DNA of 64,000 nucleotides from Flavobacteriales bacterium (GTDB lineage: Bacteria > Bacteroidota > Bacteroidia > CAIKAF01): positions 1 to 64,000 of the forward strand of contig JAKRSD010000025.1 of assembly GCA_022402535.1 (NCBI GenBank), given 5' to 3'. The position numbers and the translations under genes were made by a program. The notes under the pieces were generated by a model. It searched no databases and was not told the DNA's origin. It saw only the letters and a list, made by a program, of their open reading frames with translations. Numbering within the stretch: position 1 is the first letter of the stretch; every line of letters starts with the position of its first letter. This document shows positions 1-64,000 of the stretch, in pieces.

Positions 1-45
1 AATAGACCTAAACTCTTCGAACGGTTTTATCCAAAAAATAGGGGT

Positions 46-831
46 CTAAGACAAATACACCATTGGTATTTTGTTTTCTAAATGTTCTATTCTGTATTTT
101 TTGTGTTCAAATTCTACTGTCTTGTTAAAACAATTATAAGGTGAATAGTCAAACTCGTCTAATGATTTTACTTCAAGCCCATTGTTAATCAAACTATTCA
201 ACACTTCGCTGATGCCGTGATTCCAAGATACATCAGATACTGTCAAATCAGCTGTTTTGTCAGCATAAGTTCCGCTATTCGTTTCTACAATAGCTCCTGA
301 ATTAAAATATCTATAGCCGATTTTATCAAAGTTGTAGTCAAACATCCAAACAACAGGATGAAATTCTACAAACACAAAATGTCCGTTTGGTTTTAAAAAC
401 TTGGCAATAATTTTTGCCCACTTGTCCAAGTCAGGTAACCAACCAATTGTTCCGTAACTTGTAAACACAATGTCAAATTTTTCATCCAAGTGATTGGGCA
501 AGTTGTAAATATCGCAACAAATGAACTTTGCGTTTGAGTTGGTGTCCTTTGCTATTTGTTTCGCACATTCAATAGCTTTATCTGATAAATCAATACCTGT
601 AACGTTAGCGCCAAGTCTGCCCAACGAAATAGTATCTTGTCCAAAATGACACTGTAAATGCAAAATAGTTTTTCCTTTAATATCCCCAAGCAAGTTTAAT
701 TCAATATCATTTAGTGAACTTTTGCCTTTTAGAAAATTGTCAAGGTCGTAAAATTCAGATTTTAAATGTGTCTCGGTTCTTTTATTCCAAGACTGTCGGT
801 TTATTTCTATATAATTTGGTTCTGAGTTCAT
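46..831 (-). CDS. Class I SAM-dependent methyltransferase
   Basis: Complete 261-aa protein with a Rossmann-type methyltransferase fold. Motif I is the variant ILHLQCHFGQD (about residues 56-66), where most relatives have a DLGCGxG loop. It is followed by the acidic end of strand 2 (GIDLSD) and a motif resembling post-I/IV (CDIYNLP, FDIVFTS). The substrate cannot be read from sequence; the family acts on small molecules or proteins. It is the last minus-strand gene before the window edge and is separated from the TIR-dynamin gene by about 500 bp with a terminator, so it is probably not part of that operon. AT-rich like the rest of the island. Confidence 0.8.
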   Translation of the reverse strand: MNSEPNYIEINRQSWNKRTETHLKSEFYDLDNFLKGKSSLNDIELNLLGDIKGKTILHLQCHFGQDTISLGRLGANVTGIDLSDKAIECAKQIAKDTNSNAKFICCDIYNLPNHLDEKFDIVFTSYGTIGWLPDLDKWAKIIAKFLKPNGHFVFVEFHPVVWMFDYNFDKIGYRYFNSGAIVETNSGTYADKTADLTVSDVSWNHGISEVLNSLINNGLEVKSLDEFDYSPYNCFNKTVEFEHKKYRIEHLENKIPMVYLS

Positions 832-1333
832 TTTTTCTACGGTCGTTTTTTTTAAATAACAGGTAATGTTTTTCGGCTTTGCGTCCGATTGCTATCGGAC
901 CGGGCGGAATTTTTAGCACTACACCCGATACGATAAACCCCACTTCAATAATACACAAAATTCTAAAAAGAAGTAGTTAACCCGCTCTTAAACCTTTGCC
1001 GAACGTGTATTTGCGCCGTTTTTTCTAAAAAGTTAGCTCATTTTTTCATTTTGGGAGGGTTGTGCAACAGCTACCGATGTTAGCAGATGCCCTTCTTCTT
1101 TGTCCGAAGTCGTTACTGTCAGATGTAAGCACAAACCTGTCAAAAAAGTGATTTACATTAGAAGCACTCATTGTCAAGCTATGTTGTGAACCTGTGCGGT
1201 GGCGAAATAATTTTATTAAAAAAGGGTCGAAAAAAATTCTACTTGGGTGGATGAAAAAAAATACTCTCTTGCAAGCTTTGATTACAGCGTTGCCTTGAGC
1301 GGCTTGCAAGAGTGTATTTTTTTTAAGCGTTGG
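832..1333. other. 500-bp non-coding stretch
   Basis: No convincing gene. The right part holds a strong hairpin terminator (see 1254-1324). A short inverted repeat lies near 885-902 (GTCCGATT/ATCGGAC). An open frame of 87 codons at 1046-1309 (minus) overlaps the terminator hairpin and has low-complexity, phenylalanine-rich, non-homologous content, so I do not call it a gene. The word TAATAAAATTATTT near 1207-1220 recurs in opposite orientation near 7380, hinting at shared intergenic material in this island. Confidence 0.5.
1254..1324 (-). terminator. Long-stem terminator after TIR-dynamin gene
   Basis: Two arms of about 21 nt (AAAAAATACTCTCTTGCAAGC and the complement of its near-copy at 1302-1322, one mismatch) flank a 25-nt loop. 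The A/T runs on both sides make it potentially bidirectional. It begins 10 nt downstream of the stop codon of the 1334-4006 gene and should end that operon. Confidence 0.8.
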
Positions 1334-4006
1334 CTATTTTAATTCTGAAATGATTGCCGTAACGTTTTCATTTGTCTTTCTCAATCGACATATCTGTTCT
1401 TCAATTTCTTCTTTGCTTCCAGTTGAAAGTTTTACCTTCTTCTCTTGAATAGTTGCTAAGTATGCACCGACATAATTATTGAAGCTATTTCTTGCATTTC
1501 TGATTTGTGACTTGATATTATTTTCAAGAAGTCGGTTCGTGAAATCTTTTGCATTTTGGTATCGCTCCTGTATAATCTTTCTCCAAAAAATTTCTAAAGA
1601 TGCTTTACTAATCTTATTTTCGGCAAACATTTCATCTTCATAAAATGTAATCGTTCTATAGCCACCAAGGAAGCAGTTTGCCCGTTTGCTATAAACCTGT
1701 CCTTGTTTTTTCACCTTTACTATCTTGAAATCCGTCTTTACAAATCTGTCAATCAAAGCGTCTGCTTCCATTAAAGTTCTGTCAAAGTCGGGTTCTTCAA
1801 ATCGCACTCCATAAGAATCAAATTCAATGTGAAGCCCTTTCTTTAAAGTGCTTTCAAAATCTTTAGCTAATGAATCTATTGTTTGCTTTAAATTGGTGAA
1901 AAGTAACGTTTGTTTCTGTGCTAATTTTCCTTCAAGTTGTTTTCTGAATTCATTGAATGAGTTTAAAAGTTCTTGATTTATTTCAATATTCAGATTGCGA
2001 ATTGAGTTTTCAATTTGAAATTTCGGAGTGTGCTTCAACTGTTCTTCAACCTGTGTAAGTGCCTTATGAATTCGCTTTACCCAGTTTGGAGTTATTCTTC
2101 CCAAAAGCGATTGCTTATCTTCTTCCTTTTCATAATTAAAAGCCGATTCAATTTGGTCAATGATTGTGTTTTCAAAGGTTCTAAATTCTTTTTCAATCCA
2201 ATCCCTCATCTCTGTTTCAAACTTTTCGGCTTCGTCTTGGATGTTTTGTTGTTTTTTTTTTGCCTCCTCAATCTTGGCTTCCAAATCTTCAATCTCTTCA
2301 ATTGTTCTGCTCAAAACCCCTTCGGCTGTTACAACAAACTGATTTTTGAACTCCTGCAACAACCGTTTAAGATTATCCTGTAAACTCTCAATGAAAATTC
2401 TACTTCTGTTTTCAAATATGTAATTGATTATCTTGTTTTCAACTTCCATAATTTGACTTGAAATAAGAATTTCATTTGCTAATTCTTTATACTCAGCATC
2501 ATCTTTTTGATTTGCCCTGAAACCAAAAGCAATTTTCCCAAAATCTTTTTTCGCTTCTGAAGTTGCGTTGTCAGTTAAGATTAACCTTGAAAGCAATGCC
2601 CGACTTGCAGAAATTGTAAAAAAATGTTGTTTTAAAATTTTTGGAACTTTCTGCTTTACAAGATTGAAAACATAATCAACAACTTCATCAGGCGGCAAAC
2701 TGTTTCTATCTTCTTCATCAATTTTATTGATAACGAAAAACAAGCGGTCAGAAATTTTTTCAAGCATATCAGGTCGCAAATCAGCCAGCTTTTCTAAAAC
2801 TTCGTTCTCGTCTTTTGTTTTGAGTTTAGTGTAATCAAGCAAATAAATGATTGAACTGATTTTATTAATGAGTTCTGAATTTGACTGGTCAAAAGTTTTT
2901 CCGATTGTAATTTCAGTTGCGGCTTCGGCAAATCCAGGCGTATCAAGTATTTCAAACTTGATGTCAGTCATTTCTTTTTCTTCCAACACTTTGAAGGAAG
3001 CATTCAAAGTAAATTCAACTTCCTGTTTATATCCTTTATCCCTCCTTTCCTTATTTGTCGTTTCTATATGCTTCCTAATTTTGTTAGCACCTGCAATTTT
3101 ACTTTTACCAAAAGTAAGTTCGCCTTTTCCATTTTCGCTGTGATTTATTTTTACAGGAACAGATGTTTCTGCAACATTTGACATTGGTAAAAACTCATTG
3201 CCTAAGAGTGAATTGAGAAAAGTTGACTTACCTGATTTGAGAATTGCCATTACAGCAATTTGAAAAGTTTGGTCTTTGCATTGTTGTTGGAAGTGCTTTA
3301 CTCGTTCTAATATTTCCTCTGCTTTTACTTTTTCTTCTTTTATCTCTCTTGAAATTATCTCAACTGCTTTTTCAAAGTGCTTTTTGGTTTTTGAAATTTG
3401 GTTACTGAAATCTCTCTCCAACTTAGTATCTGGTCTTGGAGTATTTCCATACAAAGCGTTGATTAAATCTTTGAAGTTGGTTTCTTCATGGATTTCGGGC
3501 TTTAGAGTGTTCATGTTGCTCAACAAGTGAATGAAGTCAGCAATGATTTCTCTAAATTTGGTGTAATGGCTTATCTCCTCATGTAGTGGTTTTAAGTGAG
3601 CTTGTGATTTTGATTTTTTAAGTTCACGATTCAAAAGGGCTGCTTCATTCTCCCAATGCTTTGTATATTTTAAAATTCCTTTTGCATTATAGATGTCAGC
3701 ATCAAGCATCACGACTGGAAAAATTCTGTCATAAACATTTCCTTTCTCTACAATCTTCAACACCTCAAACATACAGTGTTTTGACTTTAGAAACTTATCA
3801 CTTACTACAAGAACAATTTTGTTTCCGTTTCCTAATCGCTTTTCAAATTCCTTAATGTTCCCTTTGTATTTGAGGTCTTTCTTATCAAGAACAACAGTGA
3901 AATCTTTCTTCAACTTTTTAGCAATAGAATCAACAATGTCTGTATGACTCTTTTTGCCATTAGTTGAAGTTATCCAAGCGTATGATATAAATACTTCTTC
4001 TTTCAT
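1334..4006 (-). CDS. TIR domain-dynamin-like GTPase fusion
   Basis: 890 aa. Residues 4-110 form a TIR domain: FISYAW start, SDKFLKSKHCMFEV block with the probable catalytic Glu at 81, as in NAD-cleaving bacterial TIRs. After a linker comes a dynamin-type GTPase: P-loop AILKSGKST (254-262, Ala in place of the usual first Gly), switch Thr in TSVP (about 281), G3 DTPG (355-358), G4 NKID (427-430), then SAS. Residues 530-890 are long charged helices/coiled coil with no clear transmembrane paddle. Start ATG lies 13 nt after the methyltransferase stop, with no room for a promoter, so it is cotranscribed with the XRE-methyltransferase pair. Inference: GTPase senses or remodels membrane/phage structures, TIR is the NADase effector. 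Domain calls are firm; the defence role is inferred from context. Confidence 0.85.
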   Translation of the reverse strand: MKEEVFISYAWITSTNGKKSHTDIVDSIAKKLKKDFTVVLDKKDLKYKGNIKEFEKRLGNGNKIVLVVSDKFLKSKHCMFEVLKIVEKGNVYDRIFPVVMLDADIYNAKGILKYTKHWENEAALLNRELKKSKSQAHLKPLHEEISHYTKFREIIADFIHLLSNMNTLKPEIHEETNFKDLINALYGNTPRPDTKLERDFSNQISKTKKHFEKAVEIISREIKEEKVKAEEILERVKHFQQQCKDQTFQIAVMAILKSGKSTFLNSLLGNEFLPMSNVAETSVPVKINHSENGKGELTFGKSKIAGANKIRKHIETTNKERRDKGYKQEVEFTLNASFKVLEEKEMTDIKFEILDTPGFAEAATEITIGKTFDQSNSELINKISSIIYLLDYTKLKTKDENEVLEKLADLRPDMLEKISDRLFFVINKIDEEDRNSLPPDEVVDYVFNLVKQKVPKILKQHFFTISASRALLSRLILTDNATSEAKKDFGKIAFGFRANQKDDAEYKELANEILISSQIMEVENKIINYIFENRSRIFIESLQDNLKRLLQEFKNQFVVTAEGVLSRTIEEIEDLEAKIEEAKKKQQNIQDEAEKFETEMRDWIEKEFRTFENTIIDQIESAFNYEKEEDKQSLLGRITPNWVKRIHKALTQVEEQLKHTPKFQIENSIRNLNIEINQELLNSFNEFRKQLEGKLAQKQTLLFTNLKQTIDSLAKDFESTLKKGLHIEFDSYGVRFEEPDFDRTLMEADALIDRFVKTDFKIVKVKKQGQVYSKRANCFLGGYRTITFYEDEMFAENKISKASLEIFWRKIIQERYQNAKDFTNRLLENNIKSQIRNARNSFNNYVGAYLATIQEKKVKLSTGSKEEIEEQICRLRKTNENVTAIISELK

Positions 4007-4019
4007 TTGTTCGTTAATG

Positions 4020-5630
4020 CTACTTCCCTCTATTCAATCTTCTGTATGAAAGTTTTTTCCAAATACTGTGAGCCAACTTTATTTCTTTTTGTGTCAAACC
4101 GTAATGCTCTTTCAAAATTACTTGATTGGTGATTTTTAATACTTCCTCAATGTCGGTTTTATTGCGAATGAGTTTGTCAATTTGCGGAAGTAAAGCAGCG
4201 TTGTCTTTGTGATAGGGGAGTAAAACTCTTTCTGCCTCATTTGGCATAAGTTCTAAAACACCGCCTCCGTGACTTCTGCCTGAAACTTCTGTGAATGCCA
4301 ATGAAAGCGAATTGTAGTAGCTTGCTGTAAATGCTTTTAGGTTTGTTGTTGGTTTTAAAAAAACACGGTGCATTGTGTCCGTTGTGTATGCTCCTGCTTG
4401 GTTAATTATCAATCTCGGATAAAGGTTGTTTCTGCGAATAAACAAAGCATCAGAAATTTTCAGTGATGGAACAACAAACCAATCATCACGGATGCCTGTC
4501 TTGTAACCTTTGTGAATTCCTAAGCTTTCACCGTGTGCAATATATTTCACTGCTCCGTTTTTTCTGTTCAAGTTTTTGCTGTCAGGAAAAACAAGCAAGT
4601 GTGCTTTTGCTTTTGAGTGTTTGTTTTTCTCCCAATCTTTCTCTGTAAAAATTACGCTGTTCACCTGAACACTTCTCCCAACCATTGGCTTTGCGTAATC
4701 TTGTAAGTCGTATTCCTCTACGGTTGTAAGTGGAACTGTAAAAAAGTCATTTGAACCTGTTGTAATTCCAACTTCTACATTTGCAAACTTTCCAAGTGTT
4801 GGAATATTTCTGTCTTTGGCAATATTTTCTAAAAAGTCAATTTCCTCTTGCTCTAAAAAATAGAAAGTCCATTTACTACTCTTAAAATCAATCTTCTTTT
4901 TCGGACTTTTCAATCGTGCTACATCAAGTGTTTGCAATTCACTTGCATCACGTAATTCAATATGCTCAATGTTGTGAGTTTTCGTTTCGTTCCTCTCGCA
5001 AAGAAGTAAAACAACTTCTTGCTGAATGTCGGGAAAAACAAGTTTCTCAAAAGAAATGATGTTGATTTTGTTGTAGAAGTGAGCAAGGAAATTTCTCAAC
5101 TGCTGTGCAAATGAAACCTGCAAAATTTCAGCAGGTAGCACAAAACCAATTCTGCCTCCTTTGTCTTTGAGTAGAAGCGATGAACCAACTACAAAAGAAA
5201 CCCAAGCGTTTGTGAGTTTTGAATACGTTAAACCTGCTTTGATGAAAATGTCTCCCGCTTCTACCTGCTGCATCCTGTCAAAGAACTGGTAACGGATATA
5301 GGGCGGATTACCTACAACTAAATCAAACCGCTTGTGAGTGTTGTTGCAATAAGTGTGAAAGTCAGCATTGATAATTTCTTTGTTCTTCAAATTGATTTGC
5401 TCTGCTTTCTCCGCTTCCGTTTCGTCTAACTCAACTGCTGTAATTGTGTTGTATTTGAATTTGTGTTTTGCAAGTTGTTCCAAAAAAACTCCATCACCGC
5501 AACTCGGTTCAAGAATATCAAAGTCGCTGCTGCCATTGATGCCCCAACGCAAAACAAATTCTGCGATTGGTTCGGGCGTGTAAAAACCACCTCTTAATTT
5601 TTCGGCTGATGCTTCTGTAATTAATTTCAT
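4020..5630 (-). CDS. Type II N6-adenine DNA methyltransferase (Mod)
   Basis: 536 aa. An N-terminal FYTP motif (16-19), SAM-binding motif I EPSCGDG (41-47) and catalytic NPPY (108-111) occur in the order of gamma-class adenine methyltransferases such as TaqI/Eco57I types. The large C-terminal half (about 250-536) should carry target recognition. Its ATG overlaps the stop of the XRE regulator gene (ATGA, 4 nt), implying translational coupling, and the TIR-dynamin gene follows by 13 nt. With the PLD nuclease upstream it most likely forms a restriction-modification pair. The recognition sequence cannot be inferred. Confidence 0.88.
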   Translation of the reverse strand: MKLITEASAEKLRGGFYTPEPIAEFVLRWGINGSSDFDILEPSCGDGVFLEQLAKHKFKYNTITAVELDETEAEKAEQINLKNKEIINADFHTYCNNTHKRFDLVVGNPPYIRYQFFDRMQQVEAGDIFIKAGLTYSKLTNAWVSFVVGSSLLLKDKGGRIGFVLPAEILQVSFAQQLRNFLAHFYNKINIISFEKLVFPDIQQEVVLLLCERNETKTHNIEHIELRDASELQTLDVARLKSPKKKIDFKSSKWTFYFLEQEEIDFLENIAKDRNIPTLGKFANVEVGITTGSNDFFTVPLTTVEEYDLQDYAKPMVGRSVQVNSVIFTEKDWEKNKHSKAKAHLLVFPDSKNLNRKNGAVKYIAHGESLGIHKGYKTGIRDDWFVVPSLKISDALFIRRNNLYPRLIINQAGAYTTDTMHRVFLKPTTNLKAFTASYYNSLSLAFTEVSGRSHGGGVLELMPNEAERVLLPYHKDNAALLPQIDKLIRNKTDIEEVLKITNQVILKEHYGLTQKEIKLAHSIWKKLSYRRLNRGK

Positions 5631-5947
5631 TGGTCTGATTTTTTCGTTTTCAAATACTTCACTTTTTTTTCTGCCACTTTCAACACTTCGCTTGATAAAT
5701 CTTCTTCGTCCATAATTTGATAAGCAACTGAATCACTCAAAAAAGCAATCAACAAATCTTTGTCGCTTACTTTAAAGAACTTTGCAAACTTCTCTATCAG
5801 TTGCTTAGTCGGCTTACGATTATTCTTTTCTATTTTTCCAAGCATTGAAGTATCAATGCTCAATGCTTCTGCAACTTCACGTAAAGGAAGATTTTGCTCC
5901 TCACGAAGTTTCTTTACCGTTTCACCGAATGTTTTCTCAATTTTCAT
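5627..5947 (-). CDS. XRE-family HTH regulator (C-protein-like)
   Basis: 106 aa with a Cro/C1-type helix-turn-helix at about residues 8-62 (LREEQNLPLREVAEALSID then SMLGKIEKNNRKP). A short acidic/basic tail follows, with no second domain. Size, position immediately before a type II methyltransferase, and an inverted-repeat operator touching its start codon resemble the controller (C) proteins of restriction-modification systems. It overlaps the methyltransferase start by 4 nt. It likely autoregulates the XRE-methyltransferase-TIR-dynamin transcript; whether it also controls the PLD nuclease upstream is not visible. Confidence 0.85.
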   Translation of the reverse strand: MKIEKTFGETVKKLREEQNLPLREVAEALSIDTSMLGKIEKNNRKPTKQLIEKFAKFFKVSDKDLLIAFLSDSVAYQIMDEEDLSSEVLKVAEKKVKYLKTKKSDQ

Positions 5948-5995
5948 TTTGGACTACTTCAGTCCAAAGGTAGGCACTTAAACTTTACCGACAAA
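5948..5995 (-). promoter_or_regulatory. Promoter with overlapping palindromic operator
   Basis: Reading the minus strand: TTTG (5995-5992), exactly 19 nt, then TACCTTTG (5972-5965), a perfect match to the Bacteroidota minus-33/minus-7 consensus. A palindrome TTTGGACT-N5-AGTCCAAA (5948-5968) overlaps the minus-7 box and abuts the ATG of the XRE gene at 5947, so bound regulator would block the promoter. The transcript would be leaderless or nearly so. Confidence 0.8.
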
Positions 5996-6040
5996 TCTTT
6001 TTTTGAAAAGAGTTTTCAACAAATTTTGGGTGAAAGGTTT

Positions 6041-7228
6041 CTAACTGATTTCAAGAGTAAACTCTCCTTTTTTTTTGGTTTTGAAAAGTTTGGCAGTTTT
6101 GCCAATGAGTTCGTCTTTGGCTATTACCTTTTTTGCATCACCCCAACTCACCTGTGTCATAGAATTTTTCTGTTCGTAAGAACGGGTATTTGTAAGTGGA
6201 TTGTGAGTTAGTATAAGTTTAAAACTGCCAGACGGCTTGCCGTCAATAACAAAATTGAAAATTGCTTCTGCTCTTTCAAGATGCGATGTGTCAGGGTTTT
6301 TATCTTTTGTCCATTTCAGTGATGAAAAAACTGTATCACGGAAATAATGGCGTTGGTCAATGTCTTTCATTTTGCCTTTAGTGAAATACATTGAGCCAGT
6401 CGGATTAGTGTTTGCCCCTTTTGGAATGTTCAGTGGTCTTTCGGTTAGCTTACCACTTTCCCAAAGCAACTCGCCTTTAGCAGAAGCACTTCTAGAAGGA
6501 ACAGCAGCGGTAGCTGCTGTTGGTTTGGTTGTTGGTTTTCTTGTGCCTCTAAACTCGGTTGGAATTTTTGCGATGGCTCTTTTCGGGAAAATTTTTGAAA
6601 TGATGTTTTCTGTTTCTGTTCTCTCGGCTTTCTCTGCCTTGTCTTGTGCTGCCTTGCGTTCTGCTTCTGTCGGAACTACTTTGGCTTTTACCAAGTCGGC
6701 AATTAACTTTTTGTTGAGTTTTTTAAGGTTGGGGTCTGAATGGTCAAAAATGCCTTTGAAGTATTCTTTTAACTGTTCAACTATTTTTCTGTCTGAAACA
6801 GAACTATTGTTTATGGAAACATGTAATGATGCTTCCACATTGATGAAAAGTCCTTGTGAAGTAAGATTTGATGAACCAATAATGAGTTCACATTTGTCAT
6901 TGCCTTCAAACAAGTAAATTTTAGGGTGAAAAATTGTGATGCTCGGTTGATAAAAAACAAAAGCATTGATGTTTAATGCCAAAAGTTCCTCAAGTGCTTC
7001 TTTGGAAGTTCCTTTTTGGTCAACACCTGTTACAATGGTAATTATGTTGAGATGTTTCTTGGCTGTCTTGATTTGTTTTGAAAGTCCTCTGATACCTGCT
7101 TGACTTACAAATGCAGAAATACCTGTAAATGTGTGAAAGTTTTTGTCGGCAAAGAATTTAATAAGTTGGTTACCAACCGAATTAACTGATTTTTCTTCAA
7201 ATCCCTGTCCTAATAAATTTATATTCAT
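6041..7228 (-). CDS. PLD-family (NgoFVII/BfiI-like) restriction nuclease
   Basis: 395 aa. The N-terminal ~190 residues carry one phospholipase-D catalytic motif: HPK (101-103), then GSSN (118-121) and a downstream Glu (132). This is the layout of metal-independent PLD endonucleases such as BfiI and the NgoFVII family, which work as dimers with one motif per chain. A charged linker rich in K/E and A/P (about 190-255) leads to a C-terminal ~140-residue domain (DQRHYFRDTVFSSLKW...) that may recognise DNA. It sits 93 nt upstream of the XRE gene on the same strand, so the natural reading is the restriction half of this R-M system. An alternative is a free PLD nuclease or helicase-associated effector. 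Confidence 0.75.
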   Translation of the reverse strand: MNINLLGQGFEEKSVNSVGNQLIKFFADKNFHTFTGISAFVSQAGIRGLSKQIKTAKKHLNIITIVTGVDQKGTSKEALEELLALNINAFVFYQPSITIFHPKIYLFEGNDKCELIIGSSNLTSQGLFINVEASLHVSINNSSVSDRKIVEQLKEYFKGIFDHSDPNLKKLNKKLIADLVKAKVVPTEAERKAAQDKAEKAERTETENIISKIFPKRAIAKIPTEFRGTRKPTTKPTAATAAVPSRSASAKGELLWESGKLTERPLNIPKGANTNPTGSMYFTKGKMKDIDQRHYFRDTVFSSLKWTKDKNPDTSHLERAEAIFNFVIDGKPSGSFKLILTHNPLTNTRSYEQKNSMTQVSWGDAKKVIAKDELIGKTAKLFKTKKKGEFTLEIS

Positions 7229-7251
7229 ATCGTTTTAACGTTCCTTTTTCA

Positions 7252-7259
7252 CAAATCTA
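7252..7259 (-). promoter_or_regulatory. Minus-7 box for PLD nuclease gene
   Basis: Minus strand reads TAGATTTG, fitting TAnnTTTG, about 24 nt upstream of the ATG at 7228. No good minus-33 TTTG is visible at the expected spacing. It suggests that the nuclease has its own promoter, separate from the XRE-controlled one. Confidence 0.45.
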
Positions 7260-7706
7260 TGAATAATGCTCAGCCGATTGCACTCTTTTGACTGCCAATT
7301 GCGTTTGGCTCGTGGGAGGCTTGGTAGGCAAATGTGTGCAATGTGCGTTGGCAAAGAATTTTTGCAGGTGGGCTTTTTTAATAAAATTATTTCTTGGGTT
7401 GCTTTAGAAGCAGTGTCGGTTGTTGTCTGAAAAGGTGTCACCAAAGTATTAGAAATGAGTGTCTGTCTGTGTTTACAACCGCTGCAATAGGGTTTCTGCT
7501 AACCGTTCAAGGCTTACCGCAGGGCTGGTATTTTATAACTGTCCGCCCGGCAACTGAAGCTGATTGAAAAACTGATGATCAAGTTAACAACTAAAAGCCA
7601 AATAGAATTCGGTCAAGCCCGATATTAGCGGATAGTAGCACAACTGATGATTGTTATTCCGTCTGCCAGCCTTGCGGCAAACCTTTTGTTGCCTGCATGT
7701 GCTTCG
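7260..7706. other. Non-coding spacer between nuclease and 349-aa gene
   Basis: About 450 bp with no supported gene. It contains GCGTTGGC-type words and T-rich segments that recur in the other spacers of this island (near 1324, 9055, 11,720, 11,755), and the AT word shared with 1207-1220. A 69-codon open frame on the minus strand has no protein-like features. Confidence 0.4.
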
Positions 7707-8756
7707 TCATGCTGAATTTGTTTCTTCGTTTCTCCGCAATCTGACTTTTTCAAGCATTTCGTCAATATGCTTTGGGTATTTGCCTTCAAAATATTCAAAC
7801 ACAAGTGGATTGCCAGTCAAAAAATGACTGCTAAATTCAATCCATATGTCAATACCAACTTGACCGTTCATCTTATAAAGTTTTTCTGATAATGTCTTTA
7901 TGTGATTTGAGCTTTTGTTGTTGTAATTGAAATCTGAATCTCGTCTGCTATAATATTCAGTCTCTGTATAAAAATGAATTGCTCCGTCAAAATGCCTGAA
8001 CTCCTTTTTCTCTAAATCATATTCTGCATGAATATATCTTACAGGGTAATACTCTTTTCCATACTTTGAAAGTTTTATTTCTTCCGTTTTGAATTCTTCT
8101 GCTTGAAAACTTTTTATTCTATCTTTTGTCGCCCATTTAATGTCTAAAGCATAAGCATCTCGAAAGAAAAATGAATTTAGAGAACTACCAATATCCATCG
8201 GTGGTCTTAGTTTAACAGTTCCGTCTGTTATCGATTCAATATTTCTGTCAAACTTTGCCCCATACCATGTGTCAAATTCCATGTATGAAGAATCGTCTAC
8301 GTTAATTCTTACTCGGTCAGTATCAAGGGATATGTAAGTGTCAATATTGGGATTGTCATAGTTCCAAAATAGTTCGACAAATCTGGGGGCATAGTTATTT
8401 ACTCCATGAAACCCACGCCTAAAATAAGGATGAGCCATGAGCATAAAATTTTCGGCGTATAAGTAACCATTTAGAAAACGTTTTCTCTCAAAAGACTGTT
8501 GCAAATTTTTGAAGTCCAGCAAACCTTCTTTGTCGGGAACAAGGCTTGGATGTAAGTAGCTAATAATATTTGGGTAGGTCGCTACAATTCCGATTGTCTG
8601 AAAGTATTTAAAGTTTTCATCTGTCAACTTAACGTCTTTGTCAGCCATGAATTTCTTGAAAGCAGTAATTGTGTCGGCATTTTTTGCCAACTCCTCTTGT
8701 TCTTTCTCTTTCAACATTCTAAGATAGTTTTCTTGAAATTCAGTAATATCGTCCAT
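7707..8756 (-). CDS. Hypothetical protein, 349 aa
   Basis: Not recognised. A soluble-looking protein without signal peptide or membrane segment. The N-terminus is helical and charged (FQENYLRMLKEKEQEELAKN). The middle is rich in aromatic and acidic residues with beta-like character (YISLDTDRVRINVDD, MEFDTWYG), and the C-terminus is a basic helix. It stands alone between two long spacers, in the same orientation as the R-M operon but 480 bp upstream of it, and its left-hand neighbour is direct repeat R1. Probably another island cargo gene; no function is proposed. Confidence 0.65.
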   Translation of the reverse strand: MDDITEFQENYLRMLKEKEQEELAKNADTITAFKKFMADKDVKLTDENFKYFQTIGIVATYPNIISYLHPSLVPDKEGLLDFKNLQQSFERKRFLNGYLYAENFMLMAHPYFRRGFHGVNNYAPRFVELFWNYDNPNIDTYISLDTDRVRINVDDSSYMEFDTWYGAKFDRNIESITDGTVKLRPPMDIGSSLNSFFFRDAYALDIKWATKDRIKSFQAEEFKTEEIKLSKYGKEYYPVRYIHAEYDLEKKEFRHFDGAIHFYTETEYYSRRDSDFNYNNKSSNHIKTLSEKLYKMNGQVGIDIWIEFSSHFLTGNPLVFEYFEGKYPKHIDEMLEKVRLRRNEETNSA

Positions 8757-8810
8757 GAAGTATTTTTTGAAACGTGAAGTCGTTTAGCATTGCAGGCAAC
8801 TTACTTATTT

Positions 8811-9032
8811 GCACTATAAAACTTCGCTTATCCGTCTAAATTTAGGCGGACATGCGCAACTCCGTCGCGTTTATTTTGGGTATTGTCATCGGGTATTATT
8901 TTCATACGTTACGTTTTCCAAATATATTCTTTTTCTGCTTTTTCAACACATTCCTTCTCCATAAAATATCGGCACAAAAAAAAGCCGCCGGAATGCTCCG
9001 ACGGCTTTACTGAATTTAAGATGTGTTTGTTA
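8811..9032. repeat. Direct repeat R1 (left copy, ~222 bp)
   Basis: Matches 11,837-12,058 (R2) in the same orientation at roughly 90% identity by eye, with single-base indels. Shared landmarks are GCTATAAAACTTCGCTTATCCG, the word GCAACTCCGTCGCGTTTATT, a Phe-codon-like AT tract and a GC-rich terminator hairpin. The match ends at a TTA that aligns with the stop codon of the T9SS-protein gene in R2. The two copies bracket the 9,068-11,698 gene module. Confidence 0.9.
8976..9008 (-). terminator. Terminator inside R1
   Basis: Hairpin AAAGCCGCCGGA-ATGC-TCCGACGGCTTT with one stem mismatch (C-A), followed on the minus strand by eight T. It lies 60 nt downstream of the SLOG/DprA-like gene and would end that transcript. 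It is a slightly decayed copy of the perfect hairpin in R2. Confidence 0.8.
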
Positions 9033-9067
9033 GAGGATTTGGCAATGTGCTTGCAAATAGCGTTGGC

Positions 9068-9538
9068 TCATACGATTTTGTTTATTGGCTTTTTAATTCC
9101 CTTAAGTAGTTCTTCCAACTGTCCGCCTGGGCTTGCATAACCAATGGTAATTTGGTCTGCAAGGGTTGTCATTAATTGGTTGCGTGTCTGTGCGCTTTGA
9201 CTTCTTACTCGTTTTATCGATTTGTCAAACGGTGTGATGATTAACAGTCTGCCTTGTTCAATTGGTTTTTCAAATTCAGGTTCTAATTTTTCTTTTAGTC
9301 CTCTTGCTAAAGCTAAAATGATGGGCTGTTTGCCTTTGAGCAGATAATGCAATACATCTTTTTCTATTTGGCTGTGAAAACCACTGATAACGCAATTGCC
9401 TTTCTCCCTTTGCTCTATTGCCCAGTCATAGCATTTCAATACCACCGAAGCAGGAACTTGTCGGCTGCATAGAAATGCTGTTTTATGTAGTGTCAGCAGT
9501 TCTTTGTTTCCTATTTGTTCTTTTATCTCTAGTAGCAT
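9068..9538 (-). CDS. SLOG/DprA-like Rossmann-fold protein
   Basis: 156 aa from the ATG at 9538. It matches the small DprA-type (SLOG superfamily) proteins found in mobile cassettes: KTAFLCSRQVP, then a Rossmann core with ISGFHSQIEKDVLHYLL and IILALARGL, then LLIITPFD. SLOG domains bind nucleotides or process nucleotide signals, and DprA binds ssDNA; this short form lacks DprA's accessory domains. The ATG is preferred because the truncated paralogue at 11,172 starts at the equivalent place. An in-frame TTG at 9580 would add 14 residues. It follows the deaminase-HATPase gene on the same strand and may share its transcript. Confidence 0.7.
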   Translation of the reverse strand: MLLEIKEQIGNKELLTLHKTAFLCSRQVPASVVLKCYDWAIEQREKGNCVISGFHSQIEKDVLHYLLKGKQPIILALARGLKEKLEPEFEKPIEQGRLLIITPFDKSIKRVRSQSAQTRNQLMTTLADQITIGYASPGGQLEELLKGIKKPINKIV

Positions 9539-9563
9539 CTTTTTCTTTATGATTAATTGGTAC

Positions 9564-9661
9564 TTGGACACTATGTCCAACTTCTTGTCCAGGTTCAGCT
9601 ATGATAGCTGCTTTAACACCTGCAACTCGGACACAATGTCCAAGTTATTGTCCAAGTTCAT
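9564..9661 (-). repeat. Duplicated 38-nt segment with paired palindromes and 20-aa mini-ORF
   Basis: Two in-frame copies of a segment encoding NLDxxLDIVS lie between the deaminase gene and the SLOG gene. The upstream copy is an ATG-initiated 20-codon ORF (9661-9599) ended by TAG. The downstream copy continues in the same frame into the SLOG gene through a TTG codon. Each contains a palindrome: TTGGACA-CTA-TGTCCAA (9564-9580) and GGACA-CAA-TGTCC (9629-9641). Differences are partly synonymous, so the segment may once have been the SLOG N-terminus. A regulatory leader or operator pair is equally possible. Confidence 0.6.
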
Positions 9662-9665
9662 TAAC

Positions 9666-11165
9666 TCATTTATTTACAGTATATTTATAATTAGGAGAAT
9701 TGGCATCTTCTCCATTATCACGTATTAAACCAAGTTCTTTCATGGCAGCTAGATGTCTTTGAGCAGTTTTATATCCTATATTAAAATGAGCAGAATACTC
9801 TCTTGTACTTGCTTCATCAACACTTTTTAGCCATTCATAACCTTTAAGTTGCGCATCATTCAGTTTTGCAACATTTGGATGAATACTTACTTTCTTAACA
9901 GCTTCCATTGTTTTAGGGAAAGTTAGCGTTAGCAAAGGTTCTTCATAGATATACTCAGGTAATGGCAAGCCGTATTTTTCATTCAAAGATTTTAGAGAGG
10001 CCATTCCCAAGCCTGTTTCTTCTACATATCCCATTTTGTTGAAAACAAGGGATATTATAGGATTTCTACTGTAAGAAGGAGCTTTGAAGGTATTCAATTG
10101 TTCTAAAGTAATAGTTGAAGGTGGGGCTCCAGGACTTTTAATTACAATGGCATCATCATCAATATTAATAGTATTTTTTGAGCCTTCAATGGAGTAATCT
10201 CTGTGGACAATTGCATTAATGACAGCTTCACGAAGAACACTTAATGGAAAAGCTTCCTTTTCTGATCTTTTAAATGATGATGTGTCTTTTTCCTGTGCCA
10301 ATACTTTTTTCATCCAATCCTGAGCCAAATCAGGTAATAAAACCAATGCTTGGTCAAAACTCTCCGGTTTGAATTCATAATTACCCAATTTTGCGGTACA
10401 CTTCAAAGCAGCTCCTTTAAACGCTAAGCGTGGCTCTATACCAAATAGCAATATGCCATAGCCATTTGGTTTGTATGTATTGGTCGTTTTATCTAAGCTC
10501 AACACGCCCATATCAATCAAATATTCCTTGAATTCGGGTTGCTCAATCTTGTAGGGTAATTTTGCTTCGTTGATAAACTTCTGAAGTGCCTCAGCAGATA
10601 ATTTTTCAAAGGAAGTATTGGCAATAGGCTGCTCAATAGGTGTGGTATAATCTTCTGTTTCGGCTTTATGCTTTCTTTCCAATGCCTGTTCTAAAAATGC
10701 TTTGTTTTCAGTTTCTATCTGCTTTTGCAGGTCACGGTCAAACATTTTTACCTCCACAAAGTGCCTTTTCAAATGCTCTATTCCTTTGGTAGAAACGGTT
10801 GGGTCTGGGTCAATAATTCCAACATAAACTGTTTTTATTCTGGCATTAGTTGTTCTCCGGCAACAAGGCACTTTGGGCGGATTTCTTTCCACACAAGGTT
10901 CTAGCGTAGTAAACAAAATACACCCGTCTAATTTTTCATGCCCCAATTTTCGTTCCAATAAACTAAACTCTGCGTGGTCACCTTCTCTTAGTTCACCACG
11001 ATGTGCCTGTACCACTTTTCCATCAGGAAAAACCAAAACCGCACCTACTTTGGGTGGTACTTTACCATCAGCCCTCGGCTCATTTTTGCTTTTATTCATT
11101 TCAGCAATGGCCAATTCCATATAAGGGCGTGGGTTAAATATTTTATCTTCTTTCTTCTTTGCCAT
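9666..11165 (-). CDS. Cytidine/RibD-like deaminase-HATPase-wHTH fusion
   Basis: 499 aa in three parts. Residues 12-150 form a zinc deaminase: HAE (64-66) and PC...CC (90-91, 101-102), closest in look to RibD/dCMP-deaminase types. Residues 185-425 resemble the RecG-like C-terminal ATP-binding module (HATPase_c_4): N-box REAVINAIVHRDY (312-324) and G-motif ETGLGM (383-388). Residues 435-499 form a winged helix (TREYSAHFNIGYKTAQRHL). The AlbA_2 domain that often precedes this HATPase seems to be replaced by the deaminase. The module sits between a SLOG fragment and an intact SLOG gene. A nucleotide-depleting or nucleotide-sensing defence role is inference. Confidence 0.8.
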   Translation of the reverse strand: MAKKKEDKIFNPRPYMELAIAEMNKSKNEPRADGKVPPKVGAVLVFPDGKVVQAHRGELREGDHAEFSLLERKLGHEKLDGCILFTTLEPCVERNPPKVPCCRRTTNARIKTVYVGIIDPDPTVSTKGIEHLKRHFVEVKMFDRDLQKQIETENKAFLEQALERKHKAETEDYTTPIEQPIANTSFEKLSAEALQKFINEAKLPYKIEQPEFKEYLIDMGVLSLDKTTNTYKPNGYGILLFGIEPRLAFKGAALKCTAKLGNYEFKPESFDQALVLLPDLAQDWMKKVLAQEKDTSSFKRSEKEAFPLSVLREAVINAIVHRDYSIEGSKNTINIDDDAIVIKSPGAPPSTITLEQLNTFKAPSYSRNPIISLVFNKMGYVEETGLGMASLKSLNEKYGLPLPEYIYEEPLLTLTFPKTMEAVKKVSIHPNVAKLNDAQLKGYEWLKSVDEASTREYSAHFNIGYKTAQRHLAAMKELGLIRDNGEDANSPNYKYTVNK

Positions 11166-11171
11166 ATTTTA

Positions 11172-11267
11172 TCAAAATTTTAAAATAGCAGGAACTTGTC
11201 GGCTGCATAAAAAAGCGGTTTTAGGTAGCTTTAAAATATCGGTATTGCCAAGGCTTTCTTTTATCAT
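11172..11267 (-). pseudogene. Truncated 5' copy of SLOG/DprA-like gene
   Basis: 31 codons starting at an ATG that overlaps the GIY-YIG stop (TAATG) and encoding MIKESLGNTD...KTAFLCSRQVPAILKF before TGA. The stretch KTAFLCSRQVPA is identical to residues 19-30 of the intact gene at 9068-9538, and the DNA there (GCAGGAACTTGTCGGCTGCAT) is almost unchanged. The rest of the gene is missing: the deaminase-HATPase gene starts 6 nt after this stop. It reads as a remnant left by insertion or recombination at a paralogous SLOG gene. Confidence 0.85.
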
Positions 11268-11698
11268 TAGTGTTCTTCTGCTATACCGTATTTAGGGAAA
11301 AATTTAGCTGTAAAATATCCTTCAATAGCTCCTCTTACTCTTGTGTCATCTTGAAAAACCCATCTTACCTGACAAAACTCTCTGATATACTCTTTAGCTT
11401 TTTTTACATCACCAAAACAGGAATGATTTTCATCGTGAATGATATATTTTTTTAGCCTTGCATTTGATGTTGAACCCATTAAGTGATTTGTGTAAAGCCT
11501 TTGTCTTAGGTTTTTTGTCCTGCCAACATAGAGAGCACTTTCAGTATGCCCATATGTTTCAGTTATTAAATACACGCCAGCATTTATTGGTAAAACGGAA
11601 GGAGTTATTAAACTGAATTGCATCGGTTTCATTTGCAATAGTTCCTTGAGTGATGAATTTAGAAAATCTGACCAGTCTTTTGAATTATAATTTTCCAT
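11267..11698 (-). CDS. GIY-YIG nuclease domain protein
   Basis: 143 aa with a single GIY-YIG catalytic domain: GVY (41-43), YVG followed by Arg (57-60), the conserved Arg in NLRQRL, and the catalytic Glu in IEGYF (about 126). No DNA-binding domain beyond this, as in small stand-alone or mobile-element GIY-YIG proteins. It is the first gene of the repeat-flanked module and is translationally coupled (TAATG) to the SLOG fragment, so GIY-YIG and SLOG were probably once an operon. It could be a repair, restriction or mobility nuclease. Confidence 0.8.
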   Translation of the reverse strand: MENYNSKDWSDFLNSSLKELLQMKPMQFSLITPSVLPINAGVYLITETYGHTESALYVGRTKNLRQRLYTNHLMGSTSNARLKKYIIHDENHSCFGDVKKAKEYIREFCQVRWVFQDDTRVRGAIEGYFTAKFFPKYGIAEEH

Positions 11699-11836
11699 TT
11701 CGATTATTTTTATTCTTAGTGCGTTGGCAAAAAATGGCTCTTTTGGTTTTGCGAAGCGTTGGCACTTTGTCTTTTATTTTCTGTTCGTTTATTTTTGGTC
11801 GTGTCGTTTTTAGGGTGATTGCTAACATATTTATAT
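11699..11836. other. Spacer between GIY-YIG gene and R2
   Basis: 138 bp, T-rich, no gene. It carries two GCGTTGGCA words 35 bp apart (near 11,722 and 11,757) like those in other spacers of the island. No promoter with both boxes was found for the GIY-YIG gene. Confidence 0.35.
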
Positions 11837-12058
11837 GCGCTATAAAACTTCGCTTATCCGGCTAAATGGGGCGGATATGCGCAACTCCGTCGCGTTTATT
11901 TTGGGTATTGTCATCGGGTATTATTTTCATACGTTACCTTTTCCAAATATATTCTTTTTCTGCTTTTTTCAACGCATTCCTTCTCCATAAAATCTTGGCA
12001 CAAAAAAAGCCGCCGGAATGCTCCGGCGGCTTTACTGAGTATAAGATGCGTGTGTTTA
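11837..12058. repeat. Direct repeat R2 (right copy, ~222 bp)
   Basis: Same orientation as R1 (8811-9032). R2 contains the stop codon and natural terminator of the T9SS-protein gene, so it looks like the native copy. The hairpin here is perfect while R1's has a mismatch. The distance between copies is 3,026 bp; recombination between them would delete the GIY-YIG/SLOG/deaminase module cleanly. Confidence 0.9.
12002..12033 (-). terminator. Terminator of T9SS cargo gene (in R2)
   Basis: Perfect 12-bp stem AAAGCCGCCGGA-ATGC-TCCGGCGGCTTT followed by seven T on the minus strand, 23 nt downstream of the stop codon at 12,056. Confidence 0.92.
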
Positions 12059-15000
12059 TCGGTTGATAAGCAGCTTGCGCGAAGAAACCTTGTCGTTCTC
12101 GCTTACCCGCAGGGTATAAATGCCCGGCGAAAGCGAAACGGGAACCACATGCAGGGTGTTGCCGTACAGGGTGTTTTTAATGACCACCTGTCCGTTCATG
12201 CTGATGATTTCCATCACCGGATGGCTGAACACCGACTGCTCCAGGTTAATGTACAGGTTGCCTTCGGCCCAGAAACCGTTGAACCCGTTGAGGTCGGTTT
12301 CGTTCACGCCAAAAGTGCTGTACACGGCAAATACTTTGGTATCGGTAATCAGGGTGTCGTTCCACTGGTTTACCACCTGCGCCACCACCTGATAGTTGTT
12401 GGCATTGGGGAACGACCAGGTAAACGTGGCACCCGTCTGCACGGGATTAAAGGGGAAATAATCGCCGATGGTGGCGGTTCTGAATTTCCACTCGTACGAA
12501 ACGTTCGGATGCGAACTCGAAGCCGTTACGGGGCTCGTGGTGGTATTTTGTGCCAGCGTCTGCGTATCGGTAGAGCTGATGTAGGCGTAGTATTTGATGA
12601 TTTCGATATCGCTTCCGTTGTCGGTGCCTATGGCGGCCGGCGAAGAGGAAACTACGCGTATACGGTATCCGGTTCCGTCGAATATAATATTCGGAATGGT
12701 AGCCGTAATCGTGGCAGGTGCAGTCGCTGCCAATGTGCCGATGGCCGTAGGCGTGGCAAAACTTCCGTTGGCATCGGATAATTGGGCTGTGAACACGTTG
12801 CCCGCATCAAACATGATATCGCTGGTAAAGTTTACGGGCGTGGTTACGTTTGCCGAAGGCGATACATAAAATATAGATGCGGCAATGGCCGAGGTGGTTA
12901 AGGTATTTCCGTTTTCGGCGGTCAGCATCACTTCGTTGCTGAGGACTTCATCGCCCCATTGGTTTACGGAAGCACATACCACATAATAGGTTCCCGGTTG
13001 CGCAACCGAGGGAGTGTAGGTGGCGTTGTTCTGCGCCGGCGAAATGGCCGTGTAAGGTCCGCCCGCCGTGGTGCTGATTCTCCATTCGCGCGATACGCTG
13101 TTTTGGCTTTCGCTCACGGTTAAATCGCTGCCTGTGGAAGAATACACAAAAGTTTGGTTTCCGGCAGGTGATACGCTGTTGTTGTACTGATCAACCACGA
13201 GGTCTGTTCCGTTATCGGACCCGAAAATGGCGGGAGCCGAAGAAATCACACGAATCAGATAGCCGTTTCCGGCCGGGGTGGTATTCGGAATTACGGCGGA
13301 AATGGTTCCGCTGTTTTGGGATGACAAGGTACCGATATTGGTGGCATTGGCAAATGAACCGTTGGCATCGGAAAGCTGTGCGGTAAACACATTCCCGGCA
13401 TTCAGCGAACCACTTACCGTGAAGGGTACATCCACATTTGCATTGGGCGAAGAAGGGCTGAACTCAAACGGAGAACCGGTTATGGTTCCGGTGCTGATAT
13501 TGGCATTTCCTACGGAAATAACCACTTCGTTGCTGGTGGCCTGCACCCCGCTTATGGTACTTGTACAAACTACATAATATGTACCCGCTGTGTTAAATAC
13601 AGGCAGATAAGATGTTCCGGTTTCCACTGGGGCAAAGGCTGAATAGGGCCCGCCCGGCGTGGTGGAGAAAAACCATTCTCTGGCCGTTCCCGTAGGGGTT
13701 TCGGTTACGTTCAGGGTGGTTCCGGCCACACTTACTAAGAGACTTTGGGTTCCGGCAGGGGCAATCTGGTTTTTCACCACGTTAATCACCACTTCGTTGC
13801 TGACAGCAGTTAAGCCGCCGCCAAAGCTCGATTCGCACATTACATAATAGGTTCCGGCATTGGCAAAGTTGGGCACGTAGGAGAATCCGGTTTGAGAAGG
13901 ATTAAGGTTCGCATACGGTCCGCCCGATGTGGTGGCAAATTTCCAAACTCTGGAAACGGCAGCGGGATTTTCAGTTACCGAAAGGGTAGAACCGTTGGTA
14001 TTGGCGGCAATCGTTTGAGCTGCCGAGGGAGCCACACTGTTTGTAACCAGATTGATGGTAATATTATCCAGATTGGCCGTGGCGCTCACGTTAGGCGTGG
14101 TGGCCACTACACGGATGCGATAGCCGGTTCCCGAAGGGGTTCCTGCGGGAATGGTGGCATTGATGGTACCTGCATTGTTGGATGAAAGAGTACCGATATT
14201 CACCGGATTGGCAAATGAACCGCTCGCGTCGGAAAGTTGGGCGGTGAATACATTGCTGAATTCAAAAATACCGGTTTTGGTAAACGGAATCGAAATGGCG
14301 GCTCCCTGCGAAGACGAAACATTATAAGTAAGCGGATTCAGCGTAGAAACGGTAGTGGTGCGCGGCACATAAATCAATTCCATGTCGTCGATAAATACTT
14401 CATCGCCTGCCGATCCACCACCCGCAACACTGTTGGAGGTGAACGTAATCAGGATATAATCGGGCGAAGTGGCGGGGCCATTATAGGTAAAAGGCACCGA
14501 TTTACGCTCCCAGTTTCCGTTGGTACGCGGATAATTCAAAATGGCGGTTGCCACCACATGCAGAGGCGCATTGGCATCGGAAGTGGAAGGGTCGCGGTAA
14601 TCGTAATCATCATGAATGGTGGCGCTCATCCGTGCATTTTGGTTTACGTTGGCATTGTTGTAACGCACCCAAAACACAATACTGTCCGGCCAGGCATTTA
14701 ATGCCTCCGAAAATCCGGTGCTGCTCCGTTGTGTATAGTTGTAATTTTGGGGAGAAGAGGCGGTTGTACTCCCCGCATTCACCCGTCCGCAGGTCATGTT
14801 TCCATTGGCCACAATTCCGATTACGCTGCTGGAATATACCCGGGCGCTGTATGTACCCGTAGAACCCGGACGGATTTGGGTAGACCGTTGAATGGATTTG
14901 GGTGCCAATCCGCCGTTACCGCCGGTGCTGGTTTTAATTCCGTTCCAGTTAATGGGCTCTTCGGTATTGGTGCCTACGTTTTCCCATTGTTCAAAATTGC

Positions 15001-15079
15001 TGTTCCCTACTTGGGTCTGGGCTTTCAGTCCCCATACTGAAGCACCCATAAAAAGGGCAAGTAAAAGTTTTTTTCTCAT
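12056..15079 (-). CDS. Secreted repeat protein with T9SS C-terminal sorting domain
   Basis: 1007 aa. Signal peptide (KKLLLALFMGASVWGLKAQ), then an N-terminal beta-rich region of PCMD type (FEQW, GDEVFIDDMELIY at its end, about 22-235). Two repeat classes alternate across 240-920: Ig-like units ending GTYYVVC...SNEVxI, and units with FTAQLSDANGSFANxxxIGTL...GYxIRVxSS. The last ~70 residues form a type A sorting domain (VMEIISMNGQ, LSPGIYTLRV, KLLINR), recognised by the type IX system for outer-membrane export and attachment. It likely has an adhesive or glycan-related role at the cell surface. Strong own promoter and terminator; monocistronic. Confidence 0.88.
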   Translation of the reverse strand: MRKKLLLALFMGASVWGLKAQTQVGNSNFEQWENVGTNTEEPINWNGIKTSTGGNGGLAPKSIQRSTQIRPGSTGTYSARVYSSSVIGIVANGNMTCGRVNAGSTTASSPQNYNYTQRSSTGFSEALNAWPDSIVFWVRYNNANVNQNARMSATIHDDYDYRDPSTSDANAPLHVVATAILNYPRTNGNWERKSVPFTYNGPATSPDYILITFTSNSVAGGGSAGDEVFIDDMELIYVPRTTTVSTLNPLTYNVSSSQGAAISIPFTKTGIFEFSNVFTAQLSDASGSFANPVNIGTLSSNNAGTINATIPAGTPSGTGYRIRVVATTPNVSATANLDNITINLVTNSVAPSAAQTIAANTNGSTLSVTENPAAVSRVWKFATTSGGPYANLNPSQTGFSYVPNFANAGTYYVMCESSFGGGLTAVSNEVVINVVKNQIAPAGTQSLLVSVAGTTLNVTETPTGTAREWFFSTTPGGPYSAFAPVETGTSYLPVFNTAGTYYVVCTSTISGVQATSNEVVISVGNANISTGTITGSPFEFSPSSPNANVDVPFTVSGSLNAGNVFTAQLSDANGSFANATNIGTLSSQNSGTISAVIPNTTPAGNGYLIRVISSAPAIFGSDNGTDLVVDQYNNSVSPAGNQTFVYSSTGSDLTVSESQNSVSREWRISTTAGGPYTAISPAQNNATYTPSVAQPGTYYVVCASVNQWGDEVLSNEVMLTAENGNTLTTSAIAASIFYVSPSANVTTPVNFTSDIMFDAGNVFTAQLSDANGSFATPTAIGTLAATAPATITATIPNIIFDGTGYRIRVVSSSPAAIGTDNGSDIEIIKYYAYISSTDTQTLAQNTTTSPVTASSSHPNVSYEWKFRTATIGDYFPFNPVQTGATFTWSFPNANNYQVVAQVVNQWNDTLITDTKVFAVYSTFGVNETDLNGFNGFWAEGNLYINLEQSVFSHPVMEIISMNGQVVIKNTLYGNTLHVVPVSLSPGIYTLRVSENDKVSSRKLLINR

Positions 15080-15102
15080 ATGAATTTGTTTTTCTCTCGC
15101 CG

Positions 15103-15110
15103 CAAAGATA
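15103..15110 (-). promoter_or_regulatory. Minus-7 box of T9SS cargo gene
   Basis: Minus strand TATCTTTG fits TAnnTTTG, 24 nt upstream of the ATG at 15,079, with a TTGG about 21 nt further upstream as a possible minus-33 element. Confidence 0.65.
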
Positions 15111-15174
15111 CCTAAAATTGTATGGTTGAAGCCAATACCGCATTTGAGTTACCCACAGGTTATTAAGGGGATAC

Positions 15175-15182
15175 TATATTTG
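15175..15182 (+). promoter_or_regulatory. Minus-7 box for lipoprotein gene
   Basis: TATATTTG matches TAnnTTTG, 30 nt upstream of the ATG at 15,212. No minus-33 box at good spacing. It is divergent from the T9SS gene promoter in the same 130-bp gap. Confidence 0.55.
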
Positions 15183-15211
15183 CGAAGTATTAACTCAAAA
15201 CAAGTATAGAA

Positions 15212-15685
15212 ATGAAAAAGACAGCTTTTTGGATGATTGCGGGCATCATGGCCGTTTCGTCGGTATGGGTTTCGTGTAAGAAAAACAATTCGGGAGCCTG
15301 CGAAGGAAACACCAATTTATGTTTCACCCTGAACGGACAGGAAATTTCCGTGAATGCAGGCCGCATGGAATTACCCAATAACCGGTATCGCCTGTATTGG
15401 GAAGAAACCAATCAGGGCACGTATAAAAACATTGAAATTGACATTTACGGCAACGTAACCGGAGAATATACTTTTGCGCCTAATGCGGGCACTTCGGGCG
15501 AGGCGGCCTTTCAATACTTTGTGAATTCGGGCGGAACCGCCACAAACTATGTGGGACAAAGCGGTACGCTGAACCTTACTTCGGCTTCGAGCGGATGGAG
15601 CGGAACTTTTTCGGGTACGGTAAACGATGGAACCACTGATTTTACATTGACCAACGGTGTGTTTTCGGATGTACCTCTGGAATAA
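15212..15685 (+). CDS. Small lipoprotein, unknown function
   Basis: 157 aa. N-terminal lipoprotein signal with lipobox WVSC (about residues 19-22) followed by KK, then a small beta-sandwich-like domain full of Gly, Thr, Ser (NLCFTLNGQEISV, SGWSGTFSGTVNDGTTDF). Not recognised as a named family. Predicted to be anchored in the outer membrane or periplasm. Transcribed alone, divergent from the T9SS gene and convergent with the DUF4292 gene, with a shared terminator between. Confidence 0.75.
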   Translation: MKKTAFWMIAGIMAVSSVWVSCKKNNSGACEGNTNLCFTLNGQEISVNAGRMELPNNRYRLYWEETNQGTYKNIEIDIYGNVTGEYTFAPNAGTSGEAAFQYFVNSGGTATNYVGQSGTLNLTSASSGWSGTFSGTVNDGTTDFTLTNGVFSDVPLE

Positions 15686-15707
15686 ATATCCCGTTTTTTA
15701 TCATGAT

Positions 15708-15734
15708 AAAACCGGCTCCTAAGGCCGGTTTTTT
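15708..15734. terminator. Bidirectional terminator overlapping a coding end
   Basis: Perfect stem AAAACCGGC / GCCGGTTTT with a 7-nt loop and T/A runs on both sides, between convergent genes ending at 15,685 and 15,719. Its right arm lies inside the DUF4292 gene and encodes that protein's last residues (KNRP). Confidence 0.88.
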
Positions 15735-16585
15735 ATGTCCATCGGTACAAAACTTGAGGGAATGGTAAATGGATAATCCATTTCCCCGGCATTAACTTCT
15801 GTTTTCAGATATTCAATGGTAAACAGGGCCGTTTCTTCGGCGGTTTTAATTTTCACTTTGATGAGTGAAGGAATATAGTCGTTGCCCTGCAGCGCATAGC
15901 CGGCATATTCAATTTCCAGCAGGCGTTTTTGTGTAATATCGTAAATTACATTTTTGGCCATGAGCAGGTTGCCTTCGCCAAACCATAACCCCTGCACCAT
16001 ATTGGCCTGTATGCCGGGTACGTTTTTTCCGTCCACCAGTTTTTCAAAATCCTCTTTGGCATAGGGCGAAAAAAAGTGTCCGTTTTTACGGTCGTTTTCC
16101 AGGCGGTATAGGGCAGAAGATTCCACAAAATAAGGCGAGCCCGTCAGGGCCGACTGCAACATGCCCAGGGTAAGCGGATAACCGGCCAAAGCCGTGAAAT
16201 CGTCATATTTTCCCTGAAAATATTTTTTGTCGAGATAACTGATCATGCCCACTTCGTTTTTGTCGGCAATAATCCGGGCCACTTCAATGCCCATAGGGAT
16301 GGCCGATAACCAGATCACGCTGTCGCGTCCTATTTTCAGTTTGCCCCGGAGTGTGTTTTCGCCATTTTTTTTGGTTTTGATTTTCGCCGAAAAACGAATA
16401 TTCAAATTGGAATAGGTGTGGGGCGTAATTTCTATATGTTGCAATAATTCCGCCGCCGAGTTGATTTCTTTATTTGGAATTTGCGTGCTTACCAACGGAA
16501 CAGACTGGGTTTTACACGCATACCCCAGCACAAAAAAAATTCCGATAAAGAGAATACCGGCGTGTGTTAAAAATGAACGTTTCAT
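15719..16585 (-). CDS. DUF4292 lipoprotein (LolA-like)
   Basis: 288 aa with lipoprotein signal and lipobox GYAC (about 21-24). The body matches the DUF4292 family of Bacteroidota: SNLNIRFSAKI, LRGKLKIGRDSVIWLSAIPMGIEVARI, YFQGKYDDF. The family has a LolA/LolB-like half-barrel fold and probably handles lipids or lipoproteins in the envelope. Its ATG overlaps the TGA of the TPR gene by one base (TGATG), so the two are translationally coupled, an arrangement widespread in the phylum. Confidence 0.85.
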   Translation of the reverse strand: MKRSFLTHAGILFIGIFFVLGYACKTQSVPLVSTQIPNKEINSAAELLQHIEITPHTYSNLNIRFSAKIKTKKNGENTLRGKLKIGRDSVIWLSAIPMGIEVARIIADKNEVGMISYLDKKYFQGKYDDFTALAGYPLTLGMLQSALTGSPYFVESSALYRLENDRKNGHFFSPYAKEDFEKLVDGKNVPGIQANMVQGLWFGEGNLLMAKNVIYDITQKRLLEIEYAGYALQGNDYIPSLIKVKIKTAEETALFTIEYLKTEVNAGEMDYPFTIPSSFVPMDIKNRP

Positions 16586-18288
16586 CAGTTAATGGATTGG
16601 GCTGAAGTTCTGTATTGATTTGCTTTCTCAGAATTCCCTTTCTTTTCGGCGATTTCAGCAGCGAGCAAAAGAATGGATTTAATTTCGGTTCCGCCCAGTT
16701 TCAGGGCTTTTTCAATGCTGGCTTCAGCTTCGTCGGTACGGTTCAGTTTGAATAATGCCTTCGCTTTTTCGGCATAGCCTTCAGGTACAAATGCGGCCAA
16801 TTTAATGTATGAATCTGCCGCGGAAAGGGCTAATTCATACGCTGCCGTTCGATTCAGGTATCTGGTATATTCCAGTTTGGCAAATGAACCTGACGCATCG
16901 GTATTCATCGCCTTTTGAAATCCATTTTGCGCCGTGGCAAAATCATTTTTTTCGCCCGCCAATACGGCACTCATCGCCATAAATTGCGAAGCCTGAACAG
17001 GATTATCCACAATGAGTTCTTTGCCGTAGTTGATCTGTTCTTCGGAATCGCCCAATTTTTTCTGTTGATAGTAATAGATTCCTCTATACAGAAAGACTTC
17101 GGGCTGTAGCGGATATAACTCCTCGGCTTTGTCCAACACGTTTTTAAGGGTTTTCAAGTCTTCAAGCCGCACGCACAGCACGGCGCATTCCCTGAAAAAG
17201 ATAAAGCGGCTCGGATCTAACTGAATCACCTGCTGAAAGGCCGCCAGGGCATCGCGCCAGCGGGCATCGCCCAACAGATAATCGCCCCGGATGCTCCAGC
17301 TTTTGGGGTCTTCGGCATGTATTTCCGTAATCAGGCGGGTCAGTTTTTCCCCTTCCTGTTTGTGTACTTCCGATTTTGTGGACTGCTCTAAAAAGGACAA
17401 CAGAATCATCACTTTTTTGTCGATACTCACTTCTTTATTGCTAAAGGCTTTTTCTAAATGAAAAAAGGCTTTGTTGAGTTCGTTTTCTTTCTGATAATAA
17501 TCGGCAATCGCCAAATGAATCAGGGTGTTGGAACTGTCGTTCTGCAGGATTTTCTGATAAGTTTCCAAGGCTTTTTTCTTGTCGCCTTTGGCATGATATA
17601 CTTCTGCCGCCATACCCAGATACAAACTTTCGCCGGGATAGGTGTTTTGTAATTTTTCTAATTCTTTCAGGGCTTCCGGATACTTTTTCTGCGCCATCAG
17701 AAGCCGATATTTCTCCATATTGATTTCCTTCGTTACGCCGATCTGTTGTTCTATTTTATCCAGATACACCAAGGCTTCCGAAAGTTTTCCTTCCTGCACT
17801 AAAATGCCGGCTGCCGACAGGGCAAATTCAATTTCTTTAGGGTATTCTTCCGCCAATTTTTTATAGACTTCTTTGGCTTCTTTATACATCTTTAAAAAAT
17901 CGTACAATTCGGCTAACCCTACTTTGTACCATTTGTTGGAAGGCTCCAGTATTACGGCTTTCTGATAGGCAGGTAGCGCCTGCGAATAAATACCGTTTAC
18001 CCGCGAGAGTTCGGCAAATTCAAAATGTCCTGCGGCAATTTCAGGATGGTTTTTTATAAAAGCGGCAAAAAGAGCCAGCGAGGTTTTGGTGTTTCCCAAA
18101 ATCTTTTCTTTCAGGGCATCCAGGTATTCGCCTTCAATTTCCTGCTTAGTGGGCTCTACGTATAGAAATGATTTTTTCTCTTTCTTCTTTTTTTTCTGTG
18201 CCCATGCCGGTTGCCCCAAAGCTGCCATACATATACAGCAGATAAAAAGGGATAATACGGCTTTTGATGAAGGAAAATTCATGCGCAA
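16585..18288 (-). CDS. Periplasmic TPR-repeat protein
   Basis: 567 aa. Signal peptide (LSLFICCICMAALGQPAWAQ) then a lysine run, followed by about a dozen tetratricopeptide units (examples: AGHFEFAELSRVNGIYSQALP, ALKELEKLQNTYPGESLYLG, AYQKAVILEPSN). TPR arrays bind partner proteins; here probably a scaffold in the periplasm working with the coupled DUF4292 protein. A long helical solenoid with no enzyme domain. Confidence 0.85.
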   Translation of the reverse strand: MRMNFPSSKAVLSLFICCICMAALGQPAWAQKKKKKEKKSFLYVEPTKQEIEGEYLDALKEKILGNTKTSLALFAAFIKNHPEIAAGHFEFAELSRVNGIYSQALPAYQKAVILEPSNKWYKVGLAELYDFLKMYKEAKEVYKKLAEEYPKEIEFALSAAGILVQEGKLSEALVYLDKIEQQIGVTKEINMEKYRLLMAQKKYPEALKELEKLQNTYPGESLYLGMAAEVYHAKGDKKKALETYQKILQNDSSNTLIHLAIADYYQKENELNKAFFHLEKAFSNKEVSIDKKVMILLSFLEQSTKSEVHKQEGEKLTRLITEIHAEDPKSWSIRGDYLLGDARWRDALAAFQQVIQLDPSRFIFFRECAVLCVRLEDLKTLKNVLDKAEELYPLQPEVFLYRGIYYYQQKKLGDSEEQINYGKELIVDNPVQASQFMAMSAVLAGEKNDFATAQNGFQKAMNTDASGSFAKLEYTRYLNRTAAYELALSAADSYIKLAAFVPEGYAEKAKALFKLNRTDEAEASIEKALKLGGTEIKSILLLAAEIAEKKGNSEKANQYRTSAQSIN

Positions 18289-18333
18289 GTTTACGAAATA
18301 ACGGATAATAATAGGGCATTGTATCCGGGTTCC

Positions 18334-18341
18334 TATTTTTG
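18334..18341 (+). promoter_or_regulatory. Minus-7 box giving a leaderless transcript
   Basis: TATTTTTG followed by only 4 nt (TGCC) before the ATG at 18,346. With the usual ~7-nt distance from box to start point, transcription would begin at or beside the start codon. The same 15-base arrangement precedes recN. Confidence 0.6.
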
Positions 18342-18345
18342 TGCC

Positions 18346-19398
18346 ATGGAAAACAGAATCTTGATTGTGGGCGCCGGACTTGCCGGCTTATGCATGGCTT
18401 TTCAACTACATAAACGTAAGGTACCCTTTCTGATTCTGCATTCCGAAACGTTGCCCTGCTCTTCTGAAAAAGCGGCCGGACTTATGAATCCCGTGGTGGT
18501 GAAGCGGCTGCTGAAAACTTGGATGGCCGATGAGGTTTTGCCCTATAACCGCCGGTTTTATCCCGAAGTGGAACAGGTTACGGGCACCTCGTTCTACACG
18601 ACTCTTTCGGTTCACCGGATGTTTCCGAATGCATTGGCCCGCGGCGAATGGGAAGCCCGTATCCACGATGGCAGTATGCACGATTTTTTATCCTCCGAAA
18701 TTTACGACTATCATCCTGAAGCTTTCACCGGACCGGGTTTTGGAGGAGGCGATGTGTTTCAGGCTTCTTCGGTAGATTGCGAAGTGTTTATTCCGGCGCT
18801 GCGTCATTTTTTCAATCAACAGAGGTGGATGAAAACGACGGATTTGCGCTACGAGGATATCGAACTTCTTGAAGACGGCGTACAGTTTCTTGGCGAACGA
18901 TTTTCGCAGGTGGTGTTTTGCGAGGGCATGAACGGGATAAATAATCCCTGGTTCGGTTACCTTCCGCTTTTGCCCACCAAAGGCGAATTGTTATATCTGG
19001 AAATTCCCGACATGCCCCGTGAGAAAGAAGTGATGAAGGGCATTTTTCTGGCTCCCCGAAAACAGGGCGGGTTTGTGTGCGGTTCCACCTACGAATGGCA
19101 ATTTGAACATGAAAATCCTTCGGCTGAAGGGCTGGAAAAACTTACGACAGAATTATCAAAAATTACCCATAAACCTTATACCATTACCCGGCACACGGCA
19201 GGCGTGAGGCCTGCAGCCCGCGACCGTAGACCCTTTTTGGGAAATCATGCCGAATATTCATGTTTGCACGTATTCAACGGATTGGGCACCAAAGGCTATA
19301 TGCTTGCGCCTTATTTATCCGAAAGACTCTGCGATTTTATCCTATTCGGTAAAGCATTACCGGCAGAAGCGGATATCAAAAGGGTAAAGAAAAAATAA
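18346..19398 (+). CDS. FAD-dependent oxidoreductase (DAO family)
   Basis: 350 aa. N-terminal FAD-binding Rossmann motif ILIVGAGLAGLCMA (about 4-17), then a D-amino-acid-oxidase/GlpO-like body with GELLYLEIPD and a C-terminal FAD motif (AGVRPAARDRRPFLGNH...NGLGTKGYMLAP). The substrate is likely an amine or amino acid but cannot be specified. The ATG at 18,346 is chosen over an in-frame ATG 27 nt upstream because the latter would precede the promoter box. Cytoplasmic; ends 4 nt from the convergent acyltransferase gene. Confidence 0.85.
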   Translation: MENRILIVGAGLAGLCMAFQLHKRKVPFLILHSETLPCSSEKAAGLMNPVVVKRLLKTWMADEVLPYNRRFYPEVEQVTGTSFYTTLSVHRMFPNALARGEWEARIHDGSMHDFLSSEIYDYHPEAFTGPGFGGGDVFQASSVDCEVFIPALRHFFNQQRWMKTTDLRYEDIELLEDGVQFLGERFSQVVFCEGMNGINNPWFGYLPLLPTKGELLYLEIPDMPREKEVMKGIFLAPRKQGGFVCGSTYEWQFEHENPSAEGLEKLTTELSKITHKPYTITRHTAGVRPAARDRRPFLGNHAEYSCLHVFNGLGTKGYMLAPYLSERLCDFILFGKALPAEADIKRVKKK

Positions 19399-19402
19399 GG
19401 GA

Positions 19403-20470
19403 TTACATCCGGGTTTTTACAAAGGCAAAGCGGTCTTTCAGTTTCAGGAAGAATGTTTCAAAATAATTGTAGGAAAGGATAGACACTCCGATGGTGACAA
19501 AAAGCGCTATTGTACTAACGATGGCATTATTGATGGCGGTCTCTTGATAGGGGATATGCATGATATCAAACCCGATGCGAATAAAAATAAGCAGGGTGGG
19601 ATGATACAGATACATGCCGTATGTGTATTTACCGAGAAAGGAGAAGTTGATTCCGGAGGTTTCACCGTCATGTTTCACCAGATAAATAATCACGTACAGG
19701 TACAAAAACGGCAGCAGGGTTACGGATAGGTAATACACGGGTGCAAATTCTGTGGCGAAATACACAATTACAGCCGCCAATATGCTTACAACAGGGAATA
19801 ATTTATACCTGCCGATGAGGTTTTCATTCTTGGCAAATAAAATGGCTCCTATGCAGCCGGCCATGAGCAGGTTGATGTTTCCGAGTGTGTGGAAATAGGC
19901 TTCTTCGCGATGGAGGATAGAAAATACGGCAGAAGTCAAAAACAGGGCTGAACACACGGCCAATAATGCTTTTTTGTTTCGGAAGAGCATAAAAAGCAGC
20001 GGCCAGAATAAATAAAACTGTTCTTCAATGGCCACGCTCCAGGCTATACCCACATTGGGCGAACCGGTTTTCATGGCAAAGTTGTTCAGGAAAAACAGGT
20101 TCATGGGAATATTACCTTCAAACTTAAATGTACTGAACAGATTGGGCAGGATGAAAATTCCTGAAATAACAATGAGGTAATACAAAGGCCAGATTCGCAG
20201 AATCCTTCGCATGTAAAAAAACGAAAGATTGATTTTTCCTTTACTGTTTTCTTCTTTGATCAGCAGATAGGTGATTAAAAACCCACTGAGTACAAAGAAG
20301 ATGTGTACTCCCTCGCCGCCCACAAAAGTCAGTTTTTTAAAAAATGCATTTAATCCCGCATGATCGGTGATGTGTGCCAGGGAATGTGCGTAGGAATGCT
20401 GCCAGAACACGAGGAAAAAAGCGAAAAAACGGAGTCCGTCCAATCGTTTGAAATAGAGTTTGTTCTCCAT
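19403..20470 (-). CDS. Membrane acyltransferase (acyltransferase-3/OafA family)
   Basis: 355 aa integral membrane protein with about ten hydrophobic helices. N-terminal LDGLRFFAFFLVFWQHSYAH carries the catalytic His motif, and VGGEGVHIFFVLSGFLITYLL is the second family hallmark; RILRIWPLYYL follows. The family transfers acyl groups to sugars of LPS, capsule or exported polysaccharides. Nearby glycosyltransferase (21,311) is compatible with envelope polysaccharide modification, but the genes are not one operon. Confidence 0.9.
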   Translation of the reverse strand: MENKLYFKRLDGLRFFAFFLVFWQHSYAHSLAHITDHAGLNAFFKKLTFVGGEGVHIFFVLSGFLITYLLIKEENSKGKINLSFFYMRRILRIWPLYYLIVISGIFILPNLFSTFKFEGNIPMNLFFLNNFAMKTGSPNVGIAWSVAIEEQFYLFWPLLFMLFRNKKALLAVCSALFLTSAVFSILHREEAYFHTLGNINLLMAGCIGAILFAKNENLIGRYKLFPVVSILAAVIVYFATEFAPVYYLSVTLLPFLYLYVIIYLVKHDGETSGINFSFLGKYTYGMYLYHPTLLIFIRIGFDIMHIPYQETAINNAIVSTIALFVTIGVSILSYNYFETFFLKLKDRFAFVKTRM

Positions 20471-20563
20471 GTGTTTGGTATTCCCCGTTTAGGTTGCTGT
20501 TTGTTATGGTTCAAACATAATCAAAAATTGGAAAGAGAAAAGGGAATGTGCATTTCAAAAAGA

Positions 20564-20583
20564 AAGCCCTCCGCAGAGGGCTT
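20564..20583 (-). terminator. Terminator of the 21-aa small ORF
   Basis: Perfect 8-bp stem AAGCCCTC-CGCA-GAGGGCTT followed on the minus strand by TCTTTTTG, 8 nt after the stop of the small ORF at 20,591. Confidence 0.75.
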
Positions 20584-20590
20584 ATGCTTT

Positions 20591-20656
20591 TTACAGACTG
20601 ACACCTGAAAAGGCGTTCAATGTCTGTACAGTGCGGATTTTCTTATCCGAGATCAT
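20591..20656 (-). CDS. 21-aa small ORF with canonical Shine-Dalgarno
   Basis: ATG at 20,656, 21 residues beginning MISDKKIRTVQTLN and ending GVSL. It is preceded by AAAGGAGGTG with a 6-nt gap, and followed by a terminator, in a 354-bp gap otherwise without genes. It could be a short functional peptide, a leader peptide or a translation-dependent regulatory RNA. The frame is open for 39 more codons upstream, but that longer version would run through the ribosome-binding site and looks unlike a protein. Host genes in this window generally lack Shine-Dalgarno sequences, which makes this one stand out. Confidence 0.6.
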   Translation of the reverse strand: MISDKKIRTVQTLNAFSGVSL

Positions 20657-20660
20657 TAAA

Positions 20661-20670
20661 CACCTCCTTT
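20661..20670 (-). promoter_or_regulatory. Exceptional ribosome-binding site
   Basis: The plus strand reads ACACCTCCTTTCT across 20,660-20,672, the same as the conserved 3' end of 16S rRNA. The mRNA is therefore complementary to the whole anti-Shine-Dalgarno, with ideal spacing to the ATG at 20,656. Confidence 0.8.
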
Positions 20671-20771
20671 CTATTGGTTCGACAGGAATAAAAGTATGAT
20701 TTGGTCTTTTTTGTTTACGCCCGGGTTTTAAAAACTTTTGAACACGATCAGATAGTTTATTTATAATCAGC

Positions 20772-20804
20772 AAAAAAGCCCGGAGATATACACCGGGCCT
20801 TTTT
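20772..20804 (-). terminator. Terminator downstream of the 135-aa gene
   Basis: Stem AAAAAAGCCCGG / CCGGGCCTTTTT (one bulged base), T-run on the minus strand, 20 nt downstream of the stop at 20,825. Confidence 0.85.
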
Positions 20805-20824
20805 GCGTTAGGGTCAGGAAAATG

Positions 20825-21232
20825 TTATTCCTGTTCTCTGTATGAATCTTCTTCGGGAGTCTGGTTTTCTTCCACGATTACATTTCTTCCCATGGCATTG
20901 ATTTCTGCCAGTGTTTTGTGGTCCGTGGTAATAGTCTGCAACCAGATATCTCCCGATTTTCTTAAAATTTGGGCGTATAAACCGAATGAGTTTTTAAAAC
21001 CTTCTTCCACTTCATGCACCACCGATAAACCGTTCACGGTGAGGGTTCCTTTTTTGTCGGGGTCACCTGCTTCACCGGCAGTTACATCACCGGTAATTTT
21101 ATATTCGTTATGACTGCCTTGTCCTGCTGTATGCGGTTGCGAAAAAAAGGCGATGTCCAGATTGGGAAAACGTTTACGGAATTCTTCGCGAATATCTGAC
21201 AGTAATGTGTCCGGTGTGATCTGTATATCCAT
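20825..21232 (-). CDS. Hypothetical protein, 135 aa
   Basis: Not recognised with confidence. Compact, acidic, no signal peptide. DTLLSDIREEFRKRFPNLDIAFF at the start and GKNSFGLYAQILRKSG-like middle (SFGLYAQILRKSGDIWLQTITTDHKTL) suggest a small alpha/beta domain. ATG at 21,232 is preferred because a TATTTTCG minus-7-like box lies about 30 nt upstream of it; an in-frame ATG at 21,277 would lie upstream of that box. Monocistronic with its own terminator. Confidence 0.7.
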   Translation of the reverse strand: MDIQITPDTLLSDIREEFRKRFPNLDIAFFSQPHTAGQGSHNEYKITGDVTAGEAGDPDKKGTLTVNGLSVVHEVEEGFKNSFGLYAQILRKSGDIWLQTITTDHKTLAEINAMGRNVIVEENQTPEEDSYREQE

Positions 21233-21310
21233 GGTGTTGTTATTTTGAGACGAAAATAGCACATGCCCCAAACCCAAACCATGACTTATGTCAGGAATAC
21301 CTCAAAATCT

Positions 21311-22063
21311 TCAGGATTTCTTTTGGATATATAAATTCGATTTCATCAGACCCCATTTGCAAAGTCTGTGCACCAGCGATACTTTGAGCACTCCCAGGCC
21401 ATAAATGGAGCTGTTTTTCAGGTTGATGGAACTGGCTTCTTCAAAATATTTTGTAGGACAGGTTACTTCCCCGATTTCAAAATTGTGGTAAATAATCTGC
21501 GAAAGCATCTGATTATCGAAAATGAAATTGTTGGAATTGATTTCAAAGTTTACGGTTTCGAGTACCTCGCGCGAAAAGGCTCTGTACCCCGTATGATATT
21601 CCGACAGTTTTTGATTTACCAACACATTTTGAATAAAGGTGAGCGTGCGGTTGGCCACATATTTAATCAGCGGCATTCCGCCTTTCAGCGCTCCGTTACC
21701 CAAAATGCGCGAACCCAGTACTACGGGATATAAATCCTGTGCAATAATATCGGCCATCGCCGGAATGAGTTTAGGAGTGTATTGATAATCGGGGTGAACC
21801 ATAATCACGATGTCGGCACCCAGTTCCAATGCTTTTTTGTAGCAGGTTTTCTGGTTTCCGCCGTAGCCGAGATTTTTTTCGTGCCGGATCAGGTGTTTTA
21901 TACCTAATGCTCTGCCTACTTCCAAGGTATGATCATTGCCGGCATCGTCCACCAAAACCACTTCATCCACTAAATCCAGCGGAATTTCTCTGTATGTTCT
22001 TTCCAGCGTTAAGGCTGCGTTATAGGCGGGTAATACCACCACTACTTTTTTACCGTATAACAT
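21311..22063 (-). CDS. Glycosyltransferase family 2 (DPM1-like)
   Basis: 250 aa GT-A fold: VVVLPAYNAALTLERTYREIP (donor-binding start), VDEVVLVDDAGNDHT (Asp pair), HPDYQYTP (metal-binding Asp region), then EYHTGYRAFSREVL. No C-terminal transmembrane pair, so a soluble or peripheral enzyme, like polyprenyl-phosphate mannose/glucose synthases. Likely makes a lipid-linked sugar for envelope glycans. It stands in a minus-strand cluster with the 22,090 gene and tsaD. Confidence 0.88.
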   Translation of the reverse strand: MLYGKKVVVVLPAYNAALTLERTYREIPLDLVDEVVLVDDAGNDHTLEVGRALGIKHLIRHEKNLGYGGNQKTCYKKALELGADIVIMVHPDYQYTPKLIPAMADIIAQDLYPVVLGSRILGNGALKGGMPLIKYVANRTLTFIQNVLVNQKLSEYHTGYRAFSREVLETVNFEINSNNFIFDNQMLSQIIYHNFEIGEVTCPTKYFEEASSINLKNSSIYGLGVLKVSLVHRLCKWGLMKSNLYIQKKS

Positions 22064-22089
22064 GGTGCAAAGGTAATCGCTAAAACGGA

Positions 22090-22842
22090 TTAACCGAGAG
22101 GTCTTTTGCGCCGCTTTTTAAATTTCATGGCCAACTGATGCCCCAACGCCCTAAAGTTAATTTTACACACCACGATTAACCCATATCCCTCTGCCCAGTT
22201 TGGATTTTGTTGTTTGTATCGGGCATAACAAGGATGACTTTCTAAGCGTTTCAGTTCACTTTCGGTAGTCATTCGCCTGGGAACGGTATTCAGGTTTTTC
22301 ACCCCGTTGAATTTTCCGTTTTCTATCAATTGGTGCCTTTCTGCAAAACCGATAATAATATCACGAAATTCCTGAGGAATTTCCGGGTCGCCCAGTGCCC
22401 ACACTTCAGGGCTATGTTTCAATAAAGACAGAAATGAGTTCGGATAATACGGCCCGATCATGTATTTAGGCGTGAACGGATACCTGAACAGGTATTTGAG
22501 TGTGTTATATCTTACGGTTTGCGGAATATACTTTCCGTGATAGGCATCGAGCACAAACCCAAACTCCGGTTCCACCACAATGCGTTTTCTTCGGTTATTT
22601 TCGGAATATTCTTCATGTTGATAATACACGTAAGAACCTTTTATTTGATTTTTACTGTCCACAAAATGATAGACTTTGTGTGCTCTCCGCACCATTTTTT
22701 CAAAAAATGAAAAATCATCTTCTTCACGCACCGAAGGTTTTAACCGCATAAAATACGCCCGTATTTCATACATTTTTTTCAGTTCTTCTACGGTAATTTC
22801 GGCTCCTTTTTTTACTACGGTTTTTAGTTTTTCGGTTTTCAA
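22090..22842 (-). CDS. Hypothetical protein, 250 aa (possible acyltransferase-like)
   Basis: Not firmly recognised. Basic cytoplasmic protein with an N-terminal segment (ELKKMYEIRAYFMRLKPS) and a core VEPEFGFVLDAYHGKYIP that could be a GNAT-like beta strand-loop; the C-terminus is strongly basic (KFKKRRKRPLG). It starts 7 nt downstream of the tsaD stop and so is probably translated from the tsaD transcript, with the glycosyltransferase following by 26 nt. Confidence 0.65.
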   Translation of the reverse strand: MKTEKLKTVVKKGAEITVEELKKMYEIRAYFMRLKPSVREEDDFSFFEKMVRRAHKVYHFVDSKNQIKGSYVYYQHEEYSENNRRKRIVVEPEFGFVLDAYHGKYIPQTVRYNTLKYLFRYPFTPKYMIGPYYPNSFLSLLKHSPEVWALGDPEIPQEFRDIIIGFAERHQLIENGKFNGVKNLNTVPRRMTTESELKRLESHPCYARYKQQNPNWAEGYGLIVVCKINFRALGHQLAMKFKKRRKRPLG

Positions 22843-22849
22843 GGTTTAG

Positions 22850-23902
22850 TTATGGTTTATGGGTTACAAATTGAGAATCCTGATATCGCGGGTCGGCGGC
22901 GGCAGAAAGGTCTGAGAAGATACCCTCCTGAAATTTGAACATACCGGCAATGGCTATCATGGCCGCATTGTCCGTACAAAATTCAAAGGCAGGAATATGT
23001 GCGTGTAAACCACGTTTTTGAGCCAGTTCCCCAAACTTTTTTCGCAATTCGGAATTGGCAGAAACACCGCCGGCAAGGGCTATATCCCGGGGTTTGAATT
23101 TTTTAACCGCAAGATTAAGCTTGTCTATGAGTATATCGGTAATGGTATGCTGCACCGAAGCACAGATATCTTTCAGGTTTTTCTGGGTGTAACCCGGTTC
23201 TTCTTTTTCTTTATCGCGCAAATGATATAACACGGAAGTTTTCAGTCCGCTGAACGAAAAATCTAACTTGTCAATTCTTGGGTGCGGAAAACGGATAAAG
23301 GCCGGATTTCCTTCGCGGGCCAGTTTATCCAATTCGGGACCACCTGGGTAGGGAAGCCCCAATATTTTGGCAATTTTATCAAAGGCCTCGCCTGCGGCAT
23401 CATCGAGAGTTTCGCCTACAATTTCCATTTTCATGGGCGAAGTAACCCAAACCAGTTGGGTATGACCGCCCGAAACGGTGAGGCACAGAAAAGGAAATTC
23501 AGGCAGAGGTTTTGGATTATTCGGAACTTGTGCAAAGTGCGCCAACACGTGCGCCTGCATATGGTGAACCTCTACCAGAGGGATTTGTAGCGCCATGGAC
23601 ATGGCTTTGGCAAAAGACACACCCACCATGAGCGAACCGGGCAATCCGGGTCCTTTTGTGAAGGCGATAGCCGAGAGTTCGCTTTTTGCTACATTTGCGT
23701 TGCGCAAAGCGGTTTCTACAACCGGTACGATGTTTGACTCATGGGCCCTCGATGCCAACTCCGGAACCACACCGCCATACAAACGGTGAATTTCCTGACC
23801 GGCAACAACATTAGATAACACTTCGCCGTTTCGGATTACGGAAGCTGAAGTGTCATCACAGGATGACTCAATGCCCAGAATAATGATATCGGTTCGGTTC
23901 AT
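22850..23902 (-). CDS. tsaD: tRNA N6-threonylcarbamoyladenosine transferase TsaD
   Basis: 350 aa. Starts MNRTDIIILGIESSCDDTS, the family hallmark, with metal-binding HHMQAH (about residues 110-115), CLTVSGGHTQL, DDAAGEAFDK and ALAGGVSANSELR. It transfers the threonylcarbamoyl group to A37 of ANN-decoding tRNAs with TsaB/TsaE. The ATG at 23,902 is chosen over an in-frame upstream ATG at 23,959 because all conserved sequence begins there and a minus-7 box sits between them. Divergent from tamB, as commonly seen in Bacteroidota. Confidence 0.95.
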   Translation of the reverse strand: MNRTDIIILGIESSCDDTSASVIRNGEVLSNVVAGQEIHRLYGGVVPELASRAHESNIVPVVETALRNANVAKSELSAIAFTKGPGLPGSLMVGVSFAKAMSMALQIPLVEVHHMQAHVLAHFAQVPNNPKPLPEFPFLCLTVSGGHTQLVWVTSPMKMEIVGETLDDAAGEAFDKIAKILGLPYPGGPELDKLAREGNPAFIRFPHPRIDKLDFSFSGLKTSVLYHLRDKEKEEPGYTQKNLKDICASVQHTITDILIDKLNLAVKKFKPRDIALAGGVSANSELRKKFGELAQKRGLHAHIPAFEFCTDNAAMIAIAGMFKFQEGIFSDLSAAADPRYQDSQFVTHKP

Positions 23903-23922
23903 ACAGGTAGTTACATTCACAA

Positions 23923-26900
23923 TTGGAAAACGAAAACAAAAATAAAGGAAAATCCCCACGCAGCATTTTTAAAAAAATACTGCGGTTTGTGGGCTTCACA
24001 TTTCTGGGTTTCATTTCGCTCATTTTCACGCTCACTTTTTTGTTGGGTATTCCTCAGGTTCAAACCTTTGTAGCCCAAAAAGCTGCCGCATATTTTTCTG
24101 AAAAATTAGGCGTAACCGTTACCATTGATGCCGTAGCCATTTACATATTTAACGGAAAAGTAAAATTAAAAGGACTCACCGTACTCGATCATCACAACGA
24201 TACGCTGCTGTTGGCGGGCGAACTTTCAACCCGTCTGGATATTTTAGATTTAACCAAGAAGGAGATCATTCTGGGCGAAACCACACTCAGTAATGCGCTG
24301 TTCAGGCTGCATAAATATGAGGGCGAAAAAGGCATGAACCTGGATTATATCATCAGGCAGTTCAAACCGAAAGAACCCAAACCGTCTACCGGTGAACCGT
24401 TTCATTTTAAAATCCGCAGAATTGCATTAGAAAATGTGGAATTCAATTATCTTGATGATACAGCCCCAAGGCTGCCTGCTGCTTTTCAACCGGGAAACAT
24501 ACGGGCTGTGATTGAACGCGGCGAAATGCAGAATTTTAGGATTGCAAAAGATTCCATTTTGTTTGCTGTCCGCGAAATCAGAGCCATAGAACAAAGCGGT
24601 TCGGGAATGACCCATTTTGAAACGGATTTCATGATTTGTTCTACCGGAATGTTTTTTGAAAATATGTTGCTCGAAACCCCTTCGGGCAGTTATGTGAATG
24701 GAGATGTAAGGTTTCGATACGACCACTGGAGAAGCTTCGGGTATTTTATCGATTCGGTGAAGTTCGACACACAAATCACCCAGGCTTTTGTAAATCTTGA
24801 GGATATCGGTTTTTATACGGACGCACTCTCGGGAATTCCCGTCAGTTTTCGTATGAAGGGAAATGTAGCTGGACCCATATCGGCAATCAAAGCCCGTGGG
24901 CTTGAGTTGGGAGTCAGTAATGATACAAAACTCAATATGAACGCTGATGTATATGGTCTTCCCAATATCAATGAAACATTTTTTGACCTTAAAATTCAAC
25001 GGCTCTCCGCCAAAGCCGAAGATATTGCCAAATTAAGACTTAATGCCGATAAAACGCCCATTTCGTTGCCCCAAGAAGTGTATAATTTAGGACTGATAAC
25101 GTACACGGGAAGGCTTACGGGCGGTATTACCGACTTTGTTACGAAAGGCTTGTTGAACACGGCAGTCGGAAATTTTAATACCGATCTCAGGCTTTCGGCG
25201 CCGGATATTAACCAGTTTAATCAGGCTTCCTATTCAGGTTCGGTTCGTACGGCCCTGTTTGATCCGGGTAAGTTGTTGGGACAACGAGCCGTATTGGGCA
25301 CCGTTTCGGCCGATTTAACTATTGACGGAACCGGTTTTGACCCCAAAACGATGAGTGCCGAAATTCAGGGAAATATCAGTTCTATCGGGTTATTTAACTA
25401 CCAATATTCTGACATAACCCTGAAGGGTCGGTTCGAAAAAATGGCATTTGAAGGGGAAGTGATTTCTAAAGACCCTAATTTGGGCTTAGATTTTAAAGGA
25501 TTAACGGATTTTTCAGGCAAAACTCCACAGTTTAATTTTAATGCTGATGTATCCTGTGTGGATTTGCAAAAATTGGGGTTTTGGAAAAAATCACTCATTA
25601 TTCATCATGCAAAGCTTAATCTCAATCTGGCTGCCGGTGGTTTGGATGATTTAAAAGGCACATTGTTTATCGATAGCCTGGATTTTACCGCTGAAGGAAA
25701 AGATCATTTTGTAAACCGCATTTCATTGGCCGCTGATTCGTCGGACGGAAAACGTACCGTACAGGTAGGAGGCTCGCTGATTACCGCTAATTTTTCGGGC
25801 GATTTTACCTTTATTCCTTTAGTCAATAATTTGATTTATAACGCCAACGAATATTTTCCATCCATTAAAGTGCCGTATGATTCCGTTGCAGCCCGCCAAT
25901 CACAATTGCTCTATTTCGATATTGATGTAAAAGAGATGAAACCGGTTTGGGATATTTTCAGTCCTAAAGTATTTGTGAGTCCGGGTACCAAAATCGAAGG
26001 AAAGTATTTTTCGGAAGTCCGCACGGCAGAAGTCACTGTGATTTCTGACTATCTGGGATATGATAAAATCAAAGCGGCCGATGTGGATCTTACCTTAAGT
26101 ACTTCTTCTGCCGATGTAGATTTAAATTTATCGCTTTCCCGATTTAATGCTTCTGACAGCGTCTGGTTCGATTATATTGATGTGGTTTCTAAAGCCTATA
26201 ACGATAGTGTTGATTTTAATATTGACTGGAAAGATGATGTATATAACATTACCCGGGGAACCATACATTTCATTACATGGCTGGGAAATCCCGGAATTTA
26301 TGATCTGTATTTTTACGATACCCGCATTTTTGCCAAAGAAAAAGAATGGGTGCTTAATGATAACGCCTATATCGGATATTCGGAAAACCTTTTAAAAGCA
26401 GAAAATTTCCAGTTAAAATCTGAATTTGGGGGCGAACTCAGTCTTTCAGGCCAGGCCTGCGACACCCCCGATGATAAATTGAATCTTACGGTTCGCGATT
26501 TTCCGATGGAATACCTGCGTAGTTTCAGTTCGGCGATTCCAAAACCCGGCGGAAAACTCTCGGGCGTTGCTGGAATTTATTCCATTTTTGATAAACCGTT
26601 TTTAACTGCTGATTTACGGATTGATTCGCTTTCGCTTTTTGATGAACATCTGGGCGATTTTATTTTCAAAAGCAGCTATAATAATTCCGAACAATCGCTT
26701 ACCATCAACGGAAATTTAGAAACGGCCTTCGGTAATTCATTTGAATGTAAAAACGGAAAAATTTATCTGCAGTCCAAAGACCAGAATTTCGACATGCCGT
26801 TCACCTTTCAAAAATTTAATATCAAACCGGCAGAAACCTTTATTGCTCCGATTTTGACAAATTTATCAGGCTTTTTACATGGCAACCTGTTGTTGAAAGG

Positions 26901-28518
26901 TACGTTCACTTCGCCGGTACTCACGGGTTCTGCCTACATCGAATCGGGCCATGTAGACGTGCCTTACATTGGCGGTTCTTATAATTTACGCTTTGTAAAC
27001 AATAAGAAAATCCGGATTTCCAGAACGTATATTGATTTTGGAGAAATAATACTTGAGGATGAAAATTATGAAAAAGCTACGCTCGTAGGTAGCATCAAAC
27101 ATAACGATTTCAAAGGGTTTGAACTGTATTGCGAAGTAAAAGGGAAAAACTTTCAGTTTTTTAACCCCGATGAAGAAATGAGTCCGGCATTTTATGGTAA
27201 AGCCATTGGTACGGGTACCGTTGTTATTAAGGGGCCTTTTGATATGTTGGACATTTATGCCGGAATCCGAACCGAAAAAGGAACACGTCTCTTTATTCCT
27301 ATGACTTCAGGACCATCCACGGCCTCTGAAAACAGTTTCGTGATTTTTGTAAATAGCCGGGACACTGCTCAGGCAATTCCGGAATCCGTGGAGCGAAAAG
27401 CTCCTTCAGGAATTCAGCTTACCGTGGATGCTGAAATTAATGATAACGCCGAAGTGCAGATTATTTTTGATGAATACACAGGCGATGTGTTACGTAGCGT
27501 CGGAAATGGAAACCTCCGTATTGAAATGAACCGGTTGGGCGATTTGGCAATGTTCGGCGATTATGAAGTAATCAAAGGCGATTACCTGTTTACGCTCAAA
27601 AACCTCGTTAACAAAAAACTCAAATTGGTGCAGGGTGGAACCATCCGTTGGAGCGGAGACCCTACACTGGCCAAAATAGATGCTTCAGCATCCTATTCGC
27701 TGCGCACATCCGCTGCACCCATCATGGAAGGAACCACTTCGCTTGTGGGAAATGCCGAATCTGATGTGTCAAAATCCAGAATTCCGGTTGATGTGATTGT
27801 GAAATTGAGCGGTCAGCTTTTAGAACCGCAGATTGCTTTTGATATACAGTTTCCCACTTTGGACGAACGCACCCGGGCACAGCTCATGCAGGCTTTGAGT
27901 ACGGAAGATGAAAAAAATAAACAGGCTTTTGCATTATTGGTACTTCGTCAGTTTATCAGCAGCGGAACCGGAGCCGGAGATGCCGCCAATGTGGCGGGAG
28001 GGAATACACTGGAAGTGCTTTCAAATCAGTTAAGCAATTGGGTTTCGCAGCTGAGCGATGGATTAGACCTGGGAGTACGTTACCGCAATAAAGACAATAC
28101 CACTTCCGGTCAGGACGAAGTGGAACTGGCACTTTCCACCAAACTGTTTAACGACAGGGTGTCCATTGACGGAAATTTTGGTGTGGCAACGTCTAAATCT
28201 ACTACGGCTACACAGAACAATAACATCTTTGATGTGAATGTGGAAGTAAAACTTACCGATGACGGAAAACTGAGGCTGCGCGGATTCAACCGTTCCAACG
28301 ACCAGAATATTATTCAGGCGTTTCCCTACACGCAGGGTGTGGGTATTTCATATCAAACATCTTTTGATACCTGGGCCGAACTGACCACCCGAAAAAAGAA
28401 AAACAAAAAGAAAGAGGCACCCACGGATTCCATTCCGCCTAAAAAAGAAGTGCCCGATGCGCGAAATACAAATAAGAAAATCAAGACTGATGTTAAGCCG
28501 CCGGCCAACAAGAACTGA
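23923..28518 (+). CDS. tamB: TamB-like translocation/assembly protein (DUF490, AsmA-like)
   Basis: 1531 aa. N-terminal membrane anchor (FVGFTFLGFISLIFTLTFLLGIPQVQTF), then AsmA-like beginning (AAAYFSEKLGVTVTIDAV), a very long beta-strand-rich bridge region, and a C-terminal DUF490/TamB domain (about 1150-1480; RLGDLAMFGDYEVIKGDYLFTLKNL, DLGVRYRNKDN). A bridge-like lipid transporter or outer-membrane assembly factor spanning the periplasm. The start is TTG: no in-frame ATG exists before the anchor. The tail after 1480 is Lys-rich and low complexity. Confidence 0.9.
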   Translation: MENENKNKGKSPRSIFKKILRFVGFTFLGFISLIFTLTFLLGIPQVQTFVAQKAAAYFSEKLGVTVTIDAVAIYIFNGKVKLKGLTVLDHHNDTLLLAGELSTRLDILDLTKKEIILGETTLSNALFRLHKYEGEKGMNLDYIIRQFKPKEPKPSTGEPFHFKIRRIALENVEFNYLDDTAPRLPAAFQPGNIRAVIERGEMQNFRIAKDSILFAVREIRAIEQSGSGMTHFETDFMICSTGMFFENMLLETPSGSYVNGDVRFRYDHWRSFGYFIDSVKFDTQITQAFVNLEDIGFYTDALSGIPVSFRMKGNVAGPISAIKARGLELGVSNDTKLNMNADVYGLPNINETFFDLKIQRLSAKAEDIAKLRLNADKTPISLPQEVYNLGLITYTGRLTGGITDFVTKGLLNTAVGNFNTDLRLSAPDINQFNQASYSGSVRTALFDPGKLLGQRAVLGTVSADLTIDGTGFDPKTMSAEIQGNISSIGLFNYQYSDITLKGRFEKMAFEGEVISKDPNLGLDFKGLTDFSGKTPQFNFNADVSCVDLQKLGFWKKSLIIHHAKLNLNLAAGGLDDLKGTLFIDSLDFTAEGKDHFVNRISLAADSSDGKRTVQVGGSLITANFSGDFTFIPLVNNLIYNANEYFPSIKVPYDSVAARQSQLLYFDIDVKEMKPVWDIFSPKVFVSPGTKIEGKYFSEVRTAEVTVISDYLGYDKIKAADVDLTLSTSSADVDLNLSLSRFNASDSVWFDYIDVVSKAYNDSVDFNIDWKDDVYNITRGTIHFITWLGNPGIYDLYFYDTRIFAKEKEWVLNDNAYIGYSENLLKAENFQLKSEFGGELSLSGQACDTPDDKLNLTVRDFPMEYLRSFSSAIPKPGGKLSGVAGIYSIFDKPFLTADLRIDSLSLFDEHLGDFIFKSSYNNSEQSLTINGNLETAFGNSFECKNGKIYLQSKDQNFDMPFTFQKFNIKPAETFIAPILTNLSGFLHGNLLLKGTFTSPVLTGSAYIESGHVDVPYIGGSYNLRFVNNKKIRISRTYIDFGEIILEDENYEKATLVGSIKHNDFKGFELYCEVKGKNFQFFNPDEEMSPAFYGKAIGTGTVVIKGPFDMLDIYAGIRTEKGTRLFIPMTSGPSTASENSFVIFVNSRDTAQAIPESVERKAPSGIQLTVDAEINDNAEVQIIFDEYTGDVLRSVGNGNLRIEMNRLGDLAMFGDYEVIKGDYLFTLKNLVNKKLKLVQGGTIRWSGDPTLAKIDASASYSLRTSAAPIMEGTTSLVGNAESDVSKSRIPVDVIVKLSGQLLEPQIAFDIQFPTLDERTRAQLMQALSTEDEKNKQAFALLVLRQFISSGTGAGDAANVAGGNTLEVLSNQLSNWVSQLSDGLDLGVRYRNKDNTTSGQDEVELALSTKLFNDRVSIDGNFGVATSKSTTATQNNNIFDVNVEVKLTDDGKLRLRGFNRSNDQNIIQAFPYTQGVGISYQTSFDTWAELTTRKKKNKKKEAPTDSIPPKKEVPDARNTNKKIKTDVKPPANKN
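23937..23944 (-). promoter_or_regulatory. Minus-7 box of tsaD inside tamB 5' coding end
   Basis: Minus strand TATTTTTG (TAnnTTTG), 35 nt upstream of the tsaD ATG and within the first codons of the divergent tamB gene. Confidence 0.6.
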
Positions 28519-28568
28519 TAAGTCATTATTTTGAATCACGAAACTTTCGTAAGGCCGATTCAAAAATC

Positions 28569-28576
28569 TATTTTTG
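28569..28576 (+). promoter_or_regulatory. Minus-7 box of recN
   Basis: TATTTTTG then TGCC then the recN ATG at 28,581, identical to the arrangement at 18,334. A TTCG about 19 nt upstream (28,546-28,549) may serve as minus-33. Predicts a leaderless mRNA. Confidence 0.6.
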
Positions 28577-28580
28577 TGCC

Positions 28581-30236
28581 ATGCTCCTTACACTAAAGGT
28601 TACCAATTATGCGCTTATCCGTTCGCTCCGCGTTGATTTTTCGCGGGGACTCAACATCATTACCGGCGAAACCGGTGCGGGTAAATCCATTTTGTTGGGA
28701 GCTTTGGGCTTACTTACGGGTAAAAGAGCCGAATCTTCCGCAATACAAGCCGAAGAAAAATGCGTGATTGAAGGCGAATTTCAAATTCCCGATGAGCTGA
28801 ATTTCTTTTTCACACAGGCCGATTTAGATTTTCATAATCCATGCATCGTAAGAAGAGAGTTGCTTCCCGGGGGGAAATCCAGATCTTTTGTCAACGACAC
28901 GCCCGTAAACCTGAAAGTATTGCAGGAACTCAGCAATTACCTGATTGATATTCATTCGCAGCACGAGGTGTTTTCATTGGCCGATCCGGCGTATCTGCTT
29001 TCTGTTACGGATACATTTTCGGATTCTACGGCAGATGCAGCTTCATTTTTACAAAAATTTGAAGCCTGGCAGCAGCTTAAAAAAGAACGTGATGAACTTC
29101 AGGAAACCATCCGTACCCTGCAAAGTGAATCGGATTATCTTACGTTCCGGATGGCTGAGTTGGACGAAGCGGCGCTGCAAGCAGGCGAAGAACAGGAATT
29201 GGAAAATGAATTGAAACTTTTGGCCAATGCCGAAGAAGTAAAATCTGCGCTTTATGCCGCAGTTCAAATTGCCGAATCAGACGAAGAAAATGTAATATCT
29301 CTACTCGCAAAACTAAATCAAACCCTACAGAAAGTCAGTGATTTCCACGCCGATTTGCCCGAACTGACTGAAAGAGTGAAATCGGTTACCATAGAATTGA
29401 AAGATATTGCTTCCGAACTGGATTCCATTTCTTCGGGTGTTGAGTTTAATCCTTCGCGCCTGGAATGGGTTGAGGACCGGTTGGCACTGATTCAGAAACT
29501 GAAAAAAATGCACCATGTGCTCACGCTGGACGAGTTGTTGAATACAGCAGAAAATATACGCACTAAATTAGCAGGACTCCAATATTCTGATGAGCAGTTA
29601 AACGGACTTAACCAACAGGTAAAAGAACGTGAAGAGGAATTAATTAATGCTGCGGATAAACTTCATGCCAAAAGGGTAAAAGGCGCCGAAAAGCTTCGCA
29701 GTGAAGTGGAAAAAAGATTGCACCGGCTCAATATGCCCCAGGCCCGTTTTGACGTGCTGGTAGAAAATACGGGACAGCTTACCGGTTCCGGTTTCGATAA
29801 AGTCTCCTTTTTATTTTCGGCCAATCCGGGTTCGGCTCTGCAGGATATCCGTAAAATTGCTTCGGGAGGCGAAATGTCGCGTCTGATGCTTGCTTTAAAA
29901 TCTGTGATTGCCAAACTCCGAAATTTACCTACGCTCATTTTTGATGAAATTGATACGGGTATTTCAGGAAAAACAGCCGACTTAGCCGGAGAAATGATGC
30001 GTGAATTATCCGAAGGGGCACAGATTATTGCCATAACCCATCTTCCGCAAATCGCGTCAAAAGGAAAAGCACACTTCAAAGTGGCCAAACAAATGAAGAA
30101 AGATTCCACCCAGACCGAAATTGTGGAATTATCGCTCGACGAACGTATTGAAGAATTGGCCCGTATGCTCAGCGGTGATGTTTTGTTGCCTGAAGCCGTG
30201 AATAATGCCAAGGCGCTTTTGGGCATCCGAGAATAG
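28581..30236 (+). CDS. recN: DNA repair protein RecN
   Basis: 551 aa, the usual RecN length. Walker A GETGAGKS (29-36), long central coiled coil (about 155-370), ABC signature SGGEMSRLMLA, Walker B LIFDEIDTGISG, then ITHLPQIASKGKAHF. SMC-like ATPase acting at double-strand breaks with RecA. Followed by surE with its own promoter. Confidence 0.95.
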   Translation: MLLTLKVTNYALIRSLRVDFSRGLNIITGETGAGKSILLGALGLLTGKRAESSAIQAEEKCVIEGEFQIPDELNFFFTQADLDFHNPCIVRRELLPGGKSRSFVNDTPVNLKVLQELSNYLIDIHSQHEVFSLADPAYLLSVTDTFSDSTADAASFLQKFEAWQQLKKERDELQETIRTLQSESDYLTFRMAELDEAALQAGEEQELENELKLLANAEEVKSALYAAVQIAESDEENVISLLAKLNQTLQKVSDFHADLPELTERVKSVTIELKDIASELDSISSGVEFNPSRLEWVEDRLALIQKLKKMHHVLTLDELLNTAENIRTKLAGLQYSDEQLNGLNQQVKEREEELINAADKLHAKRVKGAEKLRSEVEKRLHRLNMPQARFDVLVENTGQLTGSGFDKVSFLFSANPGSALQDIRKIASGGEMSRLMLALKSVIAKLRNLPTLIFDEIDTGISGKTADLAGEMMRELSEGAQIIAITHLPQIASKGKAHFKVAKQMKKDSTQTEIVELSLDERIEELARMLSGDVLLPEAVNNAKALLGIRE

Positions 30237-30269
30237 AAAATCCGCGGTGATGCAGCCCACCAAAATGAT

Positions 30270-30277
30270 TAGCTTTG
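30270..30277 (+). promoter_or_regulatory. Minus-7 box of surE operon
   Basis: TAGCTTTG fits TAnnTTTG, 16 nt upstream of the ATG at 30,294, in the 57-bp recN-surE gap. Confidence 0.55.
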
Positions 30278-30293
30278 CCAAAAGTAAAAACAC

Positions 30294-31079
30294 ATGATTC
30301 AGCGACCGCTAATCTTAATTTGTAACGACGATGGCGTATATGCGCCGGGCATAAAAGCCCTTACCGAAGTAATGCAAAAACTGGGCGATGTGATGGTGGT
30401 AGCGCCCGATTCGCCTCAATCCGGCATGGGACATGCGGTTACCATCAGCGATACCATAAAAATTGCCGATATGTCTAAAGAGGTAAATTATCCCAAATAC
30501 AGTTGTTCGGGTACGCCGGTAGATTGCGTGAAAATTGCGGTCAATAAATTGGCTCCGCGCCGTCCCGATCTGGTGGTTTCGGGAATCAATCACGGCAGTA
30601 ATTCATCCATTAATGTAATTTACAGCGGAACTATGTCGGCCGCCGTGGAAGGTGCCGTCATGGGCATTCCCTCTATCGGATTTTCGTTGTGCGATTATGC
30701 CTACGATGCCGATTTTGAAACGGCCAAGCCTTTCATCCATCAGATTGCCGAAAATGTATTGAAAAGCGGATTGCCTAAGGGAATCTGTCTGAATGTAAAT
30801 ATACCGCACACTAAAGAAATTCAAGGCATTAAAGTGGGTCGACAGGCCAAAGCCTTTTGGGACGAAGAACTGGACGAAAGACAGGATCCGCGCGGCGGCA
30901 CTTATTTCTGGTTAACCGGCGTATTCCGCGTTCCGGACGAAGGTAAGGACACGGACGAGTTTGCTCTGGCTAATGGATATATATCAGTAGTTCCCGTGCA
31001 ATATGATTTGACGGCATATCCTTTTCTTAATGAAATTAAAAACCGCTTAGAACATGTTGGAGAAAATCAAAAAGGATAA
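30294..31079 (+). CDS. surE: 5'/3'-nucleotidase SurE
   Basis: 261 aa. N-terminal metal site ICNDDGVYAPGI (Asp 12-13), APDSPQSGMGHAVT, and SGINHGSNSSINVIYSGTMSAA, all SurE hallmarks. Hydrolyses nucleoside monophosphates; a stress-survival nucleotidase in the cytoplasm. The next gene starts 26 nt inside its 3' end, indicating an operon with the small membrane protein and lpxB. Confidence 0.95.
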   Translation: MIQRPLILICNDDGVYAPGIKALTEVMQKLGDVMVVAPDSPQSGMGHAVTISDTIKIADMSKEVNYPKYSCSGTPVDCVKIAVNKLAPRRPDLVVSGINHGSNSSINVIYSGTMSAAVEGAVMGIPSIGFSLCDYAYDADFETAKPFIHQIAENVLKSGLPKGICLNVNIPHTKEIQGIKVGRQAKAFWDEELDERQDPRGGTYFWLTGVFRVPDEGKDTDEFALANGYISVVPVQYDLTAYPFLNEIKNRLEHVGENQKG

Positions 31080-31365
31080 TTTCCTCTTCGGGTTTGTAAT
31101 GGGTTTACTTATTCCATTACTGGTATTTATTGCCGTATATGCCATCGATTCTTATCTGGCCGATTTAAAACAGGTGAAAACGGTGATTAAAGACTCTACC
31201 AAATACATTATCGGAGTGTTTATTAATCTGGTTCTGTTCAGGTTGTATATGGTAAATTGGAAGATGGATAAAACCGGCAAAGGATTATTGGCTATGACTT
31301 TTATTCTGGCTATCGGTTATGTGGTTTTATTTGAATTTCTGAAAATCAAATATCTATTTCCTTAA
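31054..31365 (+). CDS. Small membrane protein, 103 aa
   Basis: Three hydrophobic segments (FVMGLLIPLLVFIAVYAI, YIIGVFINLVLFRLYMV, LLAMTFILAIGYVVLFEF) with basic loops. Unknown function. It overlaps surE by 26 nt and is followed 4 nt later by lpxB, so likely cotranscribed and translationally coupled; the placement next to lpxB suggests an inner-membrane/envelope connection, which is inference only. Confidence 0.8.
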   Translation: MLEKIKKDNFLFGFVMGLLIPLLVFIAVYAIDSYLADLKQVKTVIKDSTKYIIGVFINLVLFRLYMVNWKMDKTGKGLLAMTFILAIGYVVLFEFLKIKYLFP

Positions 31366-31368
31366 ACA

Positions 31369-32451
31369 GTGAGGTATTACATCATTTCCGGTGAAAGTTC
31401 AGGAGACCTGCATGGCTCCAATCTGGTGAAGGGACTCCGGAAAGTGGATACTTCGGCGCAGTTCAGGGCCTGGGGTGGCGAACATTTGCAGTCGGTAGGG
31501 GTGGAGCCGGTGAAGCATATCCGCGATTTGGCCTTTATGGGCTTTGTGGAAGTGCTGGCCAATCTGCGCACTATTCTCCGGAATATCGATTTTTGTAAAA
31601 AGGACATAGAATCGTTCCACCCCGATGTACTCATTCTGATTGATTACCCGGGTTTTAATATGCGGATTGCCCGTTGGGCCAAAGAAAAAGGTATAAAGGT
31701 GGTGTATTATATTGCTCCTCAGGTTTGGGCCTGGAAACAAAAAAGAGCGCTGGAGCTGGGCAAAATCACCGATTTAATTATTACCATTCTGCCATTCGAA
31801 AAAGACTTTTTTGCCCGCTTCGGAATTTCAGTGCATTATGTGGGGCATCCGTTATTAGATGCCATGGAAAATTATTCGCATATTTCTTCTGACCCAAACC
31901 AGGTAGCCATTTTGCCGGGAAGCCGTAAGATGGAAATCAAAAACATGCTGCCCGTTATGCTGGAAACAGCCGCCCGTTTTCCCGAATTGAATTTTGTGAT
32001 TGCGGCATCGCCCTCGGTGGAAGAGTCTTTCTATAAAAAGTACATGGGCAATTCATCCGTTCCTTTAGTATTCGGAAAAACGTATTCGGTTTTGGCCCAA
32101 TCCAAAGCGGCGCTGGTTACTTCAGGAACTGCCACTCTGGAAACGGCTTTGCTTTCCGTGCCTCAGGCGGTTTGCTATCGCGGAAATGCAATTTCGTATC
32201 TGTTGGTGAAACAGATGATTAAAGTAAAATTCATTTCATTGGTCAATCTGATATTAGACCGTCATCTGGTGAATGAGTTTATACAACATGATTTGAATGC
32301 GGATGCACTCAGTAAAGAATTAACCTCTTTGCTTTATGATAAAAATCGGATTCAAGAATTGAACAGTGGTTATCTTGAATTACACGAAAAGCTAGGTGGA
32401 AAGGGAGCTTCAGACAGAACAGCGGAATTGATTTTCACGCATTTTTCTTAA
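31369..32451 (+). CDS. lpxB: Lipid-A-disaccharide synthase
   Basis: 360 aa, slightly shorter than the E. coli enzyme. ISGESSGDLHGSNLVKGL at the start, FMGFVEVLANL, IDYPGFNMRIA, YYIAPQVWAWKQKRA and YVGHPLLD, ILPGSRKMEI are diagnostic GT19 motifs. Condenses UDP-diacylglucosamine with lipid X. GTG start, 4 nt after the preceding gene's stop. Confidence 0.95.
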   Translation: MRYYIISGESSGDLHGSNLVKGLRKVDTSAQFRAWGGEHLQSVGVEPVKHIRDLAFMGFVEVLANLRTILRNIDFCKKDIESFHPDVLILIDYPGFNMRIARWAKEKGIKVVYYIAPQVWAWKQKRALELGKITDLIITILPFEKDFFARFGISVHYVGHPLLDAMENYSHISSDPNQVAILPGSRKMEIKNMLPVMLETAARFPELNFVIAASPSVEESFYKKYMGNSSVPLVFGKTYSVLAQSKAALVTSGTATLETALLSVPQAVCYRGNAISYLLVKQMIKVKFISLVNLILDRHLVNEFIQHDLNADALSKELTSLLYDKNRIQELNSGYLELHEKLGGKGASDRTAELIFTHFS

Positions 32452-32560
32452 AAATCTTTCGACAAGTGTGCTAATTTGTTGTTTTTCGGCACGCATATTG
32501 CTTCTACATTTGTACATGAGCAGTTTGTTCATGTGTAAGTGTGTAGAGTTTTCATAGGTA

Positions 32561-32598
32561 AAAAAAAACAGGCTTCTATCCGGAGCCTGTTTTTTTTT
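32561..32598. terminator. Bidirectional terminator
   Basis: Stem AAAAAACAGGCT / AGCCTGTTTTTT with a 9-nt loop, T-run of nine on the plus strand and A-run on the left. Lies between convergent lpxB and the 32,612 gene and should end both. Confidence 0.9.
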
Positions 32599-32611
32599 AA
32601 TGTATTCTTAA

Positions 32612-33403
32612 TTATTTACTGGAAGTCATTTTCATTTCAAAGTTTGGAACCTTTATCGGTTCTTTTTCCGATTCTCTGAAACAGTCTTTCCAAACAATAA
32701 ACAATTCAGCAAACTGCATGTCAATAACCCTTGCCGGAATGCGGTAATCCAAAGTAAATCGGTCTTCTCCGCCCTGTTCAAGAATATTGGGTTTTACACC
32801 TACATTAAATACGGCAAACTCTTGTCCGTTTGGAATGCGGCATACGGCTTTTACCGGATCCACAATACCTATTTTATCTCCGTTATAGATTACTTTGAAT
32901 TTAGCCGCTGTTACATCGGTTTTTTGTACCCTATCCAGCAAACTCACCGAAAACGGACCTGCATTAAACTGAACCGTGCTGTGCGGCAGTTTGAAATCGG
33001 GTGCCTGATGTACTTTTCCTTCTGAAGAAACCCGGTAAACCCCATTGAGTGCCAATGAATAGGCTTCCTGACGGTAATCATATCCGCCGGCCGTTTCCAC
33101 TACCCGCGTGGCAAATTCATAAGGTTTAGCAAACTGCATTTTATCACGTGTGGTTTTGGTTTCGCCAAATGAAAACGTGAACGTTGTTTCAGAAGGATAG
33201 TAAGCAATAAAATCTTTGGTTTTGCTCTGAAAACGGATTTTATACTTCGAATATCCTGCCTGAGCAACGGCATCTACAATAAATATTTTTACCTGATCAT
33301 TTTCCCAGTCGGCATTACCATAATAAACGGTTTTGCCCTTTACTTGAGCAAATACTCCCGCGCATACCGACAGAAGACCTACAACTGCTACTAATTTTTT
33401 CAT
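32612..33403 (-). CDS. Exported hypothetical protein, 263 aa
   Basis: Signal peptide (LVAVVGLLSVCAGVFAQ, cleaved about residue 19), then a beta-rich, aromatic-rich mature region (TVYYGNADWENDQVKIFIVDAV, FIAYYPSETTFTFSFGETKTT). Not recognised; no lipobox, so probably a soluble periplasmic protein. Transcribed alone. Confidence 0.75.
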   Translation of the reverse strand: MKKLVAVVGLLSVCAGVFAQVKGKTVYYGNADWENDQVKIFIVDAVAQAGYSKYKIRFQSKTKDFIAYYPSETTFTFSFGETKTTRDKMQFAKPYEFATRVVETAGGYDYRQEAYSLALNGVYRVSSEGKVHQAPDFKLPHSTVQFNAGPFSVSLLDRVQKTDVTAAKFKVIYNGDKIGIVDPVKAVCRIPNGQEFAVFNVGVKPNILEQGGEDRFTLDYRIPARVIDMQFAELFIVWKDCFRESEKEPIKVPNFEMKMTSSK

Positions 33404-33698
33404 GGTTTCCTTTTTTTAAGAGCACTAATATAAGAATTGTATATATGAAGAAATCGAATTCGTTGTTAAATCATATAAGGTCTGTCAGTAATGATGGATT
33501 CAGGAAGAATCAATTAACTCGTATGTTGATTTTAAATAATTGAAAATTATAACATTATGATGGGTTTTAAAAGAAATGAGTTGATTCCGAAATTGCTTTC
33601 TGAACAAATTTAACTTTAAGGAGGTTTCTTGTTTAGATTGGCATAAAATTTGCCAATTGCGAGTTCAATTATTTAAAACTTAAAACAAGAAAAAAATC

Positions 33699-34349
33699 AT
33701 GAAAAGAACGTTTTTATCCGTTTTTTCGGTAGCAACCGTAATGTTGGTATTATCCTCATGTGGAGGAAAAGAAACTGCTAATGCAGGTGATGCACAAAAT
33801 GTGGCTGTTGCAGACACTACGGCCACGGCTTATTCGGTAAATCAAGAAACTGTATTAGAGTGGGCTGCCACCAAAAAAGTGGGATCGGGTCACAATGGTA
33901 CTATTAGCGTAAGTGCAGGGGAACTGAATTTCAAAGGAGCTGATTTAGTAGCCGGTAAATTTGATATTGATATGAAAAGCATCGTTGCAATTGATATTAC
34001 CGATCCTAAGAAAAACGGAGACTTTATCGGACACATGATGAGTGATGATTTTTTCTCAATCGAAAAATTCCCTACTTCAACATTTGAAATTACCGAAGTA
34101 AAAGCCGGTGATGCAGGTATGGTAAACGTTTCGGGAAACTTAACCATCAAAGGTATTTCTAAAAATATTACGATTCCCGCCAAAATTACAAAGGATGACA
34201 AAGGTGCTCAGGTTGATGCAACCTTCTCTATCGATCGTACGGAGTGGGATATCCGTTACGGATCAGGTAAATTCTTTACCGATTTAGGCGACAAAGTAAT
34301 CAACGATGCCATTGATTTTAAACTGGCGTTGAAAGCGACCAAGAAATAA
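33699..34349 (+). CDS. YceI-family lipoprotein
   Basis: 216 aa with lipobox LSSC (about 18-21). From residue 45 it follows the YceI fold: EWAATKKVGSGHNGTISVSAGELNF, GHMMSDDFFSIEKFPTSTFEITEV, GNLTIKGISKNITIPAKI, DRTEWDIRYGSG. YceI proteins are lipocalin-like barrels that bind polyisoprenoids or similar lipids. Its 295-bp upstream region is AT-rich; an AAGGAGG there is not near any start codon. Strong terminator downstream. Confidence 0.92.
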   Translation: MKRTFLSVFSVATVMLVLSSCGGKETANAGDAQNVAVADTTATAYSVNQETVLEWAATKKVGSGHNGTISVSAGELNFKGADLVAGKFDIDMKSIVAIDITDPKKNGDFIGHMMSDDFFSIEKFPTSTFEITEVKAGDAGMVNVSGNLTIKGISKNITIPAKITKDDKGAQVDATFSIDRTEWDIRYGSGKFFTDLGDKVINDAIDFKLALKATKK

Positions 34350-34374
34350 TTTTAGACTTTTCGTCTACCCAATG

Positions 34375-34409
34375 AAAGCCGGTCTTTTTAATAAGGCCGG
34401 CTTTTTTTT
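34375..34409 (+). terminator. Terminator of YceI gene
   Basis: Stem AAAGCCGGTCTT / AAGGCCGGCTTT (one G-U pair) with 6-nt loop and eight T, 26 nt after the stop. Confidence 0.92.
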
Positions 34410-34454
34410 GCCACATAAGTGTAATATTGCTCTCCAAAATTCACACACGCCCTT

Positions 34455-35684
34455 ATGTTTCAAAAACTAAAAGATCCCAAAGTATTGCTTATTCTGGTGG
34501 CTTCATTGGGTTATTTTGTGGATATATACGACTTGATTTTGTTCAATGTAGTAAAAAGAGAAAGCCTGTTGGCACTGGGTATCCCGGAAGCCGATTTAAA
34601 ACATTGGGAAATTGTACTTTTTAACTGGCAGATGGGTGGTATGCTTGTAGGAGGGATTTTGTGGGGGATTTTGGGCGATACCAAAGGGCGTTTAAAAGTG
34701 CTTTTCGGTTCCATATTGATGTATTCCCTGGCCAATATTGCCAATGCTTACGTATGGGATACCGATTCTTATGCCTTGATCCGGTTTTTGGCCGGTGTAG
34801 GACTTGCGGGAGAACTGGGCGCCGGTATCACCCTGGTTTCCGAAATCATGGATAAAGAAAAAAGGGGATACGGAACCATGATTATTGTTACATTCGGTGC
34901 ACTGGGTGCGGTATTTGCCGCATTGGTGGGCGATAGTTTTTCATGGCAGACTGCCTATTGGGTGGGTGGTTTAATGGGTTTGGCCCTTCTGCTGATGCGG
35001 GTAGGGACTATTGAATCGGGTTTGTTTAATGAAATGAAACAGTCCCCTGTAAAGAAGGGCGATTTTTTCAGTCTGTTTTTGAATTCAAAACGTTTTTTCA
35101 GGTATTTACACTGTATCATGCTGGGTTTGCCCGTGTGGTTTGTGGTAGGCGTTTTGATTGCACTCAGCGAAAGTTATTTTGCCCCCGTGCTTAATATTGG
35201 AGAACCCATCAGTACCGGAACGGCTATTATGTATTGTTATATCGGTTTGTCGGCAGGCGATTTGTTGTCGGGGCTTATGAGCCAATGGTGGAAAAGCAGG
35301 TTGAAGGTGGTGATAACTTACTTGATTTTTTGTGCAGTAGCCGTGTTTCTCTATCTGTTTACTTCAGCGGGTAAAGGCGCATCGTATTTTTATTTTATCT
35401 GTTTTGTTGCCGGAACCGCCACCGGATATTGGGCTCTTTTTGTGAGTATAGCCGCCGAACAGTTTGGTACCAACATCAGGGCCACGGTAACCACTACGGT
35501 TCCCAATTTTGTGCGTGGGGCAGTCATTCCCATTTCGGCCTCGTTTAAATATCTGGCAGATATGCCGACGTTGGGTGTGAGCGGTGCGGCACTTATCGTA
35601 GGCGGTGTATGCATCGGATTAGCCCTGCTTTCTTCACTTATGTTGAAAGAAACCTTCGGACGGGATTTAAATTTTACGGAATAA
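34455..35684 (+). CDS. MFS transporter
   Basis: 409 aa, about twelve transmembrane helices. The MFS signature GILWGILGDTKGRLKVL sits between helices 2 and 3 (about 72-88), and GVGLAGELGAGITLVSE between 4 and 5, resembling sugar/acid-type proton symporters. Substrate unknown. The TraB/GumN gene follows after 17 nt and may be cotranscribed. Confidence 0.88.
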   Translation: MFQKLKDPKVLLILVASLGYFVDIYDLILFNVVKRESLLALGIPEADLKHWEIVLFNWQMGGMLVGGILWGILGDTKGRLKVLFGSILMYSLANIANAYVWDTDSYALIRFLAGVGLAGELGAGITLVSEIMDKEKRGYGTMIIVTFGALGAVFAALVGDSFSWQTAYWVGGLMGLALLLMRVGTIESGLFNEMKQSPVKKGDFFSLFLNSKRFFRYLHCIMLGLPVWFVVGVLIALSESYFAPVLNIGEPISTGTAIMYCYIGLSAGDLLSGLMSQWWKSRLKVVITYLIFCAVAVFLYLFTSAGKGASYFYFICFVAGTATGYWALFVSIAAEQFGTNIRATVTTTVPNFVRGAVIPISASFKYLADMPTLGVSGAALIVGGVCIGLALLSSLMLKETFGRDLNFTE

Positions 35685-35701
35685 ATACACAGATTACAAT
35701 T

Positions 35702-36565
35702 ATGCAAAAACGGCTTGTTTCATTACTTCTCGGTTTTTTGATTGTCCTGACCATTCAGGCACAGGAGAAATCACTTTTGTGGGAAATTTCGGGCAATGGA
35801 CTCAACGAATCTTCGTATCTGTTCGGCACTGTTCACCTCATTCCCCAAGCCGACTTTTTTCTGCCCGAAGGAACGGAAGAGTTGTTGAAATCGAGTAAAC
35901 AGCTTGTGCTGGAAATGGATATTTCTGACCCGGGCATTCAGTTTAAACTGTTGGCGGGAATGAAATTGGATTCAGGAAAGTCGCTCAAAGATTTTTATTC
36001 GCCCAAAGAATATGAGTTTCTCGGCAAAAAGCTCGAAAAGCAGTATGACATGAATTTAGAAGCCGTTCAGTTTATGAAACCTGTTTTTGTGCAACAGAAT
36101 ATGATGATTACCTATTTGACGGAAGGCGAATTTACTTCGTATGAAGGGCATTTTATGAAGTTGGCAGAAGCACGGAACATTCCCGTTTTTGGATTGGAAA
36201 CTTTAGAAGATCAGTTGGCTGCCATTAATTCCATGCCCGATTCGTTGCAGGCAAGATCCTTATTGAAGTCCGTGAAAAGCAAAAAGAGCAGCAGTAAGGT
36301 GATGGATGAACTCGTTAAACTTTATAAAAATCAGGATGTTGAAGCCTTGTTTCAGGCTGTTCTTTCTGACAAAAGTGAATTCAAAGGATTTGAAAATGAA
36401 TTGCTGATCAATCGCAATAAAAAATGGATACCCGCCATTAAGTCCAAAATGGCAGAACAAAAAGTATTCATTGCCGTCGGTGCCGCCCATTTGGGTGGAG
36501 AACAGGGAGTTATCGCATTGCTGAGAAAGGAAGGGTACGAAGTAAAACCCGTAAACCCAAAGTAA
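35702..36565 (+). CDS. TraB/GumN-family protein
   Basis: 287-288 aa with a signal peptide (SLLLGFLIVLTIQAQ). GTVHLIPQADFF near the N-terminus and FIAVGAAHLGGEQGVIALLRKEGYEV near the end are the paired GxxH motifs of the TraB/GumN (ChaN-Tiki-like) fold, putative metalloproteases or hydrolases acting outside the cytoplasm. ATG at 35,702 is chosen because the signal peptide starts there; an upstream in-frame ATG would lie inside the transporter gene. Confidence 0.88.
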   Translation: MQKRLVSLLLGFLIVLTIQAQEKSLLWEISGNGLNESSYLFGTVHLIPQADFFLPEGTEELLKSSKQLVLEMDISDPGIQFKLLAGMKLDSGKSLKDFYSPKEYEFLGKKLEKQYDMNLEAVQFMKPVFVQQNMMITYLTEGEFTSYEGHFMKLAEARNIPVFGLETLEDQLAAINSMPDSLQARSLLKSVKSKKSSSKVMDELVKLYKNQDVEALFQAVLSDKSEFKGFENELLINRNKKWIPAIKSKMAEQKVFIAVGAAHLGGEQGVIALLRKEGYEVKPVNPK

Positions 36566-36606
36566 GTGGTTAGATATCTGTAAAATCCTTTTTATCTGTG
36601 GGTTAG

Positions 36607-38169
<1,563 letters not shown>

Positions 38170-38218
38170 GTATACAAATAATAATTCAGCATAATCAGGA
38201 TAAATCAAATTAACGCTC

Positions 38219-40171
38219 ATGAAAAAAGGAATTTTATCAGCCTTGTTAGTCGGCTCTGCCGCATTCTTATTTGCTCAAAATGCAGACCCTGTCGTAATGA
38301 AAGTTGGTAATGAGGAAATCCCACTTTCTGAATTTGAAGCCATTTTTCTGAAAAATCATCCGAAAGAAAAATCGGTTACCCGCGCCGAACTCGACGAATA
38401 TTCCGGTCTGTTTACCAACTTTAAACTGAAAGTGCAGGCGGCCAAAGCCGCAGGAGTGGATACCACCGCCGCTTTCAAAAGCGAGTTTAACGGATACAAA
38501 AAGCAATTGGGTCAGCCTTATTTAAAGGATAAAGCTAAAGAAGACCTGATGCTCAACGAAATCATGGAACGTGTTAAACAAGACTTAAACGTAAGTCATA
38601 TCTTAATCAAAGCGAAAGGCGATTGTATGCTTCCGGCCGATACACTGGAACTATATAAAAAAGCAATGGATATCCGCAAACGCATTCAAAAAGGAGAAGC
38701 ATTTGAAAAAGTAGCCAACGAAGTTTCTGAAGACGGATACTCAAACAAAAACGGGGGTGAATTAGGCTGGTTTTCGGGGATGATGTGGGCTTATAATTTT
38801 GAATCGGCAGCTTTTTCGCTCAAAAAAGGAGAAGTATCCATGCCGGTAAAAACATCACTCGGTTATCACCTGATTAAATTGAACGACAGCCGTCCTGCCC
38901 GTGGAGAATTGAAAGCGGCTCACATTTTTGTGGCTCCCGCTTCACAAAGCGAAGAAGATAAAGCCAAGGCCAAAACAAAAATAAACGAAGCCTATGCCGC
39001 CTTAAAAGCGGGTACTCCCTGGTTAGATGTGGTAACAAAATATTCCGAAGACCGCACCACGGTACCTGCGGGTGGAGAACTTCCCGTATTTGGAATCAGC
39101 AAAATGGTACAAGAATTTGAAGATGCCGCATTTGCCCTTAAAAATGAAGGGGATATTTCGGAGCCGGTAGCCACTTCGTATGGATTTCATATCATTAAAT
39201 TACTTACTAAAATCAATAAAACGCCTTCAGAAGAAAACCGTGAGCAATTCCGCAAACAATTGCAGAAAAATGTGCGTAATAAACTGGTGGTGGAGTCATT
39301 CACCCAAAAAGTGAAAACCGAATACGGATTTAAAGAGAATGCAAAGCTGCTTGAAAAAATCAAAGCGCTGGAAACTAAAAATCCGGGCAAAATGATTCGT
39401 GTGGGAATGATTGATTCTTTACCCGATGAAATGTTATTTACCCTGAACGGGAAAAATGTGATGCTTTCTGAGTTTGCCTCTTTTGTGAAAGCCAGAATGC
39501 CACGCGGCGGAGAAGTAAATTACTGTAATCTGGATGCAAAATATTATCAGGCTTTTGTGGAGCAGAAAGCCACGGAATTTGCCGAAGCAAACCTGGAAAA
39601 CAAATATCCGGAGTACAAAGCCCTGCTGAAAGAATACCGCGAAGGCATCATGATTTTTGAAATGATGGACAAAAAAGTATGGTCTAAATCGGCAGAAGAT
39701 ACCACTGGTCTCAAAACCTTTTTTGAGAATAACCGCAACAAATACATGTGGAAAGAACGCGTGGTTGCCCAGCGTGTAATTGCCGGAGACTCTGCCACTT
39801 TGGTTAAGGTGAGAAAAGAAGCTCAAAAAGTGATCACGGGTAAAAGCACGGTGGAAAACCTAAAGTTGAAGTTCAATAAAAAAGGTGCCGTGATTTCGGT
39901 TACCGAAGAGCTGAAAGAAGCCGGAGAATCCGCAGAATTGGATGCTTTGGGTTCAGAACCTAAAGTAGGGATTATCAGTAAATCAAAAGAAAACTGGTAC
40001 TTCTATATTATTACGGGAAAGCGTGCTGCCGAACCTAAAGATTTGAAAAATGCAAAAGGACTAGTGATTTCAGACTATCAGAATTACCTGGAAACGGAGT
40101 GGCTTAAAGAGCTTAAAAAAGCATATCCTGTTCAGGTAAATAAAGAAATCATGTATCGTCTGGCAAAATAA
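38219..40171 (+). CDS. Periplasmic peptidyl-prolyl isomerase, PpiC-type (two parvulin domains)
   Basis: 650 aa. Signal peptide (SALLVGSAAFLFAQ). Two parvulin domains: about 120-225 (LNVSHILIK, GGELGWFSG, SLGYHLIKL) and 228-335 (LKAAHIFVA, GGELPVFGI, SYGFHIIKLL), then a long C-terminal helical chaperone region. First gene of a folding cluster with a lipoprotein and SurA downstream; probably assists outer-membrane protein biogenesis. Confidence 0.92.
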   Translation: MKKGILSALLVGSAAFLFAQNADPVVMKVGNEEIPLSEFEAIFLKNHPKEKSVTRAELDEYSGLFTNFKLKVQAAKAAGVDTTAAFKSEFNGYKKQLGQPYLKDKAKEDLMLNEIMERVKQDLNVSHILIKAKGDCMLPADTLELYKKAMDIRKRIQKGEAFEKVANEVSEDGYSNKNGGELGWFSGMMWAYNFESAAFSLKKGEVSMPVKTSLGYHLIKLNDSRPARGELKAAHIFVAPASQSEEDKAKAKTKINEAYAALKAGTPWLDVVTKYSEDRTTVPAGGELPVFGISKMVQEFEDAAFALKNEGDISEPVATSYGFHIIKLLTKINKTPSEENREQFRKQLQKNVRNKLVVESFTQKVKTEYGFKENAKLLEKIKALETKNPGKMIRVGMIDSLPDEMLFTLNGKNVMLSEFASFVKARMPRGGEVNYCNLDAKYYQAFVEQKATEFAEANLENKYPEYKALLKEYREGIMIFEMMDKKVWSKSAEDTTGLKTFFENNRNKYMWKERVVAQRVIAGDSATLVKVRKEAQKVITGKSTVENLKLKFNKKGAVISVTEELKEAGESAELDALGSEPKVGIISKSKENWYFYIITGKRAAEPKDLKNAKGLVISDYQNYLETEWLKELKKAYPVQVNKEIMYRLAK

Positions 40172-40178
40172 TTTTTGA

Positions 40179-41039
40179 GTGAATAAAAACCTGACCGCCC
40201 TTTTTACGGTATGTATATGCCTTTTTGTGGTTTCCTGTGGTTCGCCATTGAAGGAATCCGGTAAAACTCAGGTGGCCGTTGCGGGAGGGAAAACGTTATA
40301 TCTCGAAGATTTAGATGGCGTAGTTCCTCAGGGAGCATCCTCGCAGGATAGCCTCTTGTTTGTGCAGAGTTATATCCGCAATTGGGTTGAAGAACAATTG
40401 CTGATTGAAGAAGCCAAAGCCGATAAAAACATTGATTTTTCAGAAATTGAAGAACGGGTAGAAGAGTACAGAAACACGCTTATATACTACGCTCATCTGA
40501 ACAATCTGATGCAGCGCGATATGGATACCACAGTATCCGAACCGGAGATGTTGGCCTTTTACGAAGAGAATAAAGCGGGCTTCGAACTCAAAGAAAATAT
40601 TCTGAAAGTGAATTATGTGATATTGCCCAATTCACTCAAAAAAACCGAAAAAGCCAAGAAACTTTTTTTTGCCGGTAATTACAATGATAACATCTTAAAA
40701 GAATTTTGTCGTGATGCGGCATACAGTTGTCAGTTGGCGGATTCTTCGTGGATATCATTCGATGCTTTTTCGCAGATTATTCCCGTGGACAGAACCCAGA
40801 GCCCCGAGTTGCTGCTGAGAATGAAAAAGAATCTGGAAATTCAGGATACCGTTCTCGGATACTGGGTTAAAATTCACGATTATAAAATAAAGGAGTCCAT
40901 ATCGCCGTTTGAGTTCGTGCGCGACGAAATCAGGCTCATACTCCTGAACCGCAGAAAAAATGAATTCCTGATGAATTACCGAAAAAAGTTATTTGACGAA
41001 GGAATAGAAAACAGAAAAGTAGAAATTTACAATCCATGA
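40179..41039 (+). CDS. SurA-N-like lipoprotein without PPIase domain
   Basis: 286 aa, GTG start 7 nt after the previous stop. Lipobox VVSC (about 18-21). The region VAGGKTLYLEDLDGVVPQ...SYIRNWVEEQLLIEEAKAD resembles the N-terminal chaperone segment of SurA/PpiC proteins, but no parvulin domain is visible. It overlaps surA by 4 nt (ATGA), so it is translationally coupled. Likely a membrane-tethered partner chaperone. Confidence 0.8.
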   Translation: MNKNLTALFTVCICLFVVSCGSPLKESGKTQVAVAGGKTLYLEDLDGVVPQGASSQDSLLFVQSYIRNWVEEQLLIEEAKADKNIDFSEIEERVEEYRNTLIYYAHLNNLMQRDMDTTVSEPEMLAFYEENKAGFELKENILKVNYVILPNSLKKTEKAKKLFFAGNYNDNILKEFCRDAAYSCQLADSSWISFDAFSQIIPVDRTQSPELLLRMKKNLEIQDTVLGYWVKIHDYKIKESISPFEFVRDEIRLILLNRRKNEFLMNYRKKLFDEGIENRKVEIYNP

Positions 41040-42397
41040 AGAAAGTATCCCTGTTAAGTGTTTTTATAGTATTCCTGCAGGTTTTTTCTTCGCAGGCCCA
41101 AAAATCATCGGTTATCAATGAAGTAGTTGCCGTGGTGGGTAATAAAATCATTCTGACTTCCGACATTGAAGAGCGTCTTACGCAGATGGTGATGCAGGGA
41201 GAAGCAACCGATAATCTTGCTTCCCGTTGCATGATTCTGGAAGAAAACCTATACCAGAAAATGTTGGTCTACCGGGCCGGAGTGGATAGTGTTACCGTAA
41301 GTACCGATCAGGTGGAATCAGAATTGGAAAGGAGAATCCGCTACTTTATTGCCCAGTTTGAAACCCAGGAAAAAATGGAAGAATACCTGGGGAAAACCAT
41401 TCCGGAAATTAAAAAAGAATTCAGACAGGCCATTGAAGAACAATTGCTCGTGCAGCAGATGCAGGATAAAATTTCAGGCAGTTTGAAGGTTACCCCGGGC
41501 GAAGTGAGGGCTTATTATGCCCGGATTCCTAAAGACAGTCTGCCGTTTATTCCTTCTGAAATTGAGATTGCTCAAATTATCGTAAAGCCCGAAATATCGG
41601 AAGATGAAAAGCGAAAAGTAAGAGATAAACTCAATAAAATCCGAAACGATATTTTACGGGGTTCCAGTTTTACGCTCAAAGCAAAAGTAAATTCCATGGA
41701 TCGTGCCTCTGCCGAGCAGGGAGGAGAATTGGGATTCTTAACGCGTGAAGATTTGGTGCCCGAATTTGCGGCCGTGGCGTTCCGTCTTAAACCCGGCGAA
41801 GTGTCTGAAATTGTAGAAAGTGATTTTGGATTTCATATTATTGAGCTGATTGAAAAAAGGGGAGAATTGGCCAACTTCCGCCACATACTAATTCGTCCCG
41901 AAATCAGTGACGAGTCCTATGTGAAAGCCCAGGATAAAATTGACAGTGTGTACAAAATGATTGGCGCGAACGACACGCTGACGTTTGAAAAATTAGCGGA
42001 ATTACATTCGGATGATGATGAAACCCGATTCAACGGAGGAAAAATGTTCAACTTTCAATCCGGTTCCGGAAAGTTCAAAATCGATCAGATGGATTTATTC
42101 ACCTATCGTGAAATCAGCGGATTAAATCCGGGCGAATTCTCTAAAGTGCATTTTTATGATACTCCCACGGGAACCAAGGCTTTCCGCATTTTAAAATTAA
42201 ATTCCCGTTCGCAACCTCACGTCGCAGATTTAAAAACAGATTATCAGGTGATACAGGCGGCGGCACTTGCCGAAAAAGAAAGTGAAGCCATCTCCAAGTA
42301 CATCAATAAGATGAAACATACCATGTATATTCGCATCAACGACGAATATAAAACCTGCGATTTTAAAAACGACTGGGAAGTAAAACTCAAAAAATAA
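41036..42397 (+). CDS. surA: Peptidyl-prolyl isomerase SurA
   Basis: 453 aa. Signal peptide (LSVFIVFLQVFSSQAQ), SurA N-terminal domain (VINEVVAVVGNKIILTSDIEERL), parvulin domain 1 (about 170-275: EIEIAQIIVKPEIS, GGELGFLTREDLVPEFA, FGFHIIEL) and a second, more diverged one (FRHILIRPEIS, GGKMFNFQ). Outer-membrane protein chaperone. MoxR gene starts 2 nt after its stop. Confidence 0.93.
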   Translation: MKKVSLLSVFIVFLQVFSSQAQKSSVINEVVAVVGNKIILTSDIEERLTQMVMQGEATDNLASRCMILEENLYQKMLVYRAGVDSVTVSTDQVESELERRIRYFIAQFETQEKMEEYLGKTIPEIKKEFRQAIEEQLLVQQMQDKISGSLKVTPGEVRAYYARIPKDSLPFIPSEIEIAQIIVKPEISEDEKRKVRDKLNKIRNDILRGSSFTLKAKVNSMDRASAEQGGELGFLTREDLVPEFAAVAFRLKPGEVSEIVESDFGFHIIELIEKRGELANFRHILIRPEISDESYVKAQDKIDSVYKMIGANDTLTFEKLAELHSDDDETRFNGGKMFNFQSGSGKFKIDQMDLFTYREISGLNPGEFSKVHFYDTPTGTKAFRILKLNSRSQPHVADLKTDYQVIQAAALAEKESEAISKYINKMKHTMYIRINDEYKTCDFKNDWEVKLKK

Positions 42398-42399
42398 GT

Positions 42400-43362
42400 A
42401 TGCAATACAATTCAGATAAAGAAGCCGTTCAGGATTTGGTGGCCATTTATGGCCGTTTAAAAACGGAGATAGGTAAAGTAATTGTGGGTCAGCATGAAGT
42501 GGTTGACGGGGTTCTGATTTCTATTTTCACCAATGGACATTGTCTGTTGGTGGGGGTTCCCGGATTAGCCAAAACCCTTTTGGTTAATACCATAAGCGAT
42601 GTGTTGGGTTTATCGTTCAACCGGATTCAGTTCACTCCGGATTTGATGCCATCGGATATTACCGGCTCTGAAATTTTAGGTGAAAACCGCGAGTTTAAAT
42701 TCATAAAAGGCCCTTTGTTTGCCAATATTATTCTGGCGGATGAGATTAACCGGACTCCGCCCAAAACCCAATCGGCACTGTTGGAAGCCATGCAGGAAAA
42801 AGCCGTTACGGCCGCCGGACAGCGCTTTAAACTCGATGAACCGTTTTTTGTATTAGCCACCCAAAACCCCATAGAGCAGGAGGGAACCTATCCGTTGCCC
42901 GAAGCCCAGTTAGACCGTTTTATGTTTAATCTGGTATTGGATTATCCTTCTTTTGAAGAAGAACTGAACGTGGTAAAAAATACCACCACGGACCATAAAG
43001 TAACGGTGAATAAAGTGGTGGGCGGTGAAGAAATAAAATATTTCCAGCAGTTGATCCGCCGCATTCCGGTTACGGATAATGTGTATGAATATTGCGTGAA
43101 ACTGGCTTCTAAAACTCGTCCCGGAACAGCTTTGGCTCCCAAAGTGGTGAATGATTACATATCTTGGGGAGCGGGTCCTCGGGCTTCGCAATATTTGGTT
43201 TCGGCGGCCAAAACCCACGCTGTACTTCGCGGAAAATTCTCACCCGATATTGAGGATGTACAGGCAGTTGCCCTGAATATTCTTCGCCATCGGGTGGTAC
43301 GTAACTACCGTGCCGAAGCCGAGGGCTACACGTTGGAAAAGATTATTGCTGAATTGCTGTAA
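42400..43362 (+). CDS. MoxR-family AAA+ ATPase
   Basis: 320 aa. Walker A GVPGLAKT (about 48-55), Walker B ILADEINR, sensor ATQNPIEQEGTYPLPEAQLDRF, typical of MoxR/AAA_3. It probably acts with a VWA/DUF58 partner on metal insertion or complex assembly. In Bacteroidota moxR usually precedes DUF58 and BatA-like genes; here none follows in the window and prophage sequence begins instead. Confidence 0.93.
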   Translation: MQYNSDKEAVQDLVAIYGRLKTEIGKVIVGQHEVVDGVLISIFTNGHCLLVGVPGLAKTLLVNTISDVLGLSFNRIQFTPDLMPSDITGSEILGENREFKFIKGPLFANIILADEINRTPPKTQSALLEAMQEKAVTAAGQRFKLDEPFFVLATQNPIEQEGTYPLPEAQLDRFMFNLVLDYPSFEEELNVVKNTTTDHKVTVNKVVGGEEIKYFQQLIRRIPVTDNVYEYCVKLASKTRPGTALAPKVVNDYISWGAGPRASQYLVSAAKTHAVLRGKFSPDIEDVQAVALNILRHRVVRNYRAEAEGYTLEKIIAELL

Positions 43363-43926
43363 TTTTTCGATACTACCTAACTTTTGATGGTTTTTACCAC
43401 AAAGGCGAAGGGGTTTTTACAGAAGAAACGGTTGATTTTTGGTGCGATTTTATAATATGCATACATTTGATATACCGATGTTCGGCAACGTCGATCATCA
43501 TCCAAGGGAGAGAGCGAGAGTTCTCTCTTTTGCTTTTTATATACGCATGGATTTGGTCCGCTTCCACTTACTATAATTTTTATCTTAAATCAACGAACTT
43601 TATTTTTAATCAGCTATCTTTAAATATCTTCTTTTTATGGGTATCCAATACATTGTTGAAACACCAATGTATTCTCCTGTCGTACTTATAAATTTTCTTC
43701 TAACAGGTGCATAAGCAATTATTTTTTTTTGAATTTTCATACCGTGTTTACTGTATGTATAATCGGAAAATCCAAATGCACAATTTTGAAAAACCAAATG
43801 TATAAAAGTGTATTAATTGGTACACAAGAGAAACGCGATTTAAAGAGTATTTAAATCGCGTTTTTTTATCAATTATAGACGATTATTGGTGTGAATATTT
43901 AATCGCACCCGATTCAGCTTACAGAA
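43363..43926. other. Host-prophage junction region without clear genes
   Basis: 564 bp, AT-rich. A small minus-strand open frame at 43,606-43,797 (63 codons, inner Met giving 44 basic residues, MKIQKKIIAYAPVRRKF) could be a tiny or fragmentary gene but has no supporting signal. A terminator lies at 43,831-43,867. The exact left end of the prophage must fall here or slightly left, but the other end is outside the window so no target duplication can be checked. Confidence 0.5.
43831..43867 (+). terminator. Strong terminator at prophage left edge
   Basis: Perfect 14-bp stem AAACGCGATTTAAA-GAGTA-TTTAAATCGCGTTT followed by seven T on the plus strand. It faces out of the host moxR operon toward the prophage and could insulate the phage arm from host read-through; on the minus strand it is followed only by TCTCTT. 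Confidence 0.88.
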
Positions 43927-44727
43927 TTATCTTTGTATTTGAATAGGATAATTGGCAGTCAAGCATTCGGTTTTAGCCTTTTGAGGCTTACCGGTATTGT
44001 TTGCTACGCTGACAGTTCCTTGTATTTGTATATGATGCCATCCATAGGCTTTAATGCATTCTGTTAATGCCTTATTGGGATAACTGCTCAACAGGAACTT
44101 GCCTTTGATTTTAGATAATATAGACAAAAGGCCATCAAAGTCAGTCTGGGTATATCCATCATAGTGGCCACAATCCGATCCAACGTAAGGAGGATCGCAA
44201 TAAAAGAAGCTGTCTGGCCTGTCACGCATTTCTATTATCCTGATTGCGTCTGTGCTCTCAATTTGAACGCCCTGAAGACGAATGGCCAAGTCCTCGGTAA
44301 AAGAATCCTTTTTGTTTTGGATTTTTTTCGAGGTTGTGTTTTTCTGGATATCATAACCCCATGCTTTGTCAAGACCAGAGGCAAATGATTGTGTAGCCAA
44401 TACCCATATTGCCCATGCTCTTTTTACTTCATTAAACATGTGAGGAGCCGAATTAATGACTTGTGCATCCTTATGCATTGATCGGCTATGTAGACTGATT
44501 CTTACTTCACGTTCAAGAGACACAAAATCTCTCTGTACCACCTGATAGAAATTGATTAACTCACGATTGGTATCGTTAATGACCTCTACATTGCTTTTAT
44601 CCTTTGCCCAAAATACGGCACCGCCGCCAACAAATGGTTCAGCATATAGATTGTGTGTGGGAATTAAAGGCAGTATTGTGCTTACAAGCTTCTGTTTGCC
44701 TCCGTAATAGCTTAATGGTGTTTTCAT
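43927..44727 (-). CDS. dam: Phage DNA adenine methylase (D12 class)
   Basis: 266 aa. Motif X LSYYGGKQKLV (5-15), SAM motif I AEPFVGGGAVFW (29-40), NDTNRELINFY and catalytic DPPY (about 178-181): Dam/D12 alpha-class N6-adenine methyltransferase. Last gene of the leftward arm. Probably protects phage DNA from host restriction or affects regulation. Its ATG follows directly after a terminator, which is odd (see 44,731). Confidence 0.93.
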   Translation of the reverse strand: MKTPLSYYGGKQKLVSTILPLIPTHNLYAEPFVGGGAVFWAKDKSNVEVINDTNRELINFYQVVQRDFVSLEREVRISLHSRSMHKDAQVINSAPHMFNEVKRAWAIWVLATQSFASGLDKAWGYDIQKNTTSKKIQNKKDSFTEDLAIRLQGVQIESTDAIRIIEMRDRPDSFFYCDPPYVGSDCGHYDGYTQTDFDGLLSILSKIKGKFLLSSYPNKALTECIKAYGWHHIQIQGTVSVANNTGKPQKAKTECLTANYPIQIQR

Positions 44728-44730
44728 GAC

Positions 44731-44762
44731 AAAAAAAATGGCAGTTGTTACACTGCCATTTT
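44731..44762 (-). terminator. Terminator directly in front of dam
   Basis: Perfect 11-bp stem AAAATGGCAGT-N6-ACTGCCATTTT followed on the minus strand by eight T, ending 3 nt before the dam ATG (GTC then ATG). It ends the tail-fibre transcript. Confidence 0.88.
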
Positions 44763-44798
44763 AAATGAAAATTATTTTATAAAATCTCGAAATATTTA

Positions 44799-45611
44799 CT
44801 ATTCTATTGGGAATGTTATCGGACTAAAGTCAAACTGATCACCAGCGGCAAATGAGCCTGTAATCTGAACAACTCCAGCGGTGGTGATTGTGACCATATT
44901 ATACTGAGTGGGGATGGTTAAATTTATTAGCATATAATTTCTATCAACAGTCGGGCGATAACCAGCGGGCAGTGTGAATACATTACTTGTTGCAATAGCC
45001 GTTTGACGCTCTACGGCTCCTTTAAACTCAACATATCCGAGATTGTTTAGCCGAAAACCCAATGATTCTGTACCAGCCTGCCAGTTGGATGCATAAGTGG
45101 GTGCTCCACCGCCACCACCAACAATGATGTATGTTTTCTGTCTCTCAGTATAGCCAGAGATAAATCGCACGGTACTTGCCCCGAAAAACAAGCCTGTAGT
45201 ACCGAGAGTTTTTACGGTTGGTGTTACAATGCGGATTGCATAAGTATCCTCGGAATTACCGTCCTCAAACTGTTCATATCCAGAAGCCGAATAGGCTACA
45301 CCAGGTTCAAAATATAAACCCTGTAATCCGGTGTGAGGTACCGGAGCGGTGGATGCAGGGCAAAAGTAAATCTGTCCCTGAAGGCAAACGGCCCCCTCTG
45401 TCCATTCCCATCCCGCTACAGAGTCTCCACTGATATTGCAACCATAAATTATGAATGAATTTGCAGGGTGAGTGCCATATTGGCCCACTTGATTTTGATA
45501 GCGGAAAGCCCTTAAAATGGCTCTCACTTCATCATTCCAGCCTTCCTGCATCCATCGGATATCATCCGCTTCAAATGGCATACCGCCATTGGGTATTACT
45601 AAGTACTTCAT
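44799..45611 (-). CDS. Tail fibre / receptor-binding protein
   Basis: 270 aa. N-terminal part (VIPNGGMPFEADDIRWMQEGWNDEVRAIL) resembles a virion attachment segment; a Gly-run hinge (VGGGGGAPTYASNW, about 165-180) leads to a C-terminal beta-rich tip (NNLGYVEFKGAVERQ, FTLPAGYRP), a pattern common in fibre tips where LGYVxFKG and LPAGYRP mark the distal domain. Last structural gene of the arm before the terminator. Confidence 0.75.
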   Translation of the reverse strand: MKYLVIPNGGMPFEADDIRWMQEGWNDEVRAILRAFRYQNQVGQYGTHPANSFIIYGCNISGDSVAGWEWTEGAVCLQGQIYFCPASTAPVPHTGLQGLYFEPGVAYSASGYEQFEDGNSEDTYAIRIVTPTVKTLGTTGLFFGASTVRFISGYTERQKTYIIVGGGGGAPTYASNWQAGTESLGFRLNNLGYVEFKGAVERQTAIATSNVFTLPAGYRPTVDRNYMLINLTIPTQYNMVTITTAGVVQITGSFAAGDQFDFSPITFPIE

Positions 45612-45612
45612 T

Positions 45613-46107
45613 TTAATATACTTGAATTATATAGCGGGCTCCCGCCTGTTTGTATTTTTTAATTTGACTGTCTAATTGCGCCTGATTCCATGTAAGCGCA
45701 GAGGGCACATATACAATAAACTCATAACCGGCACCCTCTGCTTTGTTTCTAAGATAAACAGGTGGTTCAGATTCTGACTTATTCCGGATATATATAGGCT
45801 GCTTCAGCTCTGCTTTATTGTATAAATAAACAGGAGTTATCTGCAACCCTGAGTCAATCCATATAATATCACCGTTAGCGATATCGGCTGACCTTGTGGC
45901 CATGTTATATACAATCGAATACTGATCATTAAGATAGTGCTCCATACTGGCCACCTGACCTGTATGGCTGATATCATATACAAATCGATTGTGAAGTGTT
46001 TGAAACACACGGGCAAATAACTCCACGAAATCATTAAACTGAACCCTCTTATATTCAGATGGGATTAGGCCTAATAATTTAATTATGAAGTTAACGTATG
46101 GACTCAT
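45613..46107 (-). CDS. Tail/baseplate-associated protein, 164 aa
   Basis: Overlaps the preceding baseplate gene by 4 nt. N-terminal helix-rich part (IIKLLGLIPSEYKRVQFNDFVELFARVFQTLHNRF) then three parallel short repeats YLYNKAE, YIRNKSE, YLRNKAE (about 110-135), suggesting a rod-like or trimeric segment. The position between a J-like baseplate protein and the fibre fits a gp48/tail protein I role or fibre connector; the sequence alone does not prove it. Confidence 0.6.
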   Translation of the reverse strand: MSPYVNFIIKLLGLIPSEYKRVQFNDFVELFARVFQTLHNRFVYDISHTGQVASMEHYLNDQYSIVYNMATRSADIANGDIIWIDSGLQITPVYLYNKAELKQPIYIRNKSESEPPVYLRNKAEGAGYEFIVYVPSALTWNQAQLDSQIKKYKQAGARYIIQVY

Positions 46108-46979
46108 GCCTGATATTGGATTAAATCTGCTAAAGTTTCGCCGCTGGCGGTACTGATTCTTAAATGACCGGCTTCAGGGTTGTAACTTTGGTCTGAAGCA
46201 GCCATTATATTTATGTAATTAGCCGAGGACTCATAGAATGGTTTAGCTTCAGCTGAGATTTTAACAACGTGATTAACTCCCTGAGCCTCTTTAACACGCA
46301 TTACAAGAGTGTCGAGGTATAATCTGCCGTCAAAATTATCTACGTTAATCTGGCGCAGATAATCATTGATAGCATCATTCACCGGAAAAACAGCGCTGTC
46401 AGACAAAAGTGATCCGTCTGATGCCAAAATAAGAGGGTTGTAAAATATCCGTAGCGCCAATCTCAAATCATCTGCTTGCTGGCTAATAAACTGTACAGGC
46501 GTACCAGCCATTTTCTTTAAAGCGATATAAGCCTGAAATGCTGTCATTTGAGGGCTGGTTAAAGCAATCGGATTATTGGAGTTATCTAATGCCGCAACTT
46601 TGTAAATAATGCCGCCCAAAGGAGGCTCAATAACTGCCACCAGCTTAATGATTCGGTTGGCGGCTACAATCGGATTGTAAACGGGTACATTGTCCACCAG
46701 AGTTAAATTATCTCCGTACTGAAAGTCTAAAGCAATCCTCTTATACCATGCGGGAGTGCCCTGCTCTGTGTCTTTAGCCAATCGCGTTAAAATGGCCTCC
46801 TGAAACCAAAGGGCAAAAGCCATAAGCCAAACAAATAATCTCCAGCGGGAAACCTTACTTGTTGTAGTCAAATCGTTCAATAAAGTCTGACTGCTGTCAA
46901 TATTGGGTTGTAAAGCGCTTAAAGAACTCATTGAATTCTTCTCCGCTATCAACATATCGTAATATTCAGTAATGGTCAT
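46104..46979 (-). CDS. Baseplate J-like wedge protein
   Basis: 291 aa. Opens with a helix (MTITEYYDMLIAEKNSMSSLSALQPN) and WLMAFALWFQEAILTR, followed by a beta-rich centre (IIKLVAVIEPPLGGIIYKVAALDN) and LPVNDAINDYLRQINVDNFDGRLYLDTL-like helix (DAINDYLRQINVDNF, about 212-226), as in J-type wedge proteins of Bacteroidota phages. Baseplate location inferred from gene order. Confidence 0.65.
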   Translation of the reverse strand: MTITEYYDMLIAEKNSMSSLSALQPNIDSSQTLLNDLTTTSKVSRWRLFVWLMAFALWFQEAILTRLAKDTEQGTPAWYKRIALDFQYGDNLTLVDNVPVYNPIVAANRIIKLVAVIEPPLGGIIYKVAALDNSNNPIALTSPQMTAFQAYIALKKMAGTPVQFISQQADDLRLALRIFYNPLILASDGSLLSDSAVFPVNDAINDYLRQINVDNFDGRLYLDTLVMRVKEAQGVNHVVKISAEAKPFYESSANYINIMAASDQSYNPEAGHLRISTASGETLADLIQYQA

Positions 46980-46980
46980 A

Positions 46981-47997
46981 TCAGTTGTTTTTGAATGCTG
47001 TTAATTGTGCGCCTGTAGATGCTACGGTGGCACAGTTTCTAATTCTTTCTGCAATTGGATTTGTACTTACTTCAATTGCGGCCAACAAATCTTCAGCTGT
47101 AATGGGAATATTCCATGTTCCGGTATATATCCCAGAAGGTCCGTATGAAATGCCCGCTTTAACATCTGAAGCAGCCGGATAATTGGGAGCGGCGGTAAAT
47201 ATTATGCTTGACCCGCTTAATAAATGAGACTGTATAGCTCCATCTGAAGTAAAACGGATTGAGCTTAACGAAAATCTACATTCTCTGATTAAAGATGTCC
47301 CTGTTGTAATGGTTATTGCATTAATAGCAATCCCTGAGTTTACTAAGGTATTAACATAACTGTCACCGCCAGTTCCAAATTGTCTGTAGCCAGCTGAATT
47401 ATTACGTATAGCACTTCCATTTATGGTAACTGTACCGCCCCCATAAGAACTGATTCCCTCTCCGAAGGTTGAACCAGAAATTACGGAACCAACGGCGTTT
47501 CCATTTAAAGTTATGTTTCCCGTTGAACTTAAAAATAAGCCGGAAGCAACACCGGCAATACTGGTATTGTTGCCGCCAAAAGAATTACCGGTGACTATAA
47601 GTGAGCCCATACCTGACATCCTGACCCCACAGCAAGTGGCTGAACTTATATTACCTCCGTAACAATTACCTATTAAATATCGGGTGTTATTAGCCGGGCA
47701 GTCAACTGTAAATCCCGTTGAAATGCCGATGGATCCAGAACCAGCTACATCTGCAATCAACGTAATGCAGGTAGTATATACAAACCTGCCGCCCACAGAA
47801 ACTCCTGTAGCAGCCACAGATCTTAGTTCCTGACATATCGTTGTTGTAAGATCCATGTTGACAACAAATCCATTCGAATAAACAATATCACCAGCTCCCG
47901 GCAGTACTGTTGAAGCTGCATAACTCCCCCCTGAGTCATCGTTCCATCTGGCCAAATCAGACCAGTTACCTCCACTCATTGCCCTGTAATTAGCCAT
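46981..47997 (-). CDS. Beta-helix-like virion surface protein
   Basis: 338 aa rich in Gly, Ser, Thr, Asn with repeated short strands (SLIVTGNSFGGNN, NITLNGNAVGS, TVTINGSAIRNN), suggesting a right-handed beta-helix. Near the C-terminus ASDVKAGISYGPSGIYTGT is a motif seen in many phage virion surface proteins, just before a short helix. A fibre, spike or decoration protein; location in the baseplate-fibre block supports a tail role. Confidence 0.65.
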   Translation of the reverse strand: MANYRAMSGGNWSDLARWNDDSGGSYAASTVLPGAGDIVYSNGFVVNMDLTTTICQELRSVAATGVSVGGRFVYTTCITLIADVAGSGSIGISTGFTVDCPANNTRYLIGNCYGGNISSATCCGVRMSGMGSLIVTGNSFGGNNTSIAGVASGLFLSSTGNITLNGNAVGSVISGSTFGEGISSYGGGTVTINGSAIRNNSAGYRQFGTGGDSYVNTLVNSGIAINAITITTGTSLIRECRFSLSSIRFTSDGAIQSHLLSGSSIIFTAAPNYPAASDVKAGISYGPSGIYTGTWNIPITAEDLLAAIEVSTNPIAERIRNCATVASTGAQLTAFKNN

Positions 47998-48280
47998 TTT
48001 GTTTTAGTTTATTTAAAACATAACTTGCTAAAGCAGCTTCAATATTTGCAATTGTAAGCTGTTGCTCCTTAGTGCCAAAATTGATATCAGGAATAACTTC
48101 TCTCATAGCCAATTCATGAGCGGGTATTACGTTTCCATCCTCATCAAATCGGTAAGGAGTAATCACCAAAACAGCCGTATCCTGAATAAATTTATCGTGA
48201 AATATTGAGCTTGCAATGAGGTTAATTCCTACTTTGCTATACGTGTGGCCATCGAGGCCGATGAAAGGTTTTACATCCAT
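47990..48280 (-). CDS. Hypothetical phage protein, 96 aa
   Basis: Overlaps the beta-helix protein gene by 8 nt. Begins MDVKPFIGLDGHTYSKVG, later VLVITPYRFDEDGNVIPAHELA. Not recognised; probably a small tail protein by position. Coupled translation with its downstream neighbour likely. Confidence 0.6.
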   Translation of the reverse strand: MDVKPFIGLDGHTYSKVGINLIASSIFHDKFIQDTAVLVITPYRFDEDGNVIPAHELAMREVIPDINFGTKEQQLTIANIEAALASYVLNKLKQNG

Positions 48281-48283
48281 GAT

Positions 48284-48730
48284 TTATGAGTATATTAATG
48301 TTAATCTGTCTGTCCAGGATCCGATTGCTCCCGTTGTGATCACTACTTCGCCTTCAGTATTCAGTTCTATTTTATCAATCTGCCAAATAGGAGTAGATTC
48401 TGAAGTGCCCACAGGGGCTGCACCTGCATATATAATGTTGGAAACATAATCATGTCTCCATATATAATCAATCATTGGGCCTGCTGAAGCAGATACGGTC
48501 GGAAGTGCCCCGTTTTTCAATTCATTTTCGGCAAAAAAATCGGCAACTTTCTGATTTATCGGAGCGGATTTAATGAAGTAAACCGTGCCGGGTGCTGGCG
48601 AATCGTGCCAGTTGGCAAACACTCCCGGGTTTTCATCCACGAGTGTAAACACAGCCTCTACGGCACCATATCGCATGAGTGCTATTAGCTCCAGTGTCTG
48701 GCCGGGTAATGTGACATATTTTTTTATCAT
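48284..48730 (-). CDS. Tail protein X-like (LysM-type N-terminus)
   Basis: 148 aa. The first ~60 residues (VTLPGQTLELIALMRYGAVEAVFTLVDENPGV) resemble the LysM-like gpX fold, which helps attach the tail to the baseplate. The C-terminal part (PIWQIDKIELNTEGEVVITTGAIGSW) is an extra beta domain not found in standard gpX. Overlaps the upstream gp46-like gene by 4 nt. Confidence 0.65.
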   Translation of the reverse strand: MIKKYVTLPGQTLELIALMRYGAVEAVFTLVDENPGVFANWHDSPAPGTVYFIKSAPINQKVADFFAENELKNGALPTVSASAGPMIDYIWRHDYVSNIIYAGAAPVGTSESTPIWQIDKIELNTEGEVVITTGAIGSWTDRLTLIYS

Positions 48731-49017
48731 AACAGCAAACTGAAGTTATCTCCCGTACCCGAGAATTTTATGTTTTGTTTACCATCGGCGGCCATTTGTA
48801 CCTTTATCTCACGCATCATATTGGCACGCTCTTTGGGCGAAATGGGAGCACCAACCCACTGACGTATATTAACTCCGACAAACGGGTGGTGCAGAAAAGA
48901 GCCGGGTACCGATAATAAAATGACCTTAGCCTCTGTAACCTCAGATTCGCCCACGGCAAAATCTCCGTTTTGGATTACCATATCCAAGTTGTCGTCTGAT
49001 AGGAAGTCTACGGCCAT
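48727..49017 (-). CDS. gp46/W-like baseplate protein
   Basis: 96 aa. NGDFAVGESEVTEAKVILLSVPGSFLHHPFVGVNI matches the pattern of Mu gp46/gpW-type baseplate wedge proteins (short acidic start, ILL..PG, P..G). Sits between spike and X-like genes with 4-10 nt overlaps. Confidence 0.7.
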   Translation of the reverse strand: MAVDFLSDDNLDMVIQNGDFAVGESEVTEAKVILLSVPGSFLHHPFVGVNIRQWVGAPISPKERANMMREIKVQMAADGKQNIKFSGTGDNFSLLL

Positions 49018-49559
49018 GTTATTTCATCGCTTTTTAAATCGTTTTCGGTAGTAGTTTGCAAAGGAGAAGGCACCGTACCTGTGTTGGCAGCGCCTGAAGG
49101 ACTTACATACGGGTGAACATGCCCGTTAAATGCATTTTCAATTGCATTTAAACGGCTTAAAATTCCCTGAAGCAATATCAGCCCACTGTTACTACCGTCA
49201 AATTTTACCTTTCTGGCCTTCATCACGACCTGTCCGTTTTCGGGAATTTCAATAAGAACCTTATCGTCCATCTCAATTCTGAGCAGTTCGATTTCAGAGA
49301 CCTGAACCATATAGCATACAGCCGGGTTATTCTCAATAATTCCGATTATTACCTCTGAATCCTTTTTGGGTTTTACGACAATACCGAATGACTTACCATC
49401 TCCCACAACCCGTAAGCGCACGTTATAACGCTCAGTGCCGCTGATAACTGTTGTAACGGTGGCAGTCCAGTTGTCAGTATCCACAGACTCTACGGTAGCA
49501 CGCATAGTCTGCGTGGGAACCATAATTAGCTTACTTAATAATTCTGCTATTTCGTTCAT
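49008..49559 (-). CDS. Baseplate spike protein (gpV/gp45-like)
   Basis: 183 aa. N-terminal OB-like barrel (MRATVESVDTDNWTATVTTV...VRLRVVG), a beta-helical middle, then GHVHPYVSPSG, an HxH motif typical of membrane-piercing spike tips where it binds iron. Overlaps the hub gene by 4 nt. Confidence 0.8.
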   Translation of the reverse strand: MNEIAELLSKLIMVPTQTMRATVESVDTDNWTATVTTVISGTERYNVRLRVVGDGKSFGIVVKPKKDSEVIIGIIENNPAVCYMVQVSEIELLRIEMDDKVLIEIPENGQVVMKARKVKFDGSNSGLILLQGILSRLNAIENAFNGHVHPYVSPSGAANTGTVPSPLQTTTENDLKSDEITWP

Positions 49560-50539
49560 GATACGGGATAACCTAATTCTATTGTTCTACGAAAGCCCTG
49601 CATACCAAAAGCTGTTGTTATTGTATCTGCCTGATATGTTTCATTAGTACGTTCGGTATAATCATTATCGGTCAGATGGCATAAGTCGCCATGCTGAACG
49701 AAAGGAATTCCGAACGTTGTGAATGATCCGAGGTAACCGCCACGCTTCATGCGTTTCAAGTCCTCCTCAGCGTGTTTTTTTAACTCGGCCTGTGAAAGAT
49801 TATAATATTGCAATGTGCGCTGATCACCATCAGCATCTCCAACCTCTACGGTTATTTTTTTGCCGTCCGGCTTGTGCGAAGTTGCCTTTACTTTAAATCG
49901 CAAATCATCCGTGAGCCTGTATTCGAGATTGTTGGAAATGATATTGGTCTGAAAGCCGAAATTATGACGGGTGCCGATACCAAAATCGGACTGGAAGCCC
50001 ACAAACAGTTTATTGGATCGGAAAAAGGAATAAAAACCCCGCACCTGTAATTCCTGAAGGACTTTAATTATGCTTACGTCTTCCATCACTATGCTGCCGA
50101 TAGATGTAGTGGCGGTAACTTCATATTCAATTCGGGGGCGATCTGTTTTGTGATATTCGGCGACCAGGTACTTCACCAAATCATTGAGCGTTACGCTCTC
50201 AAATGATTTGGAAACTTTTACCCGCTTCAGGTGATACATATAGTCTTCACACATAATCACCATCGGTATATCGGGTTTTACCCGCGAAACGAAGCCCTCA
50301 AATTCGGTTTTAAGATTACCGTCATAACCCAACTGTATTAACACCCTGTCACCTTGTTTTATGTAGTTTTTAATACCTCTTTTTATCCCTGCTCCCGTAT
50401 CAGCAACGGTTACATTTCGGGGTATGGTAATTTCAGCCACATCGGTAAACTGCTTCCAGCCTGATACAATTTTAACCTGCGTTACAAAGTCAAATTTCAG
50501 CTGTTGGCCGATTTCAATATGTGAGCTGAGCACGTACAT
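49556..50539 (-). CDS. Baseplate hub / late control D-like protein
   Basis: 327 aa. Starts with a beta-barrel region (WKQFTDVAEITIPRNV, GDRVLIQLGYDGNLKTEFEGFVSRV), followed by the two-domain hub core (SFESVTLNDLVKYLVAEYH) and a C-terminal TFGIPFVQHGDLCHLTDNDY...ADTITTAFG segment typical of gpD/gp44 hubs. Holds the spike in the baseplate centre. Confidence 0.78.
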   Translation of the reverse strand: MYVLSSHIEIGQQLKFDFVTQVKIVSGWKQFTDVAEITIPRNVTVADTGAGIKRGIKNYIKQGDRVLIQLGYDGNLKTEFEGFVSRVKPDIPMVIMCEDYMYHLKRVKVSKSFESVTLNDLVKYLVAEYHKTDRPRIEYEVTATTSIGSIVMEDVSIIKVLQELQVRGFYSFFRSNKLFVGFQSDFGIGTRHNFGFQTNIISNNLEYRLTDDLRFKVKATSHKPDGKKITVEVGDADGDQRTLQYYNLSQAELKKHAEEDLKRMKRGGYLGSFTTFGIPFVQHGDLCHLTDNDYTERTNETYQADTITTAFGMQGFRRTIELGYPVS

Positions 50540-51111
50540 TATATCGCTATTTCGGGAGCGTCATCGCTCAACAGGGTGAATGAATATTGAATAAGGTTGT
50601 CAAAGCCGTCAACAGGCTTAATTTCACCCACATTATCTACCACAACATTGGTAATGCCGAAGCGAACCAGAAATAATGAACTGACGCGATAAGATGTGGG
50701 CGCATCTAAAAATTGTGCCAGCTCTTCCATAATGTCGAGAGGCATACGGTTATCATTGAGCGTGCCGGGTGCAAGTATACCCTGAACGCTGATATGATAG
50801 TCATCATTGGATATGAATTCCTTAATCGTTCCCGGACGGCCCTGAATTTGTGTTTTAACAATGTTTTTGGGCAGGGAAACCGATACTATGGGAGCATCGT
50901 TAAGTTCATATACTTGATTGCCGTTTTGATCAAAGAACTGAAGTACATCAAATATGGCATGGCCCAACAATGAAGTGGCCGAGCGTTCATCCACTTCAAG
51001 CGTAGGCAGCTGATTGGGTTTTAATGCAGATACCCCCCCAGATAAAGGCAAGTATCCGACATTGCCGAATACTTGCCTTGTAAGTTGTGTGATGTTTAAT
51101 TGTGCCTGCAT
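50539..51111 (-). CDS. DUF6046-like phage tail protein
   Basis: 190 aa. LNDAPIVSVSLPKNIVKTQIQGRPGTIKEFISNDDYHISVQGIL is characteristic of a conserved Bacteroidota phage tail protein family (DUF6046 as far as I recall). Overlaps the stop of the chaperone -1 frame (TAATG) and the hub start by one base. Possibly a tail terminator or tape-measure-associated protein. Confidence 0.7.
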   Translation of the reverse strand: MQAQLNITQLTRQVFGNVGYLPLSGGVSALKPNQLPTLEVDERSATSLLGHAIFDVLQFFDQNGNQVYELNDAPIVSVSLPKNIVKTQIQGRPGTIKEFISNDDYHISVQGILAPGTLNDNRMPLDIMEELAQFLDAPTSYRVSSLFLVRFGITNVVVDNVGEIKPVDGFDNLIQYSFTLLSDDAPEIAI

Positions 51112-51302
51112 TAAAATAAACCTTTGAATGGGTTTGATTTCTTTTCCTGTGTGCGTATCCAGTTCAGCTCATGAACGGTTTCGGCCCATTTTTGATCAGA
51201 CATGGTGTCCGGATCTTCCTTCAGGTAATACCTGATTTGGATGTTAATTTTGCGGATTAATGATGCCGGTGAGTCATCCAGAACTGCCCGGCTTAAAGCT
51301 CC
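51111..51302 (-). CDS. Tail chaperone frameshift extension (-1 frame)
   Basis: 63 sense codons in the -1 frame relative to the 51,293-51,616 gene with no start codon of their own before an internal ATG. Encodes GALSRAVLDDSPASLIRK...DQKWAETVHELNWIR...NPFKGLF. WAETVHELNW-type text is typical of the T part of tail assembly chaperones. The stop overlaps the next gene's ATG. The shift must occur between the -1-frame TGA at about 51,305-51,307 and the 0-frame stop; A-AAG followed by GAG is the only slip-prone site seen. Confidence 0.7.
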   Translation of the reverse strand, partial: GALSRAVLDDSPASLIRKINIQIRYYLKEDPDTMSDQKWAETVHELNWIRTQEKKSNPFKGLF

Positions 51303-51616
51303 TTTACTTCAGTCTCCTTAATTTCAATCAGATCATCCAATTGAGAGGCAACCGATAAAAACAGAGCATCGTTGGTTTTGATTTCTTCATCACCCGCCAA
51401 CCAACAGTTCACCAGAACGATTTCTTTGCTCTTGATCGGATCCGATTTCTGAGCCTGCAATGCAGCGCCCATTACTTTGCGGTCTGGGGTTTTCAAGATA
51501 CAGCTCACCTCGGTTCCGTCATCCTTTTTTACGGTAAACTGACGAATTTTACCATGCTCTTTTTTCCAAGCTTTTACGTCATCGGCTGTAACGCCTTTTG
51601 GCAATTTGTTGCTCAT
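51293..51616 (-). CDS. Tail assembly chaperone (G-like)
   Basis: 107 aa acidic/basic small protein (GVTADDVKAWKKEHGKIRQFTVKKDDG, CILKTPDRKVMGAALQAQKSDPIKSKEIVLVNCWLAGDEEI). Position right after the tube gene and the out-of-frame continuation at 51,111-51,302 identify it as the upstream half of the G/GT-type chaperone pair, which prevents aggregation of the tape measure during tail assembly. Confidence 0.8.
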   Translation of the reverse strand: MSNKLPKGVTADDVKAWKKEHGKIRQFTVKKDDGTEVSCILKTPDRKVMGAALQAQKSDPIKSKEIVLVNCWLAGDEEIKTNDALFLSVASQLDDLIEIKETEVKEL

Positions 51617-51627
51617 GTTTATGCTAA

Positions 51628-52044
51628 TTAATAAGTGATACCTGAAATGATCAGCGGCAACTCAACATTTATGGATGTGTCGCCCTCTGCCGCTGTTTGA
51701 GGGTGCTCCAAAAATTCAACATTGTGCAGCGTGTGGTTCACGATTACATTCGCATCATCTTGATAGGATACGATGATCGGAAACGGCGCAATATCTGTCA
51801 GTTCTTTACCGGGAATCCCGGCTAAGATATTGGCAACCTCCTTCATTTCTAATGTGATGGATGCCTCGTATTCTTTCGTGCCGCGTCCACGGCTTACTGG
51901 ACGGCCTCCGCGCCCCGGATTGTTGGTTTTGTTTTGGCGGCTGGTATAGTTTATGGCCGTAATGCCTTCAATAATTCTGCCGCCGATATTTACGCTGATT
52001 GAGCTCCAGCCGTAGGAACGGCCATTTATAAGAACTTGTGACAT
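51628..52044 (-). CDS. Tail tube protein
   Basis: 138 aa beta-rich protein (GWSSISVNIGGRIIEGITAINYTSRQ, EYEASITLEMKEVANI, NVELPLIISGITY). Size, composition and position directly after the sheath gene fit the contractile tail tube; a Gly/Arg/Pro loop (PGRGGRPVSRGRG) is unusual. Confidence 0.8.
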   Translation of the reverse strand: MSQVLINGRSYGWSSISVNIGGRIIEGITAINYTSRQNKTNNPGRGGRPVSRGRGTKEYEASITLEMKEVANILAGIPGKELTDIAPFPIIVSYQDDANVIVNHTLHNVEFLEHPQTAAEGDTSINVELPLIISGITY

Positions 52045-52050
52045 ACTGGA

Positions 52051-53274
52051 TTAGTTATTAAATGGATTATCAAAACCTAAATCGCCTTCTATTTCGCGGG
52101 CTACTCCATAAGGTGTTATCCTGAATTTAACGGATAGCTTAGAAGTGCTCAGCACATTCTGGTTGGGGTTTACATACACTCTTTTCCCAACAATTTCCGC
52201 ATCTTCCATCATCTGGTCAAGAGAGGAGTCGCCCTGCGCCTCAAAGTACTTGCAGGTGATTGAATCCAGCTTACCATTTTCGGGATCAACCTTTAAAGGT
52301 GAAGCCACGTCAGGAAGCAGTTTTGCGCGGATACGGCGTGCGGCTTTTTGAATCGTCCTCACGTTTTCAATCTGGGCAAAATCCGAGTCAGCCGAAGTGC
52401 AGGTGTGGGAGTCGTTCCAGTAGAAGCCTGTCAGGCCTTCAAAATCGCGTGGGAATATATACCCTTTATCATTCAGAGTATTGATGGATGCATCAGTATA
52501 ATTTGCCACTAAAATACCTGAAGACAAGGCGGCGGTCACAAACTTATTGTCAACCGCACGGGTTAATGGGAACTTACGCACCCATGCCACACACTCGTTA
52601 ACTTTGGCGGCACTGATTGTGCCGAGAAGGGTTCCCACGGCTGCATAACCGGCATATAAGGAGTCCAAGGCAGCCACGGCAGGATCTTGACCGATTACAA
52701 CAGCAACCAATTCGGCATCAAGTGTCCGTAAATCGGTGGCAGATGAAGCCGTACCATTAAATGAACGGCCTTCTACCAATACAAATACAGGACGGTGAGC
52801 CGTTCTTTCGGAAACGGCCAGTTCCTGGGCTTTAGGAATCGCGGTAAGAACATCTCCGTCAAGTCCACCCGTAAGGGTTGGCGTGTAGCCGGTTCCCGGG
52901 TTACGGCTGATTGTGATCACATTCACTTTTCCACCCGCATCCTGAAGCAGCTGTTTGGCGTGGGTATTGGCAACATCAGCCAGCTGGGTCAATGTAACGG
53001 TTTGTGCCGCCACACGAAGGAATAGTGTGCCATTGGGCGACATCCGGAAAAACTCTGAGACATGGTGATGAATCAGTGTTTTATTGGTAGCATCATAAGC
53101 CGGGTTAACCAATAATGCCTCCAAGTCTCCAATCTCATTCAACTCATAGGTTGTATTGAGTTGAAGACCGCCTACTACGGCCACACCTGTTGTAACCAAC
53201 CCCATAACACCATCCGTGCTGGGGTTTCTGCGGCCTAATCCACCGCCTGAAATACTGATATTAACATCATTCAT
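52051..53274 (-). CDS. Contractile tail sheath protein (DUF2586-like)
   Basis: 407 aa. N-terminal MNDVNISISGGGLGRRNPSTDGVMGLV and C-terminal KLSVKFRITPYGVAREIEGDLGF, with VFVLVEGRSFNGTASSATDLRTL in the middle: matches the DUF2586 sheath family of Bacteroidota phages. Identifies the phage as a myophage. Confidence 0.85.
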   Translation of the reverse strand: MNDVNISISGGGLGRRNPSTDGVMGLVTTGVAVVGGLQLNTTYELNEIGDLEALLVNPAYDATNKTLIHHHVSEFFRMSPNGTLFLRVAAQTVTLTQLADVANTHAKQLLQDAGGKVNVITISRNPGTGYTPTLTGGLDGDVLTAIPKAQELAVSERTAHRPVFVLVEGRSFNGTASSATDLRTLDAELVAVVIGQDPAVAALDSLYAGYAAVGTLLGTISAAKVNECVAWVRKFPLTRAVDNKFVTAALSSGILVANYTDASINTLNDKGYIFPRDFEGLTGFYWNDSHTCTSADSDFAQIENVRTIQKAARRIRAKLLPDVASPLKVDPENGKLDSITCKYFEAQGDSSLDQMMEDAEIVGKRVYVNPNQNVLSTSKLSVKFRITPYGVAREIEGDLGFDNPFNN

Positions 53275-53275
53275 G

Positions 53276-53788
53276 TTAAATGGGTTTGTATATTTTAATT
53301 ACTACTTTGATAACTATGTAAATCAATAGAATGGTGAGTATAATGCCACCGGTCCATGCTAAGAATTTAACGAAGCCGGGAACATGGTTCCGGGTAATGA
53401 GTTTTGTGTTATGCTGCTTATCCAAGGTGCGGCGATAGGTATTAACATACCATGTAGCCAGCTGAAGTTTTTTACGATACTCAAGACAAAGGCAGTCTGC
53501 GTTAATCTGTCCGTCTTTTACTGACAGTTTAAGGCGCACACGCCCGTTTGAGGTAATTTGCTCAGGCAGATCGGGACACCCCGGAACCATTGCTTTGATT
53601 TTGGCAGAATCTGCCTCCACAATGATTGTGGTGTCCCGATACTCAACCCGCATTTTGGTAATGGTAGAATCACTCATCACCTTATCGGAGAGAATGATCT
53701 CCTTTGGTTTGCAACCGAACATGCCACAGCTGGCGGCTATGAAAATAGCAACAGCTGCTGCTAAAATGAATTTGGCTATTTTAACCAT
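53276..53788 (-). CDS. Probable unimolecular spanin
   Basis: 170 aa. Lipoprotein signal with lipobox AASC (about 17-20), extended periplasmic segment rich in charged and beta-forming residues, and a C-terminal transmembrane helix (FLAWTGGIILTILLIYIVIKVVI). Outer-membrane lipid anchor plus inner-membrane helix in one chain is the u-spanin architecture used to fuse membranes in lysis. Overlaps the endolysin gene by 13 nt, completing a holin-endolysin-spanin set. Confidence 0.75.
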   Translation of the reverse strand: MVKIAKFILAAAVAIFIAASCGMFGCKPKEIILSDKVMSDSTITKMRVEYRDTTIIVEADSAKIKAMVPGCPDLPEQITSNGRVRLKLSVKDGQINADCLCLEYRKKLQLATWYVNTYRRTLDKQHNTKLITRNHVPGFVKFLAWTGGIILTILLIYIVIKVVIKIYKPI

Positions 53789-54324
53789 GAGCTTACTTGG
53801 TAGATTTGGCGGGTTAATCTTCTTTTTCGGTACACTCCGTCACCCTCTCTGGTGCCGTTACCCTCATTAACAGTTGAGGTGTTACCTTCTATCGTGGTCA
53901 CATATTTATCACCCCATTTTTCCACAAGGCCCACGTGCGCTATCCGGTTAAGATTTGAGAACCATATACCGATAACATCGGCTTTACGGGGTTTTACAGA
54001 CTCCGTTTTGCCACGGGTGTAAATAATGTTGGCCTTGGGAAACCAAGTAGGGCTCCAGCCTGATCTGGGCACTTTAACGCCGTGCTGCTGAAAACACCAG
54101 CTTACGAAGGCAGCGCACCAAGCATCTCCCTTTTTGCGGTCTACCGCCTTCAGGTATGCTTCTACCTCCACTCCGTCATTTCTGCCTGTGAGTTCGCGCA
54201 CATGAAGCTGAGAGACTGCCGTATTTACTACGGCATCTCTCAGGCTTTCATGGCTTGGCTCAGCATAACAAGAAACAAACAGAAAGCCAACAGCAGCGAT
54301 AATGAGAACTTTAGCTTTTGCCAT
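53776..54324 (-). CDS. Endolysin with CHAP-type domain and exported N-terminus
   Basis: 182 aa. Catalytic-like core: GDAWCAAFVSWCFQQHGV (Cys), RIAHVGLVEKW (His), TIEGNTS, as in CHAP/TIGR02594-type amidases. The N-terminus is a signal peptide with lipobox-like FVSC (about residues 15-18: KVLIIAAVGFLFVSC), so the enzyme may be exported by Sec, possibly lipid-anchored, rather than released through large holin holes. Starts within the holin gene (85-nt overlap). Confidence 0.82.
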   Translation of the reverse strand: MAKAKVLIIAAVGFLFVSCYAEPSHESLRDAVVNTAVSQLHVRELTGRNDGVEVEAYLKAVDRKKGDAWCAAFVSWCFQQHGVKVPRSGWSPTWFPKANIIYTRGKTESVKPRKADVIGIWFSNLNRIAHVGLVEKWGDKYVTTIEGNTSTVNEGNGTREGDGVYRKRRLTRQIYQVSSWLK

Positions 54325-54605
54325 GACGATAAGTTGTTTAAATGCGTTTCAAATTCTTTTGTGAGTACACGGGCGGCGGGCCTGAACGATATAATCAGTC
54401 CTATCCATGCCGCTGCATAATAACACAGCAGTTCCACCATAGACAGGTTAATGATATGCAGCACGCCTGCATCGTAACTGGCTGAAGACGGATCGAATAT
54501 CCTGTAAACGACAGGGGCTCCGAAAAACAGAAACAATGCGGCGGGAATGCCTATCAGTTGCTGCCACCAGTTCTTCCAGAACGATATGATCAGACGGCTA
54601 ATCAT
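54240..54605 (-). CDS. Putative holin
   Basis: 121 aa with three hydrophobic helices (LIGIPAALFLFFGAPVVYRIF, MVELLCYYAAAWIGLIISF, LKFSLSLLLAFCLFLVML). Directly upstream of and overlapping the endolysin. ATG overlaps the preceding gene's TAA (TAATG). Function by position and topology. Confidence 0.72.
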   Translation of the reverse strand: MISRLIISFWKNWWQQLIGIPAALFLFFGAPVVYRIFDPSSASYDAGVLHIINLSMVELLCYYAAAWIGLIISFRPAARVLTKEFETHLNNLSSWQKLKFSLSLLLAFCLFLVMLSQAMKA

Positions 54606-54856
54606 TATTCGGCCCCCTCTTCTTTACCGGGTTTAGACTCTTCTTTGTTGGCCTTTTCTTTAAGGTCAACTTCACCACGAAGTATGCTGGCATATCCGGG
54701 CTTTGGAAGAGTTTTTCCGTGGTTATTGGCATCGTGGGTGGTGAAAAAAGTCTCACCGTCTGAAGTAACATGTACCTCTTTTAATCCTTTGTGGGTATTG
54801 AACGCAGCTACAGCTGCTTTTTTCTGACTTGGAGTTGCAATAGTCTGGTTTGACAT
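54605..54856 (-). CDS. Hypothetical phage protein, 83 aa
   Basis: Charged, no membrane segment: VAAFNTHKGLKEVHVTSDGETFFTTHDANNHGKTL then a Glu/Lys-rich tail. Resembles small head or connector proteins found after capsid genes in Bacteroidota phages, but no family can be named. Coupled to the holin gene by TAATG. Confidence 0.65.
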   Translation of the reverse strand: MSNQTIATPSQKKAAVAAFNTHKGLKEVHVTSDGETFFTTHDANNHGKTLPKPGYASILRGEVDLKEKANKEESKPGKEEGAE

Positions 54857-54882
54857 GATTCTTTGTATTAAAGATTAGTATT

Positions 54883-54918
54883 AAGTGGCGGGATTACGGG
54901 TATGCAATCCCGCCACTT
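54883..54918 (-). other. 13-bp perfect hairpin without T-tract
   Basis: AAGTGGCGGGATT / AATCCCGCCACTT, loop 10 nt, between capsid and the 83-aa gene, with no U-run on either side. It may be an RNA-processing or stabilising element that keeps capsid mRNA abundant relative to downstream genes. Confidence 0.7.
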
Positions 54919-54941
54919 TGTCCCTCTTTGTTTATATAATA

Positions 54942-56045
54942 TTAGGTAGTGTGCTCCTGAACAATAGTTACTACACCTTCTGCTCTGCGGATACGTCCAC
55001 CGGCGCGCATTAATGCGGAGTATACATCACCGTAATTGGTAGGATCATCCAGATGTTCAAAGAACTTAACATGACCGATTGAGCGTTCTACGGCATTCTT
55101 TTGCCAACAGATTACAGCTGCGTTATCGCTTGTTGCAGGGGTGAAGCCGAGTGCTCTAAATGCTGGTGTACCTGCGTTGTCAAAGGTGATTACGTAGCTT
55201 CTTTCAAGAAGGTTAAAACCATAAAGTTTAGGCAGCTTACCGTCTTTCAGTACGTTTTCCTGAGTGAAGCCCTGCGCCTTAAGTACAGAGTCATCCAACA
55301 GTTGGCTCATCATTTCCGAGTCAATCAGCGCATAGCGGTCATTGGCGGGTATGTTCAGCTTGTTCATCATGACCTGTGCCGCCTTTAAGTCTTCTTTTAC
55401 AAGCTTCTTACGGTTACCCGTTGCAGAGGCTAAGTGGGCGGCAACTGCCGTACCTGTGGTACGCAATAACCCGGCTGTGGTGGTGGCACCTCCTGTGGCT
55501 TTTACCCATTTAATCAGGATATCGTCGCCGATTAATTGGTTAAGTGCGGAGGAGTGATCAGATAATACATCCTGACGCTTATCGTAGCTTAATTCTACCG
55601 TGTCTGCGTTCGGAATAAGAATCGGATCGGTGGTGTATTCATCCAGTACATAAGTGATCTCCGTGTCGGTTCGCTGCGTTACAGATGCAGGTAAAGATGA
55701 TCTGTTTTTAACAACCGTGGGTTTTGCACCGGCCACAGGAATGTGAACTACTTTACCCTGAAGCACGTACTGATCTGCATTAAAACAGAAAGACAGAAAG
55801 GGGTTATCCCGGAAAAGATTATCTACCAAATCCTTAGTCCAGATTTCCTTCTGGATGGCCATAAACATGCCATCGAAATTTGCGGAATAGCCATTTACGG
55901 CAAGAAGTGACTGCATACCTGCCGATACTCCGAAAACGGCACCTGCGGCATGTAGAGGATCAACGGGTGCTCCCGTCACGGTTGCGGCCATGCCCACAAA
56001 AAGGGCAAGGAATGCATTGGTTAAGAAGTTTCTTAAAAGCTTCAT
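54942..56045 (-). CDS. Major capsid protein
   Basis: 367 aa. Core features of HK97-type capsids of this phage group: FDGMFMAIQKEIWTKDLVDNLFRDNPFL, KVVHIPVAGAKPTVVKN, LSYDKRQDVLSDHSSALNQ, CWQKNAVERSIGHVKFFEHLDDPTNYGDVYSALMRAGGRIRR. The first ~50 residues are hydrophobic and Ala/Gly-rich, like a signal or a delta domain. Terminal hairpin downstream lacks a T-tract. Confidence 0.82.
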   Translation of the reverse strand: MKLLRNFLTNAFLALFVGMAATVTGAPVDPLHAAGAVFGVSAGMQSLLAVNGYSANFDGMFMAIQKEIWTKDLVDNLFRDNPFLSFCFNADQYVLQGKVVHIPVAGAKPTVVKNRSSLPASVTQRTDTEITYVLDEYTTDPILIPNADTVELSYDKRQDVLSDHSSALNQLIGDDILIKWVKATGGATTTAGLLRTTGTAVAAHLASATGNRKKLVKEDLKAAQVMMNKLNIPANDRYALIDSEMMSQLLDDSVLKAQGFTQENVLKDGKLPKLYGFNLLERSYVITFDNAGTPAFRALGFTPATSDNAAVICWQKNAVERSIGHVKFFEHLDDPTNYGDVYSALMRAGGRIRRAEGVVTIVQEHTT

Positions 56046-56287
56046 TTTTTGTTTGATTTTGATGATTTGACTTTGTTTTTGATTTTGATGATTTTGTTTT
56101 TGATGCGCGGCTCTGCGTAGTTAATCGCCTTTTTGGTTAGGTAACTGCCTATGGTGGCGGCACAGGCTAATGCACCGGCTTTAACAAAAGAACTTACCTC
56201 TACCCATCCTATGGCCTGTGCTATCACAAGTGTGGCGGCTCCTTTAACAGAAGCCATTCCCCACTCTAAAGCCGTTTGGTCGCTCAC
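56042..56287 (-). CDS. Small membrane-associated phage protein, 81 aa
   Basis: Ala-rich hydrophobic stretch (SVKGAATLVIAQAIGWVEVSSFVKAGALACAATIGSYL) followed by a strongly basic tail (KNKIIKIKNKVKSSKSNKK). Overlaps the capsid start by 4 nt and the protease stop is 2 nt upstream. Unknown role; holin-like topology is possible but one helix-turn only. Confidence 0.6.
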   Translation of the reverse strand: MSDQTALEWGMASVKGAATLVIAQAIGWVEVSSFVKAGALACAATIGSYLTKKAINYAEPRIKNKIIKIKNKVKSSKSNKK

Positions 56288-56289
56288 GT

Positions 56290-57453
56290 TTATTTGCGGA
56301 TATAAGCTTTGTACAACTTATCGTAAGCCTCCTTGTTGTTTTCCTTCATTTCGGCCAAGGCTTCAGGATCATTCTTCTGATACCAGTCGAAGTCCTTTCC
56401 CTCTTCAGGGTCTTTTCTTTCGCCGTTGTAAAGATGCGCATTGATTGAAGCCGCACCCGTCATTGCGTCTAATGCAGCTTTTGTGCTGTCATAATCGGCA
56501 ATAGCCAGTTTGTTGTAAGCTTCTTTTTGGGCAGGGGTGATTTTCTTAGCATCAACCGCAGCCGAAACCAAAGCCTCTGCCTTGTCTTTTTTTGCATTCT
56601 CTTCAGCTGTCTGCTTTTCAGCTTTCAACTGATCAATTACCTTTTTTGATTCCGCATTCGCTGCATCTACAGCAGCCGTTACGGCATCTGTCTGAGCTTT
56701 CTGAATGGCCTCGGCCAATGCCTGCTCTGTGCTGTTTTCGGGTAGTCCGAATTTCAATAGTAATCCTTTCATTTCGTTTTGATCGGTATTTGTATTTGTA
56801 TTTAAGTCTAAATGAGCGGTAATGAATCTGTCATAGAATGCAGCCACGGCCTCCATGCCTTTGTTAAGAGTGGCGGCGGGTACATCTTCAGTAATTACGG
56901 AATCGGTAGTGCCGGTCATCAGACCGAAATCAAGACACTTCTGCACATTCAGGTAAACATCTTTACCTCTTACCATCCAGTTCTTGTCTATCCACGCAGC
57001 ATCTTTGTTGGAGGAGGCTACATACACATCCCGCAAGTCATCACTGATTTCCTTTACCATCTGGGACTGCTCGGCCAAGTCTTCATGATCACCGTACACA
57101 CCCGTCTTGGCACGGTGAATCATCAGCCTGCTCATGGGCGCTATCAGGCGCTTATTATTGCCGGCAAGTGCAATAATGGAGCCCATTGATGCAGCAAGAC
57201 CCTGCACAACGGTATTTGTCTTGGATTTGGAATTTTTAATAAGGTTATACGTAGGCACACCCTCAAAAACAGAGCCTCCGTACAGGTTCATGATCATAAT
57301 GTCAATCTCATCGTATGAGTCTTCCAGATGCTTGAAGTCGGCTGCAAAACGGGCTGCATTATTCTCCCACGGATATATATAACCGGTCATAAGGATCACT
57401 CCTTTTTTTGCACCGGCTTCAGCCACTATTTTATAAAAGTCCTGTTTTTTCAT
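56290..57453 (-). CDS. ClpP-type head maturation protease fused to scaffold
   Basis: 387 aa. N-terminal ClpP-fold: IMIMNLYGGSVFEGVPTYN, nucleophile in GLAASMGS (about 85-92), catalytic His in MIHRA. A coiled-coil, Ala/Lys/Gln-rich C-terminal half (about 215-330) is a scaffold, as in Mu gpI/gpZ-type fusions; the end (DFDWYQKNDPEALAEMKENN) binds capsid in relatives. First gene of the leftward arm, facing the palindrome at 57.5 kb. Confidence 0.88.
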   Translation of the reverse strand: MKKQDFYKIVAEAGAKKGVILMTGYIYPWENNAARFAADFKHLEDSYDEIDIMIMNLYGGSVFEGVPTYNLIKNSKSKTNTVVQGLAASMGSIIALAGNNKRLIAPMSRLMIHRAKTGVYGDHEDLAEQSQMVKEISDDLRDVYVASSNKDAAWIDKNWMVRGKDVYLNVQKCLDFGLMTGTTDSVITEDVPAATLNKGMEAVAAFYDRFITAHLDLNTNTNTDQNEMKGLLLKFGLPENSTEQALAEAIQKAQTDAVTAAVDAANAESKKVIDQLKAEKQTAEENAKKDKAEALVSAAVDAKKITPAQKEAYNKLAIADYDSTKAALDAMTGAASINAHLYNGERKDPEEGKDFDWYQKNDPEALAEMKENNKEAYDKLYKAYIRK

Positions 57454-57505
57454 TGACAGGTCAAAATTGAAGTTATTTTACATCATTTTAAAATCGTAAT
57501 TCTTT

Positions 57506-57527
57506 ATATTCCAACGTGTTGGAATAT
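57506..57527. promoter_or_regulatory. 22-bp palindromic operator between divergent arms
   Basis: Perfect inverted repeat ATATTCCAAC-GT-GTTGGAATAT in the 143-bp gap between the protease and small terminase start codons. It is placed to control both late arms. No canonical TAnnTTTG box is clear next to it, suggesting activator-dependent or phage-specific promoters. Confidence 0.75.
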
Positions 57528-57596
57528 TTTTCTAATGAAAAAGAAAACGCGGAAAGGGTATTTTTTAGAGCGGTTATATAAGCAGAAATTTGGCAT

Positions 57597-58037
57597 ATGA
57601 ATAGGTCAGAAACCAACAGAAAACTTGCTACGGAACTCTATGTAAAGTTGGGGCAGTCGCAAAAGGATATAGCCGCCCAATTGGGTGTGAGCGAAAAAAC
57701 CGTGGGAGAGTGGAAAAAGAAGCTGAACTGGGAAACCCTCAGAGCATCTGAAGTAAGCGGATCTAAGCACGTTATCAAAACCCTTCATTCCCAGATATCC
57801 AAAATATGTGAAATGGCGGCTGATGAAAACCGTGAACTCACGGATAAAGAAGCTGACAGAATTTCTAAAATTGCCGCCGCAGTAGAAAGACTTGAGAAAA
57901 AAGCCACACTCGGGCATGTGGTGCAGGTAATGGAAGAGTTTATTCTTTACCTCAAAGGCATTAATTTAACCTTAGCCCAGGAAGTGGTGAAACACCAGTT
58001 AAACTTCATCCAAAAGAAAGCTCATGAGTACAAATAA
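57597..58037 (+). CDS. Terminase small subunit
   Basis: 146 aa. N-terminal HTH (LYVKLGQSQKDIAAQLGVSEKTVGEWKKKL, about 15-45), as in gp27/DUF1804-type small terminases, and a helical C-terminus. Overlaps the large subunit gene by 14 nt. Recognises packaging sites on phage DNA. Confidence 0.82.
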   Translation: MNRSETNRKLATELYVKLGQSQKDIAAQLGVSEKTVGEWKKKLNWETLRASEVSGSKHVIKTLHSQISKICEMAADENRELTDKEADRISKIAAAVERLEKKATLGHVVQVMEEFILYLKGINLTLAQEVVKHQLNFIQKKAHEYK

Positions 58038-59538
58038 AAAGGCACTCATAGCACGGTTTGAACAACTCAAATTTGATATTGAGTTGAGTACTGAAGTTGA
58101 CAAATTTGAGAGCGATAAAGAGAAGGCAGCGCGGATAGAAAGGCTTAAAAGCGATTACGGAGCCTTTGCTGAGTATTACTTTCCCATGTACTGCATGGCC
58201 CCAACGGCCAAATTTCAAATTAGAGAGTTTTCGTTTGCCATAAAAAACCCAAACAGGGTTTATCTGCTCCAGTGGAGCCGTGAATTTGCCAAATCGGTAC
58301 ATGCCAATATTATATTTCCATTTTTCCTGTGGGTAAACGGTGAGCTGGATGGAATGATTGTAGGATGCGCCAATGAAGATGAAGCTGAGGCAAAGTTGTC
58401 CGATTTACAGGCAGAATTTGAAGCCAACCAGAGAATCATCAATGACTTTGGTGAACAGAAGCTTTTCGGCAGCTGGGAAACGGGAAACTTCGCACTCAAA
58501 AACGGTACATTTTTCAGGGCATTTGGGCGCAAGCAGTCGCCAAGGGGTGTGCGGCGAAAACAGAAACGTCCAAACTATGGAGTACTGGACGATATTGACG
58601 ATAAACAGTTGGTTAAAAATGACCAGCTTTCCAAGGAGAATTATGAGTGGGTTAAGGAAGAGTTCATGGCGGCCCTATCCATCAAAAAATGGTGGGTAGT
58701 GGTGGCCGAAAACAAGTTTCATAAAAACACCATTACGGCTCAGTTTGAGAACGACAAAAAAAGCAAAGCTAAAATACGGGTAAGCAGGGTTAACCTTCTT
58801 AACGATAAAGGAGAATCAAACTGGCCAGAAAACTATACCACAGAGGAGTGCCTTGCCAAAATTGATTCTATCGGTGAAATAAGCGCACAGCGTGAGTATT
58901 TCAACAATCCCATAGAAGAGGGAACCATCTTTAAAAATGAGTGGTTCCGCTATGTAAAAATGCTGCCTTTTGCCAAATATGACTATCTGGTCAGTTACAC
59001 AGATCCATCTTATAAAAACACGGATAAATCAGACTTTAAAGCCACGGTTCTTTTAGGCAAAACGGGTATTAAATACCATGTGATTAAAGCCTATGTGGAT
59101 CGTGTGAGTATTGCCATGATGTTTAAATGGATGTACAATATCCATGATATGGTCAAAGACAAACACGTGGTTCGGCACTGGATGGAGGATGCATTTCTTC
59201 AGGATCTGATGTGGGCAGAGTTGGATGCTCTCGGGCTGGAAGAGGGATTTGTTTTACCGGTTGGCCATGATAAGCGGTCAAAGCCTGACAAATTTCAGCG
59301 TATTGAAGCTTTACAGCCTTTATTCCAGCGTGGAATTATTGAATTCAATGAAGCTGAAGAAAACGACCCGGGCATGATCAGGCTCGTAAGCCAGTTTATG
59401 GCATTTCAAAAAGGTAGCCGGATAAACGATGACGGACCGGATGCTATCGAAGGTGCAATTTATATACTCAACGAAAGGTCGAGGGATGGTAAACCGCCAA
59501 CCGTAGGCCGCAGACCAATTTCACGACATAAATATTAA
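58024..59538 (+). CDS. Terminase large subunit
   Basis: 504 aa. ATPase part with a degenerate Walker A (WSREFAKSVH, about 80-90) and Walker B YGVLDDIDD, then an RNase H-like nuclease part beginning YLVSYTDPSYKN with acidic residues and HWMEDAF. Packages DNA into proheads. Confidence 0.9.
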   Translation: MSTNKKALIARFEQLKFDIELSTEVDKFESDKEKAARIERLKSDYGAFAEYYFPMYCMAPTAKFQIREFSFAIKNPNRVYLLQWSREFAKSVHANIIFPFFLWVNGELDGMIVGCANEDEAEAKLSDLQAEFEANQRIINDFGEQKLFGSWETGNFALKNGTFFRAFGRKQSPRGVRRKQKRPNYGVLDDIDDKQLVKNDQLSKENYEWVKEEFMAALSIKKWWVVVAENKFHKNTITAQFENDKKSKAKIRVSRVNLLNDKGESNWPENYTTEECLAKIDSIGEISAQREYFNNPIEEGTIFKNEWFRYVKMLPFAKYDYLVSYTDPSYKNTDKSDFKATVLLGKTGIKYHVIKAYVDRVSIAMMFKWMYNIHDMVKDKHVVRHWMEDAFLQDLMWAELDALGLEEGFVLPVGHDKRSKPDKFQRIEALQPLFQRGIIEFNEAEENDPGMIRLVSQFMAFQKGSRINDDGPDAIEGAIYILNERSRDGKPPTVGRRPISRHKY

Positions 59539-59541
59539 AAC

Positions 59542-60090
59542 ATGATATACCTTACCAAACAAGACATTCTCACGTATATTGAGGAGGATCAACTGGGCAT
59601 AATCAGCCGCCAGTCTGATGCCACTATACTCAGGGCTGAAATGGCCGCAAAAGAAGAGATGGCCTCTTACCTCTCGGCACGCTATGATGTGGACAAAGTG
59701 TTTATTGAAGTGCCCAACTGGGCCGCCGGCACATACAACGAAGGGCAGTTTGTGAACTATCAGCCCAACGCCAATGCCGAGTGGGCCGTTTACCGGGCAA
59801 AAGAAAATACCAATGCGGCTCCGAGCGATACCACAAAATGGGAGCTTCGAGATGACCGCAATGCCATTGTGGTTATGTTTCTGGCCGATATCACCGTTTA
59901 CCATCTGTTTACCGCCATTAACCCCCGAAACATACCCGAACTGAGAGGCATACGCTATGAAGCAGCCGTGGCATGGCTGAATAAGGTGCAGAAAATGCAG
60001 GCCAACCCGAACCTGCCTAAACTCGAAGAGGCTGATTTTGTACCGCAGGTTAAATTCGGCTCTAACCCTCCACGCAGTAATCAATTTTAA
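59542..60090 (+). CDS. gp36-like (DUF1320) head-tail protein
   Basis: 182 aa. Begins MIYLTKQDILTYIEEDQLGIISR, matching DUF1320/Mu gp36. A segment absent from typical short gp36 (about 70-110: YNEGQFVNYQPNANAEWAVYRAKENTNAAP) resembles a carbohydrate-binding-like insertion (AEWAVYRAKENTNAAPSDTTKWEL), seen in tail or head accessory proteins. 3 nt after the terminase stop. Confidence 0.78.
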   Translation: MIYLTKQDILTYIEEDQLGIISRQSDATILRAEMAAKEEMASYLSARYDVDKVFIEVPNWAAGTYNEGQFVNYQPNANAEWAVYRAKENTNAAPSDTTKWELRDDRNAIVVMFLADITVYHLFTAINPRNIPELRGIRYEAAVAWLNKVQKMQANPNLPKLEEADFVPQVKFGSNPPRSNQF

Positions 60091-60101
60091 ACAACATTTA
60101 A

Positions 60102-61271
60102 ATGGCAAAGAAAAAGGTTTTAAAACCCGATGAACAACAGCCCGTTTTTCAGCTCGGCGACACCATAAGTATCAAAACACTTAACCGACAAAGAGAAGAT
60201 ATTGGTAAGTGGCGCACGGCCCTTCAGAGTGCCGAAAGTAAAACCTCTCCCAAAAGAGTGCCTTTATACACGCTCTATAACGACATTCTATTGGATGCTC
60301 ACCTGAAGAGCGTTTGGGAAAAACGAAAGCTGGCCATACTGAACCGTAAACTCGTCTTTAAAAAAGATGGTACTGAGGTTGAAGAGGCTAATTTGGTACT
60401 TCAGCGCACATGGATGTATGAAACGCTGGGCCACATAATGGACTCAAAATTATGGGGCCACAGTCTGCTGGAGTTTGGATTAAGCGGTGGTGTAATTAAT
60501 GGAGTAGAACTTATAGAGCGCCGAAACGTAAGCCCCGAACTCGGGCTGGTACTTAAACAGGAAACCGATACTATAGGTATTGATTTCCGTAACCCGCCCA
60601 TCTCGAACTATGTACTGGAGGTTGGCGGCAAGTATAATCTGGGGCTGCTTCTTGAGGCTGCTCCTTATGTGGTTTACAAGCGTGGCACATTTGGCGATTG
60701 GGCGCAGTTTAACGAAATATTCGGAATGCCTTTCCGAAAATACACCTATGACGGCCATGACGAGAAAACCCGCATTCTGCTGGAAGAGGCTGCCGCTAAA
60801 TCAGGCTCTGCCGGGTATGCCGTGCTGCCAAAAGACAGCAACATTGAATGGCTGACCAACACGAGCAACTCAGGTTCTAAAGATACCTATCAGGCCATGA
60901 TAGATATCTGCAACAAAGAGATTTCTAAACTGATTCTGGGTAACACCATGACCACAGAGGACGGAGCTTCACGCTCTCAGGCCGAGGTGCATGCCGAATC
61001 TGAAGACAGCATTAAAGAAGCGGATAAACTCTGGGTACAATCTATCCTAAACGACTCCTTCAGATATCGCTTAGTAACGCTGGGTTATCCATTTTTTGCC
61101 GATGGTGAGTTTGAATTTGATGATCCTATGGACATTGACAAAGAGCTGAAGCGGGATAAACAACTCTTTGAAATGTTCGACTTGGATGTGGATTATTACA
61201 GAGCCAAGTATGGCGATCACATTAAAGGGGTTAAATCGGGGGGATTTGGAGCGGCATTGCCGGGAAAGTAG
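60102..61271 (+). CDS. Portal protein (DUF935/Mu gp29-like)
   Basis: 389 aa. IGKWRTALQSAESKTSPKRVPLYTLYNDILLDAHLKSVWEKRKLAIL, WGHSLLEFG, FGMPFRKYTYDGHDEKTR, LGNTMTTEDGASRSQAEVHAE are hallmarks of DUF935 portals of Mu-like phages. Dodecameric channel for DNA entry. Confidence 0.92.
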   Translation: MAKKKVLKPDEQQPVFQLGDTISIKTLNRQREDIGKWRTALQSAESKTSPKRVPLYTLYNDILLDAHLKSVWEKRKLAILNRKLVFKKDGTEVEEANLVLQRTWMYETLGHIMDSKLWGHSLLEFGLSGGVINGVELIERRNVSPELGLVLKQETDTIGIDFRNPPISNYVLEVGGKYNLGLLLEAAPYVVYKRGTFGDWAQFNEIFGMPFRKYTYDGHDEKTRILLEEAAAKSGSAGYAVLPKDSNIEWLTNTSNSGSKDTYQAMIDICNKEISKLILGNTMTTEDGASRSQAEVHAESEDSIKEADKLWVQSILNDSFRYRLVTLGYPFFADGEFEFDDPMDIDKELKRDKQLFEMFDLDVDYYRAKYGDHIKGVKSGGFGAALPGK

Positions 61272-61285
61272 AAGGGGGCAGTGCG

Positions 61286-62626
61286 GTGGCCGAGGCTATA
61301 CACGCCCTCTACACACACTGCCCCACATGCAGCGGAACCATAGAACATCCACAGGCTTCGTCTATTCTCTGGGAAGCGCTCTTTAATAAAATTTTGCGGG
61401 GTTTCCATGAGGGAAAAATAGATGCAGAAATTCCGCATCCTGAACTTGTTGACAAAATAAGCAAAGAGCTTACCAAGGCTATGGGAGAGGGATGGCCTGA
61501 TTTCAATAAAATTGATTGGGACTCAAATGATTTTGATACCATTTCAAGAATTAAAGAAAACATGCATTTATTTTCAGGAGTAAAATCAATTGTTGAAATG
61601 CAGGAAATAAGAGCCCTGCTTACTACTGAAGATGGTAAAATAAAAAGCTACAGTAAATTCAAAGCTGATGCCCTTGGGGTATGGGAGAAATACAACATTA
61701 ACCACTTACGAGCTGAATATGATCATGCAATTGCAAGTTCTCAAATGGCTGCACGTTGGAGCGAATTTGAAATCAATAAAGACATAAACCCTAACTTAAC
61801 CTACAGGACAGCTGGAGACTCAAGAGTAAGGAGCGAACATCAAGCTTTAGATGGCGTTACAAAGGCAATTGATGATTCATTTTGGAACACTTACTATCCC
61901 CCTAATGGATGGGGTTGTAGATGCGATGTAGATGCCTCGGACAATAAGGTAAGCCAAAAACAAATAGCACTTCCAAAACTAAATCCGATTTTTAAATATA
62001 ATGTCTGGAAGGACGGTATAATTTTTCCTGAAACACTTCCATATTTTAATGAGCTTAAAAAGGAGGCCTTAAATCTTTGTAAAATAAACGCACAAACTAA
62101 GGTTTCAAATGAGTTTATATTAAATGCTTATAAAGGTAAAAACGGAGGTAAAGTAGATGTAAGTTGGAGGGCTGAGAGAAACATTGTGAAGGGTGAACCC
62201 GAGTTAAATTATAACATGAGGCATTCAATTATATTGGCCGATAACGGCTCTAAATTGAAAATATTAGGCAGAATTGATGGTAATGGGATTAAAAACCCGG
62301 AATTATTTAAAGATGGTTATTTGTCTGATTTTAAACAACCCGGTCGAAATGGCTTTAAAAATCCCGGCAGGGGTATAAGATCAGCCATTGAGGCTGCTAA
62401 CACTCAAAGGTGCGAGTCTGTTGTATTGATTTTAGATGAAAATCATGACGATAAATCCCTTATCGGTAATAATCTAAGAAGGGCATTTAATGTCAAAAAT
62501 GATGTGGCAACTAACTTGAACAGAATTCAGGAAGTTGTTATAATTTATACCAATAAGTCTGATTCAGTTATAACTATTAAACAAAGCGATATAGCTACAG
62601 GTAAACATTGGAGCAAATTATTATAA
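61286..62626 (+). CDS. Mu gpF-like head protein fused to CdiA_C-like nuclease domain
   Basis: 446 aa, GTG start. Residues 30-240 follow the SPP1 gp7/Mu gpF minor head protein (EHQALDG, WNTYYPPNGWGCRC at 200-213). Residues 300-446 are an added domain: LNYNMRHSIILADNG, KILGRIDGNGIKNPELFKDGYLSDFKQP with a PD-(D/E)xK-like D348/K350, IRSAIEAANTQRCESVVLIL, which I recognise as the CdiA_C/tRNA-nuclease-like toxin fold. From about 61,400 the gene is markedly more AT-rich than the surrounding phage genes. No immunity gene fits in the 86-bp gap before the tape measure. Confidence 0.75.
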   Translation: MAEAIHALYTHCPTCSGTIEHPQASSILWEALFNKILRGFHEGKIDAEIPHPELVDKISKELTKAMGEGWPDFNKIDWDSNDFDTISRIKENMHLFSGVKSIVEMQEIRALLTTEDGKIKSYSKFKADALGVWEKYNINHLRAEYDHAIASSQMAARWSEFEINKDINPNLTYRTAGDSRVRSEHQALDGVTKAIDDSFWNTYYPPNGWGCRCDVDASDNKVSQKQIALPKLNPIFKYNVWKDGIIFPETLPYFNELKKEALNLCKINAQTKVSNEFILNAYKGKNGGKVDVSWRAERNIVKGEPELNYNMRHSIILADNGSKLKILGRIDGNGIKNPELFKDGYLSDFKQPGRNGFKNPGRGIRSAIEAANTQRCESVVLILDENHDDKSLIGNNLRRAFNVKNDVATNLNRIQEVVIIYTNKSDSVITIKQSDIATGKHWSKLL

Positions 62627-62629
62627 CTC

Positions 62630-62689
62630 AAAAAGGAGGGTAAAACCCTCCTTTTTGCCGGCACGGGAAGCCCGAAGGACATCCCGTGC
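62630..62689 (+). terminator. Terminator and second hairpin after gpF-toxin gene
   Basis: Perfect stem AAAAAGGAGGG-TAAAA-CCCTCCTTTTT (62,630-62,656), then GCACGGGA / TCCCGTGC (62,661-62,689). Separates the gpF-toxin gene from the tape measure gene. Confidence 0.88.
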
Positions 62690-62712
62690 TGCAAATATAC
62701 AAACTTTTTAAA

Positions 62713-64000
62713 CATGAGCACAAAACGCGAAGAAACGGTATGGTTGTATAAGGTAAAAGACCTTATGACGGGTGATCTGGCCAAGCTGAGCGAACGTATG
62801 GACAGGCTGGAAAACAAAATGAAAGCCCTTGACCGTACCACCCAAAAAACCTTTAAAGATGGTAGCCACGCCGTTAAAGGCTTTTCTCTGGAAAAAAACA
62901 AGCTCATGAGCGGCATGAGCAGCGAAATACCCATGCTCGACAGGTTCGGGGTGGCGCTGGCCAACCCTTACGTTTTAGCCGGAGCAGCCATTGCCGGGCT
63001 GGGTGCCATTCTGTTTAAAAGTGAGCAAAAAGCAGAAGCCTACAATAATCAGTTTTTGGAACTTGAAAACCTGAATCTGGACAAAACACAGGGGCAGCTG
63101 GACCGGCTCAACAAGAGCATTCTGGGCGTGTCGTTTGAGAAAGGTCTCAACCCCGAAAAAACAGCAAAATCATTTTTTGACCTGCAATCGGCAACCGGTA
63201 AGTACGGCAAAGAAGTGGAGGTGATATCGGGACGTGTAGGGGAATTCAGTAAGTCTGTGAAAGCAGACCAGGACGAAATGATTAATGCCGTAGGTAAAGC
63301 TATGAATGCTTATCAGTTTGGGGCTGATAAAATTGACAAGTTTTTGCAGAGCCAAGCAAAAACCGTACAGGTAGGGGTAACCACATTTGACCAGCTGGCA
63401 AAGAGTCAGGTTGAATACGGATCGGCGGCTTCAGGTGCGGGGCAGAGTTTTGACGAGGCAAACAAGTTTTTCGCCGCCTTTTCAAAAACAAGCAAATCGG
63501 TGGACATTGCTGCCACAATGACCAAAACAGCCTTTATGGGATTGGCAGACCCTAAAGTACAGGAAGGATTAAAAGCTTATAATATCAATGTTTTTGATGC
63601 ATCGGGAAAAATGAAGGATGCATCAAAAATTGTGGAAGACATAAACTCTAAAATTTCTAAGTTTTCAGATCAGAAATTTAGCAAGTTTATGGGTGATGTG
63701 GGCGGCCCCGAGGGAATGAAGGGACTTTTGCAAATGATTAAATCTCAGGGAGACGGTTTATTGCAGACATTTTCTGACTTTGATAAACTGGACTTTAACA
63801 TTGACAAGGTTTTGGCCAATGCCAAAAAAGACCCCAAAATCATGCGCGAAATGGTTCAGAACCGGATAGAAAACCTTCAGGTGCGTGTTGGACAGTTACT
63901 GATAGAACCGGTAGTTAAGGGCATGGATTTTATCAGCAGCAAGTTGGCTCAGGGACTGAAACTATGGGAAGAGATGAGCGCAGAGGGTGGTAATTTTAAA
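62713..64000 (+). CDS. Phage tail tape measure protein (5' part)
   Basis: 429 codons visible, open to the window end. Starts MSTKREETVWLYKVKDLMTG, coiled coil (LAKLSERMDRLENKMKALD), hydrophobic segment (PYVLAGAAIAGLGAILF), then TP901-type core (FFDLQSATGKYGKEVEVISGRVGEFSKSVK, GADKIDKFLQSQAKTVQVG). Sets tail length and is ejected with DNA. It is on the opposite strand and 11 kb from its chaperone genes, which is unusual. Confidence 0.88.

Follow-up and report, generated by a model that had tools for sequence, protein, structure and literature searches.

The closest described systems to the locus presented here are the integrons, of which the attC sites have an R''-L''...L'-R' layout (PMC12901181). 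The additional domain of the integron integrase IntI is treated as a defining and necessary feature (PMC9668308, and Messier & Roy 2001 as cited in PMC2426708). The Bacteroidota are described as having almost no integrons: surveys reported at first only integrases without cassettes, and then a single complete integron, in Salinibacter (PMC9024848), by a search for which the additional domain is a requirement (PMC9668308). Class 1 and class 2 integrons also contain delta-attI-type cassettes, where attI stands in place of attC, an arrangement proposed to originate from a crossover between the attI L box and R'' (PMC12901181, citing Partridge 2000). For a cassette flanked by equal attI1 sites on both sides, the same study measured >97% excision under IntI1 (PMC12901181). 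Our search of the open-access literature (subscription journals and preprints lay outside it) found no description of arrays like the one below in Bacteroidota, nor did it turn up an account of att sites or cassettes belonging to the tyrosine recombinase family named NF040815. The integron likeness of the enzyme has already been noted, by way of its NCBI family name.

Contig C18, one of the 32 contigs of a 3.41 Mb genome, begins with the window, i.e. the whole stretch of 64,000 nucleotides that was analysed. A gapped alignment matched positions 8798–9032 (R1) with 11824–12058 (R2) in the same orientation, with 91% identity across the shared 234 bp, 98% across the central 99 bp, and a local score of 198 against a maximum of 20 in 50 shuffles, which bears out the two direct repeats of about 90% identity described in the sequence-only reading of this DNA. 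The homology reaches the GTT cores at 8800 and 11826, beyond the left ends given in that reading. It had also placed one end of both repeats at the stop codon and terminator of the T9SS gene; this holds for R2, which starts at the stop codon of that gene (12056–15079, minus strand), but not for R1, which starts at a CTAAC box approximately 35 bp 3' of the SLOG stop codon. Both repeats have the same layout of a terminator, a putative Bacteroidetes-type promoter and an inverted-repeat site with a GTT core at its end; the core of R1 is GTTG, and the core of R2 is preceded by T, the usual base being A. The promoter box of R2 is one which we take, by its consensus, to be of the Bacteroidetes −33/−7 type. 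To judge from the divergence of approximately 9%, the duplication is not recent. The features of the array, all on the minus strand, are as follows:

11823–12058, minus: R2, an attI-like platform copy behind the T9SS gene (GTTA core at 11826–11823; 88% identical to the C32 site)
12006–12033, minus: terminator hairpin of the T9SS gene, within R2 (hairpin AAAGCCGCCGGAGCATTCCGGCGGCTTT, then a T-run)
11944–11973, minus: putative Pc-like promoter within R2, from its sequence (TTG ... TATATTTG)
8801–11825, minus: cassette 1, core to core, approximately 3.03 kb (GIY-YIG, SLOG' remnant, deaminase-ATPase, SLOG, R1)
11267–11698, minus: GIY-YIG domain protein, 143 aa (Pfam PF01541)
11187–11271, minus: second SLOG gene, truncated N-terminal part (repeat D3)
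9666–11165, minus: cytidine-deaminase-like and HATPase_c_4 (RecG-C-like) protein, 499 aa (Pfam PF00383, PF13749)
9068–9580, minus: SLOG/DprA-like protein, 170 aa (PF02481 below cut-off; PADLOC PsyrA 3.4e-11)
9029–9033, minus: CTAAC, probable remnant of R'', corresponding to its inner part, from the lost attC of the first cassette; the R1 homology begins here
8797–9033, minus: R1, a further platform copy, which closes the SLOG cassette on its 3' side and matches R2 at 89% identity over the site (terminator 8981–9008, promoter box 8919–8926, GTTG core 8800–8797)
7707–8756, minus: ORF349, the gene of cassette 2, matching no known family
7500–7699, minus: attC-like site ending cassette 2 (R'' at 7699–7688, second stem of 12 bp, R' core GTTAGC at 7503)
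1334–7228, minus: genes of cassette 3, from Pfam and PADLOC (PLD-nuclease-like 6041–7228; HTH 5627–5947; type II methyltransferase 4020–5630; TIR-dynamin 1334–4006)
1079–1089, minus: R'' of cassette 3, CATCTGCTAAC, complementary at 9/10 positions to the 5' end GTTAGCAGAA at 7503
46–831, minus: SAM-methyltransferase (Pfam), probably a fourth cassette, truncated by the end of the contig

Read from the T9SS gene, the order is thus R2, GIY-YIG, truncated SLOG, deaminase-ATPase, SLOG, CTAAC, R1, ORF349, the PLD-HTH-methyltransferase-TIR/dynamin genes and the SAM-methyltransferase, with the core letters reading GTTAGC at 11826 (R2) and GTTGCC at 8800 (R1). The cassette of ORF349 is complete, because the last ten bases of its R'' CATGCAGGCAAC pair 10/10 with its own 5' end GTTGCCTGCA, and are accompanied by the 12-bp second stem and the R' core GTTAGC. 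The third cassette is probably a defence cassette, its type II methyltransferase matching PADLOC MTase_II at 9.7e-202, and chain parsing in the window gave no clear R' past 1079, the third boundary. At the other end of the window, to the right of the conserved region, 43927–64000 and locus L062 have by eye the look of a Mu-like prophage, with tail-type genes and, in L062, a transposase-like ORF.

Cassette 1 is different in that the R'' partner of its 5' end GTTAGCAATCA was not found (best match 8/11), and it is a composite, because a SLOG' remnant lies inside the segment. This remnant belongs to a shorter direct repeat within the cassette (9449–9533 and 11187–11271), and the truncated SLOG start at 11187–11271 sits 3' of the GIY-YIG gene and is broken just 5' of the deaminase-ATPase gene. 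Between the deaminase-ATPase and SLOG genes, 9561–9665 contains palindromic direct and inverted repeats of TTGGACA type. The sequence-only reading was right in seeing a discrete cassette next to the terminator of a resident gene, with a copy of the duplicated segment on either side, and the excision which it envisaged is plausible, since this segment carries recombination sites. What does not hold is its simple insertion with target duplication, as the segment is a composite in which R1 appears to have taken the place of its own 3' attC, and further cassettes of the array follow on the left as far as the end of the contig. The GIY-YIG protein was present in 2/395 genomes, too rare to serve as a test of a moving cassette. 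Orthologues of the T9SS gene (49–54% identical, in four family members of other genera) lie in unrelated gene contexts; the relatives compared at this locus were other genera in both genome collections and none of the same genus, and neither an empty site nor an alternative layout of the locus was seen among them. The relatives belong to the Bacteroidota and include Flavobacteriales/Crocinitomicaceae MAGs, with T9SS protein segments at 48–51% identity.

Genome-wide searches separated the two halves of the repeat. The terminator half is found in R1 and R2 only, which excludes the dispersed, genome-wide terminator family that the sequence-only reading had named as a possible refutation. The other half, of approximately 80–100 bp, has four further copies, at C32:18343, C20:69863, C15:5643 and C2:3427. 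Scanning the genome with a short 9-mer gave no information. The C32 copy immediately follows an intact tyrosine recombinase of 366 aa (P0001, C32:17218–18315), and over the core-proximal site of approximately 80 bp this integrase-adjacent copy is 88% identical to R2 and 84% to R1, compared with 89% between R1 and R2. Hence the absence of an integrase, reported earlier, is correct for the DNA between the repeats but not for the genome: the array in the window has no integrase nearby, yet starts with an attI-like site and promoter, and the likely cognate enzyme, with a site of its own that is 84–88% identical, would work in trans from C32.

P0001 scored 235 bits against the NCBIfam model NF040815, 'site-specific tyrosine recombinase/integron integrase' (cut-off 220), and 201 bits, below the cut-off of 265, against the integron integrase model TIGR02249, which it matched in two pieces with profile positions 182–240 skipped. 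The IntI additional domain (I2) is absent, with an alignment gap in all displayed Bacteroidota integrases. In the tree, the Bacteroidota integrases and IntI were separated from Xer at 100/100, a tentative grouping in view of the few and long Xer and IntI branches. Homologues of P0001 at E <= 1e-60 were found in 56/119 relatives searched. The element of approximately 80 bp shared by R1, R2 and the C32 site is also found in two family relatives (G009 and G014), where it lies directly 3' of integrase genes or of their 3' remnants. Each of these two genomes has several copies of an integrase 3' end with an att site (L130, L132, L133 and L134 in G009; L045, L051 and L052 in G014). This suggests that platforms may multiply and then lose the integrase, as at least one of them, L133, shows an integrase fragment of 86 aa only. 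The Chryseobacterium oryzae plasmid NZ_CP094530.1 (L143) encodes an integrase of 49% identity, the stop codon of which is followed at 104 bp by a core, and the system is therefore not confined to chromosomes. On this plasmid a VOC-family gene directly follows the integrase, with an IS91-family transposase behind it.

We compared the landing sites across the 30 best of the P0001-homologue integrase loci. A TATAAnnnA motif with a GTTR core was found 3' of the integrase stop codon in 27/30, mostly at 84–102 bp, where the background expectation for the core motif was 0.015 per scanned window. Between stop codon and core there is, for the most part, an inverted repeat that varies in sequence, Bacteroidetes-type promoter boxes resembling TTG..TATATTTG were judged by eye to lie upstream of the sites, and past the core there are unrelated accessory genes. 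GTTR was present at 40/40 cores, having been a criterion in picking the sites, and GTTRRRY at 3/40. The nearer contig end was located 3' of the integrase in 27/30 loci (sign test 4e-6; median 1.5 kb vs 39 kb), within 300 bp in nine of the 30, and exactly at ...AGTTA in three contigs. Cell-to-cell differences in the cassettes at the core would be expected to produce such contig breaks, and repeats could cause them too.

The genome also contains a second landing-site family, at C4:208467, C14:2130, C20:4216 and C24:20815 (L123, L124, L125 and L126), the members of which are 80–91% identical among themselves and about half identical to the first family. Each is located 3' of a resident gene (ATPase, NrdD-like, TonB-receptor-like and depolymerase-like) with an accessory cassette next to it, and R'' boxes are present at 4/4; a cognate integrase of this second family was not identified. 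The core pattern was counted in 100 genomes; in this genome there were 7 sites vs 1 control, and as the counts are near background in many others, these whole-genome counts were kept out of the evidence.

Cassette anatomy was searched for with the first 11 nt after the core of 34 platforms as queries, swapped between platforms as a control. A downstream match of 10/11 positions to the reverse complement of the query was present in 20/34 platforms vs 2.9% of controls. This complementary box sits just behind the accessory gene or genes of the cassette itself, and the lone mismatch is a conserved A ten bases past the core in nearly all 20, which is reminiscent of the extrahelical bases of integron attC sites. 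The box is followed by a second stem, formed with the letters just 5' of another GTT, at which the next cassette starts, and this stem was of at least 8 in 15/20 vs 6/400 random positions. The choice of motifs was partly guided by the data, and these results are guarded by the swap control and the random-site control, without a held-out set. Chains could be parsed to eight cassettes in L103, four in L104 and three in L106, with attC lengths clustering at 126–131 and 173–176 bp. The predicted cassette 3' sites have the R''-L''...L'-R' design of integron attC sites, and, by their sequence, similar arrays are present in many Bacteroidota.

We consider it probable, at roughly four in five, that R1 and R2 are attI-like landing sites, and that positions 1–11826 form an integron-like cassette array served in trans by the C32 integrase. 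Comparative sequence, the source of all the evidence, shows the sites, the way in which they accompany the integrase family, and the anatomy of cassettes and attC. The C32 integrase is the likely cognate enzyme; its action on R1 and R2, the chemistry of the crossover, the activity of the promoters and excision are predicted from these features. Circular cassettes would recombine at the GTT core and so land 3' of the promoter of the landing site, and each would end in an attC-like site, the first box of which is complementary to the start of that same cassette. The first cassette would be the GIY-YIG/deaminase-ATPase/SLOG segment, with its own attC replaced by R1 from R'' (CTAAC) onward, and it may be excisable as a circle of approximately 3.03 kb, either through integrase action at the cores or through homologous recombination of R1 with R2; by analogy with the attI1-flanked cassette under IntI1, easy excision would be predicted. 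R1 itself may have arisen by a crossover between R'' and a platform, as proposed for the delta-attI-type cassettes, or by joining at a microhomology (TAACA/TAAACA) to another copy of the chromosome that had a platform directly before ORF349. Its origin is the least sure part of the scheme, and both routes would give the same structure. Counting against the array reading are the degraded boundary of cassette 1, the GTTG core of R1, the T before the R2 core and the divergence of approximately 9%, and the dispersal of integrase-less landing sites behind resident genes falls outside the explanation.

The same observations can be read in other ways. R1 starts exactly at the point where R2 meets the T9SS stop codon, the terminator half is common to both, cassette 1 has no attC of its own, and the duplication of the whole 222 bp goes beyond what a core-to-core integrase reaction would carry, all of which would suit a remnant of homologous recombination or tandem duplication, whereby the chromosomes of two strains were joined via a shared T9SS 3' region and the att-like content is incidental. 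We regard this as unlikely, since the boundaries lie at GTT cores, the repeats carry the site of the integrase locus, and ORF349 has a complete R''/R' attC; such an event may account for the origin of R1, but not for the nature of the array.

Less probable still is that a dispersed repeat, MITE-like or of terminator type, spread independently of an integrase and inserted at two places near the T9SS gene. Although 80–100 bp of the repeat do recur at four other loci and a second family of similar design at four more, no transposon-like ends were seen, every copy separates a resident gene from an accessory gene and has its core next to the latter, and neither the complementarity of cassette 5' and 3' ends nor the integrase association would be accounted for. 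Direct repeats flanking a segment with defence-like genes are also what a genomic island formed by an integrative element (IntCTnDOT-like or phage) would leave as attL and attR, yet there is no integrase between R1 and R2, there are many cassettes of 1–6 kb with an attC each, and the associated recombinases fit the XerA/IntI profiles (NF040815, 235 bits), which makes this the most remote of the explanations considered. Returning to the integron-like array, we favour, with moderate confidence, the wider view that the Bacteroidota contain a widespread, unrecognised lineage of integrons without the IntI additional domain, in which docks of attI and promoter have multiplied behind resident genes, integrase-less, and load defence and other cassettes, R1 and R2 being a dock in the course of duplication. 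Earlier surveys probably missed this system since standard tools demand the additional domain. Defence-type genes are among the cassettes seen here. If active, the system would be a major unlisted route of gene exchange in the Bacteroidota, and both the purpose of the additional domain and the evolution of attC recognition from Xer-like enzymes would become directly testable.

Finally, we compared the system with those already described. The XerA/Xer-type recombinases of NF040815 are alike in that the C32 integrase scores above the XerA cut-off (235 vs 220 bits), but this integrase has an att site and cassettes, exists alongside a separate XerC/D-like gene in the genome, and is set apart by its C-terminus SPFDDL (cf. 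SPLD in IntI). Similarly, R1 resembles the attI copy of delta-attI-type cassettes in standing in place of the attC of the SLOG cassette after R'': it is a copy of R2 starting at CTAAC, with 5 nt of R'' left and the expected box not found. It differs in that the copy includes the terminator of a resident gene and a promoter, and lies at an integrase-less locus in Bacteroidota. With integrons, both those of class 1–3 and the sedentary chromosomal ones of e.g. Vibrio, there is likeness in the landing site adjoining the integrase, the GTT core, the promoter-like motif before the cassettes, the anatomy of circular cassettes, the R''-L''..L'-R' palindromes, the arrays and the contig-breaking variability, whereas the integrase lacks the I2 domain, the site lies 3' of the integrase in the same direction, the cores are GTTR and seldom GTTRRRY (3/40), and this genome has many integrase-less landing sites behind resident genes. 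A GTT-core site by the integrase (27/30) and attC palindromes with an R'' complementary to the cassette 5' end are features of strict integrons that the system shares; from its sequence features it is predicted to work like an integron, yet it stands outside the strict definition on the I2 domain and on GTTRRRY.
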